Source of the DNA: Lachnospiraceae bacterium
GTDB lineage: Bacteria; Bacillota; Clostridia; Lachnospirales; Lachnospiraceae
Direction of reading: 5' to 3'
Assembly: GCA_017428105.1 (NCBI GenBank)
Contig: JAFRRM010000034.1
Coordinates: 1-60,935 of the forward strand
DNA length: 60,935 nucleotides
The notes below the pieces were generated by a model, which did no database searches, was not told where the DNA came from, and saw nothing but the letters and a program-made list of their open reading frames with translations. Below, piece by piece: positions 1 to 60,935 of this stretch. Made by a program: the position numbers and the translations under genes. Every line of letters starts with the position of its first letter. Positions within the stretch are counted from its first letter, which is position 1.

Positions 1-1822
1 AAGGCACTTCATCATATCCTTGATCAAGTGTCAGGGTATCCTTGTAGCTTTCTATGAATCGTTCAAGGTCTTCCTTCGTGTCGAGTTTATACACCGGGAG
101 ATGTCGGACGGAACTTATGAGCATCTTATCTCCGTTCAGGCAATCGCGCATCATTTCTCCCTCAGTCCAGTTTGCATATGCAACCGTTGTTTTTATTTCT
201 ATTATGTGGTTCGGCAGATCATGACCTCCGTCTTGAGCATTGCCGAAGAGCATCTGCCTAATCCCGTCAATGTACTCTTGCTTACGTTTTTCTACCGTAG
301 CTGGGTCTTCATCTTTCTGACTGATCCAATATTCTGGAATATAACTGGAGATAGGATTTTGCCATGGAATGATGAAAACATCTTTTTCATCAATATCATA
401 TGTGGAAAGGATAGCCCTCATTTCAGTAATTGTGGCTCCTTTCAGGTTCATCAGTTCTTCAAGCGTCTTATTTCGGTTCGTCCCGCGCATAACGCCGCAT
501 GAATAGCTGTCCGGTGCCATCTGCCAGACATAGACCTCTAGGCCTTTAAATGTGCCCAGATCAAAGTAGTCCGGATACCTTTCTCTAAGGGCGGCCAGGG
601 CAACCGTTTCTGTTCCCCAAATCTCATCCTTGGTGTAAAACCTTGCGGTTACCAGTACATCTTTATCCGGCATGATGAAAGAGTACCCCCAATAATCACT
701 GTCATAATGCGTTTTATCAATTTCTTGGCCATCGACATAGACATGAATATCCGCGTCAAACAGAACTTCTGTCTTTATCTCGACCTCCTCACCAGCCTTT
801 GCTCCGAAAGGGGTGCTTGTGAAATCGTGTGCAGTAGCTCCAAGTTCATATCTTATATTGAAATCCACACCGGAAAGGCTCTTGCTTGAAAATGGATCTG
901 TCATCAGACAGACTGCCAGAACGATACAGGCGATGACGGCTATCAGAATGATCCAGAATGCGGGCTTTTTGTAATTCAAAACTCCCTTGACTCTTTCTTT
1001 TACACCTACCTCACCGAAAGCAAGTGGGCATGCTGCAATTTTCTTTCTCGGAAAACTGCAGTCCAGAAGCGCCTGCGAATATGCTGCCATATCATCCTTG
1101 TCCATATCACGGACGACTTTCTCGTCACAGGCCATCTCAATATCCCGGCAGAGCAGGATATAAGCGATCCAGCACAGGGGATTAAACCAATACACAGACA
1201 GCAGCAAAAAACCAAGTGGTTTCCACCAGTGGTCACGGCGCTGAAGATGAGCTGTCTCATGACGAATCACATAGTCAAGTGTTTCTCCCTGCATGGAAGA
1301 AGGCACATAGGTGACAGGTCGAAAGACGCCTAGAATGAATGGAGTTTTGACCTCATCACACGAGAGGATCCCTTCTTTGATGGGGACACATACCGAAACA
1401 GTTTTTTTCAGCTTCAGATAGCTGACTAATGCATAAGCCAGCATAACGACTATGCCGGCAATCCATACTGCCGCTGTGATCGGAATGATCACCTGCAGCG
1501 GATTAACGCTTGTATCAAGAGCCGGTGCAAATGATTCCGTTATGACAGGATTAACCGCCTCGTTGATAATCGTGATCCCGGAATTGATATGAGGCTCATT
1601 CTGGAGCGCAATATTGGACGGGACCGTCTCGCTGCTCGGAATCAGACTGAACACGCTTTTAAGAGAAAACGGGCAGATAAGCCGGACAGCCACCAGCCCC
1701 CACAAAACGCAAGGGACCCATTTCGGTGCTTTTCTCAGAAGCAGCCTTGCCAAAATGACCGCTAGGATGAGCCAGCTCGCTGTAATGCTCATATTCAAAA
1801 GCTTAAGAAAAATGCCGCTCAT
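1..1822 (-). CDS. BlaR1/MecR1-type membrane metalloprotease (M56), 3' end outside window
   Basis: The reading frame stays open from an ATG at 1822 to the left edge (607 codons, no stop), so the C-terminus is missing. The N-terminal part has several hydrophobic segments and a zinc-protease motif H188-E-x-x-H192 followed by a basic RRDH stretch, as in the M56 integral-membrane proteases that cleave BlaI/MecI repressors. A further membrane segment near residue 300 (PAFWIILIAVIACIVL) precedes about 290 residues outside the membrane. That part shows none of the penicillin-binding motifs (SxxK, KTG) of true BlaR1, so the sensed signal is probably not a beta-lactam. It lies 2 bases downstream of the blaI-like gene on the same strand and is surely co-transcribed. 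Family assignment is firm; the ligand is unknown. Confidence 0.88.
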   Translation of the reverse strand, partial: MSGIFLKLLNMSITASWLILAVILARLLLRKAPKWVPCVLWGLVAVRLICPFSLKSVFSLIPSSETVPSNIALQNEPHINSGITIINEAVNPVITESFAPALDTSVNPLQVIIPITAAVWIAGIVVMLAYALVSYLKLKKTVSVCVPIKEGILSCDEVKTPFILGVFRPVTYVPSSMQGETLDYVIRHETAHLQRRDHWWKPLGFLLLSVYWFNPLCWIAYILLCRDIEMACDEKVVRDMDKDDMAAYSQALLDCSFPRKKIAACPLAFGEVGVKERVKGVLNYKKPAFWIILIAVIACIVLAVCLMTDPFSSKSLSGVDFNIRYELGATAHDFTSTPFGAKAGEEVEIKTEVLFDADIHVYVDGQEIDKTHYDSDYWGYSFIMPDKDVLVTARFYTKDEIWGTETVALAALRERYPDYFDLGTFKGLEVYVWQMAPDSYSCGVMRGTNRNKTLEELMNLKGATITEMRAILSTYDIDEKDVFIIPWQNPISSYIPEYWISQKDEDPATVEKRKQEYIDGIRQMLFGNAQDGGHDLPNHIIEIKTTVAYANWTEGEMMRDCLNGDKMLISSVRHLPVYKLDTKEDLERFIESYKDTLTLDQGYDEVP

Positions 1823-1824
1823 GT

Positions 1825-2190
1825 TTATTCTCCCTTCTTGAAGGAATCGATCATTCTCTGGATCTCGTCTGCTTCCTCAGCGGATATCGTATTTCTGGAA
1901 ACAAACGAAGCGACAAAAGCCAGCAGCGATCCCCGGTAAGAATCTTCAATGATCTGTTCGCTCTTGGCGGAATAAAATTCATCACGGGAAACCAGAGAAA
2001 CGACAATACCATCCTTGTTCTGCAGCAATCCTTTTTCACAAAGCTTGCGCAGCACGGTATAGGTCGTTGGTCTCTTCCAACTGAGTTCTTTCTCACATAT
2101 CTTTGCCAGCTCACCCGACGCGATCGGCTCATGCGCCCAGACGATATCTGCAAAACGTTCCTGTATAGCTCCAAGCTCAAAGTCTTTCAT
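1825..2190 (-). CDS. BlaI/MecI-family transcriptional repressor
   Basis: A 121-residue winged-helix protein of the penicillinase-repressor family (usual length 120-130). The start at 2190 is chosen because AGGGGCC lies just upstream; a longer frame reading back to 2259 would run through the operators and the promoter. The N-terminal half contains the helix-turn-helix region (SWKRPTTYTVLRKLCEKGLL) and the C-terminal half the dimerisation helices, with the region between them where the partner protease cleaves in this family. It is expected to bind the two dyads between 2206 and 2247 and so repress its own operon with the M56 protease downstream. In the family, the protease is activated by an external signal and cleaves the repressor. 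Confidence 0.9.
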   Translation of the reverse strand: MKDFELGAIQERFADIVWAHEPIASGELAKICEKELSWKRPTTYTVLRKLCEKGLLQNKDGIVVSLVSRDEFYSAKSEQIIEDSYRGSLLAFVASFVSRNTISAEEADEIQRMIDSFKKGE

Positions 2191-2205
2191 AATGGCCCCT
2201 TTCCT

Positions 2206-2221
2206 GTTTAGTCGGATAAAC
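2206..2221. promoter_or_regulatory. Operator dyad, proximal to blaI start
   Basis: GTTTA-N6-TAAAC inverted repeat, 26 bases centre-to-centre from a near-identical dyad at 2232-2247. It lies between the -10 box and the ribosome site of the blaI-like gene, a usual place for a BlaI/MecI-type operator. Confidence 0.7.
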
Positions 2222-2230
2222 AGCATCTTT

Positions 2231-2259
2231 AGTTTACTCGAATAAACAGCGTTTGTCAA
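2231..2259 (-). promoter_or_regulatory. Promoter of the blaI/blaR1-like operon
   Basis: On the minus strand there is a consensus -35 TTGACA (2254-2259), a 17-base spacer and a -10 TAAACT (2231-2236). The -10 and spacer coincide with one operator dyad, so repressor binding would block RNA polymerase directly. Confidence 0.8.
2232..2247. promoter_or_regulatory. Operator dyad overlapping the -10 box
   Basis: GTTTA-N6-TAAAC inverted repeat, the partner of 2206-2221. Both carry the flank ATAAACAGC on the right, so they also read as direct repeats. It overlaps the promoter spacer and -10 of the blaI-like operon. Confidence 0.7.
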
Positions 2260-2619
2260 GAGTTACTTCTGAAAGCTCTTGAGGGGACGGATTATGTGTA
2301 CAGGAAGAATTATACTTCCTCGCATAGCTGCCCCAGTCATTCCCTGTATGCTTATTGACTTGTGGAATTTCATAATCACCTTTTGACCGCTAATCGTAAC
2401 CTCGCTCTTTCTGTTTCGGAAGAAAATCGCTTTTTATATTTTTAAATAAATAAGACTGAAGATCTCTATCGTGCAAACCCCAAAGAGTATCCACTAAAAA
2501 ATCTATCAATTTTGAAATGATGAGAATTATAGAAAGCGTGAAAACGCGTAGCTCACACGAAGTGTGATTTCTGGGTTTGGGATGTGTTCCTAACCAGCCG
2601 GTGCAGAAAATGGCGCAGG
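2260..2619. other. Gene-free, AT-rich spacer
   Basis: About 360 bases between the blaI promoter and the recombinase remnant with no supported gene. It is visibly more AT-rich than the rest of the window. A perfect small hairpin, TCACAC-gaa-GTGTGA, lies at 2553-2567. The sequence just left of 2620 no longer reads as recombinase in any frame I could follow. Confidence 0.5.
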
Positions 2620-3844
2620 TCCGATGCCGGACATGCCAGCCGGAAGATCCGTGCGGTCAATAAGGCCAAAGGTGAGCGAGGCGAACATCTCACGACCAAT
2701 CCGCCCTTCGGATATATCAAAGATCCGGAGAATTCAAAACAGTAGATCATCGATGAAGAGGCCGCCAAGGTGGTCAAACACATCTTTGACCTTTGTATGG
2801 AAGGCCGGGGACCGATGCAGATCGCAAAGCAGCTTCGGGAAGAAAAGGTCCTGACGATCATTGCTTACACGAAGCAAGCCGGCAGAAAAATGGATCGACC
2901 TGCACCTGCAGATCCGTATAACTGGAATGAGAGCTCGGTAGTAAACATTCTGGAGACACGGGACTATACCGGATGCACAGTCAACTTCAAGACCTATTCC
3001 AATTCCATCTGGGATAAGAAAACACGAACGAATCCCATCGAAAAGCAGGCGATCTTTTACAATACTCACCCGGCGATCATCGACTCGGAAGTGTTTGAGA
3101 AGGTTCAGGAGATCCGGTCACAACGTCATCGTCGGACAAAGACAGGCAAGTCTCATATGTTTTCCGGACTGGTCTATTGTGCGGACTGCAAGGCAAAGAT
3201 GCGGTACTGTACCACGAAGTATTTCGAAGCCCGCCAGGATCATTTCGTCTGTGCCAACTACCGAAGCAACACGGGTTCGTGCTCTGCTCACTTTATCCGG
3301 GCAGTCGTTCTGGAAAAAATGGTATGGGAGCATCTCAAAGAAGTCATCTGGTACGTAGGCCACTATGAGAGTCATTTCAGGTCTATCATGGAGTCCCGGC
3401 TTCAGGCCGAGAGCAAAGAGACTATTCGGGTAAAGCGGAAGCAGCTCGAAAAGGATGAGAAGCGTATCGCTGAATTGGACCGTCTCTTCATCCGTCTCTA
3501 TGAGGACAATGTGGCATCCCGGATCAGTGATGACCGCTTCGCCATGATGAGTCGGGCCTATGAAGAAGAGCAACGAGAACTGAAAGAGGAAGCTGAAGTC
3601 TTACGGCAGGAAATCGAAACTCGGGAACAACAGAACCAGAATCTTGAACTATTTATTCAGAAGGTCAGGAAGTATGCAGATGTGGCCGAATTGACGCCTT
3701 ATGCGGCCCATGAGCTGATCAAGGCGATCTATATCGGGGCACCGGATAAAAAGCAGCGGAAAACGCTGTCAGAGCATCCATATCTGCTATGATCTGATCG
3801 GGTTCATCCCGCTGAGTGAACTGATGGAACAGAAAATGGCATGA
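2620..3844 (+). pseudogene. Large serine recombinase remnant (C-terminal part, broken)
   Basis: Translation in the frame of 2620 reads a typical large serine recombinase linker and Recombinase domain (RKIRAVNKAKGERGE, then NPPFGYIKDPE), but meets an in-frame TAG at 2743, where relatives commonly have tryptophan. It then continues (MxIAKQL region, zinc-ribbon CADCK...C...C, coiled coil with many E/K/R) to 3792. A shift of one base in the A-run near 3760 restores the usual C-terminus (YDLIGFIPLSELMEQ) ending at 3844. The N-terminal catalytic resolvase domain with its serine is absent. The gene is therefore dead by truncation, nonsense and frameshift, and marks an old phage or conjugative-element insertion. 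A GTG-started fragment 2770-3792 could still be translated, but it would lack catalysis. Confidence 0.85.
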
Positions 3845-3863
3845 CCCGAAGATCATGCCATTT
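3834..3863. terminator. Hairpin at the recombinase 3' end
   Basis: Perfect 11-base stem AAATGGCATGA / TCATGCCATTT with an 8-base loop. It overlaps the original stop codon of the recombinase. No long T-run follows, so it may be an element end or mRNA end structure rather than a classical terminator. Confidence 0.45.
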
Positions 3864-3938
3864 CCAGAAAATCATAAAACTGTCTTACAAGCCCCGGCCT
3901 TCCGGCCGCCCGTTTTTTGGTCGCATCATATTCCCGCC

Positions 3939-4730
3939 TTACATCGGCAGTCTTGTCATCGCCTCAAATATCAGGAATCCGCAGATGACGTTTGCGACCG
4001 CCGAAAACTTGCTGACCTTGTCGTGGTCGTCCTCCAGCTTCAGCAGCAGCACGCCGATGTCGCCGACCACATAGAACAGCGTCAGGACGGCGAAGGCCAG
4101 ATAGAAACGAACGTCCGTATTGAGGCAGTCGCGGATCAGGAAACACACAAAGCTCTTCGTGAGGAGCGTGTAGATCAGGAAAAACTTCCAGTCGTGCGGG
4201 CTCCGGAATTTAAAAAGCCAGAACAGCAGGCTCTCCACGCCCATATAGATGGCCAGATGCAGCAGGAAGAACGCCAGCGTCCGGCTGAACGGCAGCCCGA
4301 CGCGGACGGTCCCCGCTTTCAGGTCGATGATCAGGTAATCGTCGTAGGACGCTTCCTTGAGCTGTTCGTAGGGGATGGGGATCGTGTACGTCTGCCCGGC
4401 GTCCTCCAGCATGATCACCGCGTCCTTGAAGTCGAGCCGGTTGCCGAACCAGTTGGTCCGGCCTTCCACTCCGGCGCGGTAGATGCGGAAATAGGTCTCC
4501 CACATGCGGCGCTCCTTCTGCGGCAGCGTAATGAACGCCGTCCCGTTCCGGTGCACCATCGTGACTTTCATGTCCGCCTCCGGCGTCCCGTTCAGCAGGA
4601 TCATCGTGATCGCCGGCTTATGATACACCCTGTCGTACCCGTACAGCGAGATCGCCCCCGCCCGCAGCGGCAGCATCACACTGACCGTACAAAGAAATAT
4701 CAAAAAGATCCGCTTGACTGTTCTGCTCAT
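3939..4730 (-). CDS. Membrane protein of unknown function with signal peptide
   Basis: 263 residues. A signal peptide or first membrane helix covers residues about 7-27. A soluble, presumably extracytoplasmic domain follows to about residue 160, then four hydrophobic segments (starting near FFLLHLAIYMGVESLLFW) and a short basic/acidic tail. I do not recognise the family. The layout, one exported domain then a bundle of C-terminal helices, resembles 7TM receptor-like proteins with an extracellular sensor, but no motif proves that. It is monocistronic, with its own promoter (4769-4797), and is divergent from typA. Start ATG at 4730 has GGAG a few bases upstream. Confidence 0.75.
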   Translation of the reverse strand: MSRTVKRIFLIFLCTVSVMLPLRAGAISLYGYDRVYHKPAITMILLNGTPEADMKVTMVHRNGTAFITLPQKERRMWETYFRIYRAGVEGRTNWFGNRLDFKDAVIMLEDAGQTYTIPIPYEQLKEASYDDYLIIDLKAGTVRVGLPFSRTLAFFLLHLAIYMGVESLLFWLFKFRSPHDWKFFLIYTLLTKSFVCFLIRDCLNTDVRFYLAFAVLTLFYVVGDIGVLLLKLEDDHDKVSKFSAVANVICGFLIFEAMTRLPM

Positions 4731-4768
4731 GATCCATTCTCCGGGGCGGTTCCCTCATGCCCGACCAT

Positions 4769-4797
4769 ACTATAGCAAAAACGGAGTCTTTTATCAA
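4769..4797 (-). promoter_or_regulatory. Promoter of the 3939-4730 membrane gene
   Basis: Minus strand: -35 TTGATA (4792-4797), 17-base spacer, -10 TATAGT (4769-4774), about 40 bases before the ATG at 4730. Confidence 0.65.
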
Positions 4798-4891
4798 GCA
4801 CGGCGCTTTGCCCCGGCCTCTTTCGGGACAGGAGACGGGCTTTTAATGGTAAAAAACATGGCAGAAAGGCGGTTCTTCCGTCACCTTTTTC

Positions 4892-4919
4892 TTGCAATTT
4901 CCCGAAAAATCATTACAAT
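4892..4919 (+). promoter_or_regulatory. Probable typA promoter
   Basis: -35 TTGCAA (4892-4897), 16-base spacer, -10 TACAAT (4914-4919). It would give a leader of roughly 280 bases before typA that carries several palindromic repeats. Confidence 0.55.
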
Positions 4920-4933
4920 AGTCACAGGGCGAA

Positions 4934-5190
4934 ATCTGACAGAGGGACGCGATCCCTGTCAGATCTCCGCAAGGCTGCCGGATGACCGGCCCGGAAATGC
5001 GGCATGGGGGCCGTTCCCGGCCGCAGGGATCCGGCGGAGCCGCCCGTTCACAGATCTGAAAAATGTGACGCAGGGATCCGTTCCCGGCCGCATCGATCCA
5101 TAGGGCCCCCGATCAGCGGCCCGAAAAAAGAGGACAAAGGGAACCGTTCCCCTGCCGCGGAAGACAGCAAAGGACCGTCCCCCCTGCCGC
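4934..5190. repeat. Cluster of degenerate palindromic repeats in the typA leader
   Basis: At 4934-4964 ATCTGACAG and CTGTCAGAT face each other around GGGA/TCCC, giving a hairpin. Copies related to the core GGAACCGTCCCC occur at 5133-5156 (GACAAAGGGAACCGTTCCCC) and 5163-5187 (AAAGGACCGTCCCCCCTGCC). GGGATCC and CCCGGCCGCA motifs recur between them. No gene is visible in 4731-5208. Confidence 0.6.
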
Positions 5191-5208
5191 ATTTCCGAAG
5201 GAGTTTTT

Positions 5209-7038
5209 ATGATCAGAGAAGATGTCAGAAATGTTGCGATCATCGCGCACGTCGACCACGGTAAGACCACCCTGGTGGACGAGCTGTTAAAACAGAGCGG
5301 GGTATTCCGCGAGAACCAGGAGGTGGCGGAGCGCGTGATGGACTCCGGCGACCTGGAGCGCGAACGGGGCATTACGATCCTGTCCAAAAATACCGCCGTG
5401 CATTACAACGGCGTGAAGATCAATATCATCGACACCCCCGGCCACGCGGATTTCGGCGGCGAGGTCGAGCGCGTGCTGAAGATGGTAAACGGCGTGATCC
5501 TGGTGGTGGATGCCTTCGAAGGCCCCATGCCGCAGACCCGCTTCGTGCTGTCCAAGGCCCTGGACCTGAATCTGGACGTGGTGGTCTGCATCAACAAGGT
5601 GGACCGGCCCGAGGCGCGGCCGCAGGAGGTCGTGGACGAAGTGCTGGACCTGCTCCTGGATCTGGACGCCTCGGAAAAGCAGCTGGACTGCCCCTTCATT
5701 TTCGCCTCCGCCAAGGCCGGCTGGGCCGTAAAGGACCTGAACGATGAGCGGAAGAACATGCGCCCGCTGTTTGAGACCATCCTGGAGTCGGTCCCGGCCC
5801 CGCAGGGCGACCCCGACGCGCCGCTCAAGGTCCTGGTCAGCACCATCGACTACAACGAATACGTAGGCCGCATCGGTGTCGGCAAGGTGGACCAGGGCGT
5901 GATCCGGGTGAACCAGGAAGTGACGATCGTCAACGCGCACCTGGAAGACGCGAAGCGCAAGGTGAAGATCAGCAAGCTCTATGAGTTCGACGGGCTGGCC
6001 AAAAAAGAAGTGGAAAGCGCGACCATCGGCTCCATCGTGGCGATCTCCGGCATTTCCGACATCCATATCGGCGATACGCTCTGCGACCCCGCGGACCTGA
6101 CCCCGATCCCCTTCCAGAAGATCTCCGAGCCCACCATCACCATGCAGATGATGGTCAACGATTCGCCGTTCGCGGGCCAGGAAGGCAAATACGTGACCTC
6201 CCGCCACATCCGTGACCGCCTGTTCCGGGAACTGAACACCGACGTGTCCCTGCGTGTGGAGGAACTGTCCCCCGACTGCTTCAAGATCAGCGGCCGCGGC
6301 GAGCTGCACCTGTCCATCCTGATCGAGACCATGCGCCGCGAGGGCTATGAATTCGCGGTCAGCAAGGCCGAAGTCATTTATAAGCGCAGCGAGACCGGCC
6401 GGCTCCTGGAGCCCATGGAGCGCGTCTACGTGGACGTCCCGGACGAATATTCGGGCACGGTCATTGAAAAACTGAGCCTGCGCAAGGGCGAACTGTCCAA
6501 CATGCGGCCCTTCGGCGAAGGCCGCACCCGTCTGGAATTCATGATCCCTTCCCGCGGTCTGATCGGCTACCGCGACGAGTTCATGACCGATACCAAGGGC
6601 ACCGGCATCATGAACCAGCTCTTCGACGGCTACGCGACCTATAAGGGCGACATCCATTACCGCAGCCAGGGCTCGCTGATCGCGTTTGAGACCGGTGAGG
6701 CCGTGACCTACGGCCTGTTCAACGCCCAGGAGCGCGGCACGCTGTTCATCGGCCCCGGCGAGCGCGTCTACGCCGGCATGGTCGTCGGCCAGACCGGCAA
6801 AGCCCAGGACGTGGAAGTCAACGTCTGCAAGAAAAAGCAGCTCACCAACACCCGCGCCTCCGGCTCCGACGAAGCCCTGCGCCTGACCCCGCCCAAGCAG
6901 ATGAGCCTGGAGCAGTACATGCAGTTCATCGACACCGACGAACTCCTGGAAGTCACGCCCAAGACCCTCCGCATCCGCAAGCGCATCCTGGATCCGACCC
7001 TGCGCAAGCGCGACGCGCTGAAGAAAAAAACGGAGTGA
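5209..7038 (+). CDS. typA: Ribosome-associated translational GTPase TypA/BipA
   Basis: 609 residues, the normal length. It is an EF-G-like GTPase that binds the ribosome and is needed for ribosome assembly and growth at low temperature or under stress. Visible GTPase motifs are [10 protein letters not shown] (P-loop, residues 14-23), RGITI (switch I), [10 protein letters not shown] (G3), NKVD (G4) and ASAKAG (G5). The beta-barrel, two alpha/beta domains and the BipA-specific C-terminal domain ([21 protein letters not shown], then ANxRASGSDE-like [10 protein letters not shown]) follow. The start has GAAGGAG nearby. It stands alone: a repeat-rich leader upstream and a strong terminator at 7078-7118. 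Confidence 0.97.
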
Positions 7039-7046
7039 CCCCGGCG

Positions 7047-7067
7047 GCAGGGAACCGCTCTCTGTCA
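7047..7067. repeat. Half-copy of the GGAACCG repeat
   Basis: GCAGGGAACCGCTCTCTGTCA directly after typA, related to the loop and arms of the terminator that follows at 7078-7118. It looks like a degenerate neighbour copy. Confidence 0.4.
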
Positions 7068-7077
7068 TTTCTGTGAA

Positions 7078-7118
7078 AAAAAAGCTGACAAAGGAACCGT
7101 CCCTCTGTCAGCTTTTTT
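7078..7118. terminator. typA terminator built on the palindromic repeat
   Basis: 13-base perfect stem AAAAAAGCTGACA / TGTCAGCTTTTTT, whose 15-base loop (AAGGAACCGTCCCTC) is the repeat core. T-runs on both strands make it bidirectional, serving typA and the convergent serpin gene ending at 7142. Confidence 0.85.
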
Positions 7119-7141
7119 GGAGACCGCACGGATGCAGCCGG

Positions 7142-8623
7142 TCACGGTTGGTTTACGACGCCCGCGAAGAGCGGGAGGTTGTCGTTGCCCAGGATGAGGA
7201 AAAAGTACGGGCGGTCGAGGATGAGGTCGATCTCGTCCTCGGGCGGGAGGGGGGCGCCGACCAGGGCATCGACATAGGAGGCGGCGCTGACGCCTTCTTC
7301 ATCCATGATCAGGCGGCTGGTCTGGGTGATCTCCTGGAGACAGGCGCGGTCCTTGCCCAGAAGCGGGGAAAAATCGGCTGCGTCCGGATCCAGAATGGTG
7401 TGAATGCCCAGAGCCGTCAGATCGTCCGTCAGATCCTGTGTGCAGGTGAAGTCCAGTTTGGGAAGGGAGAGGTGGATGCGGGTCCATGCTCCGGCGGTCA
7501 CGCCGTTGTAGTCCTGCGGAACAAAGCTGTCTGTCGCTTCCTCGTATTTCCTGCAGCGGGTCACGTCCGGGGCCGTCAGAAAGGCCCGGAACGCTTTGTC
7601 CGCCAGCATCTCGGTCAGCGTCACGCCTTCATCGGGCAGGAAAAACAGGACGTGGCTGCTGAACGTCGGAACGTCGATGAAGATGAATTTGTCCCCGTAA
7701 TAGTACCCGTTCAGATAATTGTCCGCGTGCAGAAAAGTGACGGTGCGGTCCCCCTGACTGCCGTGAAAGACCAGTTCCCGGTTGTTCTTTTCCGCAAAGG
7801 GCACGCCCCATTTGGTCTGCAGAAACAGGGTGCTGAGGAGACGCAGCGCGGTATCGGGTCTGAATTGCAGCCGGTCGATTTTTTCCGCCAGGAGTCCGCC
7901 GGTCTGCGCATTCAGCCAGTCGCGAAGCAGCTGGTCGTAGGCAGGATCTCCCATTTCGCCCTGAAATACGGAAGCATAATAGTTTTCGGCCACGGTACGG
8001 ACCGTTTCCGGGGCATAGGCGTACTCTCCGGACAGCCAGAGGGAGTTGGCGGGGATCGATTTCTCCACGCCGTTGTCGATGTACGCGAGCTCCCACACCT
8101 TCCGGGCCTGCCCGCGTAGCGCGTCCATGCTGTCCGCGTGCAGGGCGTCCAGGATCTCCTGCCGGCTTTCTCCGCCGGACGTTTCGGCCAGAATAGCCAT
8201 GCTCATAAAAATATTCACGGGCGACATGACCGCGTTTTCCGTGTCCTCCTCCCCCAGCAGCTGCAGGGTGACATCGGCAAAGAAACGGCGGAAGCTGTCT
8301 CCGGCGCCGCGGTTCTGCATCCGCCGCTCCCAGGCGGGATCCGGCTGATCGGCGGCTGCATTGTTGTAATAATCCTTCCACTGCTTATCCGTGGGATAAA
8401 CAGGCTCCGCCAGGGCGGCGGCGCGGGCCGCGGGCTTGCGGAATGCTCCGCTGTCCCGGCCGAAAAGGGTGATGCCCCCGATGATCAGGCCGACGGCCAG
8501 CAGTGCGCAGGCGGCCAGAACTGCCGTATATTTTTTCCCGGCCCGCTGTGCCGGGGCCGGTTTCTCCAGGATCAGCTCGTCATCCAGCTCGGTGACGGCT
8601 TCCATGATCTTTTCGCTTTTCAT
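7142..8623 (-). CDS. Membrane-tethered serpin, candidate anti-sigma partner
   Basis: 493 residues. Residues 1-30 are cytoplasmic and contain MKSEKIMEAVTELDDELI, a segment like the N-termini of membrane proteins paired with ECF sigma factors in Clostridia. One membrane helix covers about residues 32-54. Residues from about 108 form a serpin domain: SPVNIFMSMAILAETSGGES, then NSLWL, then FLQTKWGVPF. The hinge EEGVSAASY starts at residue 442 and a C-terminal DRPYFFLIL stretch follows. The reactive loop ends around VGAPLPPE, so P1 is probably Ala or Pro; hinge residues are only partly small, so inhibitory activity is plausible but unproven. The start at 8623 overlaps the sigma-factor stop (ATGA), with GGAG upstream. 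Serpins in family form covalent traps for serine proteases; here the trap would face outside while the N-terminus meets the sigma factor. Confidence 0.88.
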   Translation of the reverse strand: MKSEKIMEAVTELDDELILEKPAPAQRAGKKYTAVLAACALLAVGLIIGGITLFGRDSGAFRKPAARAAALAEPVYPTDKQWKDYYNNAAADQPDPAWERRMQNRGAGDSFRRFFADVTLQLLGEEDTENAVMSPVNIFMSMAILAETSGGESRQEILDALHADSMDALRGQARKVWELAYIDNGVEKSIPANSLWLSGEYAYAPETVRTVAENYYASVFQGEMGDPAYDQLLRDWLNAQTGGLLAEKIDRLQFRPDTALRLLSTLFLQTKWGVPFAEKNNRELVFHGSQGDRTVTFLHADNYLNGYYYGDKFIFIDVPTFSSHVLFFLPDEGVTLTEMLADKAFRAFLTAPDVTRCRKYEEATDSFVPQDYNGVTAGAWTRIHLSLPKLDFTCTQDLTDDLTALGIHTILDPDAADFSPLLGKDRACLQEITQTSRLIMDEEGVSAASYVDALVGAPLPPEDEIDLILDRPYFFLILGNDNLPLFAGVVNQP

Positions 8624-9180
8624 TCGATCCACTCCTTTTCCTTCAGATAGGCAGCCAGTTTCCGGCGCGTGCGGGACAGGATCATCCCGACGCGGGCCTG
8701 GCTGCTCCCGGTCCGGTCCGCGATCTCGCGCACGGTGTCCAGGTACCAGTAGCGGCGGATGAAGATCCCGCGGGCCGGTTCTTTCAGGCTCTTCACAAAT
8801 TCGGATATCGCTGCGGCCAGGGCCCGGCCTTCCCAGATCTCTTCCGGGGTATTGTCATCCCGCAGGCTGTTTTCCAGCTCCTCCAGCGCGAGCGCCATTT
8901 CGCTGCCGCCCCGCTTTTCCGCGGTCTCCCGGCGGTACCGGTCGATGGCGCGGCGCCGCACGATGCGCCCCAGGAAGGGCATCAGATGCTCCGGCTTATG
9001 CGGCGGGATCGCCTTCCACGCATCCAGCAGGGCGTCGCTCACCGCCTCCTCCGCATCCTCCCGGGACGCCAGGATCCGCCCGGCCAGACGCAGCATCATC
9101 CCGCCGTACTGTTCCTGTACGGCCGCCAGCGCTTCTTCATTTCTGTCCCAGAACAGGGCAATGATCTCCCGATCGTCCAT
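8620..9180 (-). CDS. ECF-type RNA polymerase sigma factor
   Basis: 186 residues with sigma-70 region 2 (ALAAVQEQYGGMMLRLAGRIL, then DAEEAVSDALLDAWKAI) and region 4 (RRYWYLDTVREIADRTGSSQARVGMILSRTRRKL). The start at 9180 is chosen because GGAGG lies 5 bases upstream; an in-frame ATG at 9210 has no ribosome site. It overlaps the membrane-bound serpin by 4 bases, the usual arrangement for an ECF sigma factor and its membrane anti-sigma factor. It would direct polymerase to a small regulon after an extracytoplasmic signal. A possible promoter is at 9256-9285. Confidence 0.93.
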   Translation of the reverse strand: MDDREIIALFWDRNEEALAAVQEQYGGMMLRLAGRILASREDAEEAVSDALLDAWKAIPPHKPEHLMPFLGRIVRRRAIDRYRRETAEKRGGSEMALALEELENSLRDDNTPEEIWEGRALAAAISEFVKSLKEPARGIFIRRYWYLDTVREIADRTGSSQARVGMILSRTRRKLAAYLKEKEWIE

Positions 9181-9255
9181 AAAGGCCTCCGGTGCTGAAA
9201 ACGTTTTCACTGTTGATGTCGCAAAGAGCGGGGGAAGGATAACGATCCCCGGTCA

Positions 9256-9285
9256 ATTTTATCACAACCGGCCCGTCCGGTCCAA
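9256..9285 (-). promoter_or_regulatory. Possible promoter of the ECF sigma/serpin operon
   Basis: Minus strand -35 TTGGAC (9280-9285), 18-base spacer, -10 TAAAAT (9256-9261), about 75 bases before the sigma-factor ATG. A self-recognised ECF promoter could also exist but cannot be identified without knowing its consensus. Confidence 0.4.
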
Positions 9286-9472
9286 GTGATCTTTACGGGC
9301 CAGGCCTGCTGACGGGCCGCAGACAGGCAGATCGTTCCGATCCCGGCACGGACCGCCCCGTGACCCGCCCGTTTCTGCATTTCACCGCCCAATTTCGGCC
9401 ACTTGACGTTTTTTGCGGGACAAAAGCCGGGGCTTGTAGTATGATGGGGCCATCAAGAAAAAGGAGGCAGCC

Positions 9473-9910
9473 ATGAAGGTCAGCGTAGATGTATCGCCTG
9501 CGTATACGGAACCGTTCATCGTGATCCATACGGACCGGATCACGGAGGAGGTGCAGCAGATCCTGGACGTGTTCGGGGCGAAGGATGTTCCGATCACCGC
9601 GCTGCAGAACGAAGAGGACATCGTCATTCTGAAGCCGCGGGAGATCTATATGGTGCGCGTGGAGAACGGCGACACGGTGATCTACGGGGAGAAGACGCAG
9701 TACCGCTCCCGGAAAAGGCTCTATGAACTGAGCCGCCAGCTGGGGAATCAGTTCATGCAGATCTCCAAATCCACGCTGATCAATCTGTCCGTCATGGATA
9801 GTCTGGAGCCGGGGTTCGGGGGCACGTATCTGCTCAAACTGAAAAACGGGCTGAAGGATTACGTCACGCGGACGTACCTGCCCGGGTTCAAAAAGTATCT
9901 GGGACTGTAA
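9473..9910 (+). CDS. LytTR-family DNA-binding regulator
   Basis: 145 residues. The first half is an uncharacterised N-terminal segment (VSPAYTEPFIVIHTDRITEEV). The second half is a LytTR domain (EIYMVRVENGDTVIYGEKTQY, RLYELSRQLGNQFMQISKSTLINL, then GLKDYVTRTYLPGFKKYLGL), which binds DNA as beta-strand repeats. It has no receiver domain, as usual for stand-alone LytTR proteins that control a membrane partner. AAGGAGG lies just upstream of the ATG. The DUF3021 membrane gene follows 38 bases downstream, a common clostridial pair in which the membrane protein is thought to inhibit the regulator and the regulator to activate its own operon. Confidence 0.92.
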   Translation: MKVSVDVSPAYTEPFIVIHTDRITEEVQQILDVFGAKDVPITALQNEEDIVILKPREIYMVRVENGDTVIYGEKTQYRSRKRLYELSRQLGNQFMQISKSTLINLSVMDSLEPGFGGTYLLKLKNGLKDYVTRTYLPGFKKYLGL

Positions 9911-9948
9911 TAATGATTTCGGAAACGGGAAATAACAGGAGGTTTGTG

Positions 9949-10458
9949 ATGAGAGGATTGATCAAAAGGACCGCGATGGGGATCGGCACGTCGGCGTTCA
10001 TCTTCTGCGTGATGTGCGTGATCTTCGACCTGACGGAAGGCGGGCAGTTCGCGATGGATCAGTACCGGATGACCAAGATGGGGATCGGCACCATCCTCTG
10101 CGGCATCGGCTGGGGCGCGCCGTCGGTGGTTTATGACAAAGAAGGGCTTTCGATGCCGGCCAAAATGTTCATCCATCTGGGCATCGGCTGCCTCGTCTAC
10201 ACGGTCGTGGCGTTTTCGGTGGGCTGGCTGGGCACGAATACGACGATTGGGCAGAAACTGTTCATCATCGCGATCCAGCTCATGATAGCATTTTTGGTCT
10301 GGATGGGCTTCCACCTGCATTATGTGCGGGAAGCCAGGAAGATGAATGAGAGGATCACGCGGGTGCGTGGCAGCAAAAAAACCGAGTCCGACCAGTACGT
10401 GGCCATTGATCAGTCAGTGGAAGAGGAAGTGAGGACGTGGTGGGATAAATCGAAATGA
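9949..10458 (+). CDS. DUF3021-family membrane protein
   Basis: 169 residues with four membrane segments (GTSAFIFCVMCVIFDL; MGIGTILCGIGWGAPSVV; FIHLGIGCLVYTVVAFSVGWL; FIIAIQLMIAFLVWMGFHLHY) and a basic cytoplasmic tail ending WWDKSK. The start at 9949 is preferred over 9913 because AGGAGG (9937-9942) lies 6 bases before it. It is the usual partner of the LytTR regulator immediately upstream and probably restrains it at the membrane. The two form a small self-contained regulatory operon that ends in the large palindrome at 10487-10550. Confidence 0.85.
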   Translation: MRGLIKRTAMGIGTSAFIFCVMCVIFDLTEGGQFAMDQYRMTKMGIGTILCGIGWGAPSVVYDKEGLSMPAKMFIHLGIGCLVYTVVAFSVGWLGTNTTIGQKLFIIAIQLMIAFLVWMGFHLHYVREARKMNERITRVRGSKKTESDQYVAIDQSVEEEVRTWWDKSK

Positions 10459-10486
10459 CCGCGAAGCCAGATGCGTGACAGAAAGG

Positions 10487-10550
10487 TGACAGGGGGACGG
10501 TTCCTTTGTCGGGTTTTCGAAAACCTGACAAAGGAACCGTCCCCCTGTCA
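10487..10550. repeat. 64-nt near-perfect palindrome
   Basis: Two identical 24-base arms in inverted orientation (10487-10510 and 10527-10550, core GGGGACGGTTCC / GGAACCGTCCCC) surround a second palindrome GGTTTTCGAAAACC (10512-10525). The only mismatch is G10511/T10526. It sits between two convergent genes and is the most complete member of the repeat family in this window. As RNA it would form a long hairpin on either strand, but without a terminal T-run. Confidence 0.9.
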
Positions 10551-10554
10551 GATG

Positions 10555-11331
10555 TCAGATCTCCGCCGCATCCCCGGCGGAAAGGTATTCCAGGCGGGTC
10601 ATGCGGGACTTCAGGAATTCGTACTGCTCCACGCCGGTGCAGTGGCATGTGAGGAAGCGGATGCCGGTGGATTCCAGGCGGCGGGCATAGCCGGCCAGGG
10701 TGTCGTCCAGGGGGAGGCGGAAGAAGTGGAAGCCGCCGATGAGGACGTCGGGCCGGAACCAGGCGGCAATGTTCAGGATGCCGCGGTGGGAGCAGCCGCT
10801 GAAGAGGACGCGCCTGCCGTTTTCTTCGGCCAGCATGTACTGTTCGTGGCGGAAATCCTCCGGGACCGGGCCGTCCGGGCTGCCGGTCTTCAGGCCGTCC
10901 GTCTGCAGCGGGAAGAGCCAGGGGCGGCCGGCGCGGAAGTACAGGGTGATGCCCGGCGCGGGCTGCATGCCTTCCTCCGCGAAGCGGATCCGGGGATCGG
11001 AGAGCAGTGCGGGGTCCAGGCTGATGTCTTTGCCGGCCGCGTTGAAGTGCGGTTCGAACGCATGAGGGTTCACGTAAACGGCTGCGGTCCGGTTCTCCTT
11101 TAAAAACCGGGCGATCCCGCCCCCATGGTCGTAGTGGCCGTGGGAGATCACCGCCAGATCGACGGCGGCCAGGTCCACGCCCAGGACTTTCGCGTTTTCC
11201 GCAAACAGATCGCCCTGCCCGGTATCGTACAGGATCTTTTTTCCGCAGGTCTCGACATACAGCGAGAGCCCGTGTTCCGCCCCGAGCCGGGGATCGTTCG
11301 TCGTATTTTCCGATAAAACAATGATTTTCAT
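10555..11331 (-). CDS. Metallo-beta-lactamase-fold hydrolase
   Basis: 258 residues. The metal site SHGHYDHGGG (HxHxDH, around residues 64-71) and later FSGCSHRG and GGFHFF/LTCHCTG segments place it in the MBL group often annotated as dihydropterin-aminobenzene-phosphate synthase-like, whose real substrates vary. It is cytosolic (no signal). Transcribed alone on the minus strand, convergent with the LytTR/DUF3021 operon. The ATG has no clear ribosome site; its promoter lies so close (11341-11369) that the mRNA may be essentially leaderless. Confidence 0.87.
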   Translation of the reverse strand: MKIIVLSENTTNDPRLGAEHGLSLYVETCGKKILYDTGQGDLFAENAKVLGVDLAAVDLAVISHGHYDHGGGIARFLKENRTAAVYVNPHAFEPHFNAAGKDISLDPALLSDPRIRFAEEGMQPAPGITLYFRAGRPWLFPLQTDGLKTGSPDGPVPEDFRHEQYMLAEENGRRVLFSGCSHRGILNIAAWFRPDVLIGGFHFFRLPLDDTLAGYARRLESTGIRFLTCHCTGVEQYEFLKSRMTRLEYLSAGDAAEI

Positions 11332-11340
11332 AGTGCTTTC

Positions 11341-11369
11341 AGTATAATTCTTCCGCTTCCGCTTTTCAA
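11341..11369 (-). promoter_or_regulatory. Promoter of the MBL-fold gene (near-leaderless)
   Basis: Minus strand -35 TTGAAA (11364-11369), 17-base spacer, -10 TATACT (11341-11346). Only 9 bases separate the -10 box from the ATG at 11331, leaving a 5' leader of about 2-4 bases. Confidence 0.65.
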
Positions 11370-11391
11370 TCCCCGCGCGATTTGGTATGAT
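11364..11391 (+). promoter_or_regulatory. Probable promoter of the aminopeptidase/luxS/esterase operon
   Basis: Plus strand -10 TATGAT (11386-11391) with a weak -35 (TTTCAA, 11364-11369, 16-base spacer). Its -35 region coincides with the -35 box of the divergent MBL-fold promoter. Confidence 0.4.
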
Positions 11392-11439
11392 AAAAAAGAT
11401 TCAGTATGTACATTTCAGGACCGGAAAGGAGATCCCATC

Positions 11440-12675
11440 ATGCTGCCCTGGGCCTATTATGAAAAACTCGCGAAACTGGCCGTCCGCAAAGGCGTGAACG
11501 TGCAGAAAGACCAGCCCGTGGTCATCAGCGCCTGCGTCCGCGACGCCGCCTTCGTGCGCCTCCTCGTCAAGGAAGCCTACGAGGCCGGCGCCCGCTATGT
11601 GGAAGTGAACTGGAACGACGTGGAACTGACGCGCCTGGACTACACCTACCAGTCCCTGGAGACGCTGCAGGACGTTCCGCAGTGGCTCTACGACAGGCGC
11701 AGGACCGACAACGAGGCCGGCGCCTGCTATCTGACCGTCCGTTCCGACGCCCCCGGCGCCCTGGACGGCCTGGACCCGGAGAAGATCCACGCCGCCAGCG
11801 TCGCGGTCTCCCGGAAAATGCGTCCGCTGCGCAATTATACGATGAACAACGAGGGCCAGTGGTGCGTCCTGGGCCTGCCCTCCATTGAATGGGCCATGAA
11901 GATCTTCCCGGACCTGCCGGCGCAGGAGGCCTACGACAAACTGGAGGAAGCGATCTTTGCCGTCTCCCGCGTCACGGCGGACGGCGATCCCATCGCCGCC
12001 TGGGACGAGCACGACAGCAACCTGATGAACTACGGCAGAAAACTCACGGAACGCCAGTTCACCGCCCTGCATTTCACCAGCGGTCTGGGCACGGACATCA
12101 CCGTCGGCCTGGTGAAGGACCACATCTGGGTGGGCGGCGGCTGCTTCACGCCGCAGGGCGTGTATTTCGATCCCAACATTCCCACCGAAGAGTGCTTCTG
12201 CATGCCCGAGAAGACCGGGACGAACGGGATCGTGTACGCCTCCAAGCCGCTCAGCTATCAGGGCCGCGTGATCGAAAACTTCTGGCTGCGCTTTGAAAAC
12301 GGCAAAGTCACGGATTTCGGCGCGGAGAAAGAGGCCGACACGCTGCGCAAACTCGTGGAATTCGACGAAGGCTCCTGCTATCTGGGCGAAGTGGCGCTCG
12401 TCCCCTACGATTCGCCCGTGTCGCGCTCCGGCATCCTGTTCTTCAACACGCTGTACGACGAAAACGCCGCCTGCCACCTGGCCCTCGGCGCCTGCTACCC
12501 GGAGAACCTGAAGGGCGGCACAGAGATGAGCGAGGAAGAACTGGCCGCGCACGGCGCCAATAATTCGATGACCCACTGCGATTTCATGTTCGGCACCGCG
12601 GACATGGATATCGACGGTATCCTGCCGGACGGCACGCGCGTGCCGGTGTTCCGGAAGGGCAATTACGTGATCTGA
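11440..12675 (+). CDS. M29-family aminopeptidase
   Basis: 411 residues, the usual length for the AmpS/PepS/aminopeptidase T family, cytosolic two-metal enzymes that remove N-terminal residues from peptides. Recognisable blocks are YYEKLAKLAVRKGVNVQ at the start, then FPDLPAQEAYDKLEEAIF, LHFTSGLGTDITVGL, FDPNIPTEECFCMPEKTGTNGIV (metal-ligand glutamates), and NNSMTHCDFMFGTADMDIDG near the end. The ATG follows AAGGAGAT. It is 53 bases ahead of luxS and probably co-transcribed with it. Confidence 0.95.
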   Translation: MLPWAYYEKLAKLAVRKGVNVQKDQPVVISACVRDAAFVRLLVKEAYEAGARYVEVNWNDVELTRLDYTYQSLETLQDVPQWLYDRRRTDNEAGACYLTVRSDAPGALDGLDPEKIHAASVAVSRKMRPLRNYTMNNEGQWCVLGLPSIEWAMKIFPDLPAQEAYDKLEEAIFAVSRVTADGDPIAAWDEHDSNLMNYGRKLTERQFTALHFTSGLGTDITVGLVKDHIWVGGGCFTPQGVYFDPNIPTEECFCMPEKTGTNGIVYASKPLSYQGRVIENFWLRFENGKVTDFGAEKEADTLRKLVEFDEGSCYLGEVALVPYDSPVSRSGILFFNTLYDENAACHLALGACYPENLKGGTEMSEEELAAHGANNSMTHCDFMFGTADMDIDGILPDGTRVPVFRKGNYVI

Positions 12676-12728
12676 CCCGCCGGGCGGCCGTTCGCCGCCT
12701 GCCGGACGAAATAGGAGAGGAAACCGCC

Positions 12729-13217
12729 ATGGATAAGATCGCAAGCTTTCAGATCGACCACCTGCGTCTGCTGCCCGGCCTGTACGTCTCCCGCCGGGAC
12801 GGCCGCGGCGGCCATATCGTCACGACGTTCGACCTGCGCTTCACCGCCCCGAACCGAGAACCGGTGATGGACATGCCGGCCGTCCATACCATCGAGCACC
12901 TGGGCGCCACCTTCCTGCGGAACCATGCCCGCCGGGACGAAGTGATCTACTTCGGCCCCATGGGCTGCCGCACCGGCTTTTACCTGGTGATGTTCGGCGA
13001 ACTGACCGCCGCGGACGTCCTTCCGCTGACGGAGGAGCTCTGCCGCTTCATTCTGGCATTTGAAGGCGAGATCCCCGGCGCGCGGCCGGAGGAATGCGGC
13101 AATTATTCCGAGCAGAACCTGAATATGGCGAAGTATTACACCCGCCGGTATCTGCAGGAATTGACGGAAAACCGGCGGCTTGCCTATCCCGGGGAGGAGA
13201 ACGCTCCGGCGGACTGA
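12729..13217 (+). CDS. luxS: S-ribosylhomocysteine lyase
   Basis: 162 residues, normal for LuxS. It splits S-ribosylhomocysteine into homocysteine and DPD, the precursor of autoinducer-2, in the activated-methyl cycle. The metal ligands are visible as H53 and H57 in HTIEHL and C123 in ECGNY; C80 in GPMGCRTGFY is the catalytic cysteine. Ribosome site AGGAGAGG precedes the ATG. It lies between the M29 aminopeptidase and an esterase in a tight plus-strand run. Confidence 0.97.
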   Translation: MDKIASFQIDHLRLLPGLYVSRRDGRGGHIVTTFDLRFTAPNREPVMDMPAVHTIEHLGATFLRNHARRDEVIYFGPMGCRTGFYLVMFGELTAADVLPLTEELCRFILAFEGEIPGARPEECGNYSEQNLNMAKYYTRRYLQELTENRRLAYPGEENAPAD

Positions 13218-13242
13218 CCTGCCGGAAGAAAGGATCGGACAC

Positions 13243-14013
13243 ATGATCATTGTCAGAAAAATACAGATCCCCGGCCTGCCGACGCAGAAACCGCGCCGGC
13301 TCTACATTTATCTCCCTAAGGGATACGAGGACTCGGACGCCCGCTATCCCGTCCTCTACATGTTCGACGGCCACAACGTATTCTACGACAGCCACGCCAC
13401 CTACGGCAAAAGCTGGGGCATGAAGGAATACCTGCGGAAGGCGAAGACCCCGCTGATCGTGGTCGGGATCGAGTGCAACCCGGAGGGCGATAACCGTCTG
13501 TGCGAATATACCCCCTGGACTTTTTCCGTGGGGCGGTACGGCCCGTTCGAAGGCCGCGGCCAGCTGACCATGGAATGGATGACGAAAGTCCTGAAACCGC
13601 AGATCGACGCGGAGTTCCGCACCCTTCCGGACCGGGACCACACCCTGATCGCGGGCAGCTCCATGGGCGGCCTGATGAGCGTTTACGCGGCAGTCGCGTA
13701 TAATGACGTCTTTTCGCGCGCCGCCGCCCTCTCTCCCTGTCTGTTCTTCAACACACGCCGTATGAACGATCTCATCAAACAGACCCCGCTCGCGCGGCCG
13801 ACCCGCATCTACATGGATTACGGCAGCGGTGAAACGGAGGAGCGCCCGGCCGACTGGGCCCTGATGTTTCGCACCGCCGCCCGGCTTTCGAACGCCGGCG
13901 CCCACGTGGCGGCGCGCGTCGTTCCCGGCGCGCTGCACAACGAAGCAGCCTGGGAAAAGCGCATCCCGGTGTTCATGGAGTATCTGCTGGCGGAGGAGGA
14001 CAGAGAAAACTGA
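13243..14013 (+). CDS. Alpha/beta-hydrolase esterase (esterase D-like)
   Basis: 256 residues from the ATG at 13243 (GGAAGAAAGGA upstream; an in-frame start at 13180 inside luxS is rejected). The esterase/alpha-beta hydrolase fold is clear: RRLYIYLPKGYEDSDARYPVLYMFDG, the nucleophile elbow GSSMGG, an acidic residue in MDYGSGE, and the catalytic histidine in ALHNEAAW. No signal peptide, so cytosolic. Such enzymes hydrolyse carboxylesters such as acetyl or feruloyl esters or S-formylglutathione; the exact substrate is not readable. It follows luxS by 25 bases. Confidence 0.9.
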   Translation: MIIVRKIQIPGLPTQKPRRLYIYLPKGYEDSDARYPVLYMFDGHNVFYDSHATYGKSWGMKEYLRKAKTPLIVVGIECNPEGDNRLCEYTPWTFSVGRYGPFEGRGQLTMEWMTKVLKPQIDAEFRTLPDRDHTLIAGSSMGGLMSVYAAVAYNDVFSRAAALSPCLFFNTRRMNDLIKQTPLARPTRIYMDYGSGETEERPADWALMFRTAARLSNAGAHVAARVVPGALHNEAAWEKRIPVFMEYLLAEEDREN

Positions 14014-14031
14014 TCCGGTTATTTTCGGATC
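14012..14031 (+). other. Small hairpin after the esterase
   Basis: GATCCG-gttatttt-CGGATC overlapping the esterase stop codon. No T-run follows, so termination is uncertain. The 14014-14184 gap otherwise shows no gene. Confidence 0.3.
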
Positions 14032-14184
14032 CGGGTCGGAACGGTCCGCTCTTCCCGGGTGCTGTGCAATGCCGGGCACGCCGCGGCGGACAGGCAGTCC
14101 GTAAAGAAAAAGGAGCCGATCCGCCGGTTCGGTTTCACAGACTATATTCAACCTGAACAAATACGTCTGCAGGGACTATCAAAA

Positions 14185-14679
14185 ATGGGTAATACTGGAA
14201 TGATCCGCATCTTATTCATCTGCCACGGCAGTATCTGCCGCTCGCCCATGGCGGAATTCATCATGAAGCAGCTGGTGCGGGAAGCCGGCCTGGAAGACCG
14301 CTTCCGCATCGCGTCGGCGGCGGCCAGCCGGGAGGAGATCGGCAATGACATCTATCCGCCGGCGAAACGGGTGCTGTCGGCGCACGGGATCCCGTACGGG
14401 CGGCATCCGGCAAGGCAGATCACGGCGCAGGACGTGAAGGAGAACGACCTGATCGTCGCCATGGAGGAGTACAATCTGCGCTATATGCGGCGCGGTCTGG
14501 GGAGCGTGTATGAGAAGAATGCGGGGAAATTCCATCTGTTGATGGATTTTACCGCGCGGCCGGGCGAGGTGTCGGACCCCTGGTATACCGGGGATTTCGA
14601 GACCGCGTACCGGGACATCGACGAGGGCTGCCGAGGCCTGCTGGCGCAGCTTTCGCGGGAAGAGGAGGACCGGGGATGA
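14185..14679 (+). CDS. Low-molecular-weight protein-tyrosine phosphatase
   Basis: 164 residues. The signature C-x5-R-S loop is CHGSICRS near the N-terminus and the general-acid aspartate is in SDPWYTGDFETAY, both diagnostic for LMW-PTPs. The start at 14185 is chosen for AGGGA about 10 bases upstream; an ATG at 14200 is the alternative, and the frame is open back to 14059 without family similarity. It overlaps the lipase gene by 4 bases (ATGA), so the two are translationally coupled. In Bacillota, such phosphatases often control tyrosine kinases of surface-polysaccharide synthesis or arginine/tyrosine phosphorylation; which applies here cannot be told. Confidence 0.93.
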   Translation: MGNTGMIRILFICHGSICRSPMAEFIMKQLVREAGLEDRFRIASAAASREEIGNDIYPPAKRVLSAHGIPYGRHPARQITAQDVKENDLIVAMEEYNLRYMRRGLGSVYEKNAGKFHLLMDFTARPGEVSDPWYTGDFETAYRDIDEGCRGLLAQLSREEEDRG

Positions 14680-17351
14680 GAAGATTCCGCACAAGAATGA
14701 CGGCGCTGTGCCTGGCCGTCCTGCTGGCCGCGGGGAGCGTATGCTTCGGCGCGCGGCCGGTGAAGACGGATGACAGCTTCATCACGGAGGGCACGTACTC
14801 GTTCACTTCCGACGGCGGGGGCAATCAGCAGGAGCGGGACACGTTCGTGTTCCGCGAGGACTGCTTCATGCGTTCCTCCTTCCTCGGCTGCGCGCACCTG
14901 GCGGAGCTTTCCGCTCAGATCGCCATGGCATCCGCCTCCCGCTTCGGGGAGGATCCGGACCCGTATGAGAAGGACTCGTCCGACAGCGCCCGGAACGTGA
15001 CGGATTTCCTGACCGCCGCGGGCTTTGAAGACGTGGAGACGAACCGGTATTACACGCTGGAGAAGCAGGAAAACTCCATGGGCGCCGCGGTGGGGCGGCG
15101 GACCGTTGCGGCCTTCGGCCATGTTTATACGCTGCTGGCCGTGATCCCGCGCAGCGCCGGCTACAAGCAGGAATGGGCGGGCAATTTCACCGTGGGAGAC
15201 GGAGATCTGCACGAAGGCTTCAAGGCCGCGCGGGACGAAGTCCTGCGGTTCATGAAGCAGTATATGGACCGGCACGGCGTCACCGGCGAACTGAAGATCT
15301 GGCTGGCCGGCCACAGCCGGGGCGGCGCCGTCTCCAACCTGCTGGGCGGCTTCCTGGCCGGCGGCGGCGCGGCATACTTCGGCGGGCGCGCGAGCCTGCA
15401 GCCGGAGGACATTTACTGTTATACCTATGCGGCGCCCCGCTGCGTCATGAAGGAAGCCGACCGGCGCGAGGCACTGAGCGTGGCCGGCGCCCGCACGGAA
15501 GCGGAATACGCGGCGGACACGCCCGGGGAAGCTTATGTTTCGGACGCGGACGGCCTTGTCGATCCGCAGGGCGAAATTTTCGGCGGCATCCGGAATTACA
15601 TCGTTTCGGACGACGCGATCCCGCAGCTGCCGCCCGCGGACTGGGGCCTCACGCACTACGGCGCGGACCTGCCGGCGGAGCAGGAGGGCATCAGCGCGGA
15701 GGACATGCTGGCGGAACTGCAAACGATCAGTCCCCGCTCCTACAAAACCTTTGCCGAAGGCGGCGATCACCGCGATTTTGCCTGGTATACCTTTGACCTG
15801 GCGAAACTTTCCCTGGTCCCGGACCCCGCGGCGCACGGCGCCAGGACCATGGGCGAATTCATGACGGCCCGCGTCCCGGGCCTGATGGCGGGCTGCGAGA
15901 CCGCGGAGCAATACGGGGAGGAAGGCTATCAGGAGACGATGCGCCACGGCGGCGCCCTGATCGGCCTGCTGATGAGTTACCCGAAAGATCCGCTTGAACT
16001 CAAAGTGATGAACTATATCCGCCCCGCCGTGCTCCTGGTCCTGAGTTATGCGGCCGAACGCATGCAGGCGGAGCGCGGCGCGCAGAGCGAGACCGAAGGG
16101 GTCGTGATGGCGTTGGAGGACCTGCTGGGCTGGCTGATCGGCAGAACGATCGACCACGGGACTTTTACGGTGGACGATTTCCTGGAGATCGCCGTCTCCT
16201 GGCTCGTCGAGCATGAGAACGACCCGCTGGGCGAGGCCGTCCTGGGGGCGCTGGAAGGCGCCATCCCGGAAAAGGCGTCAGGCGTCATAAGGACCCTGCT
16301 CGGCGGCTTCCACAAAGAGAATTCGCTGTTTAAACCGGTCTCCGCGGCCGAAGCCGTTCGGGCTTACCTCAAAGCCTGCGCGGCGGGTCCTGACCCGGAA
16401 TGCAGCGCGGCGGCGGCCTTCCCTACGGCGAAGGATGCGCGGTCGCTCCTGTACACGGCCGTGCCGCTGGTCATGACTTTTACGGACTATGACCTCGGAG
16501 ATCTCAGCGACACCCTGAAAGACAACGGCTCGCATCCTTTCGGCGGACTGGTGGAAAAACTGCTGCCTCTGCTGCTCACGGGAACGGACGCAGCGGGCAA
16601 CAAGGTCGTGTACGCCTCGGTGTCCGAAGCCGCGGATGAAGGGCTGAAGCAGATACTGGAAGACGTGGTCGGAACGCTGGCGGAAGATGCGGGCGTGCAC
16701 GTCGGCAGCGCGTATCAGAAACTTATCCGGCGGCATCTGGACGGGCTGAAAGAGCGGGCTGGCCAGCTGCGGAAGACGGTCTCTTATTTCCTGCTGTACA
16801 CGAAGGGAGAGCTTTACAGCACCGCGCAGGCGCTGGCCAATGCCTGCACGCTGGCGGTCAACGCAAAGATCATCCCCTCGGCGCATTATAATGAAGGATA
16901 CACCGCCTGGCTCCGCGCTTTCCGGAAGGCCGGAACGGAGCCGGAGCACGCCATCACGCATGAAGCGGGCCGGCCGGCCGATTACGAATCGGACGGCGTG
17001 CGCGAGCACTGGGTCCTGCGGGAGGGCGGCGGCAGGCGGTATTTCGCGGACCGCGGCCTGAAGGAAGAACTGACGGAAGCGGACCTGGTCATCCCCCGCG
17101 AAACGGAGGCGGATCCGCCGCCGATGACCACGGTCAACCCGGGCACCTCCGAAGCGGAGACCGGCCCGGCGGAGACGATCCCGCCGGAGACGGAGGCGAC
17201 GGGGATCCCGCCCGAGACCGTCCCGGGCGGCGGAGAGACCGGACAGGGCGGCGAAACGGTCCTGTGGATCGCGGTCGGGCTGCTGGCCGCCGGCGGCGTG
17301 CTGGCGGGCGTGCTGATCGCGAGGAAGAAATCAGAAGGAGGAAGAGGATGA
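14676..17351 (+). CDS. Secreted, membrane-anchored lipase-like hydrolase
   Basis: 891 residues. A signal peptide covers residues 1-25 (LCLAVLLAAGSVCFGA). Residues about 135-330 hold a class 3 lipase-like alpha/beta domain with nucleophile S214 in LAGHSRGGAVSN and a following YTYAAPRC strand. A long helical middle region of unknown role follows. The end has a Pro/Thr/Glu-rich linker (about 805-855), a membrane helix (VLWIAVGLLAAGGVLAGVLI) and a basic tail RKKSEGGRG, so the protein sits on the outer face of the membrane. AGGAGG precedes the start, which overlaps the phosphatase stop; the stop overlaps the next lipoprotein start, also ATGA. Substrate may be lipid, but could be another ester. Confidence 0.85.
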   Translation: MRRFRTRMTALCLAVLLAAGSVCFGARPVKTDDSFITEGTYSFTSDGGGNQQERDTFVFREDCFMRSSFLGCAHLAELSAQIAMASASRFGEDPDPYEKDSSDSARNVTDFLTAAGFEDVETNRYYTLEKQENSMGAAVGRRTVAAFGHVYTLLAVIPRSAGYKQEWAGNFTVGDGDLHEGFKAARDEVLRFMKQYMDRHGVTGELKIWLAGHSRGGAVSNLLGGFLAGGGAAYFGGRASLQPEDIYCYTYAAPRCVMKEADRREALSVAGARTEAEYAADTPGEAYVSDADGLVDPQGEIFGGIRNYIVSDDAIPQLPPADWGLTHYGADLPAEQEGISAEDMLAELQTISPRSYKTFAEGGDHRDFAWYTFDLAKLSLVPDPAAHGARTMGEFMTARVPGLMAGCETAEQYGEEGYQETMRHGGALIGLLMSYPKDPLELKVMNYIRPAVLLVLSYAAERMQAERGAQSETEGVVMALEDLLGWLIGRTIDHGTFTVDDFLEIAVSWLVEHENDPLGEAVLGALEGAIPEKASGVIRTLLGGFHKENSLFKPVSAAEAVRAYLKACAAGPDPECSAAAAFPTAKDARSLLYTAVPLVMTFTDYDLGDLSDTLKDNGSHPFGGLVEKLLPLLLTGTDAAGNKVVYASVSEAADEGLKQILEDVVGTLAEDAGVHVGSAYQKLIRRHLDGLKERAGQLRKTVSYFLLYTKGELYSTAQALANACTLAVNAKIIPSAHYNEGYTAWLRAFRKAGTEPEHAITHEAGRPADYESDGVREHWVLREGGGRRYFADRGLKEELTEADLVIPRETEADPPPMTTVNPGTSEAETGPAETIPPETEATGIPPETVPGGGETGQGGETVLWIAVGLLAAGGVLAGVLIARKKSEGGRG

Positions 17352-18541
17352 GCGGAAAACGGATCGCGGCACTGATCCCGCTTCTTCTGGCCCTGCTGCT
17401 GCCGGGAGGCTGCGGCGGACAGCCGCACTCAACGGAGGAGAGCACCATGAAAGGACATTGGGAATCCATCACCCAGGAAGAAGCCCGGGAGAGAATGAAA
17501 CGGCAGGACGGCCATCTGATCGTGGACGTGCGGCGGAAAGACGAATATGAAGCGGGGCACATCCCCGGGGCGATCCGCGTCACGAACGAGGAGATCGGCA
17601 CCGAACAACCGGCGGAGCTGCCGGACCTGGACAGGATCCTCCTGATCTACTGCCGCAGCGGCCGCCGCAGCAAGGAAGCCGCGGAAAAACTGGCGCGGAT
17701 CGGCTACACGCATATTTATGAATTCGGCGGGATCCTGGAATGGACCGGCGCGACCGTCGCAGGCGGGGACCCCGGCGAAGTCCCGACGGGCAGTCCGGAA
17801 ACGCTTACGGCCCCGGCCCCGTCGACATCCAACTGTACGGCCGTCCTGACCTTCGATTCCTTTGACGGCGGCGGCCCGGAATATGAATTTGTCACCGATG
17901 AGCCCGACGTCATCACCTGGGAAACCGTGAAAGAATATGCCCGGGCTGACCACGCCGACCTGGACGGCGCGGCGTATACCGTGACCGTCACCGTGCGCGC
18001 CCTGAAGGAGGGCAGCGCGACCTTCACGGTGATGGCCCGCTCCCCCATCGCGGACAATTACGACGCGGCCTACTATGTGACCGTGGACGGCGTCCTGAAC
18101 GTCACGGTCTCCGAGCCGGTCGTCTATGAAGTCATCAACGGGACCCGCGTGACGGACGAAGTCATCCGTCCGGCGCCGGAACTGGTGATCGAGGCGAACG
18201 GCCGCGTCCTGTACGCGCACCTGGAAGACAATCCCTCCGCCAAAGCCTTCCTGGAGATCCTCAGCCACGAAGGCGAAGTGGAAGTGGCCATGCACGATTA
18301 CGGCAATTTCGAAAAGACCGGCCCGCTTCCCTGGTCCCTGCCCCGCGGCGATGAGGACCTCACGACGGTCCCCGGCGACGTGATCCTGTACCAGGGCAGT
18401 CAGATCTGCATTTATTACGATACCAACCGGTACAGCCTGACCCGCCTGGCCCGCATCGGCAGCGCGACGCGGGAAGAACTGCTGGAGATCTTCGGCAGCG
18501 GCGACGTGACGGTCACCTTTCACGTGGAGTGGGGCGAATAA
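17348..18541 (+). CDS. Lipoprotein with rhodanese and cyclophilin-like domains
   Basis: 397 residues. Lipobox ending LLPGGC (C22). Residues about 40-140 form a rhodanese domain with active-site C102 in YCRSGRRS, able in the family to move sulfane sulfur. Residues about 160-265 look like a beta-sandwich (ETVKEYARADHADLDG, then SEPVVYEVING). Residues about 275-395 match the bacterial cyclophilin-like fold (ANGRVLYAHLEDNPSAKAFLEIL, then MHDYGNFEKTG, then LPRGDEDLTTVPGDVILYQG). The start at 17348 overlaps the lipase stop by 4 bases. The combination of an extracellular rhodanese and a cyclophilin-like fold is unusual; joint function unknown. Confidence 0.83.
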   Translation: MSGKRIAALIPLLLALLLPGGCGGQPHSTEESTMKGHWESITQEEARERMKRQDGHLIVDVRRKDEYEAGHIPGAIRVTNEEIGTEQPAELPDLDRILLIYCRSGRRSKEAAEKLARIGYTHIYEFGGILEWTGATVAGGDPGEVPTGSPETLTAPAPSTSNCTAVLTFDSFDGGGPEYEFVTDEPDVITWETVKEYARADHADLDGAAYTVTVTVRALKEGSATFTVMARSPIADNYDAAYYVTVDGVLNVTVSEPVVYEVINGTRVTDEVIRPAPELVIEANGRVLYAHLEDNPSAKAFLEILSHEGEVEVAMHDYGNFEKTGPLPWSLPRGDEDLTTVPGDVILYQGSQICIYYDTNRYSLTRLARIGSATREELLEIFGSGDVTVTFHVEWGE

Positions 18542-18553
18542 AAGGAAGACGCG

Positions 18554-19588
18554 ATGAGCCAAGTCAGTTTATCCCGCAATACCGTCGCGGCGATCCTGCT
18601 CCCCTGCGGGATCTTCATGATCCTGCTGGGCCTGTACCTGGGACTCGTCCGGCACCGGGATTACGTCTCCGCGGCCGCCGTCATTACCGAGATCCGGGAA
18701 CTGGCGGAAACGGATGCGCGGGGCGACCCCGTAAAGCGCGCAGTGGTCCGGTTTTCGGTGAACGGAACAGAATACGGCGGTCTTCTGGACGACTGGGATC
18801 CCGCCTATGCGCCCGGTCGGGAAGCGCGGATCCTGTACGACCCGAAGGATCCGTCCCGTTTTGAGAGCGCGAGCCGGGGCTTTGCGATCTATCTGCTGAC
18901 CGGCGGCGCCGCCGTCCTGGCCATCGGCCTGTTCAGCCTGGCCAGAAGCCGCGCGCAGCGAAAGGAACGGCAGAAAATGGGCCCGCCGGCCGGTCTGCCT
19001 GCTTCCCGCCCGGGAGAACGGACCCGCACGCTGCATTTCATCTCCGGCATCGGGAGCGGAAAAGGAGGCTGCCGGCTGGAAGATGAGGAAGGCCGCCCGG
19101 TATATGAGGCCGTCATGACGAAGCGCTCGCTGACGGCGGACTGCACGTTTGAGTTTATCGACTCCGCGTCCGGGCGCAGCGGGACCCATCTGGTGAGCCG
19201 CACCGAGACCCGCAAGGTCTCGTATAGGGGCGGTTTTTCGGAGGGCTTCGGCGGTACGGAGTTTGTCATACGGTCCACGTTTTCGTACGACGGGACGGAC
19301 ATCTGGGATTACCTGCACGGGCAGGACGTCCGGATCCGGACGGAGCTCGACGGGCTGCGGATCACGTACCGGATCACGCGGAACGGCGCGGAGATCGGGA
19401 CCGCGGAAACGGTCCGGCTCCGGGACCGGAAAGAGGTTCCGGGGAAAACGAAAGAAGAGAAAGCGGATCCCGGCGCCCGGAAACGCGGGATGCCGGTGTT
19501 CGTCGTGCGGACCCGGGAAGAGGTTCCGGACGCGCTGTTTCTGACCCTGTTCGCCATTTGGCGGACGGACGCGGTCATTTACGAGTAA
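18554..19588 (+). CDS. DUF3592-type membrane protein
   Basis: 344 residues. Helix 1 (AAILLPCGIFMILLGLYLGL) and helix 2 (GFAIYLLTGGAAVLAIGLFSL) bracket a DUF3592-like domain (AAVITEIRELAETDARG, then VVRFSVNGTEYGG, then GREARILYDPKDPSRFE). The remaining 190 residues are cytoplasmic and resemble a beta-rich domain repeated in other clostridial proteins, but I cannot name it. GGAAGACGCG precedes the ATG. It is 12 bases after the rhodanese lipoprotein and 12 before proC, so likely in one operon. Function unknown. Confidence 0.75.
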   Translation: MSQVSLSRNTVAAILLPCGIFMILLGLYLGLVRHRDYVSAAAVITEIRELAETDARGDPVKRAVVRFSVNGTEYGGLLDDWDPAYAPGREARILYDPKDPSRFESASRGFAIYLLTGGAAVLAIGLFSLARSRAQRKERQKMGPPAGLPASRPGERTRTLHFISGIGSGKGGCRLEDEEGRPVYEAVMTKRSLTADCTFEFIDSASGRSGTHLVSRTETRKVSYRGGFSEGFGGTEFVIRSTFSYDGTDIWDYLHGQDVRIRTELDGLRITYRITRNGAEIGTAETVRLRDRKEVPGKTKEEKADPGARKRGMPVFVVRTREEVPDALFLTLFAIWRTDAVIYE

Positions 19589-19600
19589 GAAGGAGGCATC

Positions 19601-20386
19601 ATGAAGATCGGTTTTATCGGAATGGGAAACATGGCGCAGGCGCTGGTGACCGGCTGGAACGGCACGCGCCAGCGGGAGGCCGAGGAGATCCTCGCCTATG
19701 CGCCGCACCGCAAAAAACTGCTGGACAACGCGGCCCGGCTGGGTTTCACCGCGGCCGATTCCCCGCGTGAACTCGTACAGGCGGCGGACATCGTCATCAT
19801 GGCCTGCAAGCCCTACCAGGTGGAGAGCGTGCTGGCGGAGACCGCGGATGTGCTGAAGGAAAAGCCCCTGCTTTCCATCGCGCTGGGCTGGGATCTCGCG
19901 CGGTATCACAGCGTGCTGGGGCCCGGGCAGCGGGTCCGCTACGTGATGCCGTCCACGCCCGCGGAGGTGGGCGAGGGCATCTTCCTGCTGGAGGATGTGC
20001 ACAGTCTGACGGAGGAGGAAGAGGAAGTCAGCCGCCTACTGTTCGCGGGCATCGGCAAGGTGCTGGTGATGCCGTCGCATCTGATGGGGATCGCGGGCAC
20101 GATCAGCGGCTGCGGCCCGGCCTTTGCGGACATGATCATCGAAGCGTTCGGGGATGCGGGCGTCAAGTACGGCCTGCCCCGCGACGCGGCCTACGCGCTG
20201 GCGAGCCAGATGCTGCTCGGCGCGGCCAAACTTCAGCGTGACACCGGCCGCCATCCGGCGGCGCTCAAGGATGCGGTGTGCTCCCCCGGCGGCAGCACGA
20301 TCCGCGGGGTCACGGCGCTGGAAGCGCACGGCCTGCGGGCGGCCTGCCAGGCGGCGATCGACGCGGTGATGGGCTATGAAAAATAA
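19601..20386 (+). CDS. proC: Pyrroline-5-carboxylate reductase
   Basis: 261 residues, normal length. Catalyses the last step of proline synthesis, NAD(P)H-dependent reduction of pyrroline-5-carboxylate, in the cytosol. The N-terminal Rossmann motif is GFIGMGNMAQAL. The C-terminal dimer/substrate domain carries ISGCGPAFADMIIEAFGDAGVKYGL and the family signature VCSPGGSTIRGVTALE. AAGGAGG precedes the ATG. It overlaps the following MFS gene by 11 bases, so the two are translationally linked. Confidence 0.97.
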   Translation: MKIGFIGMGNMAQALVTGWNGTRQREAEEILAYAPHRKKLLDNAARLGFTAADSPRELVQAADIVIMACKPYQVESVLAETADVLKEKPLLSIALGWDLARYHSVLGPGQRVRYVMPSTPAEVGEGIFLLEDVHSLTEEEEEVSRLLFAGIGKVLVMPSHLMGIAGTISGCGPAFADMIIEAFGDAGVKYGLPRDAAYALASQMLLGAAKLQRDTGRHPAALKDAVCSPGGSTIRGVTALEAHGLRAACQAAIDAVMGYEK

Positions 20387-21692
20387 GCGCTTCTGGCTGG
20401 CTCTCGTCATCTTTTCCCTGACCGGGCAGATCGCCTGGGTCGTGGAAAACATGTATTTCAACGTGTTCATCTACAAGATGTTCCGCGCCTCGGCTTCGGA
20501 CATTTCCCTGATGGTGCAGGCCAGCGCCGTCGCGGCGACCCTGACCACCATCTTCATCGGGGCGCTGTCGGACCGGCTGGGCAAGCGGAAGATCTTCATG
20601 TGCGCGGGCTATATCGCCTGGGGCATCTCGATCCTGAGCTTCGCCTTCATCCGGGCGGACGTGATCGGCGGCCTGTTCGGCGCGGCGGCGAGCGCGGCGT
20701 CCGTGGGGATCTCGCTGGTCATCATCCTGGACTGCGTGATGACGTTCTTCGGCTCCACGGCCAACGATGCGGCGTTCAACGCCTGGCTGACGGACTCCAC
20801 GACGCCGGAGAACCGCGGCGCGGCGGAGGGCATCAATGCGATGATGCCGCTGATCGCGATCCTGGCGGTCTTCGGCGGCTTCATGGGCTTCGACCTGGAC
20901 CGGGCGGAAAGCTGGACGACGATCTACATCGTGATCGGCGTGCTGGTGCTGCTGATCGGCATCGCGGGCTTTTTCCTGGTGCGGGAAGCGCCGGCGAAGG
21001 CTCCGGACGAACTGGGCTATCTCGCCACCATCGTCTACGGCTTCCGTCCCGCGGTGGTGAAGCGCCATAAAGCCCTTTACTCGTCCATGCTGGCCTTCGC
21101 GGTATTCAACATTGCGATCCAGATCTTCATGCCCTACCTGATCATCTATTACGAAAAGAGCCTGGGAATGAGCGATTACGTGCTGATCATGGCGCCGGCC
21201 ATCATCCTGGCGGCGGCCGTGACTGCGTTTTACGGACGCCTGGTGGATAAAAAGGGCTTTGAAAAGACCGTGTTCGGACCTCTGTACATGCTGGCGCTGG
21301 GCTTCATCCTGCTCTGGCTGTTCCCGGCCCGCATCCGTACGGAAGGGCTGGCGATGAAGCTGCCGGTCTTCATCGGCTCGCTGCTGATGATGAGCGGCTA
21401 CCTGTCCGGCATGGCGGTGTTCGGTGCGCGCCTCAGGAACGAGACGCCGGCGGGCATGGCGGGCCGCTTCCAGGGACTGCGGATCCTTTCCCAGGTGCTG
21501 GTCCCCGGCCTGATCGGCCCGGCGATCGGGGCTGCGGTGCTGCGCGGCGCCGCGACGATCACGAACGACGACGGCACGACCTCGTTCCTGCCCAATGCGA
21601 AGATCTTCATGGCGGCGCTGGCGGTCGTTTTCCTGCTGATCGCGCTGCTGAGCTTTCAGGAAGGCCTGCGCCTCAGAAAAGGAGACGAATGA
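20376..21692 (+). CDS. Major facilitator superfamily transporter, sugar-type
   Basis: 438 residues with about 12 hydrophobic segments. The loop 2-3 motif GALSDRLGKRKIFM is the MFS signature DRxGRR/K. A second-half counterpart is YGRLVDKKGFEKTVFG. It starts inside proC (11-base overlap) and ends one base before the GH2 glycosidase, so transporter and glycosidase are made together. This context argues for uptake of a glycoside (for example a beta-galactoside or beta-glucuronide, GPH-like) that the GH2 enzyme then cleaves; the substrate is an inference. Confidence 0.88.
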   Translation: MKNKRFWLALVIFSLTGQIAWVVENMYFNVFIYKMFRASASDISLMVQASAVAATLTTIFIGALSDRLGKRKIFMCAGYIAWGISILSFAFIRADVIGGLFGAAASAASVGISLVIILDCVMTFFGSTANDAAFNAWLTDSTTPENRGAAEGINAMMPLIAILAVFGGFMGFDLDRAESWTTIYIVIGVLVLLIGIAGFFLVREAPAKAPDELGYLATIVYGFRPAVVKRHKALYSSMLAFAVFNIAIQIFMPYLIIYYEKSLGMSDYVLIMAPAIILAAAVTAFYGRLVDKKGFEKTVFGPLYMLALGFILLWLFPARIRTEGLAMKLPVFIGSLLMMSGYLSGMAVFGARLRNETPAGMAGRFQGLRILSQVLVPGLIGPAIGAAVLRGAATITNDDGTTSFLPNAKIFMAALAVVFLLIALLSFQEGLRLRKGDE

Positions 21693-21693
21693 C

Positions 21694-23379
21694 ATGGCGG
21701 CTCTGAAGCATTTACTGACCGGCCGCGGCGAGGCGCTGCCCGCCGTGATGAAGAGTGCCTACCCCCGCCCCCAGATGGTACGCGAAGGCTGGCAGTGCTT
21801 AAACGGCCGCTGGCGCTTCGGCACGGATGAGGCCATGCGGGAGGAGATCCTGGTCCCGTTCTGTCCGGAGAGCCTTTTGTCCGGCATCCGGCGGGACTTT
21901 GAGACCGAGACGAAGTTCTATTACGAACGCCGCTTCACACTGCGCCTGCCGCGGGAAGACCGGCGCCTCCTGCTGCATTTCGGCGCGGTGGACCAGACGG
22001 CGGAGGTTTTTGTCAACGGCGCGCCGGCCGGCTCCCATGAGGGCGGCTACCTGCCTTTCACGCTGGACGTCACGGGGCTCCTGACTGAAGGAGAAAATAC
22101 CCTGCGGGTCATCGCCGAAGACGCGCTGGACCACCGCTTCCCCTGGGGCAAACAAAAGAAAAAACGCGGCGGGATGTGGTATACGCCGGTCAGCGGCATC
22201 TGGCAGACCGTGTGGCTGGAATCCGTGCCGGAGCAGTATGTCAGGCGCCTGAAGATCGCGACACGCGGCGCCGAGGTCCGGGTGCGGGCGGAAGGGATCG
22301 AAGCGGGACTCCTGACCCTGGAGGAGACCGGGGAACAGATCCCGCTGCGGGACGGCCTGGCCGTCTTTTCGGTGGCGGATCCCGTCTTCTGGAGCCCGGA
22401 ACAGCCGAGATTATACTGGTTCACGCTGGAGAGCGGCGAGGACAAAGTGCGCTCGTATTTTGCCCTGCGCGACATCAGCGTGCGGGAATGCGCCGGCAAA
22501 AAACGCATCTGCCTGAACGGCGAACCGTATTTCTTCCACGGCCTGCTGGACCAGGGCTACTGGAGCGACGGCATCTACACGCCCGCGGCGCCGGAATGCT
22601 ATGAAGACGACATCCGGGCCATGAAAGAACTCGGCTACAACACCCTGCGCAAGCACATCAAGATCGAGCCCGAGCAGTTTTACTACGACTGCGACCGCCT
22701 GGGCATGATCGTCTTCCAGGATATGGTGAACAACGGCGATTATCATTTCCTGCGCGATTCCGCGCTGCCCCAGGTCTGGCCGCGCCGGAACGACAGGCGC
22801 CTGAACCGCGACCCGGAGACCCGCAGCCGGTTTATCCGCCATATGGCGGACACCGCGGAGCACCTGGGCAGCCATCCCTGCATCTGCTATTGGACCATCT
22901 TCAACGAAGGCTGGGGCCAGTTTGAAGCGGACAAGCTGTACGATGCGCTGCACCGTCTGGACAGCACCCGCGTCATCGACGCCACCTCCGGCTGGTTCCC
23001 TCAGCGAAAGAGCGGCGTGGACAGCCTGCACATCTATTTCAAACCGCTGAGACCCGGCCGCGGGGACCGCGCGCAGGTCCTTTCGGAATTCGGTGGTTTC
23101 GTCTGGAAAGATCCGGACCACAGCGCGGACCCGGACAGGACCTACGGCTATAAAATCTTCAGGACCCGCGAAGAACTCGCCGCCGGGCTGCGGAAGATCT
23201 ATGAAGAACAGGTGATCCCGCTGGCGCGCGCCGGCCTGTGCGCGGCCATTTACACCCAGGTCTCCGACGTGGAGGACGAGACCAACGGCCTGCTGACGTA
23301 CGACAGGAAGGTCCTGAAGGTGAAGCCGGAGGAACTGGCGGGCATCGCAGAACAGCTGCAGGCCGCCGTGCGGGAATAA
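21694..23379 (+). CDS. Glycoside hydrolase family 2 enzyme
   Basis: 561 residues. The N-terminal sugar-binding jelly-roll (LNGRWRFGTDEAM, then ETKFYYERRFTL), an Ig-like middle and a TIM barrel are recognisable. The acid/base is E405 in TIFNEGWGQF and the likely nucleophile E465 in VLSEFGGF, both expected for GH2. It has no signal peptide, so it acts inside the cell, and it lacks the extra C-terminal domains of large LacZ-type enzymes, being closer to short beta-glucuronidase or galactosidase-like members. AAAGGAG precedes the start. It directly follows the MFS transporter. Confidence 0.93.
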   Translation: MAALKHLLTGRGEALPAVMKSAYPRPQMVREGWQCLNGRWRFGTDEAMREEILVPFCPESLLSGIRRDFETETKFYYERRFTLRLPREDRRLLLHFGAVDQTAEVFVNGAPAGSHEGGYLPFTLDVTGLLTEGENTLRVIAEDALDHRFPWGKQKKKRGGMWYTPVSGIWQTVWLESVPEQYVRRLKIATRGAEVRVRAEGIEAGLLTLEETGEQIPLRDGLAVFSVADPVFWSPEQPRLYWFTLESGEDKVRSYFALRDISVRECAGKKRICLNGEPYFFHGLLDQGYWSDGIYTPAAPECYEDDIRAMKELGYNTLRKHIKIEPEQFYYDCDRLGMIVFQDMVNNGDYHFLRDSALPQVWPRRNDRRLNRDPETRSRFIRHMADTAEHLGSHPCICYWTIFNEGWGQFEADKLYDALHRLDSTRVIDATSGWFPQRKSGVDSLHIYFKPLRPGRGDRAQVLSEFGGFVWKDPDHSADPDRTYGYKIFRTREELAAGLRKIYEEQVIPLARAGLCAAIYTQVSDVEDETNGLLTYDRKVLKVKPEELAGIAEQLQAAVRE

Positions 23380-23390
23380 ATTTCGCAATC

Positions 23391-23415
23391 ATGACAGAGG
23401 CCCGTTCCCTGTCAT
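23391..23415. repeat. Copy of the GACAG/CTGTC palindromic repeat
   Basis: ATGACAGAGG and CCCTGTCAT face each other around CCCGTT, a short member of the repeat family, placed between the GH2 stop and the ribosome site of the histidine phosphatase gene. Confidence 0.5.
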
Positions 23416-23429
23416 CACAGGAGCAGCAT

Positions 23430-23999
23430 ATGATTTTTTATCTGGTAAGACACGGCCAGACCGACTGGAACGCCCGCGAGATCGTGCAGGGCGTGACGGA
23501 CATCCCGCTGAACGGGACCGGGCTGGCGCAGGCCGCCCGCGCGCGGGACCTGATGAAGGACGTCCCGCTCGACATCATTTTTTCCTCGCCTCTCGTCCGC
23601 GCATACCGGACGGCGGAGATCATCAACGAAGCGCACGGCGTCCCCATCATCACCGAGCCGCGCCTGCGCGAACGCAATTACGGCGCTTTTGAGGCGGTGA
23701 GCTACAGCGTGTACCCCGGGGTGGAATTCTGGGATTATGAACGGAACATGAAGGTCGAAGGCGCGGAGACCGTGCGGGAAGTGTTCGCGCGGATCTATGA
23801 ATGCCTGGACGATATCCGGCGCGAATATCCCGGGAAATGCGTGATGCTGGCGATGCACGGCGGCGCGGCGCGGGCGGTGTACTGCTATTTCAGGGGCTTT
23901 CCGGAAGGCCGGCCGATGAAGTCGATCTTCACCCCGAATGCGGAGCCCATCCGTTTTGAGATCGCGGACGACGCGCCGGCGGTCACGCCGCTGCCGTAG
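23430..23999 (+). CDS. Histidine phosphatase (phosphoglycerate-mutase-like) family protein
   Basis: 189 residues from the ATG at 23430 (CAGGAG upstream; an in-frame start at 23238 inside GH2 is rejected). The phosphohistidine motif is LVRHGQTDWN, followed by LNGTGLAQA, SSPLVRAYRTAEII, the catalytic acidic residue in RLRERNYGAFE, and the second histidine in MLAMHGGAARA. This is the pattern of broad phosphatases such as PhoE/CobC rather than a true glycolytic mutase. Cytosolic. The substrate cannot be determined from sequence. It is the last gene before the strong hypB promoter. Confidence 0.92.
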   Translation: MIFYLVRHGQTDWNAREIVQGVTDIPLNGTGLAQAARARDLMKDVPLDIIFSSPLVRAYRTAEIINEAHGVPIITEPRLRERNYGAFEAVSYSVYPGVEFWDYERNMKVEGAETVREVFARIYECLDDIRREYPGKCVMLAMHGGAARAVYCYFRGFPEGRPMKSIFTPNAEPIRFEIADDAPAVTPLP

Positions 24000-24054
24000 G
24001 AACGTCGGAAAAAGACACGTTCTGATATTTTTTTATCCCCCTCCCCCGGATAGA

Positions 24055-24083
24055 TTGACTAAACCCGGCGGGCCGGGTATAAT
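24055..24083 (+). promoter_or_regulatory. Strong sigma-70-type promoter of the hyp/flavoprotein operon
   Basis: -35 TTGACT (24055-24060), exact 17-base spacer, consensus -10 TATAAT (24078-24083). It gives a leader of about 120 bases before hypB. Confidence 0.85.
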
Positions 24084-24160
24084 ACAACTACCTTGAAACA
24101 GCGCGATGCGTGCGTACCTGATGAACAGAAACGGAACCATGTAAACGAAGAGCACAATGA

Positions 24161-24184
24161 ACGGCCACGATCCCTCCCGGCCGT
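24161..24184 (+). other. Leader hairpin before hypB
   Basis: ACGGCC / GGCCGT stem with a 12-base loop, followed by CATTTTG. It could act as a weak attenuator or mRNA stabiliser 26 bases ahead of the hypB ATG. An ATG at 24157 in frame with hypB would start inside this stem and is judged not to be the real start. Confidence 0.35.
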
Positions 24185-24210
24185 CATTTTGCTGTAAGAA
24201 AGGCAGTCCC

Positions 24211-24888
24211 ATGAAAGACTACAAAGTCATAGAAGTAAAAGAAAGCATCCTGGCGGACAACGACGCGGACGCGGAAGCGCTTCGGCAGGAACTCAGGGCG
24301 GAAGGCACCTTCCTCCTGAATCTCATGTCTTCTCCCGGCGCGGGCAAGACCAGCACGCTGGTGCGGACCATCGCCATGCTGAAGGATGAATTCCGGATCG
24401 GCGTCATGGAAGCGGACATTGATTCCGACGTGGACGCCCGCACGATCGCGGACACCGGCGCGCGCGCCATCCAGATCCACACCGGCGGCATGTGCCACCT
24501 GGACGCGGACATGACGCGCCAGGGCATCCGCGAATTCGGGACGAAAGACCTGGACCTGGTCTTTCTGGAGAACGTCGGCAACCTCGTCTGCCCGGCCGAA
24601 TTCGACACCGGGGCCGTGAAGAACGCGATGATCCTCTCCGTGCCCGAAGGCGACGACAAACCCCTGAAATACCCGCTGATGTTCCAGATCAGCGACGTGG
24701 TCCTGATCAACAAATGCGACGTGCTCCCCGTTTTCGACGACTTCAGCAGGGAACGCGTGACCGAGCGCATCCGCCTGCGCAACCCGGACTGCGACATCAT
24801 CTTCGTATCCGCGAAGACCGGAGAAGGCTTTGACGAATGGGCCGGGTGGCTCAGACGTGAGATATCGCGCTTCCGTGATCGATCCTGA
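24211..24888 (+). CDS. hypB: Nickel-insertion GTPase HypB
   Basis: 225 residues. HypB binds GTP and metal and hands nickel to a metalloenzyme apoprotein, classically [NiFe]-hydrogenase. Motifs seen: P-loop SSPGAGKTSTL, EADIDSDVDA (switch), metal-site GGMCHLDADM with C-H, ENVGNLVCPAEFDTG with the third ligand cysteine, and VLINKCD (G4). The N-terminal CxxCGC high-affinity nickel motif of E. coli HypB is absent, as in many relatives. The start at 24211 (AGAAAGG upstream) is preferred to 24157. It heads an operon with two flavoproteins and hypA; no hydrogenase or hypCDEF is present in the window. Confidence 0.95.
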   Translation: MKDYKVIEVKESILADNDADAEALRQELRAEGTFLLNLMSSPGAGKTSTLVRTIAMLKDEFRIGVMEADIDSDVDARTIADTGARAIQIHTGGMCHLDADMTRQGIREFGTKDLDLVFLENVGNLVCPAEFDTGAVKNAMILSVPEGDDKPLKYPLMFQISDVVLINKCDVLPVFDDFSRERVTERIRLRNPDCDIIFVSAKTGEGFDEWAGWLRREISRFRDRS

Positions 24889-24957
24889 TGTGCTGTGCCG
24901 ATCTTGAGAAAAGAATGATCAAATAAATAGAAATATATCACATAAGGAGGCCCATTC

Positions 24958-26370
24958 ATGGCAAACCTGAACGACCGCATCTGCATCATCGGCGGCGGCC
25001 CCGCGGGGATTTCCGCGGCGATGTACCTTCAGAAGAAAGGGTATGAGAACTATGAGATCTACGAGCGCCTCAACAAGATCGGCGGCAAGTGCTTCTCCCC
25101 GAAGATCCCCGTGAACGGCGAGGAAAGATCTTACGAGACCGGTGCCATCATGGGCGCGGTGACGTATCACGCTGTCCACGAAGTCGAACAGTTCGCTGGC
25201 GTGGGCCACGACGACGGCCCGAACATGCGGCGGATGTACCGCGACAAGAACGGCAAGGAGATCTTCCCGTTCGAGCCCAAGAAGGATTTCTCCCTCGGAA
25301 AGCTCTTCAAGCTTCTGAAACTGAAAAAGCAGATGAAGAAGCTGGTGGAGATCATGGAGACCAAGTACAAAGGCTACGACTGCTACGGCCACCGCGGCGT
25401 CGCCGCCGGCCGCTATTCCGGCCTTTCCAAGCAGCTGGACAACCCGCTCCAGCTGATCGAGGGCGAGAACCCCAACCTGAAGGATCTGGCGCTTCCGTTT
25501 GACCAGTTCTGCAAACTGAACGGCGTGGAAGAAGTCATGCGCATCTGGATCGGCCCGTACACCTCGTTCGGCTACGGCTATTTCGACGAGATCCCGGCGG
25601 CCTACGTCATGAAATATCTGGACACGACCACGGCCATCGAATTCATCAACATGCGCCTGTGGACCTGGAAGGACGGCACCCAGTCCATCTACGAAGCCGC
25701 AAACAAGAAGCTGAAGAACCCGGCCCACCTGAAGACGGAAGTCGTGAAGGTACAGCGCCCCGCGGAAGGAACGGAAGGCAAGATCCTGGTCACGGTCAAA
25801 GACGAGAAGGGCGAGCGCGTGGAAGAGTTCGACCAGCTGATCGTCACCACCCCGCTGGACCACTTCGCGAAATTCGCGGATGCGCGCGACGAGGAGAAGG
25901 AACTCTTCAGCAAGATCATCCACGAGAAGTACGTCGACTTCATCGCGACATTCGAAAAGGACGCCGGCCCCGACATCTCCGGCTACATCTTCGACAACAT
26001 GACCGTGGAACGCCTGGGCCACGCCATGGTCTACTATCACCGCTGGGAAGACTTAAAGGGCAACTGCCCGAGCCCGGTCTACGCGCTGCGCAACCACATG
26101 GGCTCCCAGGACGTGCCTTACGACAAGACCATCGAATACATGATGGAAGACATGAAGCTCTGCGGCTTCCCCGTCAAGCAGCGTCTGTACGAGCAGGAAT
26201 CCTATTACTGCCCGCACGTGAGCCCGGCGGATTACGCGGACGGCTGGTATGACAAGCTGGAGGCGATGCAGGGCAAACAGCACACCTGGTACGCCGGCGA
26301 GATCATCAGCTTCGGCGATATGGAGGATACCTGCGCGGCGTCCAAGGACCTGGTCGAAAGATTCTTCTGA
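24958..26370 (+). CDS. FAD-dependent amine-oxidase/protoporphyrinogen-oxidase-like protein
   Basis: 470 residues. The N-terminus has the FAD dinucleotide fold CIIGGGPAGISAAMYLQKKGY followed by an acidic residue in EIYERLNKIGGKC. The C-terminus has the FAD-closing segment TWYAGEIISFGDMEDTCAAS. The overall layout is that of the flavin monoamine oxidase superfamily, whose members oxidise amines or desaturate substrates. No signal peptide. AAGGAGG precedes the ATG. It lies between hypB and hypA, an unexpected position, so it may work with the same nickel enzyme or with the large Fe-S flavoprotein downstream. Reaction unknown. Confidence 0.85.
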   Translation: MANLNDRICIIGGGPAGISAAMYLQKKGYENYEIYERLNKIGGKCFSPKIPVNGEERSYETGAIMGAVTYHAVHEVEQFAGVGHDDGPNMRRMYRDKNGKEIFPFEPKKDFSLGKLFKLLKLKKQMKKLVEIMETKYKGYDCYGHRGVAAGRYSGLSKQLDNPLQLIEGENPNLKDLALPFDQFCKLNGVEEVMRIWIGPYTSFGYGYFDEIPAAYVMKYLDTTTAIEFINMRLWTWKDGTQSIYEAANKKLKNPAHLKTEVVKVQRPAEGTEGKILVTVKDEKGERVEEFDQLIVTTPLDHFAKFADARDEEKELFSKIIHEKYVDFIATFEKDAGPDISGYIFDNMTVERLGHAMVYYHRWEDLKGNCPSPVYALRNHMGSQDVPYDKTIEYMMEDMKLCGFPVKQRLYEQESYYCPHVSPADYADGWYDKLEAMQGKQHTWYAGEIISFGDMEDTCAASKDLVERFF

Positions 26371-26382
26371 CGAGGGGCCGCC

Positions 26383-26757
26383 ATGCACGAAATGGGGATC
26401 ATCATCCACCTCGCGAAGACGCTGGATAAAGTGGCCGAGGAGAACCGTGTGACCCGGATCGGGTCCGTGACGCTCTCCATCGGCGAGGTGTCCGGGATCG
26501 TGACCGACTATTTCTCCGAATGCTGGGATTACTTTAAAAAGAAGCACCCGCTGATGGAGGAATCGGTGCTGAAGATCGAGACGATCCCCGCGGTCACGCA
26601 CTGCGATGCCTGCGGCCGGGACTACAGCACCATCCCGCACGGCAAGACCTGCCCGCATTGCGGCAGCGGCGAGACGTGGCTCATCCAGGGAAACGAATGC
26701 ATCATCAAACAGATCGAAGCCGAAACGGCGGATCCGGAAGAACAGGGAGGAGACTGA
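26383..26757 (+). CDS. hypA: Nickel-insertion protein HypA/HybF
   Basis: 124 residues, normal length. The N-terminus MHEMG holds the conserved nickel ligands H2 and E3. The zinc finger CDACGRDYSTIPHGKTCPHCG provides two CxxC pairs. HypA works with HypB to deliver nickel to hydrogenase or urease-type apoproteins. Gap to the preceding flavoprotein is 12 bases, and the next gene begins one base after its stop, so all four are one transcript. Confidence 0.95.
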   Translation: MHEMGIIIHLAKTLDKVAEENRVTRIGSVTLSIGEVSGIVTDYFSECWDYFKKKHPLMEESVLKIETIPAVTHCDACGRDYSTIPHGKTCPHCGSGETWLIQGNECIIKQIEAETADPEEQGGD

Positions 26758-26758
26758 A

Positions 26759-29671
26759 ATGCCGGAGATATACGACAGCAGGGAAATAACGATTTCCAAG
26801 TACAACGGCGAGAAGGATTTCAAGAAGAAATACGCGAAGCTCGCGCGCAAGATCACCGATAACGTGAAGACCAAGATCCCGGGCGTCAAGGCGACCGATC
26901 CCGAGTACTGGGGCCTCCGCGAGATCCTGACCGAGGACGAGGTCGACATGCTCCTCCGGATGAAGCTGCGCAAATGGTACACCTATGAGCAGCTGTGCGA
27001 GATGAATAAGTCCCAGTTTACCGCGGAACGCGTGCGCGAACTGCTGGATCTCGCTTCGGTGCACGGCATCATCGAATACGACTACGGCGATCATTACGAC
27101 GACAACGGCCCGACCCGACCGGATAAGGGCGAGAAGCGGTACCGGATCTCGTTCTTCGTCCCGGGCAGCGCGGAGCTTTTCAACTCGAGCACGGACCGCG
27201 TGGACAGGAACCCGCCGGTGGCGTCGTTCTTTGAGCGGATGACGTTCCTGCCGTTAGAGGACATCACGTCCATGGTGCGCCCGGGCGGCGACGGCATCGG
27301 CATGCACGTCATCCCGGTCGAAAAGGAAGTGAACCTGCATCCGGAAGCCAACAAGCTGGAAAAGATCTCCTACTGGCTGAAGAAATACGAGGGCCATCTG
27401 TCCGCGGGCATCTGCTCCTGCCGCTATTCGCGCGCGGTGCTGGGCGAAGGCTGCACGGACTGCGAGCAGGACTGGTGCATCCAGGTCGGCGACATGGCGG
27501 ATTACGCGGTGGAGACCGGCCGGGCGCGCTGGATCACGAAGGAAGAGGCGCTGGAGATCCTGCAGAAGGCGGAGGACAACGGCTTCGTCCACCAGACGAC
27601 GAACATCGACGGCGACGACCACATCTTCGACATCTGCAACTGCAACCCGCAGATCTGCAACGCGATCCGCACCTCGCAGCTGTACAACACGCCGAACATG
27701 TCCAAGAGCGCTTATACCGCCCACGTGGACAAGGAAAAGTGCGTGGCCTGCAACCGCTGCGTGGAGACCTGCCCGGCCGGCGCCATCAAGCTGGGCCAGA
27801 AGCTCTGCGATAAGGAAGGCAAGCCGATCCAGTATCCCAAGCAGCCGCTGCCGGACAAGATCCGCTGGGGCAAATACGCCTGGAACGAGAACTACCGGGA
27901 TACGAACCGTGTCAATACGCATAAGACCGGGTCGTCGCCCTGCAAGGCCGCCTGCCCGGCGCACGTGCCGGTTCAGGGCTATCTGAAGATGGCGAAGGAA
28001 GGCCGCTACGACGAAGCGCTGGCGCTGATCAAGCGGGAGAACCCGTTCCCCGCGATCTGCGGCCGCGTCTGCAATAAACTCTGTGAGGAAGCCTGCACCA
28101 GAGGCAAGGTCGACAAGCCCGTCTCCATCGACGAAGTCAAGAAATTCCTGGCCGAGCGCGACCTGCACGCGGAGACGCGCTACGTGCCGAAGAAGGTCAT
28201 CAACCGGGTGGTCGGCGACTGGTCGGACAAGAAGATCGCCATCATCGGCGCCGGCCCCGCGGGTCTGAGCTGCGCCTACTATCTGGCGGCGCGCGGTTAT
28301 TATCCGACGGTCTTTGAGAAGAACGCCAAGCCCGGCGGCATGATGACGTACGGCATCCCGACGTTCAAGCTGCAGAAGGACGTCGTGGACGCGGAGATCG
28401 AAGTGATCCGCGAGCTCGGCGTCGAGATCCGCTGCGGCGTGGAAGTCGGCAAAGACGTGACCATCCCGCAGTTAAAGGAGCAGGGCTACCAGGCGTTCTA
28501 CATCGCGATCGGATGCCAGGGCGGCCGGTATCCGAACGTGCCGAACGACCATGCGGAAGGCACGGATTTCGCGGTGAATTTCCTGGCAAACGCACTGAGC
28601 GATCCCGATCAGAAGATGGACGGCAAGGTCGTCGTGGTCGGCGGCGGCAACGTCGCGATCGACTGCGCGCGGACCGCGCACCGCTTCCGTCCGGAGAGCG
28701 TTGCGATGTACTGCCTGGAGTCCCGCGAGACCATGCCTGCTTCCCGGACCGAGATCCAGGAGGCGGAAGAGGAAGACATTAAGATCGAGCCGGGCTGGGG
28801 ACCCAAGGAGGTCCTGGTGAATGAGGCGGGCCATGTGAAGGGCCTCGTGTTCAAGCGCTGCGTGTCCACGATCGACCCGCAGACCGGGGCGTTCTCGCCG
28901 AAGTACGATGAGAGCGAGACCGTCACGGTGGAGGCCGACCACATCGTGTTCGCGATCGGCCAGGCCGTGGAATGGGGCGGCCTGCTGGAAGGCACCGGCG
29001 TCAAGTTCGGCCGGGGCAACTATCCGGCGGCGGACGGCTTCACCTACCAGACCGCGGATCCGTGCGTCTTTGTGGGCGGCGACGTCTTCACCGGTCCGAA
29101 GTTCGTGATCAATGCGATCGGGGCCGGCCACGAGGCGGCGGAATCCCTGATGCGCTACGTCTCCGACTACAACGTGCCGCAGACCGTGGGCCGCGACCGC
29201 CGCTTCTTCAAGCCGCTCGACACCGACAACATCACGATCGAGTCCTACGATGAAGCCGGCCGCCAGGAGCCCGCCTGCCGGGACATCGAAGATCCGGGCC
29301 ACTCCTTCTTCGATCCGCGCGTGACGTTCACCGAGGAGCAGGTGAAGACCGAGTGCTCGCGCTGCCTGTCCTGCGGTATGACGATCGTGGACGAGAACCG
29401 CTGCATCGGCTGCGGCCTCTGCACCACGCGCTGCGAATTCGACGCGATCCACCTCCTGCGCGACCATCCGGAGATGACCGATTACCGCCGCGCCGAGAAC
29501 AAGATCACCGGCCTCATTTCCTACGCGGTCCCGAGAGCGGTGAAGATCGTCCTGAACAGGGGCTCCAAGGAAGCCCGCGAGATGGCTGCGAAGCGCCGCG
29601 CCTTCAGGAAGGATCCGAACAGGCCTCACACCGGAAACGCCGTGGACATCAGCGAAATGATGGAGAAATAA
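26759..29671 (+). CDS. Large Fe-S flavoprotein (GltD-like NAD(P)-dependent oxidoreductase)
   Basis: 970 residues; the ATG at 26759 follows GGGAGGAG (an earlier in-frame ATG at 26606 lies inside hypA). In order: about 1-330, an N-terminal domain with winged-helix-like start and cysteines ICSCRYSRA, CTDCEQDWC and CNCNPQIC; a 4Fe-4S ferredoxin motif CVACNRCVETCPAG; a Fer4_20 domain (SPCKAACPAHVPVQGYL, then ICGRVCNKLCEEAC) as in GltD and dihydropyrimidine dehydrogenase; an FAD site IIGAGPAGLSCAYYL; an NAD(P) site VVVGGGNVAIDCART; and a C-terminal two-cluster module CSRCLSCG / CIGCGLCTTRCEF. It should pass electrons between NAD(P)H, flavin and several clusters in the cytosol; the partner is unknown. 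Confidence 0.9.
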   Translation: MPEIYDSREITISKYNGEKDFKKKYAKLARKITDNVKTKIPGVKATDPEYWGLREILTEDEVDMLLRMKLRKWYTYEQLCEMNKSQFTAERVRELLDLASVHGIIEYDYGDHYDDNGPTRPDKGEKRYRISFFVPGSAELFNSSTDRVDRNPPVASFFERMTFLPLEDITSMVRPGGDGIGMHVIPVEKEVNLHPEANKLEKISYWLKKYEGHLSAGICSCRYSRAVLGEGCTDCEQDWCIQVGDMADYAVETGRARWITKEEALEILQKAEDNGFVHQTTNIDGDDHIFDICNCNPQICNAIRTSQLYNTPNMSKSAYTAHVDKEKCVACNRCVETCPAGAIKLGQKLCDKEGKPIQYPKQPLPDKIRWGKYAWNENYRDTNRVNTHKTGSSPCKAACPAHVPVQGYLKMAKEGRYDEALALIKRENPFPAICGRVCNKLCEEACTRGKVDKPVSIDEVKKFLAERDLHAETRYVPKKVINRVVGDWSDKKIAIIGAGPAGLSCAYYLAARGYYPTVFEKNAKPGGMMTYGIPTFKLQKDVVDAEIEVIRELGVEIRCGVEVGKDVTIPQLKEQGYQAFYIAIGCQGGRYPNVPNDHAEGTDFAVNFLANALSDPDQKMDGKVVVVGGGNVAIDCARTAHRFRPESVAMYCLESRETMPASRTEIQEAEEEDIKIEPGWGPKEVLVNEAGHVKGLVFKRCVSTIDPQTGAFSPKYDESETVTVEADHIVFAIGQAVEWGGLLEGTGVKFGRGNYPAADGFTYQTADPCVFVGGDVFTGPKFVINAIGAGHEAAESLMRYVSDYNVPQTVGRDRRFFKPLDTDNITIESYDEAGRQEPACRDIEDPGHSFFDPRVTFTEEQVKTECSRCLSCGMTIVDENRCIGCGLCTTRCEFDAIHLLRDHPEMTDYRRAENKITGLISYAVPRAVKIVLNRGSKEAREMAAKRRAFRKDPNRPHTGNAVDISEMMEK

Positions 29672-29773
29672 GGCGGAAGCATATCACCAGAAGAGGTTCC
29701 CTGACTGCCCGCTGCAGCCGGGGGACCTTTTGATAAGCGGCGCGGGTGCGCTCCGCCGCAGAAAGGGAGTACG

Positions 29774-30811
29774 ATGCGACAGATCTTTGAATCGGACCGG
29801 ATCAGTTTCACGGAAGTCTCGGAACTTCTGATCCCGGATTATCTCGCGCTGGTCAACGACCGGGAAAACGTCCAGCGTTTCATCGGCCGCCCGCACGACC
29901 CGTATACGGCAGAGCAGGAGACCGAATGGGTGCGGAGAAAGCGGGAGGAGAAGGCACCGGTCTTTTCCCTGATCGAGAAGGCGACCGGAGAGTTCATCGG
30001 GAACATCGAACTGATGGGCATGACGGAGACGGAGGGCGAACTCGGGATCGCGCTCACCGCGGCGAAGCAGGACCGGGGCTTCGGGACGGAGGCCGTGGCC
30101 GCGCTGGTGCGGTACGGCTTTGACGTGCTGGGCCTGCAGCGGATCTGCCTGCGGGTCCGCCCGTTCAACGCGCGGGCAGTCCGGACGTATCTGAAGTGCG
30201 GGTTCCGCGAGTTTAAGCGGACGGAAGATCACATCCACATGGAGATCAGGCGGGAACCGGCCGGGCAGGACGGCCTGGACGTTTCGCGCTTTTCGGATGC
30301 ATATACGGTCAGACGCCTGGGAGAAGCGGACGTGGAGGACGTCTTTGCGCTCTGCGGCGGGAATACGCTGTATTACCGGCACTGCCCGCCGTTCGTCACC
30401 CGGGAGAGCATCCGGGAGGACATGCGGGCGCTGCCGCCCGGGAAGGAGCTTTCCGATAAATATTACGTCGGGTATTACGGCCCCGGCGGGCTGACCGCGG
30501 TGCTGGACCTGATCGCGGCGTATCCGGACGGGCAGACGGCATTCATCGGCTTCTTCATGATGAACGCCCCGGCTCAGGGCCGGGGGACCGGCAGCAGGAT
30601 CGTGCGGGATCTGTGCGGATACCTCCGCGCCGCCGGCTTTTCGCGGGGCCGTCTCGCCTGGGTGAAAGGCAATCCGCAGGCGGAGCATTTCTGGCGGAAG
30701 AACGGGTTTGCGGAGACCGGGACCGAATCGGTGAGGGACAGATATACGGCGATCACGGCGCAGAAAGACCTGCGGGAGCCGGTGGCTCTTGACTTTCCGG
30801 CCCGCATCTGA
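29774..30811 (+). CDS. Protein of two fused GNAT acetyltransferase domains
   Basis: 345 residues. The first domain (about 1-165) is RimJ/RimL-like: RISFTEVSELLIPDYLALVND, EFIGNIELMG, and the acetyl-CoA loop AKQDRGFGTEAVAALVRYGFDVLGLQRICLRV. The second (about 175-345) is another GNAT fold with TAVLDLIAAYPD, MMNAPAQGRGTGSRIVRDL and LAWVKGNPQAEHFWRKNGF. GAAAGGGAG precedes the ATG. Targets could be ribosomal protein N-termini, small amines or antibiotics. The promoter of the downstream rsgA leader begins inside its last codons. Confidence 0.88.
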   Translation: MRQIFESDRISFTEVSELLIPDYLALVNDRENVQRFIGRPHDPYTAEQETEWVRRKREEKAPVFSLIEKATGEFIGNIELMGMTETEGELGIALTAAKQDRGFGTEAVAALVRYGFDVLGLQRICLRVRPFNARAVRTYLKCGFREFKRTEDHIHMEIRREPAGQDGLDVSRFSDAYTVRRLGEADVEDVFALCGGNTLYYRHCPPFVTRESIREDMRALPPGKELSDKYYVGYYGPGGLTAVLDLIAAYPDGQTAFIGFFMMNAPAQGRGTGSRIVRDLCGYLRAAGFSRGRLAWVKGNPQAEHFWRKNGFAETGTESVRDRYTAITAQKDLREPVALDFPARI

Positions 30812-30817
30812 TATAGA
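30789..30817 (+). promoter_or_regulatory. Promoter of the rsgA leader
   Basis: -35 TTGACT (30789-30794), 17-base spacer, -10 TATAGA (30812-30817). It overlaps the end of the double-GNAT gene and would start transcription about 35 bases before the leader peptide. Confidence 0.5.
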
Positions 30818-30858
30818 TGATACAGCATAAAAACCGAAGAAAGCGAGGTGATCGGCAG

Positions 30859-30924
30859 ATGACGGCAAGAACGAATGAGACGGCATATGAATACTGCACG
30901 ATGACCTCGGTTTGCGCTGATTAA
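30859..30924 (+). CDS. Short leader peptide upstream of rsgA (21 residues)
   Basis: A 21-codon frame with a very good ribosome site GAGGTGA (30845-30851) 7 bases before its ATG. The peptide is hydrophilic and ends EYCTMTSVCAD. It lies between a promoter (30789-30817) and a terminator-like hairpin (30951-30984), ahead of the rsgA gene. That order is the classic plan of translation-controlled attenuation, in which ribosome stalling or occupancy on the leader decides whether transcription reads through. No database comparison was possible; coding status rests on ribosome site, position and stop. Confidence 0.6.
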   Translation: MTARTNETAYEYCTMTSVCAD

Positions 30925-30927
30925 GTT

Positions 30928-30946
30928 CCGGCAGGTTCCTGTCCGG
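30928..30946 (+). promoter_or_regulatory. Hairpin directly after the leader peptide
   Basis: CCGGCAGG / CCTGTCCGG, a stem with one bulge. It starts 4 bases after the leader stop codon and could compete with or precede the terminator hairpin at 30951. Confidence 0.4.
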
Positions 30947-30950
30947 CGAT

Positions 30951-30984
30951 AAGACCGCGGCCTTTGCGTCACGGTCTTTCTTTT
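30951..30984 (+). terminator. Attenuator-type terminator in the rsgA leader
   Basis: AAGACCG / CGGTCTT stem (30951-30957 with 30972-30978), 14-base loop, followed by TCTTTT. It stands between the leader peptide and rsgA. Confidence 0.6.
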
Positions 30985-31092
30985 GTTCGGACGGACGGAA
31001 AAGAGCGGACGGGGTCTCCGTGCAGCGAGGGAAAAACGCGCTGAGAAGCGCGGCGCTGAAAAACAAAAACACAGAGAACGGAGATCTCAGAT

Positions 31093-32076
31093 ATGGAACG
31101 GGAACAGGAAAAGACGGGGCGGATCGCCTCGGTCAGGAAGAACAGCTTCCTCATCGATTTCGAAGGCCGGGAAGTCATGGCGAAGCTGAAGGGAAGCTTT
31201 TATGAAGAGGCGCCGGACCGGCGGCCGGTGGTCGGGGATCACGTCACCTTCATTTACAGTCCGGCCGGGGACTCGGTCATCCGGGCCGTGCGGGACCGGA
31301 AAAACCTGCTGGCGCGGCCCGATCAGGCCAGGACCGGCGTGATGCAGTACATGGCCGCCAATGTGGATTACTGCTTCATCGTGACCTCCCTGAACGGGGA
31401 TTACAGTTACAACCGGATCGCCCGGTACGCGGGGATCGCGCTGCAGGGAGGCGCCGTGCCGGTGGCGGTCCTCACCAAAGCGGATCTCTGTGCCGAAACG
31501 GAACGGTACGTCCGCGAGACGGCGGCGGTGTCCGACAGGCTCCGGGTCCACGCCGTGTCCGCGCTGACCGGCGCGGGACTGGAGCAACTGGAGGAGTACT
31601 TCGCGCCTGGGAAGACGATCTGCCTGATGGGATCGTCCGGCGCGGGAAAATCCACGCTCATCAACGCCATGGCAGGCGAGGAGGTCATGAAGACCGGCGC
31701 GGTCCGGGAGGCTGACGCCAAGGGGCGGCACACCACGACCAGCCGGCAGCTGATCCGGCTGAAGAACGGCGCGTGCGTCATCGACATGCCCGGGATGCGC
31801 GAGGTCGGGATGGCGCGGGCGGAAGACGGGATCGACGGCACGTTCGCCGATATCGTCGCCCTGGAGAGCCGCTGCCGCTTCCGCAACTGCCGGCACGGGA
31901 CCGAGCCGGGGTGCGCGGTCCGGGCGGCCATCGAGAGCGGGGCATTGCCGAGGGAAAGATGGGCGCTTTACCGGAGCCTGGGCGAGGAAAACAGGAACAA
32001 TTACGCCAAGAAGAAGGATATTTCGAAGCGGGTCAAGGCGATGAAGAAGAGCCGGGACCGGTCGATGCCCGATTGA
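31093..32076 (+). CDS. rsgA: Ribosome small-subunit-dependent GTPase RsgA
   Basis: 327 residues. RsgA is a circularly permuted GTPase that checks the decoding centre during 30S maturation. Order of motifs confirms the permutation: OB-fold N-terminus (TGRIASVRKNSFLIDFEGRE), G4 VLTKADL, then P-loop MGSSGAGKSTLINAM, switch GRHTTTSRQL and G3 DMPGMRE, and a C-terminal zinc finger CRFRNCRHGTEPGC. The C-terminus is basic (KKKDISKRVKAMKKSRDR), suited to rRNA binding. Typical housekeeping copies sit with prpC/prkC; this one stands alone behind a leader peptide and terminator, so it may be an inducible second copy. Confidence 0.95.
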   Translation: MEREQEKTGRIASVRKNSFLIDFEGREVMAKLKGSFYEEAPDRRPVVGDHVTFIYSPAGDSVIRAVRDRKNLLARPDQARTGVMQYMAANVDYCFIVTSLNGDYSYNRIARYAGIALQGGAVPVAVLTKADLCAETERYVRETAAVSDRLRVHAVSALTGAGLEQLEEYFAPGKTICLMGSSGAGKSTLINAMAGEEVMKTGAVREADAKGRHTTTSRQLIRLKNGACVIDMPGMREVGMARAEDGIDGTFADIVALESRCRFRNCRHGTEPGCAVRAAIESGALPRERWALYRSLGEENRNNYAKKKDISKRVKAMKKSRDRSMPD

Positions 32077-32171
32077 GGGAACCGCCCCCCCTGGCGCGGC
32101 CGGGGAGGCAACAGCCGGTTGCGTGCATATCGGAGGCGCGTGTGGTATGATCGGTCACAGGAGGTGGACAG

Positions 32172-32936
32172 ATGGAACCGAAAGATGTTTTGCTGGAACT
32201 CAGGACGAGGAACGGGCTGTCGCAGGATGAGCTGGCGGAGAAGGTGTTCGTGACGCGGCAGGCGGTGTCGCGGTGGGAGAACGGGGAGACGGTGCCGGGG
32301 ACGGAGACGCTGAAGCTGCTGTCGAAGCTGTACGGCGTGTCCATCAATACGCTGCTGGGATCGCCGCGGCAGCTGTTCTGCCAGTGCTGCGGAATGCCGC
32401 TGGAGGAGGAGATCATCAGCCGCGAGAAGGACGGGACGCCCAATGAAGAGTACTGCAAGTGGTGCTACGCGGACGGGACCTACACCTACAGCGACATGGA
32501 CGACCTGATCCGCGTCTGCGTCCCGCACATGATGCAGGAAGGCTTTACCGAAGAGCAGGCCCGCGAGTTCATGAAGAAACGGCTTCCGGAGCTGGATTAC
32601 TGGAAGCGGTATGAGGAACTCAGCGATGACGGGCAGTTCGAGGCGTTCAAGCGGCAGCTGATCGCGGAGATCAACGCGCTGGGGATCGAGGGGATGCCGA
32701 AACTCGATAAACTGAACGCGCTCGTCGGCAGCTACGTCAATCTGGCGTATCCGCTGCCCGGCGGGGCGGCCGTGAAGTTCCTGGACGACCGGAAGACTTA
32801 TCTGGGGAACCAGCTGGAGCCGGAATTCGGCGGGGACCGCTGCTTCGGCGTGCTGGCGAACATGGATTTCATCCTGGTCTGCACGTACGGGGAAGGAGGA
32901 GCGGATCCGGAACTCGTGCTGTACAAAAAGAGATGA
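32172..32936 (+). CDS. XRE-family regulator with zinc-ribbon domain
   Basis: 254 residues. Residues 1-60 form an XRE helix-turn-helix (ELRTRNGLSQDELAEKVFVTRQAVSRWENGE). Residues about 70-165 form a putative zinc ribbon followed by helices (FCQCCGMPLEEE, then NEEYCKWCYADGTYTY, then QEGFTEEQAREFMKKRLP). The last 80 residues (PLPGGAAVKFLDDRKTYLGNQLEP, then ILVCTYGEGGADPELVLYKK) recur in clostridial proteins but lack a named role. ACAGGAGGTGG precedes the ATG. It is probably a regulator that senses metal or a small molecule; its target is not evident. Confidence 0.85.
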   Translation: MEPKDVLLELRTRNGLSQDELAEKVFVTRQAVSRWENGETVPGTETLKLLSKLYGVSINTLLGSPRQLFCQCCGMPLEEEIISREKDGTPNEEYCKWCYADGTYTYSDMDDLIRVCVPHMMQEGFTEEQAREFMKKRLPELDYWKRYEELSDDGQFEAFKRQLIAEINALGIEGMPKLDKLNALVGSYVNLAYPLPGGAAVKFLDDRKTYLGNQLEPEFGGDRCFGVLANMDFILVCTYGEGGADPELVLYKKR

Positions 32937-33002
32937 CCGGCAGGCCGGATCCCGGAATTGTTTCATTTTTTGTCACCGGATAAACACAGATTTGACACAA
33001 AT

Positions 33003-33038
33003 AAAGGATATGCTTCTGAAAACGGAAACATATCCTTT
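33003..33038 (+). terminator. Stem-loop just upstream of the 33058 lipoprotein ribosome site
   Basis: 10-base perfect stem AAAGGATATG / CATATCCTTT with a 16-base loop and a trailing TGTTTT. A -35-like TTGACA (32992-32997) precedes it. It may terminate the regulator gene upstream or serve as a 5' stabiliser or attenuator of the lipoprotein mRNA. Confidence 0.5.
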
Positions 33039-33057
33039 TGTTTTAGGAGGTGACCCC

Positions 33058-35208
33058 ATGAATAAAAAACGGATGATAAAACTGACGGCACTGGTGCTGG
33101 CGATGATCATGATCCTGACGGCCTGCGGAGGAAACGGGACGGCGTCGACGTCCACGCAGGCGGGAGACAAGGGATCGGCGACCGCCGCGACCGGCACGAC
33201 GAATGCCGCGGATCCTGCGACGGCCTCCGTCACGGCTCCCGCGACCGCCGCCGAAGTCCACGTGACCGATCCCGCTTCGCAGGGAACGGCCGCCACGGGC
33301 GATTTCACCTATATCTCCTGCGTGGCGGACGGCGTCACGCAGGAGGGCTCGGTCTATACCATCACCGCGGCCGGCAAATATTCCTTCAGCGGTTTCCTGA
33401 GCGACGGCCAGATCGTGGTCAACGCGCCGGATCAGAAGGTGGAGATCGTTCTGAGCAGCGCGGCCATCAGCTGTTCCGCGGACGCGCCGATCAAGATCCT
33501 GGACGCGGATAAAGTCACGATCACCGTCGAGGGCTACAACGAAGTGACCGACGCCCGCGCGGTGCGGACCGAGGAAGAGGCCGCGGCGGAAGAGAAGGCC
33601 GCGGGCGGTGCCATCTACGCGAAGTGCGATCTGACCCTGGCCGGCAGCGGCACGCTGATCGTGACCGGCGGCTACAACAACGGCGTCCATACCACCAAGG
33701 ATCTCAAGGTAAAGGAGGTCACGCTGAAGGTGACCGCTCCCAACAACGCGCTCAAGGGCAATGATTCCGTGACCGTGGAATCCGGCAGCCTGCTGCTGAT
33801 CTCGAGCGGCGGCGACGGCATCAAGACCGAGGACAGCGACGTTTCGTCCAAGGGCAATCAGCGCGGGACCGTGACGATCGCCGGCGGGATCGTGGAGATC
33901 TACGCGGCCTGCGACGGCATCGACGCGGCCTATGACGCGGAGATCAGCGGCGCGGAGACCGTGCTGAACATTTATACGGACAGTTATTCGCCCTATACCG
34001 GGGACGTGCTGAGCGGCGGGACGGTGTTCTATCTGATCATGAGCGAGACGCTGTATCAGAGCCACACCCTGTTTGCGGCCTATTACTACAATGACGACGA
34101 GACGGCCGGCGTCTGGGCCAGGGCGGCCTACGCCATGCAGGTCTACGGCGGCCGCACCGCCTACGCGGCCCTGTCCCTGACGGCGCCTTCGGGTTATGAA
34201 AACGTCGCGTATTTTGCCTTCGATTCCGATGCGCCGTCCACCGGGACTTATGCCGCCTCGACCGGCGGCGGAGCCGTGAACCGCAGCATGAACGCGATCC
34301 TGCTGGAGGATGCGGGCGGCAGCCTGAGCGGAGACTATGTGTCGCTGAACCTCTCCGGCTCTTCCACGGCTTCCGCGAAGGGCATCAAGGCGGACAATGA
34401 GATCGCGATCGCGGACGCCTCGATCACGGTCCGGAGCACGGACGACGCCATCCACGCCAATAACGACGTCACGCTGGAGGACGGCTCGGCCGGCCTCGGC
34501 AACGTGACCGTCGCCAGCGGCACGCTGACCCTCAGCAGCGGCGACGACGGCATCCACGGCGACGGCGGGGTGACGATCGGGGGCGGCGTGATCAATATCC
34601 TGACGGCCTACGAAGGCGTGGAGGGCAACGTGGTCACCTTCAACGGCGGCACGACGGGCATATACGCGCTGGACGATGGCGTGAACGCAAAAAAAGGCGC
34701 CGAGACCGCGCTCATCGCGATCAACGGCGGCGTGCTGAAGGTCACGACTGCCTCCGGAGACACGGACGGCCTGGACTCCAACGGCAATATCAGCATGACC
34801 GGCGGCTTCGTGCTGGTGCAGAGCGGCTCCGGGATGGGCGGCATGTCCGGCTCCGTGGACCTGGACGGGACCCTGTCCGTGACCGGCGGCACGATCGTGG
34901 CGCTGGGCGGCATCTGCGAGACCCCGAGCGGCAGCAATAACTGCTGCACCGTTCTGATGAACGGCCAGAGCTTCGCGGCCGGCGAATACACCCTGACCGA
35001 CGGCTCCAACACCCTGTTCAGCTTCACGCTGGACAGCGCCTGCCAGAGCGGCTGGATCGCCTCGGAAGCCCTGTCTCAGGGCGGCTCGTACCAGCTCCTG
35101 AAGGACGGCGCCGAGGTCTATTCCTGGACGCAGAGCAGCCAGTCCGCGGGCAGCGGCGGCGGCAGCGGCTGGGGCGGATTTCCCGGCGGCGGAGGCTGGA
35201 GACGGTAA
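33058..35208 (+). CDS. Carbohydrate-binding lipoprotein, Cthe_2159 family
   Basis: 716 residues from the ATG at 33058, preceded by TAGGAGGTGA. Lipobox ILTAC (C23), then a Thr/Ala/Ser-rich linker to about residue 80. The rest is built from short beta-strand turns of the type SGDGIHGDGGVTIGGG and TSGDTDGLDSNGNISMTGG, typical of the right-handed beta-helix of Cthe_2159-like proteins, which bind acidic polysaccharides such as polygalacturonate with calcium. The C-terminus is Gly-rich (GGGSGWGGFPGGGGWRR). It should display on the outer membrane face and bind plant or host glycans; catalytic activity is not evident. Confidence 0.88.
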   Translation: MNKKRMIKLTALVLAMIMILTACGGNGTASTSTQAGDKGSATAATGTTNAADPATASVTAPATAAEVHVTDPASQGTAATGDFTYISCVADGVTQEGSVYTITAAGKYSFSGFLSDGQIVVNAPDQKVEIVLSSAAISCSADAPIKILDADKVTITVEGYNEVTDARAVRTEEEAAAEEKAAGGAIYAKCDLTLAGSGTLIVTGGYNNGVHTTKDLKVKEVTLKVTAPNNALKGNDSVTVESGSLLLISSGGDGIKTEDSDVSSKGNQRGTVTIAGGIVEIYAACDGIDAAYDAEISGAETVLNIYTDSYSPYTGDVLSGGTVFYLIMSETLYQSHTLFAAYYYNDDETAGVWARAAYAMQVYGGRTAYAALSLTAPSGYENVAYFAFDSDAPSTGTYAASTGGGAVNRSMNAILLEDAGGSLSGDYVSLNLSGSSTASAKGIKADNEIAIADASITVRSTDDAIHANNDVTLEDGSAGLGNVTVASGTLTLSSGDDGIHGDGGVTIGGGVINILTAYEGVEGNVVTFNGGTTGIYALDDGVNAKKGAETALIAINGGVLKVTTASGDTDGLDSNGNISMTGGFVLVQSGSGMGGMSGSVDLDGTLSVTGGTIVALGGICETPSGSNNCCTVLMNGQSFAAGEYTLTDGSNTLFSFTLDSACQSGWIASEALSQGGSYQLLKDGAEVYSWTQSSQSAGSGGGSGWGGFPGGGGWRR

Positions 35209-35258
35209 AATAAACAAAACTGCGCGGGACCATGCGGCATACAGCGGCTGCAGACGGG

Positions 35259-35307
35259 GGACCGGCCGGAACTGTTTCTATGACAAAGCCGGCCGGTCCT
35301 CATTTTT
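35259..35307 (+). terminator. Terminator after the carbohydrate-binding lipoprotein
   Basis: 11-base stem GGACCGGCCGG / CCGGCCGGTCC with a 19-base loop followed by TCATTTTT. Confidence 0.8.
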
Positions 35308-35318
35308 CGCGCCGGAAC

Positions 35319-35346
35319 TTGAAAAAAACCGGGGACTTGCTACAAT
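35319..35346 (+). promoter_or_regulatory. Promoter of the 35378 gene
   Basis: -35 TTGAAA (35319-35324), 16-base spacer, -10 TACAAT (35341-35346), about 30 bases before the ATG. Confidence 0.6.
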
Positions 35347-35377
35347 GGAGAAAAAAGGATCCTGAAAGGAGACCCCC

Positions 35378-35926
35378 ATGCCCCTCCCTTTCCGCATCAC
35401 CCCCATCCGCAAAGAGGAAGTCCTCCGCCGCTCCGCCATGCTGCGGCCTTCCGGCGAGGAACTCCGCTTATATGACGAATGCCGCCGCGACGCCGAATAC
35501 GTCCTGGATTATAAGATCACCGAACGCAACCGCCCCCTGGAGATCCTCGGCGACGACCCGCTGCGCGAGACCTTCCGCAGCTGCGAATCCGTGATCATCT
35601 TCACCGCCCGCCTGGGCGACGCCTTCCGTGAACTCGTGGAGGAATCGGACGAGCCCGAAAAGGCCATCCTCTGGCAGGGCCTGGCGGCGGAGCGCCTGGA
35701 CGCCCTGATCGAGTCCTATCTGGACCACAAGGAAACGATCCTCCGCTCCGGCGGCGCCGTCCTGACCCCGCACTTCCCGTACCGCTGGCCCGGCGTCCCG
35801 GAGGACCCCTTCACCGCGACCCGCATCGTCGGCATCAGCTTTCACCCGGACGATTCCCTTGTCAGCCGCTGCCGCACCTGCTTCGTGACGGACTGCCCGT
35901 CGCGGCGGGAGAGCGCAGAACCGTAA
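35378..35926 (+). CDS. Protein resembling the MetH activation domain
   Basis: 182 residues. The order SVIIFTARLGDAFRELVEES, then ILWQGLAAERLDALIESYLD, then IVGISFHPDDSL, and a C-terminal cysteine group CRTCFVTDCPSR is like the free-standing activation-domain proteins of clostridial cobalamin-dependent methionine synthase, which often end in a similar Cys cluster. Those proteins use SAM to reactivate oxidised cobalamin. No methionine synthase gene is nearby, and the conserved SAM-binding residues could not be checked, so the role is tentative. AAAGGAG precedes the ATG; own promoter at 35319 and terminator at 35949. Confidence 0.6.
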   Translation: MPLPFRITPIRKEEVLRRSAMLRPSGEELRLYDECRRDAEYVLDYKITERNRPLEILGDDPLRETFRSCESVIIFTARLGDAFRELVEESDEPEKAILWQGLAAERLDALIESYLDHKETILRSGGAVLTPHFPYRWPGVPEDPFTATRIVGISFHPDDSLVSRCRTCFVTDCPSRRESAEP

Positions 35927-35948
35927 AAACAGCAAAGATCCCGATTCT

Positions 35949-35973
35949 CGGAGGCTCAGCCTCCGGTTTTTTT
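35949..35973 (+). terminator. Terminator after the 35378 gene
   Basis: CGGAGGC-tca-GCCTCCG hairpin followed by a run of seven T. Confidence 0.9.
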
Positions 35974-35995
35974 GCCTTCCGGACCGGAACGATAC

Positions 35996-36024
35996 TTGAC
36001 AGTTTTCTGTCCTGTGTGTATATT
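35996..36024 (+). promoter_or_regulatory. Strong promoter of the Ig/caspase-like gene
   Basis: Consensus -35 TTGACA (35996-36001), 17-base spacer, -10 TATATT (36019-36024). A leader of about 55 bases ends in AAAGGAGG ten bases before the ATG. Confidence 0.85.
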
Positions 36025-36086
36025 TAAAGTGGATAAGTTTTGGAAACAAGCGAAAATACGGCAAAAAACAAAAGGAGGAAAACCAT

Positions 36087-38987
36087 ATGCGTCAGAGAGT
36101 GAAACGGCTTCTGGCCCTGATTCTGTGTATGGCGATGCTGGGTCCGGCGATCCCCACGTCCGCCGCCCAGCGCAATGAGACCGAACTGCTTCCCGACAAC
36201 AGCGCTTCCGCTTTGGCCGCGGAATGGCTGGTCACGCCGGAGAATACGGCCGAACCCAACGCCGGTCCGGCGATCACGGCACAGCCGCAGAACAGATCGG
36301 CCGCCGTCGGAGCCACCGCCAAATTTTCCGTCACCGCCACGGGCACCGGCCTGAAATACCAGTGGCAGTACAAGTATCCGGATGGCAGCTGGACGAATTC
36401 CGGCTTTGCTTCCGCCAAGACCTCCACGCTCAGTTTTACCGCCCAGGCCAAATACAACAACATCCTGTACCGCTGCATCGTCACGGATGCGAACGGCCGG
36501 AAGGCGACCTCCTCGAGCGCGAAACTGACGATCAAGACCACGATCACGGCACAGCCGCAGAACAAGTCGGCCGCCATCGGCACCACGGTCAAATTCACGA
36601 TCACGGCCACGGGCGCCGGCCTGAAATACCAGTGGCAGTACAAGTATCCGGACGGCAGCTGGACGAATTCCGGCTATGCTTCCGGCAAGACCGCCGCGCT
36701 CAGTTTTACCGTGCAGGCCAAGTACAACAACATGCAGTACCGCTGCGTCATTACGGACGCCAACGGCAAGAAAACGACTTCCAGCGCCGTCACGCTGACG
36801 GTCAAGCCGAAGATCACGTCCCAGCCGGAATACTATTACGGCGTGATCGGGGAGACGGCGAAATTCAAGGTGAAAGCCACCGGGGCCGGCCTGACCTACC
36901 AGTGGCAGTATAAATATCCGGACGGGAACTGGACGAATTCCGGCTTCTCCTCCGCGAAGACCTCCACCCTGAGTTTCACCATCCAGGCCAATTATGACGA
37001 GATCGAGTACCGCTGCATCATTAAGGACGCCAACGGCAAGAAAGTGACTTCAAACACCGCGATGCTGCGGATCACGCCGAAGATCACGGGCGAGCCCAAG
37101 AGCGTCACCGCGGGGCTCGGGACCACGGCCAAATTCACCGTCACCGCCACCGGCACCAACCTGGGGTATCAGTGGCAGTACCGGTATCCGAACGGGGAGT
37201 GGAAGAACTCCGGCTATTCCTCCGCGAGCAGCGCGACGCTCAAGGTCCCGGCACTGGCAAAGTACAATGGGATGCAATACCGCTGTCTCGTGTCCACCTA
37301 TGCCGCATATGTGTGCAGCGATACGGTCACGCTGACAGTGGACTCCGAGATCAGGATCACTTCGCAGCCGCAGGACGCATACATAAAGGAAGGCGGGACC
37401 GCTGTTTTTTCCGTAAAGGCTGTAAATGTGGAAAGCTACCAGTGGTACTGGTGGAAGGCCAGTGAAAGCTGCTGGGTAAAATGCACCGATCCCACAGCCA
37501 AAACCGCGACACTGAAATATACGGGTGTCAGATACAGCTGGAACGGTTACTGGTTCTGCTGTCTGCTGACGAACAGTGAAGGCTCGCGCTGGACCGACGA
37601 AGTATCGATCACGATCACGGAACGCCGGAATGTAGAAATATATTCCCAGCCGGAAAGCGTGTCCATCAAGGAAGGCGAGGATGCTGTCTTTTCCGTAGGC
37701 GCGCGATATGCGGACTCTTATCAGTGGTACTGGTGGAAGGCCAGTGAAAGCTGCTGGGTAAAATGCACCGATCCCACAGCCAAGACATCGACACTGACAT
37801 ATTCGGATGTCAAAAACGGCTGGAACGGTTACCGGTTCTGCTGCCTGGTGACGAATACGAAAGGCTCGTGCTGGAGTGAAGAAGTGACGATCACGATCAC
37901 CGAACGCCACGTTCCGGTGATCTATTCCCAACCGAAGAGCGCAACTTTCAACGAAGGCGAGGAAGCTGCTTTTTCCGTAGGCGCACGATATGCGGACTCT
38001 TATCAGTGGTACTGGTGGAAAGCCAGTGAAAACAGCTGGGTAGAAGTGAGCGATGCCTCGGGCAAAACAGCGACATTAAAGTATACGGATGTCAAATCCG
38101 GCTGGAACGGCTACCAGTTCCGCTGCAGAGTCTCGAACACGAAAAGTTCCGTATATTCCAACACGGTCACCCTGATGGTCAACCCGGTCCGGTATAGGGC
38201 GCTGCTGGTTGGGGAGGTCAACTACCACGGGATGGTCAAGGCGGAGCGTTTCGGTGCCGACTGCGATAACCTGAAAACCGCCCTGGAAAGCGTTAAAGGG
38301 CCTATGGGACGCAAGTATACCGCCACCGTTAAAAAGGACCTGAGCGTACAGGGCTGCAAGGACGCCATCAGCAATACCTTTTCCGCCGCCGATGAAAACG
38401 ACGTCTCCCTCTTCTTCCTCCAGACACACGGGACGACCAGTATTGCAACCGGAGAATACGCCGGCTGGCTGCGGATGATCGGCGCGACCGAGGATGAACA
38501 TATGACGATGCAAGAACTGGCGGAAGCTTTGGCGGCGGTTCCCGGCACGGTCATTGTATGGCTCGGATCCTGCGGCTCCGGCGCCGCGATCTGGGATGAC
38601 GGCAACGGGAATGCGGGACCCCAGGATCCGGATCTGTTTAATGAGCTGGTGATCTCCGCTTTTGCCGAAGCGGAAGCATCTCTTGCCGATCCGAACACCG
38701 GCGAATTCCGGAACCCCAAATTTTACGTGCTGACCGCCGCGGCTCATCAGGAAGAAAGCTGGGGCAGCGAAGAAAACCTGAGCACCTGTTTCGCCCGTCA
38801 TATCATTGGCGGCATCACCGGAGATAAGCCGGCTGACGACGATGACAACGGCACGATCACGCTGAACGAACTGTACGAATATTTGTACGAAAAGTGCCTG
38901 GGCCCTCACGGTCCTACAGGAGACGTGACACACTACCAGCACGTGCAGGTCTACCCCGAGAACAGCAGTTACCAGCTGTTTAAGTGA
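36087..38987 (+). CDS. Secreted protein with seven Ig-like domains and a caspase-like protease domain
   Basis: 966 residues. A signal peptide covers residues 1-28. Four near-identical Ig-like domains of about 90 residues (about 62-150, 151-240, 241-330, 331-418; each with YQWQYKYPDGxWTNSG and YRC) are followed by three of a second type (about 422-512, 516-607, 611-699; each with YQWYWWKASE and GWNGY). Residues about 702-966 are a caspase/legumain-like fold: catalytic H781 in FLQTHGTT and C829 in VIVWLGSCGSG. An EF-hand-like loop DDDDNGTITLNEL (917-929) suggests calcium control. It has no anchor, so it is probably secreted. The specificity is unknown; basic or acidic P1 choice cannot be read reliably. 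Confidence 0.88.
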   Translation: MRQRVKRLLALILCMAMLGPAIPTSAAQRNETELLPDNSASALAAEWLVTPENTAEPNAGPAITAQPQNRSAAVGATAKFSVTATGTGLKYQWQYKYPDGSWTNSGFASAKTSTLSFTAQAKYNNILYRCIVTDANGRKATSSSAKLTIKTTITAQPQNKSAAIGTTVKFTITATGAGLKYQWQYKYPDGSWTNSGYASGKTAALSFTVQAKYNNMQYRCVITDANGKKTTSSAVTLTVKPKITSQPEYYYGVIGETAKFKVKATGAGLTYQWQYKYPDGNWTNSGFSSAKTSTLSFTIQANYDEIEYRCIIKDANGKKVTSNTAMLRITPKITGEPKSVTAGLGTTAKFTVTATGTNLGYQWQYRYPNGEWKNSGYSSASSATLKVPALAKYNGMQYRCLVSTYAAYVCSDTVTLTVDSEIRITSQPQDAYIKEGGTAVFSVKAVNVESYQWYWWKASESCWVKCTDPTAKTATLKYTGVRYSWNGYWFCCLLTNSEGSRWTDEVSITITERRNVEIYSQPESVSIKEGEDAVFSVGARYADSYQWYWWKASESCWVKCTDPTAKTSTLTYSDVKNGWNGYRFCCLVTNTKGSCWSEEVTITITERHVPVIYSQPKSATFNEGEEAAFSVGARYADSYQWYWWKASENSWVEVSDASGKTATLKYTDVKSGWNGYQFRCRVSNTKSSVYSNTVTLMVNPVRYRALLVGEVNYHGMVKAERFGADCDNLKTALESVKGPMGRKYTATVKKDLSVQGCKDAISNTFSAADENDVSLFFLQTHGTTSIATGEYAGWLRMIGATEDEHMTMQELAEALAAVPGTVIVWLGSCGSGAAIWDDGNGNAGPQDPDLFNELVISAFAEAEASLADPNTGEFRNPKFYVLTAAAHQEESWGSEENLSTCFARHIIGGITGDKPADDDDNGTITLNELYEYLYEKCLGPHGPTGDVTHYQHVQVYPENSSYQLFK
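36270..37340 (+). repeat. Four tandem ~270-bp repeats coding Ig-like domains (type A)
   Basis: DNA blocks starting near 36270, 36540, 36810 and 37080 are highly similar, sharing CAGTGGCAGTA(C/T)AA(G/A)TATCC and GGACGAATTCCGGC segments in the first three. The similarity at DNA level implies recent duplication and potential for copy-number change. Confidence 0.85.
37350..38190 (+). repeat. Three tandem ~280-bp repeats coding Ig-like domains (type B)
   Basis: Blocks near 37350, 37630 and 37910 share segments such as CAGTGGTACTGGTGGAA and GGCCAGTGAAAGCTGCTGGG. The first two are almost identical over their centre. Confidence 0.8.
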
Positions 38988-38997
38988 ACATTATGGC

Positions 38998-39039
38998 GGG
39001 ACAGGGTCGCCGCGGGGCGGTTCCCGGCAGCCCTGTCCC
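38998..39039. repeat. Palindromic repeat copy after the caspase-like gene
   Basis: GGGACAGGG / CCCTGTCCC arms around a loop containing GGGCGGTTCCCGG, a degenerate member of the dispersed repeat family. Confidence 0.45.
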
Positions 39040-39053
39040 CGGACCGCGCAAAA

Positions 39054-39085
39054 AAAGAGAGGCGGCTTTTTGGCCGTCTCTCTTT
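39054..39085. terminator. Bidirectional terminator between convergent genes
   Basis: AAAGAGAGGCGGC / GCCGTCTCTCTTT stem (one wobble pair) with a short T-rich loop. A-run on one side and T-run on the other, serving 36087-38987 and the minus-strand gene ending at 39104. Confidence 0.85.
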
Positions 39086-39103
39086 CCGTTTCCGCCCCTG
39101 TTT

Positions 39104-39544
39104 TTATTTCAGGAAACCGAGGTTCCCGATGATGGGCGCGTCCTTCGCCTGGCCTTTGGCGGCCTGGAAGAAGAGGATGACGCGGATCACGAAGAGGATG
39201 ATCCAGCCGACCGGGGCGGCGATCCAGCCCAGGATCGGGATGATCAGGCACAGGGACAGCAGGACTTCGCACATGGCGATCTTCAGGGACTGGCGGGCAT
39301 GGAACATCGCGTAAGGCGATTCCTTGGCTACCAGGAACGTGAAGAGGACGCCGACCAGGCCCAGGATGTAAGAGGCCATCGCATAGAGTTTATTGTTTCC
39401 GATATCCTGTGCGTCGAACTCCGCGGTGTGATCCGAGGGGTCGTAGGCATAGGCCGGCTGGGGGGCCGACAGGGAAAAGCCGCAGTTGGGGCAGGAGTCC
39501 GCGCCTTCCGGCAGCTGGGATCCGCAATTCGGACAAAAAGCCAT
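39104..39544 (-). CDS. Small membrane protein with N-terminal zinc ribbon
   Basis: 146 residues. MAFCPNCGSQLPEGADSCPNCG is a zinc ribbon with two CxxC pairs. A linker and then three hydrophobic segments follow (YAMASYILGLVGVLFTFLVA; LKIAMCEVLLSLCLIIPILGW; GWIILFVIRVILFFQA), as in DUF4870/Tic20-like proteins. The HARQSLKIA segment between helices is characteristic of that group. GAAGGAAGG precedes the start. Monocistronic with its own promoter (39599-39627) and terminator. Function unknown. Confidence 0.82.
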   Translation of the reverse strand: MAFCPNCGSQLPEGADSCPNCGFSLSAPQPAYAYDPSDHTAEFDAQDIGNNKLYAMASYILGLVGVLFTFLVAKESPYAMFHARQSLKIAMCEVLLSLCLIIPILGWIAAPVGWIILFVIRVILFFQAAKGQAKDAPIIGNLGFLK

Positions 39545-39598
39545 AACAATACCTTCCTTTCATGCGTTTCATTGAGATTTTCAGGGCTTGCGAAAGCG

Positions 39599-39627
39599 AT
39601 TATAGAATAAAACGGAAGAAAAGTAAA
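39599..39627 (-). promoter_or_regulatory. Promoter of the zinc-ribbon membrane gene
   Basis: Minus strand -35 TTTACT (39622-39627), 17-base spacer, consensus -10 TATAAT (39599-39604). Confidence 0.75.
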
Positions 39628-39676
39628 GAAAAATCGGAAATGCGTGCGGAAAACAGTATTTCGGGAGCTTCTTCCC

Positions 39677-39705
39677 TTGTTTTTGCGGGGGTAATCTGAT
39701 ATAGT
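39677..39705 (+). promoter_or_regulatory. Promoter of ackA
   Basis: -35 TTGTTT (39677-39682), 17-base spacer, -10 TATAGT (39700-39705), about 45 bases before the start codon. Confidence 0.65.
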
Positions 39706-39752
39706 AAAAATGGCGCGCGGCGCCATCAAAAGCGTTTAGGAGGCGAATGAAT

Positions 39753-40946
39753 ATGAAGGTTCTGGTTATCAACTGCGGCAGTTCTTCCCTGAAGTTCCAG
39801 CTGATCGATTCGGACACCGAGCAGGTGCTGGCGAAGGGTCTGTGCGAACGGATCGGCATCGACGGACGGCTGACTTACTCCCCCGCCGGCGGTGAGAAGC
39901 ATGTGTTTGAGGATCCGCTGCCCAACCACACCGTGGCGGTCGACAGCGTGCTGAAGAAACTGACGGATCCGGAGATCGGCGTGATCGGCTCCCTGGCCGA
40001 GATCGGCGCGGTGGGCCACCGCATCGTGCACGGCGGCGAGAAATTCGCGCATTCCACGCTGCTGACGGAAGAGGCCATCAAGGAAGTGGAAGCCTGCAGC
40101 GAACTGGCTCCCCTGCACAACCCGGCCAACATCATCGGCATCCGGGCCTGCCAGGAACTGATGCCCGGCGTCCCCATGGTGGGCGTGTTCGATACCGCGT
40201 TCCATCAGACCATGCCTCCCAAGGCCTTCCTGTACAGTCTGCCTTACGAATATTATGAAAAATACGGCGTGCGCCGCTACGGCTTCCACGGCACTTCGCA
40301 CAGCTTCGTGTCCAAGCGGGCGGCGGAGATCCTGGGCAAGGATATCAAGGACCTGAAGATCATCGTCTGCCACCTGGGCAACGGCGCGAGCATCTGCGCG
40401 GTGGACGGCGGCAAGTCGGTCGACACCTCCATGGGCTTCACCCCGCTGGAAGGCCTGACCATGGGCACCCGTTCCGGCGGCCTGGACCCCGCCATCATCG
40501 AATACATCGCGGCCAAGGAGCATATGACCCTTCCCGAAGTGCTGAACGTGCTGAACAAGAAGTCCGGCGTGCAGGGCATCTCCGGCGTTTCCAGCGACTT
40601 CCGCGACCTGGAAGGCGCTGCGAAGGAAGGCAATGATCGCGCGCAGGAAGCACTGGACGTCTTCACCTACCGCGTGGCCAAATTCGTGGGCTACTATGCG
40701 GCGGCCATGAACGGCGTGGACGTGATCTGCTTCACGGCCGGCATCGGTGAGAACGACATCGCCGTCCGCGCGGAGATCCTGTCCTACCTGGGCTTCCTGG
40801 GCTGCAAGCTGGATCCCGAAGCCAACAACATCCGCGGCGAAGAGCGCATCATCTCCACCCCGGATTCCAAGGTCATCGCGATGGTGGTGCCGACCAACGA
40901 GGAACTGGCGATCGCGCGCGAGACCGTGGCCATCGTCGGGAAATAA
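39753..40946 (+). CDS. ackA: Acetate kinase
   Basis: 397 residues, normal length. Converts acetyl phosphate and ADP to acetate and ATP, the energy-yielding step of fermentation. Family signatures are [17 protein letters not shown] at the start, then [29 protein letters not shown] (catalytic region), HLGNGASI and TAGIGEN. The start at 39753 lies 9 bases after AGGAGG; an ATG two codons earlier (39747) is only 3 bases from it and less likely. No pta gene is adjacent. It has its own promoter and a bidirectional terminator. Confidence 0.97.
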
Positions 40947-40991
40947 AAAGCGGACGGCAGCCGGCAGGAACGCCGGATGAACGCCCGGATG

Positions 40992-41028
40992 AAAAAGGGG
41001 GCGGACCCTGACGGGCCGCCCTCTTTTG
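40992..41028. terminator. Bidirectional terminator after ackA
   Basis: AAAAAGGGGGCGG / CCGCCCTCTTTT stem with an 11-base loop and A/T tracts on both sides, between ackA and the minus-strand DUF1858 gene. Confidence 0.8.
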
Positions 41029-41062
41029 TGTGGCTGCGGGAGCGCTGTCCGCCGGAGCGGGA

Positions 41063-41266
41063 TCAGCCTTTCGCCTGGAAATATTCGTTCAGCGCATCCA
41101 CCAGCTGGGTGCTGTCCATGCCGTGGACCATGCAGGCTTCCTCGATGGATTCCATCTGCGAAGCGGGGCATCCCACGCAGTGCATGCCGGCGCCCATCAG
41201 GATGGCGGCGCAGCCGTAATCCTCCATCAGCAGTTCGCCGATCTGGGTATCTTTCGTTACTGTCAT
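41063..41266 (-). CDS. DUF1858 redox-disulfide domain protein
   Basis: 67 residues forming one DUF1858 domain: VTKDTQIGELLMEDYGCAAILMGAGMHCVGCPAS, where the CVGC pair is the conserved redox cysteine motif seen in proteins associated with hybrid-cluster and other Fe-S enzymes. The start at 41266 has GGAGGT 9 bases upstream; a longer frame to 41443 crosses its promoter. Stand-alone small gene with promoter 41300-41328. It probably acts in thiol redox or as an Fe-S accessory, but no partner is adjacent. Confidence 0.9.
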   Translation of the reverse strand: MTVTKDTQIGELLMEDYGCAAILMGAGMHCVGCPASQMESIEEACMVHGMDSTQLVDALNEYFQAKG

Positions 41267-41299
41267 ATCCTTGTTACCTCCCGGATAGTTTTCGAATGC

Positions 41300-41328
41300 A
41301 GTATACTCCGTCTTTTTCCAAAAAACAA
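41300..41328 (-). promoter_or_regulatory. Promoter of the DUF1858 gene
   Basis: Minus strand -35 TTGTTT (41323-41328), 17-base spacer, -10 TATACT (41300-41305). Confidence 0.7.
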
Positions 41329-41431
41329 GAGGGCGGGGCTCAAAAAGAAGCGCGCCGGTCCCGGGAAAAATGAACAGGTGACAGACAGCGGATTTTGTGG
41401 TAATATCAAAAAAAATGCGGAGAGGAACGTT

Positions 41432-41974
41432 ATGCAGCGACATTTACCGCAGCATCACAGGAGACTGATCAGGAGGAGCCGGCTGTTCGGGGCGGGGATC
41501 ATTTTCGCCGCCGGGGTGATCTGCTTCTTCCTGTCGGACGTGATCCGGAAGGGGCTGCCGTTTATTCTGGCGGGGCTGCTGGCCGTGATCGCGGCGGATT
41601 ACCTGTGGGAGGCGCTGAAGGATAAGAGCTACGACGAGGAGGACACGGACGAGATCGCGAACGCCATCATATTCGTGATCCTGGCGGTGGTGGTCCTGAT
41701 CAGGCGGGACGATACGGACAATCTGATCGGCGCGGTCTGGGGGATTCTGGCGCTGCTCCTGGCGGCGCGGCACATCAGCCACGCGCTCCACGGACTGATC
41801 CACCGGGACGGCCGGGAGGCGGGCCATATCATCCACATCGTGCAGGCGCTGCTGAGCATCGGGATCAGTATCGCGCTGCTGATGGATCCGGCGCATCATC
41901 TGAGCTTTCACGTTTACATCCTGGGCCTGGAACTGATGGACCTGGCCGTGCGGGTGGCATTTGACGAAATATGA
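41432..41974 (+). CDS. DUF308/HdeD-like membrane protein
   Basis: 180 residues with about six hydrophobic segments (LFGAGIIFAAGVICFFL; GLPFILAGLLAVIAADYLW; AIIFVILAVVVLI; GAVWGILALLLAA; IIHIVQALLSIGISIALLM; HVYILGLELMDLAV). The short TM hairpins and central acidic loop (KDKSYDEEDTDE) fit the DUF308 group, several of which link to acid or general stress. The start at 41432 follows GGAGAGGA; the frame upstream is open but non-coding. A small XRE regulator follows 30 bases downstream and may control or share its transcript. Confidence 0.75.
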   Translation: MQRHLPQHHRRLIRRSRLFGAGIIFAAGVICFFLSDVIRKGLPFILAGLLAVIAADYLWEALKDKSYDEEDTDEIANAIIFVILAVVVLIRRDDTDNLIGAVWGILALLLAARHISHALHGLIHRDGREAGHIIHIVQALLSIGISIALLMDPAHHLSFHVYILGLELMDLAVRVAFDEI

Positions 41975-42004
41975 GAAAGGCGGCGCCGCCGCGGAAGGAG
42001 CATC

Positions 42005-42514
42005 ATGGGACGGGCATCGGTCAAGGAAAATAAAAACATCTACCAGCTGAAGCGGGAGGAACTGGAGCTGACCCGCGAAAAGGCATCGGAACTGCTGCAG
42101 GGGCTTTCCCCGGAGCGGATCGAAAAGATCGAGAACGAAAAGAGCGTGCCGCATCCGGACGAGGTGCTGCTGATGGCGCGCGGGTACAAGGCCCCGTCGC
42201 TGTGCAATTATTTCTGCGCGCGCGAGTGCCCGATCGGACAGACGCACGTGCCGGAGATCGCGCCGCGCAGCCTCCCGCAGATCGTGCTGGAGATGCTGGC
42301 GTCGCTCAACGCCATGCAGAACCGCCGCGACCGCCTGATCGAGATCACCTCCAACGGTCAGGTGGATGACGAGGAGGTGGAGGATTTCGTCCGCATCCAG
42401 GAGAATCTGGCAAAGATCTCGGAGACCGCGGAAGCGCTGCGGCTGTGGGCGGAAAGGATGCTGGCGGAAGGAAAGATCGATCTGGAATCGTACCGGAAAT
42501 ACAAGAACCCGTGA
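42005..42514 (+). CDS. Helix-turn-helix regulator with Cys cluster
   Basis: 169 residues. Residues about 12-60 form a divergent XRE-type helix-turn-helix (LKREELELTREKASELLQGLSPERIEKIENE, then PHPDEVLLMARGY). A cysteine group YFCARECPIG follows at about 69-78, then a long helical tail (residues 90-160) probably for oligomerisation. The Cys cluster might bind metal. Clostridial relatives of this layout are common and uncharacterised. GGAAGGAG precedes the ATG. It ends before a strong terminator at 42602. Confidence 0.78.
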   Translation: MGRASVKENKNIYQLKREELELTREKASELLQGLSPERIEKIENEKSVPHPDEVLLMARGYKAPSLCNYFCARECPIGQTHVPEIAPRSLPQIVLEMLASLNAMQNRRDRLIEITSNGQVDDEEVEDFVRIQENLAKISETAEALRLWAERMLAEGKIDLESYRKYKNP

Positions 42515-42601
42515 GGAAGCGGGACCGCCGTGCGGAGGGCGGGCCAATGGCCGCCGGAAACGGTTTCCGCCTGCCGCCTCCCGCATTTCGCCCTGACGGA
42601 C

Positions 42602-42643
42602 AAAATAACCGCCGGTATTTTTCTCCGGCGGCTATTTTATTTT
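42602..42643 (+). terminator. Terminator after the HTH gene
   Basis: AAAATAACCGCCGG / CCGGCGGCTATTTT stem followed by ATTTTG. Confidence 0.85.
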
Positions 42644-42689
42644 GCGGCGCGTGCCGCTATAATGACGGCAAGAAAAGGAGGAACCAAAC

Positions 42690-43658
42690 ATGGAAAGAGT
42701 GATCATTGCAGTCATCGTCCTGGCGGCGGGCTTTATTGTGGGAGGCATCCTCAAGGACCGCAACGGCACCAAAAAGAGCGGGAGCATCCCGGTCATCGTG
42801 GGAGCCCTGGCGGCGGTGCTGCTGGTGGCCAGCGCATGCTTCACTTCGGTCCCCACGGGTCATACGGGGGTGGTGACCACCTTCGGACGGGTGGAGAACT
42901 TCACCCTGGATGCCGGCATCCATCCCAAGCTGCCCTGGCAGAAGGTGGTGAACCTGGACAACCGGGTGCAGAAGGCGGCCGTGAAGCTGAGCTGCTTCTC
43001 CTCGGACATTCAGGAAGTGGAAGTGGATTACACCCTGAACTATCAGATCAGCAAGGACAATGCCATGACGATCTACAGCACCATCGGGACGTCTTATTAT
43101 GAAACGGTGATCGTGCCGAACATCTCCGAGGCGGTGAAAGTCATGACGGCGCGGCATACGGCGGAGAACCTGGTATCCGCCCGCGACGACCTGTCGGTCT
43201 CCATCGAGGAACTGCTGCGGACCAAGCTGGCCCAGTACAACATCGTGGTGGTCGGCACCTCCATCGAGAACATGGACTTCACGGACGCGTTCACCAACGC
43301 GGTGGAAGCCAAGCAGGTCGCGGCGCAGAACAGTCTGCAGGCCGAGATCGAGCAGGCGCAGAAGACCATGGAGCAGAAGGCGCAGGCGGAACGGAACGTC
43401 ATCGACGCCAACGCGGCCGCGGACGTCGCGAAGATCCAGGCCGAGGCCGATCTGGCGGTGACCAAGATCCAGGCGGACGCCGCGGAATACGCGGGCCAGA
43501 AGGAAGCGGCCAAGAACAGGGCCATCTCCGAATGGCTCACCAAGGACCTGCTCACCTACTACTACGTCCAGCAGTGGAACGGCATCCTGCCCACCTATTA
43601 CATGGGCAGCGAGAACGTCAGCACCATCGTGGGGCTGGGCGAGGCGGATCCCCAGTAA
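42690..43658 (+). CDS. Prohibitin/SPFH (band 7) family membrane protein
   Basis: 322 residues. Two N-terminal hydrophobic segments (VIIAVIVLAAGFIVGGIL; IPVIVGALAAVLLVASACF) anchor it. The band 7 domain follows (SVPTGHTGVVTTFGRVENFTLDAGIHPKLPW, then SCFSSDIQEVEVDYTLNYQI), then an Ala/Glu/Gln-rich coiled coil (about 205-280). These proteins form large ring assemblies in the membrane and organise proteases or microdomains. AAAAGGAGG precedes the ATG, and a -10-like TATAAT lies at 42658-42663. Monocistronic. Confidence 0.93.
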   Translation: MERVIIAVIVLAAGFIVGGILKDRNGTKKSGSIPVIVGALAAVLLVASACFTSVPTGHTGVVTTFGRVENFTLDAGIHPKLPWQKVVNLDNRVQKAAVKLSCFSSDIQEVEVDYTLNYQISKDNAMTIYSTIGTSYYETVIVPNISEAVKVMTARHTAENLVSARDDLSVSIEELLRTKLAQYNIVVVGTSIENMDFTDAFTNAVEAKQVAAQNSLQAEIEQAQKTMEQKAQAERNVIDANAAADVAKIQAEADLAVTKIQADAAEYAGQKEAAKNRAISEWLTKDLLTYYYVQQWNGILPTYYMGSENVSTIVGLGEADPQ

Positions 43659-43693
43659 AAAAACGGCAGGGCCCTGCCCTGCCGTCGGAACGG

Positions 43694-43729
43694 AAAAAGA
43701 GAGACGGCAGCGCTCCTGCCGTCTCTTTT
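43694..43729. terminator. Bidirectional terminator, prohibitin gene and DUF3737 gene
   Basis: GAGACGGCAG / CTGCCGTCTC stem with loop CGCTC, flanked by AAAAA and TTTT. Between convergent genes ending at 43658 and 43733. Confidence 0.88.
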
Positions 43730-43732
43730 CTG

Positions 43733-44569
43733 TTACCGGGAAAAAACGATCTGCCCCCGGGCTTCGGGATCGTCCATGATGATGCGGCCGGCTTCGGGGA
43801 GCGTGATCCGGCCGCTCCGGGGGTTCTTGATGCTGTCCACCGGCGTGGTGATCTCCGCCTCCACGTCGGATCTTTCGAAGGCGAGGTCCGCCTGCTCCAT
43901 GCGGCAGCGGATCAGCCGGAGGCCCCGGCAGTAGCACAGCGGCTGCGTCCCGATGAGGGTGCAGTTCTCGAAGGTCACGTTTTCGCAGTACCAGGCAAGA
44001 TATTCCCCGCGGATCACGCTGTCTTTGACCAGGACGTTCCGGGCGTGCCAGAAGGCGTCCTTCGTGTCGAACGAGCAGTCCGAAAACACGGCGTCCGAAA
44101 TGTACTGGAACGAATATTTGCCGTGCAGGGACACGTGATCGAAGCGCAGGCGCTCCGCGCGCATCATGAAATATTCGCCCGCCGCGCGGCAGTCTTTCAT
44201 GCGGATCCCGCGGACGGACCATCCGAACTCCGGGGAATCGATGTCGCATCCTTCCAGGGTCACGTCCGAGCATTCCCGGAGGGCTTTGATCCCGTGCAGC
44301 CGGGTGTCCGCGATCTCCACGTCGTCGGAATACCAGAGGGCGGCGCGGCAGTTCTCCGTCATTTCGCAGCCGCGGATGCTTAGGTGCCGGTCGTGCCAGA
44401 ACGGGTAGCGCAGATTAAAGTAACTGTCGCGCACGGTGATGTTCCGGCTTTCCTTCAGCGCGCTTTCCCCGTCCGCGGGGCCGTCGAAGCGGCAGCCGGT
44501 CAGTTCCGCACCGTCGGTCCCGTACAGCGCGCGTTCTTCGTCAAATGTTCTGTTCCGTATCGTTATCAC
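43733..44569 (-). CDS. DUF3737 family beta-helix protein
   Basis: 278 residues starting at a GTG codon (44569) with AAGGAAA upstream. The sequence consists of short repeating strands (TVRDSYFNLRYPFWHDRHL, then WYSDDVEIADTRLHGIKALREC, then YCENVTFENCTLIGTQPLCYC), consistent with the right-handed beta-helix of DUF3737. Many such proteins are of unknown function in Bacillota and are cytosolic. The upstream neighbour ends in a terminator (44603-44626), so it is probably expressed separately. Confidence 0.88.
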   Translation of the reverse strand: MITIRNRTFDEERALYGTDGAELTGCRFDGPADGESALKESRNITVRDSYFNLRYPFWHDRHLSIRGCEMTENCRAALWYSDDVEIADTRLHGIKALRECSDVTLEGCDIDSPEFGWSVRGIRMKDCRAAGEYFMMRAERLRFDHVSLHGKYSFQYISDAVFSDCSFDTKDAFWHARNVLVKDSVIRGEYLAWYCENVTFENCTLIGTQPLCYCRGLRLIRCRMEQADLAFERSDVEAEITTPVDSIKNPRSGRITLPEAGRIIMDDPEARGQIVFSR

Positions 44570-44602
44570 GTGTCTGTTTCCTTTGCTGTCGGATCATCCC
44601 GC

Positions 44603-44626
44603 AAAAAATCCAGCGTGATGCTGGAT
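44603..44626 (-). terminator. Terminator of the flavoprotein/carboxypeptidase/CoA-transferase operon
   Basis: Minus strand ATCCAGC / GCTGGAT stem with a 5-base loop and six T. Confidence 0.85.
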
Positions 44627-44666
44627 CCGGAACTTGGGCGGAGGCCCGGAACGGGCTTCGGTTTCT

Positions 44667-45254
44667 TCATACGCCCCACTTCGTGCAGATCTCCCGGGCG
44701 AACAGGGCGGCCCGGATCTCTTTGCCGTGATCCATGAATTCCGTATCATAGCCGAGATGGCGTTCGGCAAGCATGCCCCGGTAAAGCAGCTGCGAGTGCC
44801 TGGCGTAGCGCTTCATGCCCTGTTCCCAGAGGTCGGCGCCTTTCTCCGGCGGATACCCGCAGGTGGTGATCAGGGCGAGTTCCTTGCCGGCCCAGAGGGC
44901 GGGGCCCTTCTCCGCCCCGTAGTATTTGTTCATGCCGTAGACCAGGCGGTCCAGGACGGCCTTCATGGGCGGGGTGCAGTACCAGGAGTAGATCGGGGTG
45001 GCCAGCACCAGGACGTCGCAGGTCAGGACGGCGCGGAAGATCCGCCCCATGTCGTCCGGCTGGGGACAGCCGAAATCCGCCCAGTCCTTCTGGCAGGCAC
45101 GGCAGGCCAGGCAGGGGCGCAGATCCATGTCGATCAGGTCGAACTGCTTCACCGGGCAGCCCAGCTGCTCCGCCTCTTCTTTGAAGACACGGGCCAGCTG
45201 CCAGGTATTGCCGCCCTTGCGGGGACTGCCCAGAAGCAGGCAGATGTTCCTCAT
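44667..45254 (-). CDS. NAD(P)H-dependent FMN reductase / flavodoxin-fold protein
   Basis: 195 residues of the flavodoxin-like fold: FMN-phosphate loop LLLGSPRKGGNTWQLA, a Cys-rich segment CLACRACQKDWADFGCPQPDDM (cluster or redox cysteines seen in iron-sulfur flavoproteins), TPIYSWYCTPPMKAVLDR and the isoalloxazine loop TTCGYPPEKGADLW. It reduces small substrates or passes electrons using FMN. Start ATG has GGGGAGG upstream. It follows the carboxypeptidase gene by 13 bases and ends the three-gene minus-strand operon. Confidence 0.9.
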   Translation of the reverse strand: MRNICLLLGSPRKGGNTWQLARVFKEEAEQLGCPVKQFDLIDMDLRPCLACRACQKDWADFGCPQPDDMGRIFRAVLTCDVLVLATPIYSWYCTPPMKAVLDRLVYGMNKYYGAEKGPALWAGKELALITTCGYPPEKGADLWEQGMKRYARHSQLLYRGMLAERHLGYDTEFMDHGKEIRAALFAREICTKWGV

Positions 45255-45267
45255 GCCGCGCCTCCCC

Positions 45268-46632
45268 TCATTCCGCGATGCGGTTAAGCGCCCGCCGGGC
45301 CTGTTCCTGACGGCGTTTCCGCTGCCGCAGCAGCCGCCGGATGAACAGGACGATCAGCAGGAGGATGACCAGGACCAGCAGGCCGCCGCCGATCAGGATC
45401 CAGTAGATGAGCGGGAGCCCCAGATACACGCGGCGCAGGATCTCCTTTTTGCTGGGTTCCACGCGGACCACCGGCTCCAGCTTGATGCGCTCTTCGATGG
45501 GGACCGCGCTCAGCCGGATGCGGCCCACCTCCCGGTCGCCCAGGTAGTAGATGCGGGCGGCCAGCGCGCTGTCCTTCTCCGTGCCGCCCATCAGGATCAC
45601 TTCGCTGCGCAGGTCGGAAAGGGTCATGCCCAGCGGGAGCGTGCACCAGGAGTCGGAGGAACCGGTCAGGCGCAGCAGGTCGTCGTCCAGAAAATCGTCG
45701 TCCTGATTCTGCTGGATGCTTTCCGCGCTGCTCAGACTCAGGCACTGGAAGTTCTGGAAGCCGTAGTTGAACAAGGCCACGCTGTCCTCGCCGGTGGCTT
45801 TGGAACTCGGGTCGCGCATCACGACGCAGATCAGGTCCAGGCCGCCCTGCTTCGCATAGGTGACCAGCGTGTTGCCCGCCTCCGGCGTGTAGCCGGTCTT
45901 GCCTGCGACGGCGTAGGGGTATTTCATCTCCTCCGCATTGGAGAGAAGAGGGTGCTTCATACGAAGGTAGGTGGTCTCGCTGTGCTTGTTGGTGGGCGGG
46001 ATCTCCCAGCGCTCGGTGCCCATGATGGAGCGCAGTACGTCGTACTGCATGGCTTCGCGCATGATCAGGGCCAGGTCGTAGGCGCAGGTGTAATGCTCGG
46101 GATCGTAGTAGCCGTGGGCGTTGGCAAAGTGCGAATTGACGGCGCCCAGCTCGTACGCGCGCAGCGTCATCAGGGCGGCGAAACTTTCCAGCGAGCCGGA
46201 AATGTGCTCGCCCAGCGCCTGGGCGACCTCGTTGGCCGAGGAGACCATCATGCCGTACAGGCATTCCTCCACGGTCATGATCTCGCCCTCCGTCCGCGCG
46301 ATGGTGCTGCTGTCCTCCGGGATCTCGTGCGTGGCGCGGAAGGAGAACGTTACGCTGTCCTCCAGCTGGCAGTTCTCCATGGTGAGCAGCGCCGTCAGGA
46401 CCTTGGTGGTGCTGGCGGGATAGGCCCGGCTCCGGGCGTTCTTTTCATAGAGGATCGTCCCGGATTTCATCTCCATGAGGATGGCGTATTCCGCCTGGAT
46501 CTCCGGCGCTTCCGGCAGTTCCACCGCGCCGGCCAGCTCGACGGGCCTGTCCGCGGCCCGGACGACCGGAAGAAGGGCTCCCGCCAGAAGCAGGAACCCT
46601 AAACAGAATGACAGCAGACGCCGCCGTCTCAT
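45268..46632 (-). CDS. D-alanyl-D-alanine carboxypeptidase (S11 family)
   Basis: 454 residues. Signal peptide at the N-terminus, ending near VVRAA. Active-site motifs S74-T-T-K77 in AYPASTTKV, SAN in MMVSSANEVA, and KTG in AVAGKTGYT. Removes the terminal D-alanine of peptidoglycan stem peptides on the outer membrane face. Unusually for DacA/PBP5-like enzymes, it ends with a C-terminal membrane helix (LPLIYWILIGGGLLVLVILLLIVLFI) and a strongly basic tail. Its ATG begins immediately after the stop codon of the CoA-transferase, so the two are coupled. Confidence 0.94.
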   Translation of the reverse strand: MRRRRLLSFCLGFLLLAGALLPVVRAADRPVELAGAVELPEAPEIQAEYAILMEMKSGTILYEKNARSRAYPASTTKVLTALLTMENCQLEDSVTFSFRATHEIPEDSSTIARTEGEIMTVEECLYGMMVSSANEVAQALGEHISGSLESFAALMTLRAYELGAVNSHFANAHGYYDPEHYTCAYDLALIMREAMQYDVLRSIMGTERWEIPPTNKHSETTYLRMKHPLLSNAEEMKYPYAVAGKTGYTPEAGNTLVTYAKQGGLDLICVVMRDPSSKATGEDSVALFNYGFQNFQCLSLSSAESIQQNQDDDFLDDDLLRLTGSSDSWCTLPLGMTLSDLRSEVILMGGTEKDSALAARIYYLGDREVGRIRLSAVPIEERIKLEPVVRVEPSKKEILRRVYLGLPLIYWILIGGGLLVLVILLLIVLFIRRLLRQRKRRQEQARRALNRIAE

Positions 46633-47976
46633 TTATTTGTTGCTGCGGCGCCAGATGTGCATGGCCTCCGCAGAACGGATCAGCTCCTCGCGGAACTGCG
46701 GGTGCGCCAGGGAGATCAGGGCTTCGGCCCGTTCCCAGGAGGAGAGGCCCTTCAGGTTCACGCAGCCGTATTCGGTCACCACGTACATCACGTTGGGACG
46801 TGCGTCGGTCACGACGGTCCCCTGCGCCAGCGTGGGCAGGATGCGGGACTGCAGGTTCCCCTTCTTGTCCGTGAAGGTGGAGGACAGGCAGATGAAGCTC
46901 TTGCCGCCCTTCGACAGGTAGGCGCCCAGCACGAAATCCAGCTGTCCGCCGGCGCCGGAGATATGCCGCAGGCCGGAACTCTCCGAAGCCACCTGGCAGA
47001 AGAGGTCGATGTTGACCGCGTTGTTGATGGAGATGAAATTGTCGATCTGGGCGATGACGCGGTCGTCGTTCGTGTAGTCCACGGGCGCCGCCATCAGTTC
47101 GGGATTGCCGTCCAGATAGTCGTACATTTTCTGCGTGCCGGCGCCGAAGGCGTAGACCTGGCGGCCCCGGTCGATGTTCTTCCGGCTGCCGGTGATCTTT
47201 CCGGCCATGGCCATGTCCACGAACGCGTCCACGTACATTTCGGTATGGACGCCCAGGTCCTTCAGATCGGACTCGGCGATCATGGCGCCGACGGTATTCG
47301 GCATGCCGCCGATGCCCAGCTGCAGGCACGCGCCGTCCGGGATCTGCTCCACGATCAGCTTCGCCACGGCGACGTCGACTTCAGTGGGCGCGCCGCCGGC
47401 CGGGATCTGGCCTAACGGCGGGTTATTGCCTTCCACGACCGCATCCACGTGAGAGATGTGCACTTCCGCCTCCTTCGTGCCGATGCAGCGCGGCATGTTC
47501 CGGTTGACTTCCACGATCACGTGCTTGGCGGTCTCGCAGACCGCGGCCAGGTGCGAGGCGTTGGGGCCGAAGCTGAAATAGCCGTGGCGGTCCATCGGCG
47601 CCACCTGGATCATGGCGACGTCCGGCGGGGCGATGTGCTCGCGGTAATAGCGGGGCAGTTCGGAATAGCGCAGGGGATTATAGAACGCGAACCCCTTGTC
47701 CACCGCGCGGCGCTCCAGGCCGCCCATATGCCAGGAATTCCAGCACATATGCTTTTCCGCTTCCGGGACCTTGAAGACGGCCGGCTCCCAGAGGGCGATG
47801 CCGCCCCGGAATTTGATGTCCTCCAGCTCCGGCAGGCGGGCTGCCAGCGCCTCGTCCAGTGCCGCGGGATGGCCCGTGACCCAGCCGTAATCCACCCAGT
47901 CGCCGGATTTGACGACCTTGACCGCCTCTTCGGCGCTCGTTAACTTCTGCTGATACATTTCTGCCCAGTTCTGCAT
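46633..47976 (-). CDS. but: Butyryl-CoA:acetate CoA-transferase-type enzyme
   Basis: 447 residues, the length of the Faecalibacterium/Roseburia enzymes. Moves CoA between butyryl-CoA and acetate, the last step of butyrate production. Segments seen: [42 protein letters not shown], catalytic E246 in [13 protein letters not shown] and [18 protein letters not shown]. The exact acyl specificity (butyryl, propionyl or 4-hydroxybutyryl) cannot be proven by eye. AAGGAGG precedes the start and a strong promoter lies at 48006-48034. It heads an operon with a carboxypeptidase and a flavoprotein. Confidence 0.85.
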
Positions 47977-48005
47977 GGCGTTCCTCCTTGTGCTTCCTTC
48001 GTTCC

Positions 48006-48034
48006 ATTATAAGAGGGACGGGAGAAAAAAACAA
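48006..48034 (-). promoter_or_regulatory. Promoter of the CoA-transferase operon
   Basis: Minus strand -35 TTGTTT (48029-48034), 17-base spacer, consensus -10 TATAAT (48006-48011). Confidence 0.8.
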
Positions 48035-48060
48035 GAAAAATTCAAGTTCCGGCGGAAAGA

Positions 48061-48089
48061 TTGACTTCCGCTCCTTTTTTCTCTATAAT
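48061..48089 (+). promoter_or_regulatory. Promoter of the surface operon starting at 48132
   Basis: -35 TTGACT (48061-48066), 17-base spacer, consensus -10 TATAAT (48084-48089). It is divergent from the CoA-transferase promoter, with only about 27 bases between the two -35 boxes. Confidence 0.85.
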
Positions 48090-48131
48090 GTGGACAATGC
48101 CGTATTGCCGGCATTTCATATGGTGTCAAAA

Positions 48132-49886
48132 ATGAAGAAGATCATTGCCCTGCTGTTTCTGTTGTCTGCGATCTGCCTGAGCCTCGCCGCGTGCGGAGGC
48201 CCCGTTGACGTGGCCGCGGAAACGCTGGGCGATCCCGTCTATATCAGGGCTCAGAGCCCGGCGGAAGACCCGGGGGAGACCCTGCCGCCGACGACTCCGG
48301 ACGCGGCGGACCCCACGGAGGATCCTTCCCGGCCGACGGAACCGGCCTCCGAAGAGCCGACGGAGCCGGCCGGGGAGAAGATCCTGCTCGGCTATGTCAG
48401 GGAAAACGGCAGATGGTATTACTACGCGGAGGAAGGTGTCCGCTATACCGGCTGGCTGCAGACCGAAGCGGGCTACAGCTACTTCGGCGAAGCCCGCAAG
48501 GAGGGCCTGTGCCGCATCGACGGCGCGTTCTATTACTTTGAGGACGGGATCATGCAGACCGGCCGCCGGCGGGTGCGCGGGACCTACATGGAGTTCGATG
48601 AGGTCACCGGCCGCCGTCTCGGCGATCCGGATCCGACCGTTCCGGGAGATCCGACCGATCCGCCGGAGACGGACCGCCCGCTGCACGGCGCGGTCGACGG
48701 GAAGCTGTACGAACACGGCGTGATCGTCACCGGCCTCCGGGAGATCGACGGCGCGTGGTATTACGCGGATGAAGCCGGGAACGTCCTGACCGGCAAATAC
48801 CTGCTGAACGGCAGCTGGTACCTGTTCTGCTCGGACGGCCGCCGCGGCGAAGGTTTCTTCGAGGAAGGCGGAAACTGGTATTTTGCGGAAGACACCGGTG
48901 CCCTGAAGGGCGGCTTCGTGCCCGCGGGCGGCGCGCTCCGCTATTTTGATCCGGGCAGCTTCGCGATGGTGCGGAACACCAGCATCGGCATCTACCGGAT
49001 CGACGAAAGCGGGATCTGCCACCGCGACGCCGCGGAAGTCACGGATGCGACCCTGGACGCTTACGTGGACTCCATCCTGGCGGCCTACGGCCGTTCGCCG
49101 CGCAATATTTACGATTACGTTTCACAGAACTACGCCTACACGGTCATGGGCTGGGATTCGGTCCGCAATCTGGCCATCCACATGTTCAATACCGGCTACG
49201 GCTCCTGCCTGAATTTCTGCGCCATCACGGAAATGCTCCTCAACCGCGCGGGCTACGCGACCCAGTGGGTGCGCGGCGAGCTGGGCCATTACTGGCTGCT
49301 GGTGGAAATGTCGCCGGGCGTCTGGCGCCATATGGACACTATGCGCAAGAACTACCACGTCTACGACCTGACCGACGCGGAGCTCCTCGCCAAGCACGAC
49401 AACCCCTACGGTGTGAACTTCCATTGGGACACGTCCCAGTGGACCAGCACCACCACCACGGGACGCGGCGACGGCCCGCCCGCCGGCGGCACACCCACCA
49501 CGGAAGCCCCGACGACCGAAGAACCGACTACGGAAGAACCGACGACCGAAGAACAGACCACGGAAGAACCGACCACCGAAGAACCGGCCACCGAAGAGCC
49601 GGCCACCGAAGAGCCGACCGCCGAAGAGCCGACCACGGAAGAACCGGTCACCGAGGAGACGACCACCGAGGAACCGGCCACGGAAGCGCCTACCGAAGCA
49701 CCCACGGAAGCGCCTACCGAAGCGCCGCCGGAGGCCCCTACCGAAGCCCCCGAAACGGAGGCGCCCACGAAAGCCCCCACCGAGCCTCCGGCCACCGAAG
49801 CGCCCGAGACCACGGAAGCCGCGGGATCCGAGAGCACCGAAGAAGACGGCCCCGGTTCCGCGGAAACGGAAGCTCCCCAGGGATAA
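48132..49886 (+). CDS. Lipoprotein with cell-wall-binding repeats and transglutaminase-like domain
   Basis: 584 residues. Lipobox SLAAC (C21). After a Pro/Thr-rich linker there are cell-wall/choline-binding-type repeats (NGRWYYYAEEGVRYTGWLQ, then GAWYYADEAGNVLTGKYLL, then NWYFAEDTGALKGGF). A transglutaminase-like protease fold follows: cysteine in GYGSCLNFCAITEMLLNRAGY, histidine in GELGHYWLLVEM and aspartate in RHMDTM. The last 125 residues are mostly TTEEP/TEAP repeats, a wall-spanning stalk. The start at 48132 has a weak GGTG site; an ATG at 48120 is possible. First gene of a surface operon, acting outside the membrane. Confidence 0.86.
   Translation: MKKIIALLFLLSAICLSLAACGGPVDVAAETLGDPVYIRAQSPAEDPGETLPPTTPDAADPTEDPSRPTEPASEEPTEPAGEKILLGYVRENGRWYYYAEEGVRYTGWLQTEAGYSYFGEARKEGLCRIDGAFYYFEDGIMQTGRRRVRGTYMEFDEVTGRRLGDPDPTVPGDPTDPPETDRPLHGAVDGKLYEHGVIVTGLREIDGAWYYADEAGNVLTGKYLLNGSWYLFCSDGRRGEGFFEEGGNWYFAEDTGALKGGFVPAGGALRYFDPGSFAMVRNTSIGIYRIDESGICHRDAAEVTDATLDAYVDSILAAYGRSPRNIYDYVSQNYAYTVMGWDSVRNLAIHMFNTGYGSCLNFCAITEMLLNRAGYATQWVRGELGHYWLLVEMSPGVWRHMDTMRKNYHVYDLTDAELLAKHDNPYGVNFHWDTSQWTSTTTTGRGDGPPAGGTPTTEAPTTEEPTTEEPTTEEQTTEEPTTEEPATEEPATEEPTAEEPTTEEPVTEETTTEEPATEAPTEAPTEAPTEAPPEAPTEAPETEAPTKAPTEPPATEAPETTEAAGSESTEEDGPGSAETEAPQG
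49495..49800 (+). repeat. Thr-Glu-Glu-Pro coding tandem repeat
   Basis: About 300 bases of imperfect 12-15-base units (ACCGAAGAACCG and variants) coding TTEEP then TEAP repeats in the lipoprotein tail. Copy number is likely variable. Confidence 0.85.
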
Positions 49887-49889
49887 GAA

Positions 49890-50702
49890 ATGATCAATAT
49901 GAAAAGCAGATCCAACATCCTCATATGCCTCTGCCTGGCAGCCGTCCTGGCGCTTTCCGCCTGCGGCGGCAGCCCGGCGCAGACCGCGGACGGGACCTAT
50001 GTGAAGCCCGTGGAGCCGTCCGAAACGGCGCCCGGCCCCGGCCCGGCCCGGGACACCACCGCCGTTCCGTCCGATGCTCCGTCCGTCCCGGACTCTTCCG
50101 AAACGGACGCTGCGACCGTTCCCGCAGTCCCGGAGACGACCGCCCCGCCCGCCGTGATCGCCACCGGCGCGGCCCCCGGCGAAGGGGTGACCGCCGCTCC
50201 GACAGACACCTCCCGGGACCCTTCGGAAGAGACCGGCGGCTCCACGGAAGACCCCGCGGAGACCGGTTCCGCCGCCCCCGGCACTTTCACGGAGGAAGAC
50301 CTGGTCTTCACCTATAAGGGAAGGACCGTTCAGGTGGACGAAGCTTTCGTCTATGCGGACTTCGAGGAAGCCTGGGGCAGCCCCCGCATCGAAAAGGCCC
50401 AGGCCTGCATCGGCGGCGGCTACGACGAGAACTATTACTTCGGCGACCACCTTGCCGTATCCACGCTGGGCGACAGCGGTGAGCAGGTGATCTACGACAT
50501 CTTCGTGGACGAACCCGGCTTTGCCACCGCCAAAGGCGCGGAGATCGGCCGGACGGACCGCGATGCCCTGCACCGCATCTACGGCGACCCGGAAGGCTCC
50601 TTCGGCCGTACGGACCGCTACAGCGCCGGCGGGATCCTCGTGTCTTTCACCTTTGACGGCGGGATCCTTTCCGGGATCGATTACAACCACACCCAGAACT
50701 GA
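49890..50702 (+). CDS. Lipoprotein of unknown function
   Basis: 270 residues. Lipobox LALSAC near residue 24, then a Pro/Thr/Ala-rich disordered stretch to about residue 130. A compact C-terminal domain follows (EDLVFTYKGRTVQVDEAFVYADFEEAWGSP, then RTDRDALHRIYGDPEGSF, then LVSFTFDGGILSGIDYNH), resembling small beta domains found after lipoprotein linkers in Clostridia. I do not recognise a named family. It begins 3 bases after the transglutaminase-like gene, so they share a transcript and probably a surface location. Start at 49890 has GGGATAAG nearby; 49899 is an alternative. Confidence 0.8.
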   Translation: MINMKSRSNILICLCLAAVLALSACGGSPAQTADGTYVKPVEPSETAPGPGPARDTTAVPSDAPSVPDSSETDAATVPAVPETTAPPAVIATGAAPGEGVTAAPTDTSRDPSEETGGSTEDPAETGSAAPGTFTEEDLVFTYKGRTVQVDEAFVYADFEEAWGSPRIEKAQACIGGGYDENYYFGDHLAVSTLGDSGEQVIYDIFVDEPGFATAKGAEIGRTDRDALHRIYGDPEGSFGRTDRYSAGGILVSFTFDGGILSGIDYNHTQN

Positions 50703-50744
50703 CTCTGACGGTCCGGCGCGCCCGGACCGCGGGACGGAGGCCCT

Positions 50745-52199
50745 ATGGTTTTCAGCTCGCTGCCTTTCCTCTGCATATTCCTGCCCCTGGTCTTTGTGCT
50801 GCACACCCTGATCCGCAGCAACAAGGCCCGGAACGTGCTGCTGATGATCGCCAGCGTGCTTTTTTATTCCTACGGCGAACCGCTGTACGTGATCCTGCTC
50901 CTGGGCTCGGTCACGGTCAACTATTTCCTGGGACTGGGACTCAAGGACCGCGCCGCGCGCGACAAAAAATCGCGGGCGCGCAACCATGACAAACTCATCA
51001 TCGGCCTCGGCGTCGCGTTCAACATCGCGCTGCTGGGCGTCTTCAAATACTCCGGCTTCCTGGTCGGGGAACTGAATAAGCTCCTGCCCACGGGGGCGCA
51101 GCTGGGAGTGCCGCAGCTGGCGCTGCCCATCGGTATCTCTTTCTATACCTTCCAGGTGCTGTCCTATCTGGTGGACGTGTACCGGGGCGAAACGCCGGTG
51201 CAGCGGAATTTCATCTCCCTGCTCTTGTACGTGTCCTTCTTCCCGCAGCTGATCGCCGGCCCCATCGTGAAATATCATGACATCGCGGAGCAGATGGATC
51301 ACCGCACGCTGACGCCGGCCGGGATGAGCAAGGGACTGATCCGCTTCATCACGGGCCTGGGCAAGAAGGTCCTGATCGCCAACGGCATGGCCGTGGTGAC
51401 GGACAGCATTTTCGCGCTGCCCGCCGCGGGCCTGGGCACGCTGGGCGCCTGGATGGGGGCCGTGGGCTTCCTGTTCCAGGACTATTTCGACTTTTCCGGC
51501 TATTCGGACATGGCCATCGGCCTGGGCCAGATGTTCGGGTTCCGTTTTAAGGAAAACTTCAATTATCCGTACATTTCCACCAGCTGCAGCGAATTCTGGC
51601 GGCGCTGGCACATCTCCCTGAACACCTGGTTCCGGGAATATCTGTACTTCCCGCTGGGCGGCAACCGGAAGGGCAAGGCCCGCACGTATCTGAACCTGTG
51701 GCTGGTCTTCCTGTTCACGGGCATCTGGCACGGCGCGGCCTGGACCTACATCGTCTGGGGCCTGTTCCAGGGCTGCTTCATCATCCTGGAGCGCCTGAAA
51801 CTGGTGCCGTTCGTGAAAAACAAGATCACCGGCAATCTGTATACCATGCTGGTCATGCTGGTCGGGCTGATCATTTTCCGTTCGGATTCCCTGGCTTACG
51901 CAGGCCGGATGCTGAAGGCCTTCTTCGGCTTCGGCGGTCCGATGAGCGGCCAGACCTACAGCCTGGTCTCCGCGTATTTCGGCCCCTATTACCTGGCGCT
52001 GCTGGCGCTGTCCGTCTTCTTCTCGCTGCCGCTGTTCCGCAACGGCTGGCGGAAGGTCCGGGCGAGCCTGGCGGGACGGAAGACCGCCTCGGCGGTCTTC
52101 ATGGGGGCGACCATGGCCGCCGCGCTGGCGATCCTGGTCCTGAGCCTGATGCAGCTGGCCACGGACAGCTACAACCCCTTCATCTATTTCCGCTTCTAG
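50745..52199 (+). CDS. MBOAT-family O-acyltransferase (AlgI/DltB-like)
   Basis: 484 residues with about 10 membrane segments. Diagnostic blocks are VFSSLPFLCIFLPLVFVLH at the start, LPIGISFYTFQVLSYLVDVYRGE, FPQLIAGPIVKYHDI, DYFDFSGYSDMAIGLGQMFGF, FWRRWHISLNTWFREYLYFPLGGN and the invariant histidine in FTGIWHGAAWTY. AlgI-like proteins move acetyl groups across the membrane for O-acetylation of an exported polysaccharide. GGACGGAGG precedes the ATG. The DHHW protein downstream is its usual periplasmic/extracellular partner. Confidence 0.95.
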   Translation: MVFSSLPFLCIFLPLVFVLHTLIRSNKARNVLLMIASVLFYSYGEPLYVILLLGSVTVNYFLGLGLKDRAARDKKSRARNHDKLIIGLGVAFNIALLGVFKYSGFLVGELNKLLPTGAQLGVPQLALPIGISFYTFQVLSYLVDVYRGETPVQRNFISLLLYVSFFPQLIAGPIVKYHDIAEQMDHRTLTPAGMSKGLIRFITGLGKKVLIANGMAVVTDSIFALPAAGLGTLGAWMGAVGFLFQDYFDFSGYSDMAIGLGQMFGFRFKENFNYPYISTSCSEFWRRWHISLNTWFREYLYFPLGGNRKGKARTYLNLWLVFLFTGIWHGAAWTYIVWGLFQGCFIILERLKLVPFVKNKITGNLYTMLVMLVGLIIFRSDSLAYAGRMLKAFFGFGGPMSGQTYSLVSAYFGPYYLALLALSVFFSLPLFRNGWRKVRASLAGRKTASAVFMGATMAAALAILVLSLMQLATDSYNPFIYFRF

Positions 52200-52208
52200 G
52201 AGGGCCGC

Positions 52209-53612
52209 ATGAAGAAACTGCACGTCGTTTTCATAATCCTCGCGGTCCTGGTGATGGCCCTTCCCGCGGCCACCATGCCGCTCTTTGCGAACGCGGTGAA
52301 CACCGAAAAGCGCGAACTGAGCAAACTGCCCGCCGTCATCCAGGAAGACGGCACGTTCAACCAGCGCTTCTCCGTGGAGATGAATACCTGGATCCAGGAA
52401 CACATCGGCTTCCGCAACCTGATGGTCACCGCCAACAGCCGCCTGCGCACCGGTCTGTTCGGCCAGGGCGCCACGGACGACATCGTCGTGGGCCGGGACG
52501 GCTGGCTGTTCTATTATGAGAGCGTGGACGATTTCCTGCACGTGGCCACCATCACGGAGAGGAACGCCGCCAACGCCGCGCATACCGCCGCGATGTTCCA
52601 GCGCTACGCCGGATCGCAGGGCAGCCGCTTCCTGCTGGCTTTCCTGCCCAACAAGAACTCCGTTTACGGCCGGTATATGCCTTATTATTACGTCCCGCGC
52701 GGAACCGAAGGGAACCGCGAACTGTTCCTCAAAGCCCTGGCGGCGGAAGGCGTCAGTTATGTGGACGTGAAGCCGGCCCTGGAAGCGGTGAACCGGCAGC
52801 TGTACCAGAAGCAGGACAGCCACTGGACCTATGAAGGCGCCCTGATCGGTTACCGGACCGTCATGTCGGCCTCCGGGATGTCCTATAATTACTACGCCGG
52901 CCTGACCTTCACGGAGAAACGCGACTGGCCGGCCGACCTGGCCGTTTACCTCTACGGCGAAGGCGCGGAGCCCGACGTGCAGGCCTATCCGGACCACACC
53001 TTCGTCTACGGCTATGCCTCCCGCGCCGCTGCCGTGGACAGCCTGACGCTGGAGACCTACTCCGGCGGCAAAGGCGGCAGTCTGGTGATGTACCGCGATT
53101 CCTTTGCGAACACGATGCAGGCCTACCTGGCCGAAAATTTCGGCAAGGCCCTGTTCTCCCGCACCCTGCCCTATCAGGCGGATCTGATCGCGAAACAGCA
53201 GGCGGACCTGACCATCCTGCAGGTCACCGAACGCAGCCTCGCCTCTTACGTCTTCCGCGCGCCGCAGATGCCCGCGCCGCAGACCGAACTGGAAGGCGAA
53301 GCCCGCCCCGTCTCGGCTTCCCGCGTCTCCATGGACCGGGAAGACGCCGGCCTCTATACGCACCTGTACGGCACCGTGGACGAGACCCTTCTGGGTGATA
53401 CCTACCGCGTCTTCCTGCTGGTGGGCGATACCGCCTCCCCGCAGGCCTATGAAGCCTTCCCGATCTACGAGAAGGAACTCCTCGGCCCGGCCGCCGCCGA
53501 AGACAACGGCTGGTCCCTCTATCTGCCGAAAGAATTGCTGGCGGATGCCCCCGCCCTCACGCTGTGCGTGGAAAGCGGCGGCGAACGCTACCTCTGCCCT
53601 CTGGGCAAATAA
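52209..53612 (+). CDS. DHHW-family (AlgX/AlgJ-like) acetyltransferase partner
   Basis: 467 residues. An N-terminal signal anchor (VVFIILAVLVMALPAAT). The SGNH-like domain has the D-x-H-W motif as QDSHWTYEGA and the nucleophile serine in VMYRDSFANTM, as in AlgX/AlgJ. A beta-sandwich-like C-terminal segment follows. With the MBOAT protein 9 bases upstream it should complete transfer of acetyl groups to a surface glycan. Glycan genes themselves are not in the window. The ribosome site AGGAGG overlaps the MBOAT stop. Confidence 0.92.
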   Translation: MKKLHVVFIILAVLVMALPAATMPLFANAVNTEKRELSKLPAVIQEDGTFNQRFSVEMNTWIQEHIGFRNLMVTANSRLRTGLFGQGATDDIVVGRDGWLFYYESVDDFLHVATITERNAANAAHTAAMFQRYAGSQGSRFLLAFLPNKNSVYGRYMPYYYVPRGTEGNRELFLKALAAEGVSYVDVKPALEAVNRQLYQKQDSHWTYEGALIGYRTVMSASGMSYNYYAGLTFTEKRDWPADLAVYLYGEGAEPDVQAYPDHTFVYGYASRAAAVDSLTLETYSGGKGGSLVMYRDSFANTMQAYLAENFGKALFSRTLPYQADLIAKQQADLTILQVTERSLASYVFRAPQMPAPQTELEGEARPVSASRVSMDREDAGLYTHLYGTVDETLLGDTYRVFLLVGDTASPQAYEAFPIYEKELLGPAAAEDNGWSLYLPKELLADAPALTLCVESGGERYLCPLGK

Positions 53613-53659
53613 ATGAAGCGCAGCGGGCCGCATCATCGCCCGCCCGACAGGAGCCAACC

Positions 53660-54517
53660 ATGCTGGAAGTCAAAAATCTTCGCGTCCATTTCCTGAACGC
53701 CGCCCCCGACCGCTTCGCCGTCGACGGCGCCAGCTTTACCGTGGGCAACGGCGAGATCGTGGGCCTGGTCGGCGAGAGCGGCTCCGGCAAGTCCGTGACC
53801 GCGATGGCCATCAGCGGCCTGCTGCCGCGCCGCAAGAGCGAATACACCGGCGAGATCTGGCTGGACGGCGTGGAACTGCTCGGGATGGACCGCGAGGCCA
53901 TGCGGAAGATGCAGGGGGACACCATCGGCGTGATCTTCCAGGAGCCCATGAGCGCCTTCGATCCCATCATGACCATCGGCCGCCAGGTGGAGGAAAGCCT
54001 GCTGGTCCATCATCCGGAAATGTCGGCCGGCGCCCGGCGCTCCGCCGCCCTGACGGCCCTCGCGGACGCGGAACTGGACGAACCGGAGATCGTTTACGAG
54101 AAATATCCCCACGAGCTGTCCGGCGGCATGCTGCAGCGCGCCATGATCGCCGCCGCGGTGATCCATTCGCCCAAACTGCTGCTCGCGGACGAGCCCACCA
54201 CCGCCCTGGACGTGACCATCCAGGGCCAGATCCTGGACCTGTTGAAAAAGATCAACAAGACCAAAGGGACCTCCATCCTCTTCATCTCTCACAACATGAG
54301 CGTCATCCGCAAGCTGAGCGAGCGCGTGCTGGTCATGCACTGGGGGAAGATCGTGGAAGAGGGGAGCGTGGAGGAAGTGTTCCTCCGCCCGAAGGACCCG
54401 TACACCCAGAAGCTCATCGCCTCGATCCCCGCGCGGGACCGCCACCTGACCCGACTGAAGACCCGCCCGGCGAACCCGCAGGACGGCCGCCGGATGCCCG
54501 CCCCCGGCCAAACCTGA
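53660..54517 (+). CDS. Peptide/nickel-type ABC transporter ATP-binding protein (DppD-like)
   Basis: 285 residues. Walker A GESGSGKSV, Q-loop VIFQEPM, signature LSGGMLQRAM, Walker B LLLADEPTTALD and H-loop SHN are all present. At 285 residues it is shorter than typical DppD/OppD (about 330) and lacks the usual C-terminal cysteine-bearing oligopeptide region, ending in RPANPQDGRRMPAPGQT. Start at 53660 follows CAGGAG; a frame back to 53564 is inside the DHHW gene. It begins the ABC operon but is separated from its permeases by an MBL-fold enzyme and the binding protein. Confidence 0.93.
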   Translation: MLEVKNLRVHFLNAAPDRFAVDGASFTVGNGEIVGLVGESGSGKSVTAMAISGLLPRRKSEYTGEIWLDGVELLGMDREAMRKMQGDTIGVIFQEPMSAFDPIMTIGRQVEESLLVHHPEMSAGARRSAALTALADAELDEPEIVYEKYPHELSGGMLQRAMIAAAVIHSPKLLLADEPTTALDVTIQGQILDLLKKINKTKGTSILFISHNMSVIRKLSERVLVMHWGKIVEEGSVEEVFLRPKDPYTQKLIASIPARDRHLTRLKTRPANPQDGRRMPAPGQT

Positions 54518-54546
54518 CGGCCGCCTGCCCCTGAAAGGAGAACATC

Positions 54547-55182
54547 ATGCGCATCGTTCCCGAAGTGACCGTTCCAGCCCACAGCGCTGTCCGCATCCAG
54601 GGCCCGAAAACCGTTTACGTCGACCCCTTCCATCTGGCCGGGGCGCCTCATGACGCGGACCTCATCTGCATCACGCACGACCACTACGACCATCTCTCCC
54701 CCGAGGACATCGCCCGCATTGCCGGCCCGGACACCTGGTTCGCCTTGCCCGAGACCTGCCGGGACGCGGCCGTGAAGGCCGGCCTGCCGGAGGAGCGGAT
54801 GCTGCTCCTGAGCCCCGGCGAGCACCTGACCTGGCAGGGGATCGTCATCGAAGCGGTCCCGGCCTACAACGTGGGCAAGAAATTCCACCCGCAGGCCAAC
54901 GCCTGGCTGGGCTATGTGATCGAAATGCTCGGCCGCCGCTACTATGTCGCCGGCGATACGGACGATAACCCGGACGTGCGCCGCGTCCGCTGCCACGTCG
55001 CCATGCTGCCCGTGGGCGGCACCTATACCATGACGGCTGCGGAAGCCGCCGGGTTGGCGAATGCCATCCGCCCGGGCGTGGCCGTCCCCACCCATTACGG
55101 TGACATCGTGGGCCAGTCCCGCGACGCGGACGAATTCGCCCGCCTGCTGGACCCCCGCATCCGCTGCGATCTTGCGAAGTGA
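54547..55182 (+). CDS. MBL-fold metallo-hydrolase (UlaG-like) within the ABC operon
   Basis: 211 residues. Metal site THDHYDHLSP (HxHxDH), a later YYVAGDTDDNPD and the C-terminal histidine in VPTHYGD fit the UlaG/beta-lactamase-like group. The product may hydrolyse a lactone, an N-acyl bond or a phosphodiester. GAAAGGAG precedes the ATG. It lies between the first ATPase gene and the substrate-binding protein, so it could act on what the transporter imports. No signal peptide, hence cytosolic. Confidence 0.88.
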   Translation: MRIVPEVTVPAHSAVRIQGPKTVYVDPFHLAGAPHDADLICITHDHYDHLSPEDIARIAGPDTWFALPETCRDAAVKAGLPEERMLLLSPGEHLTWQGIVIEAVPAYNVGKKFHPQANAWLGYVIEMLGRRYYVAGDTDDNPDVRRVRCHVAMLPVGGTYTMTAAEAAGLANAIRPGVAVPTHYGDIVGQSRDADEFARLLDPRIRCDLAK

Positions 55183-55231
55183 TCCGCACCCTGCCCGGAC
55201 CTGTTCCTTGGCCCGGCCCGCGCAGAACTGC

Positions 55232-55260
55232 TTGCAATCTGTTCCAAAATATCATATAGT
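55232..55260 (+). promoter_or_regulatory. Internal promoter before the substrate-binding protein gene
   Basis: -35 TTGCAA (55232-55237), 17-base spacer, -10 TATAGT (55255-55260). Confidence 0.7.
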
Positions 55261-55304
55261 ACGGACAATGCCGCCCCGAGCGGCATCCGAAAAGGAGAAG
55301 GATT

Positions 55305-56843
55305 ATGAAAAAAAGAAGCCTGGCCTTGCTGCTGGCAGCCGTGATGCTGCTGACCCTCACCGCCTGCGGAGAAGGCGGCAGCAACCCTACCACCGCACCC
55401 AAGACGCCTACCGGCGCCGACGCCCGCAGGGAAGCCAACGAGATCACCGTGGGGATCGCTCAGGACTTAAGCAGCTCCCTCGGCCCCTATCAGCTTTCCA
55501 CGGCCGGTACCCGGGAAGTGATGTTCAACGTTTTCGAAGGCCTGTACAAAGCGGATCAGACCGGTGATTTCAAGCCCGCGCTGGCCACCGGCCACACCGT
55601 CTCCGACGACGGCCTGACCTACACGTTCACCCTGCGGGAAGGTGTCAAATTCCACAACGGTGCCGTCATGACGGCCCAGGACGTGATCCATTCCTACAAT
55701 ACCTGCGCCGCCACGTCCGTGGACAGCTCCATCAAGAAGATCCTGGAGAACGTCACGGAGATTAAGGAAGACGGCGGCAAGGTCGTGATGACCCTGGCCC
55801 AGCCCAACAGCGATTTCATCGCCTACGTGGGCTCCGTCTACATTTCCCCTGCCGCCTATACGGACCAGGATACCAAGCCCGTGGGCACCGGCCCCTTCAA
55901 ATTCGTGAGCCGTACCGTGCAGGACAACGTGGTGATCGAGCGCTTTGACGATTACTGGGGAGAAAAGGCCGGCCTGAGCAAGATCACCTTCAAGATCTTT
56001 GAAAACGCGACCGCCCTGGTCACCGCGCTGGACGCCGGCGCCGTGGATCTCGTGGCCCACCTGTCCGTCAGCCAGGTCAAAGGCCTCTCCAAGGACTATC
56101 AGGTCCTGGAAGGCAGCATGAACCTCGTGCAGGCCTTGTATCTGAACCATGAAGTGAAGCCCTTGAACGACATCCGCGTGCGCCGCGCCCTGTGCTACGC
56201 CGTCGACGTGGACGCCATGCTGGATCTGACCGCGGAAGGCCACGGCCACAAACTGGGCTCCTCCATTTATCCTTCCTTCAAGAAGTATTTTGACGAAAGC
56301 CTGATCAGCGCCTACCCGCACGATGAAGCGAAAGCGAAGGAACTGCTGACGGAGGCGGGCTATGGGGGCGGCTTCGACCTGACCATCACCGTTCCCGGCA
56401 ACTACACGCCGCACGTGGACACCGCCATGGTGCTGGCGGAGCAGCTCAAGGCCGTCGGGATCCGTGCCACCGTGCAGGAAGTCGAATGGAACACCTGGCT
56501 GACCGACGTCTACCAGGGCCATAAGTTCGAAGCCACCGTCTGCGGCTTCGACGCCTCCACCCTGACCGCCGGCGCCCTGCTGAGCCGCTATGAATCCACT
56601 TCGTCCAAGAACATGTGCTCCTACAAGAGCGTCCAGTTCGACGCCTTCATGCAGGAAGCCGCCTCCATCACGGACGACGCGCGCCGCACCGAACTGTACA
56701 AGTCCGCGGCCAAATGCCTGTCTGACGACGCCGTGAACGTCTATCTGCAGGACCTGGCGGACTTCGTCGCGATCCGCTCCACGCTGAAGGGATATGAATT
56801 CTACCCCATCTACGTGATGGACCTGAGCAAAGTAACGTATTAA
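55305..56843 (+). CDS. Peptide/nickel-type ABC transporter substrate-binding lipoprotein
   Basis: 512 residues of solute-binding family 5 (DppA/OppA/NikA). Lipobox TLTAC (C21). Family regions: LGPYQLSTAGTREVMFNVFEGLYK, LTYTFTLREGVKFHNGAVMTAQDVIHSY, KPVGTGPFKFVS, DIRVRRALCYAVD and the C-terminal dipeptide-binding part. It captures the ligand outside and delivers it to the two permeases downstream. AAAGGAG precedes the ATG, and it has its own promoter. Ligand (peptide, nickel chelate, glycoside) cannot be told; the presence of HypAB in the window makes nickel conceivable but unproven. Confidence 0.93.
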   Translation: MKKRSLALLLAAVMLLTLTACGEGGSNPTTAPKTPTGADARREANEITVGIAQDLSSSLGPYQLSTAGTREVMFNVFEGLYKADQTGDFKPALATGHTVSDDGLTYTFTLREGVKFHNGAVMTAQDVIHSYNTCAATSVDSSIKKILENVTEIKEDGGKVVMTLAQPNSDFIAYVGSVYISPAAYTDQDTKPVGTGPFKFVSRTVQDNVVIERFDDYWGEKAGLSKITFKIFENATALVTALDAGAVDLVAHLSVSQVKGLSKDYQVLEGSMNLVQALYLNHEVKPLNDIRVRRALCYAVDVDAMLDLTAEGHGHKLGSSIYPSFKKYFDESLISAYPHDEAKAKELLTEAGYGGGFDLTITVPGNYTPHVDTAMVLAEQLKAVGIRATVQEVEWNTWLTDVYQGHKFEATVCGFDASTLTAGALLSRYESTSSKNMCSYKSVQFDAFMQEAASITDDARRTELYKSAAKCLSDDAVNVYLQDLADFVAIRSTLKGYEFYPIYVMDLSKVTY

Positions 56844-56890
56844 GCGCAGGCGTGGCCGACGGCCGCGCGATAAAATCCGCCGGGAAGCAG

Positions 56891-56909
56891 GGGCGGCCAT
56901 CGGCCGCCC
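56891..56909 (+). other. GC-rich hairpin between binding-protein and permease genes
   Basis: GGGCGGCC-atc-GGCCGCCC, no T-run. Stem-loops at this place typically stabilise the upstream binding-protein mRNA and allow higher expression than the permeases. Confidence 0.6.
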
Positions 56910-56977
56910 GGCTGCAGCCATGACCCGCGGACGCGCCTTCCGCCGTCCGCTCCTGCTGAAAAGGACCCCGTGACCGC

Positions 56978-57913
56978 ATGAATTTTGTCCTCAAAAAACT
57001 GGGCACCCTCCTTCTCACCCTCCTCATCCTTTCCTTCGTCGCCTATGCGGCGTTCGAAATGGTGGGCGATCCGGTGAACCTGATCCTGGGCACCAACGCC
57101 TCTCCGGAGGACGTTGCGGCGCTCCGGGAAAGTCTGGGCCTGAACAAGCCCCTGCTGGTGCGTTACCTGCGCTGGCTCACGGGCTTTATTTCCGGCGATC
57201 TGGGCAGCTCCTACATCTACCGCATCCCCGTGAGCAGCATGATCGGCGAAAAGCTGGGCGTCACGATCTTCCTGACCCTGATGGGCTTCGGCCTGACCCT
57301 TCTGTTCTCCATTCCGCTGGGCGTCTACGGCGCCCGCCGCGAGGGCAGCTGGGCGGACCGCCTGCTGACCGTGGTCAACCAGATCGTGATGGCGGTGCCG
57401 GCCTTTTTCGTGGCCATCCTGCTGATGGTCCTGTTCGGCGTGGCCCTGCGCCTTTTTACGCCCGGGAGCTTTGTCCCCTTTGAGGAATCCCCCGGCGCGT
57501 TCCTGCTTTACATGATCTTCCCGGCCCTGTCCATCGCCGTGCCCCGCACCGCCATGACGGCGAAAATGCTGCGCTCCTCCATCCTGGGCGAGATGCAGCA
57601 GGATTACGTGCGCACGGCCTACAGCCGGGGCCACAACCGGCAGACCGCCCTGAAGGCCCACGCCTTCAAGAACGCGCTGCTGCCGGTCATCAGCTTCATG
57701 GCCTCCACCATGGCGGAAATGCTGGCGGGCTGCATCGTGATCGAGCAGATCTTCTCGATCCCGGGCATCGGCCGCCTGCTCATGGTGTCCATCAGCAACC
57801 GCGACATCCCGGTGGTGGAAGCCATCGTGATGATCCTGGCGGTCTGGGTCATGGTCGTGCACTTCCTCGGGGAAGTTGCGGGCGAGATGCTGGACCCCCG
57901 GCGCAGAGCGTAA
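56978..57913 (+). CDS. ABC transporter permease (DppB-like)
   Basis: 311 residues, six membrane segments. N-terminus FVLKKLGTLLLTLLILSFVAYAAFEMVGDP, the DppB-type NxxxPEDVAALRESLGLNKPLLVRYLRWL region, and the EAA loop MQQDYVRTAYSRGHNRQTALKAHAFKNALLPV, which contacts the ATPases. Forms the translocation channel with the next permease. 12 bases precede that gene. Confidence 0.95.
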   Translation: MNFVLKKLGTLLLTLLILSFVAYAAFEMVGDPVNLILGTNASPEDVAALRESLGLNKPLLVRYLRWLTGFISGDLGSSYIYRIPVSSMIGEKLGVTIFLTLMGFGLTLLFSIPLGVYGARREGSWADRLLTVVNQIVMAVPAFFVAILLMVLFGVALRLFTPGSFVPFEESPGAFLLYMIFPALSIAVPRTAMTAKMLRSSILGEMQQDYVRTAYSRGHNRQTALKAHAFKNALLPVISFMASTMAEMLAGCIVIEQIFSIPGIGRLLMVSISNRDIPVVEAIVMILAVWVMVVHFLGEVAGEMLDPRRRA

Positions 57914-57925
57914 GGGGAGCGTGCC

Positions 57926-58741
57926 ATGATCAGAAAACTGTTTGCCAAGCATGACAACTGGTTCTTCAAGGCGGGCTTCGTCATTACCGTCTTCATGGTG
58001 CTGCTCGTACTGATCGGGCAGATCTGGACGCCGTACGACCCCGCCGCGATGGACGCGGCCGCTAAGGCCCAGGGCCCGTCCTGGGCCCACCTGATGGGGA
58101 CCGATTACTTCGGCCGCGACATTTTTTCCCGCGTGCTGGAAGGCGCCGGCGCCACGCTGATGATCGCCTTCTTCGTGGTCCTGCTCGGGGCCGGCCTGGG
58201 CACGCTGGTCGGCGCGCTGACCGGTTATTTCGGCGGTGTGGTGGACGAGGTGCTGATGCGCATCTGCGACGCCCTGACCGCCTTCCCCAGCGTCCTGCTC
58301 GCCCTGATCATCCTGGCCGTCCTGGGACCGGGCCGGCTGAACGTGATCGGCGTCCTGGCGCTGGTCTTCATCCCGAGCTTCGCGCGCATCGTCCGCACCG
58401 AGTATGCCCGCATCAAGAAACTCAACTACGTGTCGCTGGCCAAACTGCAGGGCATCGGCACGCCGCGCATCCTGCTCAAGCACATCCTGCCGAACATCCT
58501 GCCGGTCCTGCTGCCCGCCGTTTCCATCGGCTTCAACAACGCGGTGCTGGCGGAGGCCAGCATGAGCTTCCTGGGCGTGGGCGTCTCCGCTTCGGAAGTC
58601 TCTCTGGGCCGGATGCTGTCCGATTCGCAGAACTACATCCTGCGCGGTCTGCCCTGGTATGCGATCTTCGTGGGCCTGACCATCGTGCTGCTCATCCTGG
58701 GCTTTTCCCTGCTGGGCGAAGGCCTGCGGCGGGAGGACTGA
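57926..58741 (+). CDS. ABC transporter permease (DppC-like)
   Basis: 271 residues with six membrane segments. The N-terminus carries the DppC-type MGTDYFGRDIFSRVLEGA motif, and the EAA loop is RTEYARIKKLNYVSLAKLQGIGTPRILLKHILPNILP. It pairs with the upstream permease. GGGGAGCG precedes the ATG, and it is followed by the second ATPase after three bases. Confidence 0.95.
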   Translation: MIRKLFAKHDNWFFKAGFVITVFMVLLVLIGQIWTPYDPAAMDAAAKAQGPSWAHLMGTDYFGRDIFSRVLEGAGATLMIAFFVVLLGAGLGTLVGALTGYFGGVVDEVLMRICDALTAFPSVLLALIILAVLGPGRLNVIGVLALVFIPSFARIVRTEYARIKKLNYVSLAKLQGIGTPRILLKHILPNILPVLLPAVSIGFNNAVLAEASMSFLGVGVSASEVSLGRMLSDSQNYILRGLPWYAIFVGLTIVLLILGFSLLGEGLRRED

Positions 58742-58744
58742 ACC

Positions 58745-59500
58745 ATGGCGGAATCCAATATCCAAAACACCGGCAAAAAGATCCTGGAGGTCCAGAACGT
58801 TTCCACGTCCTACACCCGCAAATCCCCGATGGGGCAGGTGAAGATCCAGCACGTCCTGCATGACGTGAGTTTCGACCTCTACGAAGGCGAAGCGCTGGGC
58901 CTCGTGGGCGAGAGCGGCTCCGGCAAGACCACCCTGGCCCGCGCGATCCTGGGCTTCCTTCCTAAATATGAAGGGAAGATCACCCACTACTCCGAGCGCC
59001 CCCAGGTCATCTTCCAGGACCCCTATACCGCCCTCAATCCGGCCCGCACCGTGGAATGGATCCTGGGCGAACCGCTGCGCGCGCTGGGGAAGAAGGACCC
59101 CGCGGAGCGCCGCGCCCGCATCGCCGAAATGCTGGAGAAGGTCGGGCTGGACGAAAGCTATCTGACCCGGCGGCCGTCCCAGCTCTCCGGCGGCCAGCGC
59201 CAGCGCATCTCCATCGCCGCCGCGCTGATCATGGAGCCCCGCTTCATCGTGGCGGACGAGCCGGTCTCGGCTCTGGACGTGACCATCCAGGCCCAGATCC
59301 TGGAGCTGATGGCGCGCATGAAGGAGGAATACGGGCTGAGCTACCTGTTCATCTCCCACGACATGAACGTGGTCTACCAGCTCTGCGACCGCGTCATCGT
59401 CATGCGCAAGGGCGTCGTGGTGGAAGAGGGCCCGATCGACCAGATCTTCGACGCGCCCCGCCATCCGTACACCCGCGAACTGGTGGAGGCGTCTAGGTAG
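58745..59500 (+). CDS. Peptide/nickel-type ABC transporter ATP-binding protein (DppF-like)
   Basis: 251 residues. Walker [11 protein letters not shown]-loop [13 protein letters not shown], signature [10 protein letters not shown], Walker [13 protein letters not shown] and H-loop SHDMN. Shorter than typical DppF (about 310-330), lacking the C-terminal oligopeptide extension, as does the other ATPase of this operon. Last gene of the importer. Confidence 0.94.
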
Positions 59501-59542
59501 GGCCGATCCTGCGAAAAAGATCGTCAAAAATGCATTTTGTAC

Positions 59543-59571
59543 TTGCCAGTTCGCAAAAAAAATGCTAAACT
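59543..59571 (+). promoter_or_regulatory. Promoter of the S1-domain gene
   Basis: -35 TTGCCA (59543-59548), 17-base spacer, -10 TAAACT (59566-59571). Leader about 45 bases ending in GGGAGGG. Confidence 0.65.
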
Positions 59572-59621
59572 ATTCCAGAAAAACGGGCGAAAGCCTTTTT
59601 ATAGTTCTCAGGGAGGGATTT

Positions 59622-60542
59622 ATGAGTTTAGAAACTGAAATCAAAGAAGAGATCATCGCCGAAGTCCAGGAAACGGCGAAAGAAGCAGCCGAGCCGGTAG
59701 CCGAGGCTGCAGAAACTGTCGCGGCCCAGGCGGTAACCGAACTGAGCGAAAAGGCAGAGGCTGTCAAAGAGGAAGCCGCGGAATCCATGGCCGACCTCAA
59801 GGACGAGCTGGAAGCATCCCTGAAGCAGGGACCGCCTACCGATGACCCGGTGTGGGCTCGGTTTGAGGAACTGCTGGCCAGCAAGGAAGCCATCCCGGTC
59901 AAGATCGAAGCCGTCGTCAAGGGCGGCGTGACCACGACCATCGACGGCATCCGCGCCTTCATCCCCGCCTCCAAGGCCGCCGCTTCCCGCGTGGAAGATC
60001 TGGAGACCTTAAAGGGCCTGGAGACCGAAGCAGTCGTCATCACCGCGGAACGCCCCGGCAAGAAGCTGGTGCTGTCCGTCCGTGACGCCCTGCGCCGCAA
60101 GGAAAAAGCCAGCCGCGCCGCCGCCATGGCGGAATGCGTGGAAGGCGCCGTGATGGAAGGCGTTGTGGATTCCCTGATGGACTACGGCGCTTTCATCAAG
60201 CTGAACAACGGCGTTTCCGGCCTGCTGCACGTGTCCCAGATCAGCTACGAACGCGTGGCGAAGCCTTCGGACGTGCTGAAGGAAGGCGATCCGATCACCG
60301 TGAAGATCATCGGCGTGAAGGACGGCAAGATCTCCTTAAGCAAGAAGGCGCTGGAAGAAGCGCCCGCCCGCAAGGAAAGAGCCCCCCGCGGCGACCGTCC
60401 GGAGCGCGAGCCCCGCGAAGGCGACCGGGAAAGACGTCCCCGCGAACGCCGGGAACGTGAAGAGGTGTTCAATTATAAGGAGACCGGCAAGGCTTCCACT
60501 TCTCTGGGCGACCTGCTGAGCGGCATCAAACTGGATGACTGA
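59622..60542 (+). CDS. S1-domain RNA-binding protein
   Basis: 306 residues. Residues 1-80 form an acidic, Ala/Glu-rich helix. Two S1/OB-fold domains follow: a first, divergent one (VKIEAVVKGGVTTTIDGIRAFIPASK) and a second canonical one (GAVMEGVVDSLMDYGAFIKLNNGVSGLLHVSQIS, then DPITVKIIGVKDGKISLSKKAL). The tail is rich in Arg/Glu (REPREGDRERRPRERRER), suited to RNA contact, with a short conserved end SLGDLLSGIKL. It is much shorter than ribosomal protein S1 but may fill part of its role in mRNA binding. GGGAGGG precedes the ATG. It has its own promoter and terminator and sits just ahead of an rRNA operon. Confidence 0.88.
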   Translation: MSLETEIKEEIIAEVQETAKEAAEPVAEAAETVAAQAVTELSEKAEAVKEEAAESMADLKDELEASLKQGPPTDDPVWARFEELLASKEAIPVKIEAVVKGGVTTTIDGIRAFIPASKAAASRVEDLETLKGLETEAVVITAERPGKKLVLSVRDALRRKEKASRAAAMAECVEGAVMEGVVDSLMDYGAFIKLNNGVSGLLHVSQISYERVAKPSDVLKEGDPITVKIIGVKDGKISLSKKALEEAPARKERAPRGDRPEREPREGDRERRPRERREREEVFNYKETGKASTSLGDLLSGIKLDD

Positions 60543-60560
60543 CAGCACCCGGATCTGAGA

Positions 60561-60590
60561 GAAAAGGGGCGGCCGGAGCCGCCCCTTTTC
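60561..60590 (+). terminator. Terminator after the S1-domain gene
   Basis: 13-base perfect stem GAAAAGGGGCGGC / GCCGCCCCTTTTC with a 4-base loop. Confidence 0.9.
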
Positions 60591-60662
60591 ACATTCCCGC
60601 CCAGCCGGAAAGAGCAGCGTTTTTGCAGAACAAAAAAAGTTTCAAAAATTGCAAAAAAACTG

Positions 60663-60691
60663 TTGACAACCCCCTGCTGTTGTGGTAGATT
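60663..60691 (+). promoter_or_regulatory. rRNA operon promoter
   Basis: Consensus -35 TTGACA (60663-60668), 17-base spacer, -10 TAGATT (60686-60691), preceded by an A-tract region (60630-60660) that could serve as an UP element. Confidence 0.85.
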
Positions 60692-60925
60692 ACTCAATGC
60701 GCCGCTCAAAAGGCGTGTGGCACCTTGACAATTAAATGATGCATTCCAACCCTGAAAATTCCTGAAAGAACAGCGGGGCTGCGGACCGGGCTCACACCGG
60801 AACGAAGCCGAAACCGCGACGCATTACGTACAGATGCGCGAGGAATTAACAGAGGTCATGAAAGCGACCAAAACAAACAAGTAAAAAACGGATTAAGTCA
60901 GCGATGACTGATCTGGATCAATTTC
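60692..60925 (+). other. rRNA operon leader
   Basis: Gene-free leader between the rRNA promoter and the expected 16S start. It contains CACCTTGACAATTAAAT (60721-60737), of the kind found in Bacillota rRNA leaders and spacers where processing stems form. Confidence 0.7.
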
Positions 60926-60935
60926 AACAAGAGAG
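60926..60935 (+). rRNA. Probable first bases of 16S rRNA
   Basis: The window ends AACAAGAGAG, which matches the context just before the universal TTTGATCCTGGCTCAG of 16S rRNA. The gene itself would lie to the right, and the exact 5' end is inferred. Confidence 0.5.

Follow-up and report, generated by a model that had tools for sequence, protein, structure and literature searches.

The window, a stretch of 60,935 nucleotides from a Lachnospiraceae bacterium, encodes an ECF sigma factor whose gene overlaps that of a membrane-spanning serpin. We consider it probable that this serpin is the anti-sigma factor of its neighbour and that the pair reports protease attack from outside the cell. The two parts of this reading differ in strength: sequence comparison gives good support to the serpin acting as a transmembrane anti-sigma factor, and an external protease is a plausible signal. 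Serpins are a family of one-shot protease inhibitors.

The sigma gene product is an ECF sigma factor with regions 2 and 4 only. It matched the NCBIfam family sigma70-ECF (E 4.3e-22) and scored 78.5 bits with TIGR02937, for which the cut-off is 42.9; Sigma70_r2 (E 8.7e-12) and Sigma70_ECF lay above their Pfam cut-offs and region 4 marginally below its own (23.8 vs 24.1). The product of the overlapping gene belongs to the serpin superfamily, as its match to Pfam Serpin (E 9.5e-43) is above the curated cut-off; in a Pfam scan to E 1 this was the sole match, and no anti-sigma family, DUF4179 or RsiV domain was found. The first-pass annotation had described two genes sharing an ATGA and a serpin with the N-terminus MKSEKIMEAVTELDDELILEK, one hydrophobic helix and the hinge EEGVSAAS, and all of this stands as stated, with both genes on the minus strand and the hinge, as DEEGVSAAS, at residues 441-449 (Table 1). 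The layout is that of a transmembrane ECF anti-sigma factor, namely a co-encoded ECF sigma factor, an N-terminus inside, a single membrane helix and an outer domain, with the orientation deduced from the basic residues preceding the helix. The four-helix domain of class I anti-sigma factors, which averages 101 aa according to the available text of PMC7406223, is not present, as only about 31 residues precede the membrane helix. The other neighbour of the sigma gene is a divergent LytTR-like gene (9473-9910), and the serpin is the only anti-sigma candidate adjoining the sigma gene. Behind the serpin gene (window ~7087-7112) lies an inverted element, gacaaaggaaccgtccc.ctgtca, which occurs also at L024 ~9325-9355, before a lipoprotein serpin, and looks like a dispersed repeat or a terminator. 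A plasmid search gave no match.

Table 1 Parts of the ECF-serpin locus, in window coordinates
Feature	Position	Strand	Details	Basis
ECF sigma factor gene	8620..9180	(-)	186 aa, ATG 9180, stop TGA 8620-8622	Pfam, NCBIfam, sigma tree
Membrane-spanning serpin, predicted anti-sigma factor	7142..8623	(-)	493 aa, ATG 8623	Pfam
ATGA shared by the sigma stop and the serpin start	8620..8623	(-)		
Cytoplasmic tail, predicted sigma-binding segment	8531..8623	(-)	serpin residues 1-31 (MKSEKIMEAVTELDDELILEK...)	co-variation, tail profile
Serpin transmembrane helix	8459..8530	(-)	residues 32-55	hydrophobicity, model helix
Serpin juxtamembrane stalk, predicted tengpin-lock-like packing	8309..8425	(-)	residues 67-105	model, structural alignment
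Serpin core	7145..8308	(-)	residues 106-493	Pfam, model, structural alignment
Serpin hinge and reactive-centre loop	7214..7303	(-)	residues 441-470 (DEEGVSAASYVDALVGAPLPPEDEIDLILD)	
Candidate ECF promoter, -35 GTTATC	9238..9243	(-)		recurs upstream of sigma genes
Candidate ECF promoter, -10 GCGAC	9218..9222	(-)		recurs upstream of sigma genes

The gene pair recurs in other genomes, which had been named at the outset as a check on the proposal. A protein search yielded 1238 relatives, scored among the candidates sharing most words; the nearest, at 72-73% identity, belong to Lachnospiraceae MAGs recovered from goat omasum and from water buffalo rumen, and most of the best 120 listed of the 1238 start with the same tail type and a membrane helix. 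The window's bacterium probably lives in an animal gut of a similar kind. From the species-genome scan, the best 80 loci of 519 relatives, retrieved via two peptide patterns of which one is the hinge, were kept. They contain 85 serpin ORFs of the subfamily, of which 67 have an ECF gene directly upstream, 16 have none and two are cut by a contig end. The pairs occur in named MAGs as well as in isolate genomes. For comparison, serpins were collected by Pfam across the class, where they were found in 165 of 391 evenly drawn genomes, and 100 high-scoring, conventional serpins among the matches listed, one per genome, served as controls; none of these 100 had an ECF gene upstream. Adjacency by chance or through an assembly artefact, to which we attach a negligible probability, is refuted by this conservation in MAGs and isolates alike, set against the controls.

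The ECF-linked serpins share their anatomy as well as their neighbour. A -4 overlap was seen in 57 of the 67 pairs, with the start taken nearest the sigma stop, a choice that favours overlaps. Between 24 and 71 residues precede the membrane helix in all 67, and the tail motif, searched as a simple pattern, is present in 59; the serpins without ECF have 3-46 residues before the helix and no tail motif (0/16). These 16 resemble lipoproteins, secreted or anchored forms, and a lipobox-like Cys occurs in ten of them, in a test that was positive also for 11 of the 67 ECF-linked proteins. For four of the 16 (L033, L065, L081 and L084) the locus also carries an ECF gene of the window's kind, and in each of the first three a second, ECF-linked serpin was parsed. 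A putative natural sigma-serpin fusion, P0008, was rejected and is uncounted: its sigma part is out of frame after region 2, and it is regarded as a frameshift artefact of another record.

ECF-serpin units occur in gut and rumen Clostridia. The system is real, yet not common in the class, since a profile of the subfamily run against the 391 genomes gave, among the matches listed, full-length matches including the tail in four of them. Six genes are involved, and the window's genome contributes two; five of the six have an adjacent ECF gene. The sixth, L267 (G316:C14), is a serpin with a type-1 tail but has no ECF gene within ~1.2 kb upstream; it may be an orphan anti-sigma factor whose target is an ECF sigma factor encoded elsewhere.

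A further argument for anti-sigma action comes from the short inner tail, which varies in step with the sigma factor and not with the protein that carries it. Distances were compared for the 60 of 62 type-1 tails with usable sigma and core sequences: the correlation was 0.74 between tail and sigma, 0.38 between tail and serpin core and 0.63 between sigma and serpin. The partial correlation of tail and sigma given the serpin was 0.69, a value equalled in none of 2000 permutations, and that of tail and serpin given the sigma was -0.17. Among 22 windows of 30 columns along the serpin core, the highest correlation with sigma was 0.56 and the highest partial correlation 0.18; the membrane helix plus nine residues gave 0.26. 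Both halves of the sigma factor correlate alike with the tail (0.68 and 0.67). Because the inner tail varies with the sigma factor, the serpin likely keeps the latter off, and we infer that the tail would bind it directly. The main alternative to such binding is linkage: within the serpin gene the tail lies on the side of the sigma gene, so that a recombinational exchange inside the helix-coding stretch could carry the two along jointly. Linkage of this kind would nevertheless still make sigma plus tail one module.

Additional evidence for a sigma-tail module is found elsewhere in the same genome. Seven of its 16 non-RpoD sigma ORFs analysed fall into the clade of the window's sigma factor (68 rows, support 96), and each is followed by a gene whose product has a membrane helix behind a short tail. 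Of the seven outer domains, two are serpins, one is a vWA domain (L011) and four are without a name in the scans made. The non-serpin partners are tail-bearing membrane proteins (L011, L012, L019, L020 and L022); of those without a named outer domain, L012 and L020 were scanned with Pfam and had no match. A profile of the serpin tails ranked L011, L019, L022 and L020 third, fourth, fifth and ninth in a list that included 218 control N-termini and was made without L012 and two of the eight other-family partners (L010 and L021). The four non-serpin tails score modestly (14.8 to 5.9 bits), and the last of them, L020 at 5.9 bits, is equalled by an unrelated control N-terminus (an S1-domain ORF, window +59562). 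A structural model of sigma and tail, from a locus with both genes in frame, gave a pTM of 0.53, a pLDDT of ~62-66 for the tail helix and no confident docking, and a test for an amphipathic helix was weak. Altogether, the earlier proposal that the serpin acts on the sigma factor through its first ~30 residues is well supported by comparison, through the conserved pair and the co-variation of tail and sigma. Similar tails behind related ECF genes, and a tail that changes with the sigma family, further point to a segment of ~30 residues as the probable sigma holder.

The ECF-serpin arrangement is not confined to one lineage. In the serpin tree the window's subfamily forms one clade of 86 rows (support 100), 64 of them ECF-linked. 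Inside it, four serpins (L043, L069, L074 and L102) carry another tail type and are coupled to a distant ECF family, which groups with a different ECF sigma factor of the window's genome, L008 (support 98). A third tail type, of ~75 residues, followed by a membrane helix and a long Pro/Thr linker, is found in L246 and L247 (genomes G175 and G238, one genus); these serpin genes overlap an ECF gene still more distant from the window's, whose place in the tree is unsure owing to its long branch. Moreover, the window's genome has a second ECF-serpin pair (L024:5307-7315), whose genes again overlap by ATGA. In an alignment the serpin of this pair shares 19% identity with the window serpin; it represents a different lineage and groups (support 100) with two lipoprotein serpins encoded a few kilobases further downstream. 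The data suggest that ECF-serpin coupling arose repeatedly, and with three unrelated types of tail and sigma factor the simplest reading would be three couplings or more; state changes on the tree cannot separate gain from loss, so the tree does not settle how many origins there were.

The two lipoprotein serpins stand in tandem at L024:9369-12033, downstream of the second pair. TGCAAC is found upstream of both this unit and the second pair, a hint that the ECF sigma factor of the pair may control the two lipoprotein serpins. Nothing clear was seen in the upstream region of another lipoprotein serpin, L003.

A candidate ECF-type promoter precedes the window's operon. A TGTNA[CT]-like -35 with a GCG[AT]C -10 was found upstream of 22 of 47 sigma genes, as against a mean of 0.6 and a maximum of 4 in 200 dinucleotide shuffles, a contrast that is inflated by related sequences. 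These 47 are part of 69 upstream regions; the remaining 22 were set aside for want of a clear sigma start or of sufficient length. The -35/-10 pair resembles, we presume, promoters of the SigX/SigV type. A genome scan with one promoter pattern gave no matches; the spacing in that pattern exceeded the spacing in the window itself by one base. Because an ECF-type promoter like that of its relatives lies ahead of the operon, we infer that the sigma factor would transcribe, and so autoregulate, the ECF-serpin operon. Just downstream of the candidate -10 is a perfect palindrome, TGAAAACGTTTTCA (window 9197-9210), which resembles a LacI/CcpA-type operator and gives a hint of catabolite control of the operon; GTGAAAGCGCTTT-type repeats are located at the same place in the near relatives L025, L026, L027, L028, L031 and L032.

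The shared operon with an ECF-type promoter in front makes it likely that the serpin is sigma-controlled, and the same arrangement would be expected if the serpin were output only: a membrane-anchored protective inhibitor with the tail as a long n-region of a signal anchor, next to an ECF sigma factor regulated otherwise. The region after the helix, which resembles a signal-peptidase site in many members, is likewise compatible with such a role. We regard it as quite unlikely, as a mere output has no need of a tail whose variation follows the sigma factor and not its own chain, of the same tail on other outer domains, or of a tail type that changes with the ECF family, and it would leave the window's sigma factor with no other anti-sigma candidate next to its gene.

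With anti-sigma action as the preferred reading, the reactive loop bears on the question of the signal. Among the 64 ECF-linked loops parsed, P17 is E, P15 is G and P12 is A in every case, P11 is A or T, P10 is A or S, P8 is mostly T or V, and P9 is Y or F in 63. The constancy of the hinge is partly by construction, since both search pattern and parser favour it; no such artefact applies to the small P1 residue (A, S or G in 51 of 64; A 34, S 11, G 6), and P2 is G in 46 of 64. The inhibitory consensus for P17-P9 is given as ExGTEAAAA, with small residues from P15 to P9, in the accessible part of PMC8233489. The window hinge, E-E-G-V-S-A-A-S-Y, fits this consensus at P17, P15, P12, P11 and P10 and deviates at P14 (V) and P9 (Y). 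As the inward-facing positions are small or aliphatic, the loop looks insertable, and inhibition of proteases is likely on this ground, though P14 and P9 leave the inhibitory consensus.

The tail evidence backs anti-sigma action and is mute on the signal, and the outer domain could instead sense an input other than a protease, such as a ligand, heat, envelope stress or loss of folding, with the serpin fold used as a metastable conformational switch in the manner of carrier serpins. Corticosteroid- and thyroxine-binding globulins are indeed among the best VIA structural matches, together with many other serpins, and the window loop reads V-G-A-P, where a Pro directly after the likely P1 Ala makes an odd cleavage site. 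On the other hand, the hinge is kept, with P14, P12, P10 and P8 remaining small or aliphatic, and G-A(S/G) recurs at P2-P1, as would be expected of a loop that a protease has to cut; besides, related gut siropins inhibit neutrophil elastase and proteinase 3, as the consulted portion of PMC5127057 describes. We therefore hold a non-protease input to be unlikely.

The model of the window serpin (mean pLDDT 84.5, pTM 0.80) has a tail of low confidence or disordered, a disordered loop at 451-462 and a body closer to relaxed than to native serpins. In structural alignment with solved serpins, most of the rows shown (46 of 50) start at model residue 97-106, and two antithrombin entries align from residue 75. 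Tengpin aligns further N-terminally (native 2pee, model 67-493; 2vh4, 70-493), and 2pee is also the nearest solved serpin by sequence (E 2.4e-21). In sequence, the match of the second pair's serpin to tengpin starts at residue 94 and takes in the lock tail. The N-terminal tail of tengpin is reported to bind close to strand s1A and thereby to stabilise the native form (PMC8233489, as far as its available text goes). Because the stalk region aligns to this s1A-binding tail, the segment linking membrane and serpin is predicted to be a lock of the native state. The stalk also carries the signal-peptidase-like A-x-A triplets A-R-A, A-A-A and A-L-A; the signal-peptidase triplet was not significant when tested. 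One Peptidase_M50 (site-2 protease) is encoded in the genome. An outside protease is a plausible signal for the serpin anti-sigma factor by virtue of the insertable hinge, the lock-like stalk and this site-2 protease.

From these elements we hypothesise, by analogy with the tengpin lock and with RsiV, a route from stalk to membrane. The tail of ~30 residues would bind the sigma factor at the membrane, away from RNA polymerase. A protease cutting the reactive loop would cause it to insert into sheet A, and the insertion would undock the stalk, as the counterpart of the tengpin lock, from the serpin body. The freed juxtamembrane segment would then be open to a first cut (site 1), for which signal peptidase, the enzyme used on RsiV, is a possible agent, and to a second by the single site-2 protease of the genome, with release of the sigma factor. 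The released factor would transcribe its own operon and thereby replace the spent serpin, so that consumption of the inhibitor would be the signal and new inhibitor a part of the response. The broader reading, in which suicide inhibitors serve Clostridia as receptors in one-shot detectors of proteases, a design put together on several occasions from tails and sigma factors that are unrelated, appears to us evenly balanced.

What most prokaryotic serpins do is described as enigmatic, and the proteolytic signalling that forms the setting of eukaryotic serpins is said to be absent from prokaryotes (PMC8233489, in the sections available). A serpin reporting to RNA polymerase would, if the proposal is true, give bacterial serpins a role in signalling, would show that an irreversible trap is usable as a receptor, and would mean that gut and rumen commensals sense host or rival proteases directly; a tengpin-type native lock as the link of transmission is a hypothesis that follows from the modelled anatomy. 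No description of a serpin anti-sigma factor was found in the literature searched, which comprised mostly titles and abstracts and few subscription papers. It is likely that the window's protein represents a serpin-type addition to the known transmembrane anti-sigma sensors, with proteases as its likely input.

Several described systems share parts of this design. In the class II minimal anti-sigma factor CnrY, a short two-helix stretch wraps the ECF sigma factor CnrH (available text of PMC7406223). The window tail is about as short as that of CnrY, a likeness in length for which no sequence relation is claimed; the CnrY sensor is unrelated, and CnrH is distantly related to the window sigma profile. 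Siropins and the Bifidobacterium longum serpin are gut bacterial serpins that inhibit elastase-like host proteases; they have been studied as inhibitors only, and the portion of PMC5127057 at hand mentions neither a sigma factor nor transmembrane signalling. Tengpin of Thermoanaerobacter tengcongensis has its N-terminal tail at the position where the modelled window stalk aligns, but is described as a free serpin, with no sigma partner mentioned in the accessible text of PMC8233489. RsgI-SigI of cellulolytic clostridia likewise combines one anti-sigma design with interchangeable outer sensors (PMC3990059 and PMC3413522, in their available parts); RsgI senses polysaccharides and partners SigI, whereas the partner in the window is an ECF sigma factor and one of the sensors is a serpin. 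A parallel in layout is offered by RsiV-SigV of Bacillus subtilis and Clostridioides difficile, where, as predicted for the window, the outer domain of a transmembrane ECF anti-sigma factor directly meets an attacking enzyme. RsiV is a receptor for lysozyme, and binding of lysozyme exposes it to cleavage by signal peptidase; the membrane-adjacent site 1 is shielded until then, and the site-2 protease RasP follows (PMC6066255, as summarised in its available text). The window protein differs from RsiV in having a serpin as its outer domain, with neither DUF4179 nor an RsiV domain among its Pfam matches, and its predicted trigger would be a covalent, irreversible trap with a change of shape rather than reversible binding.
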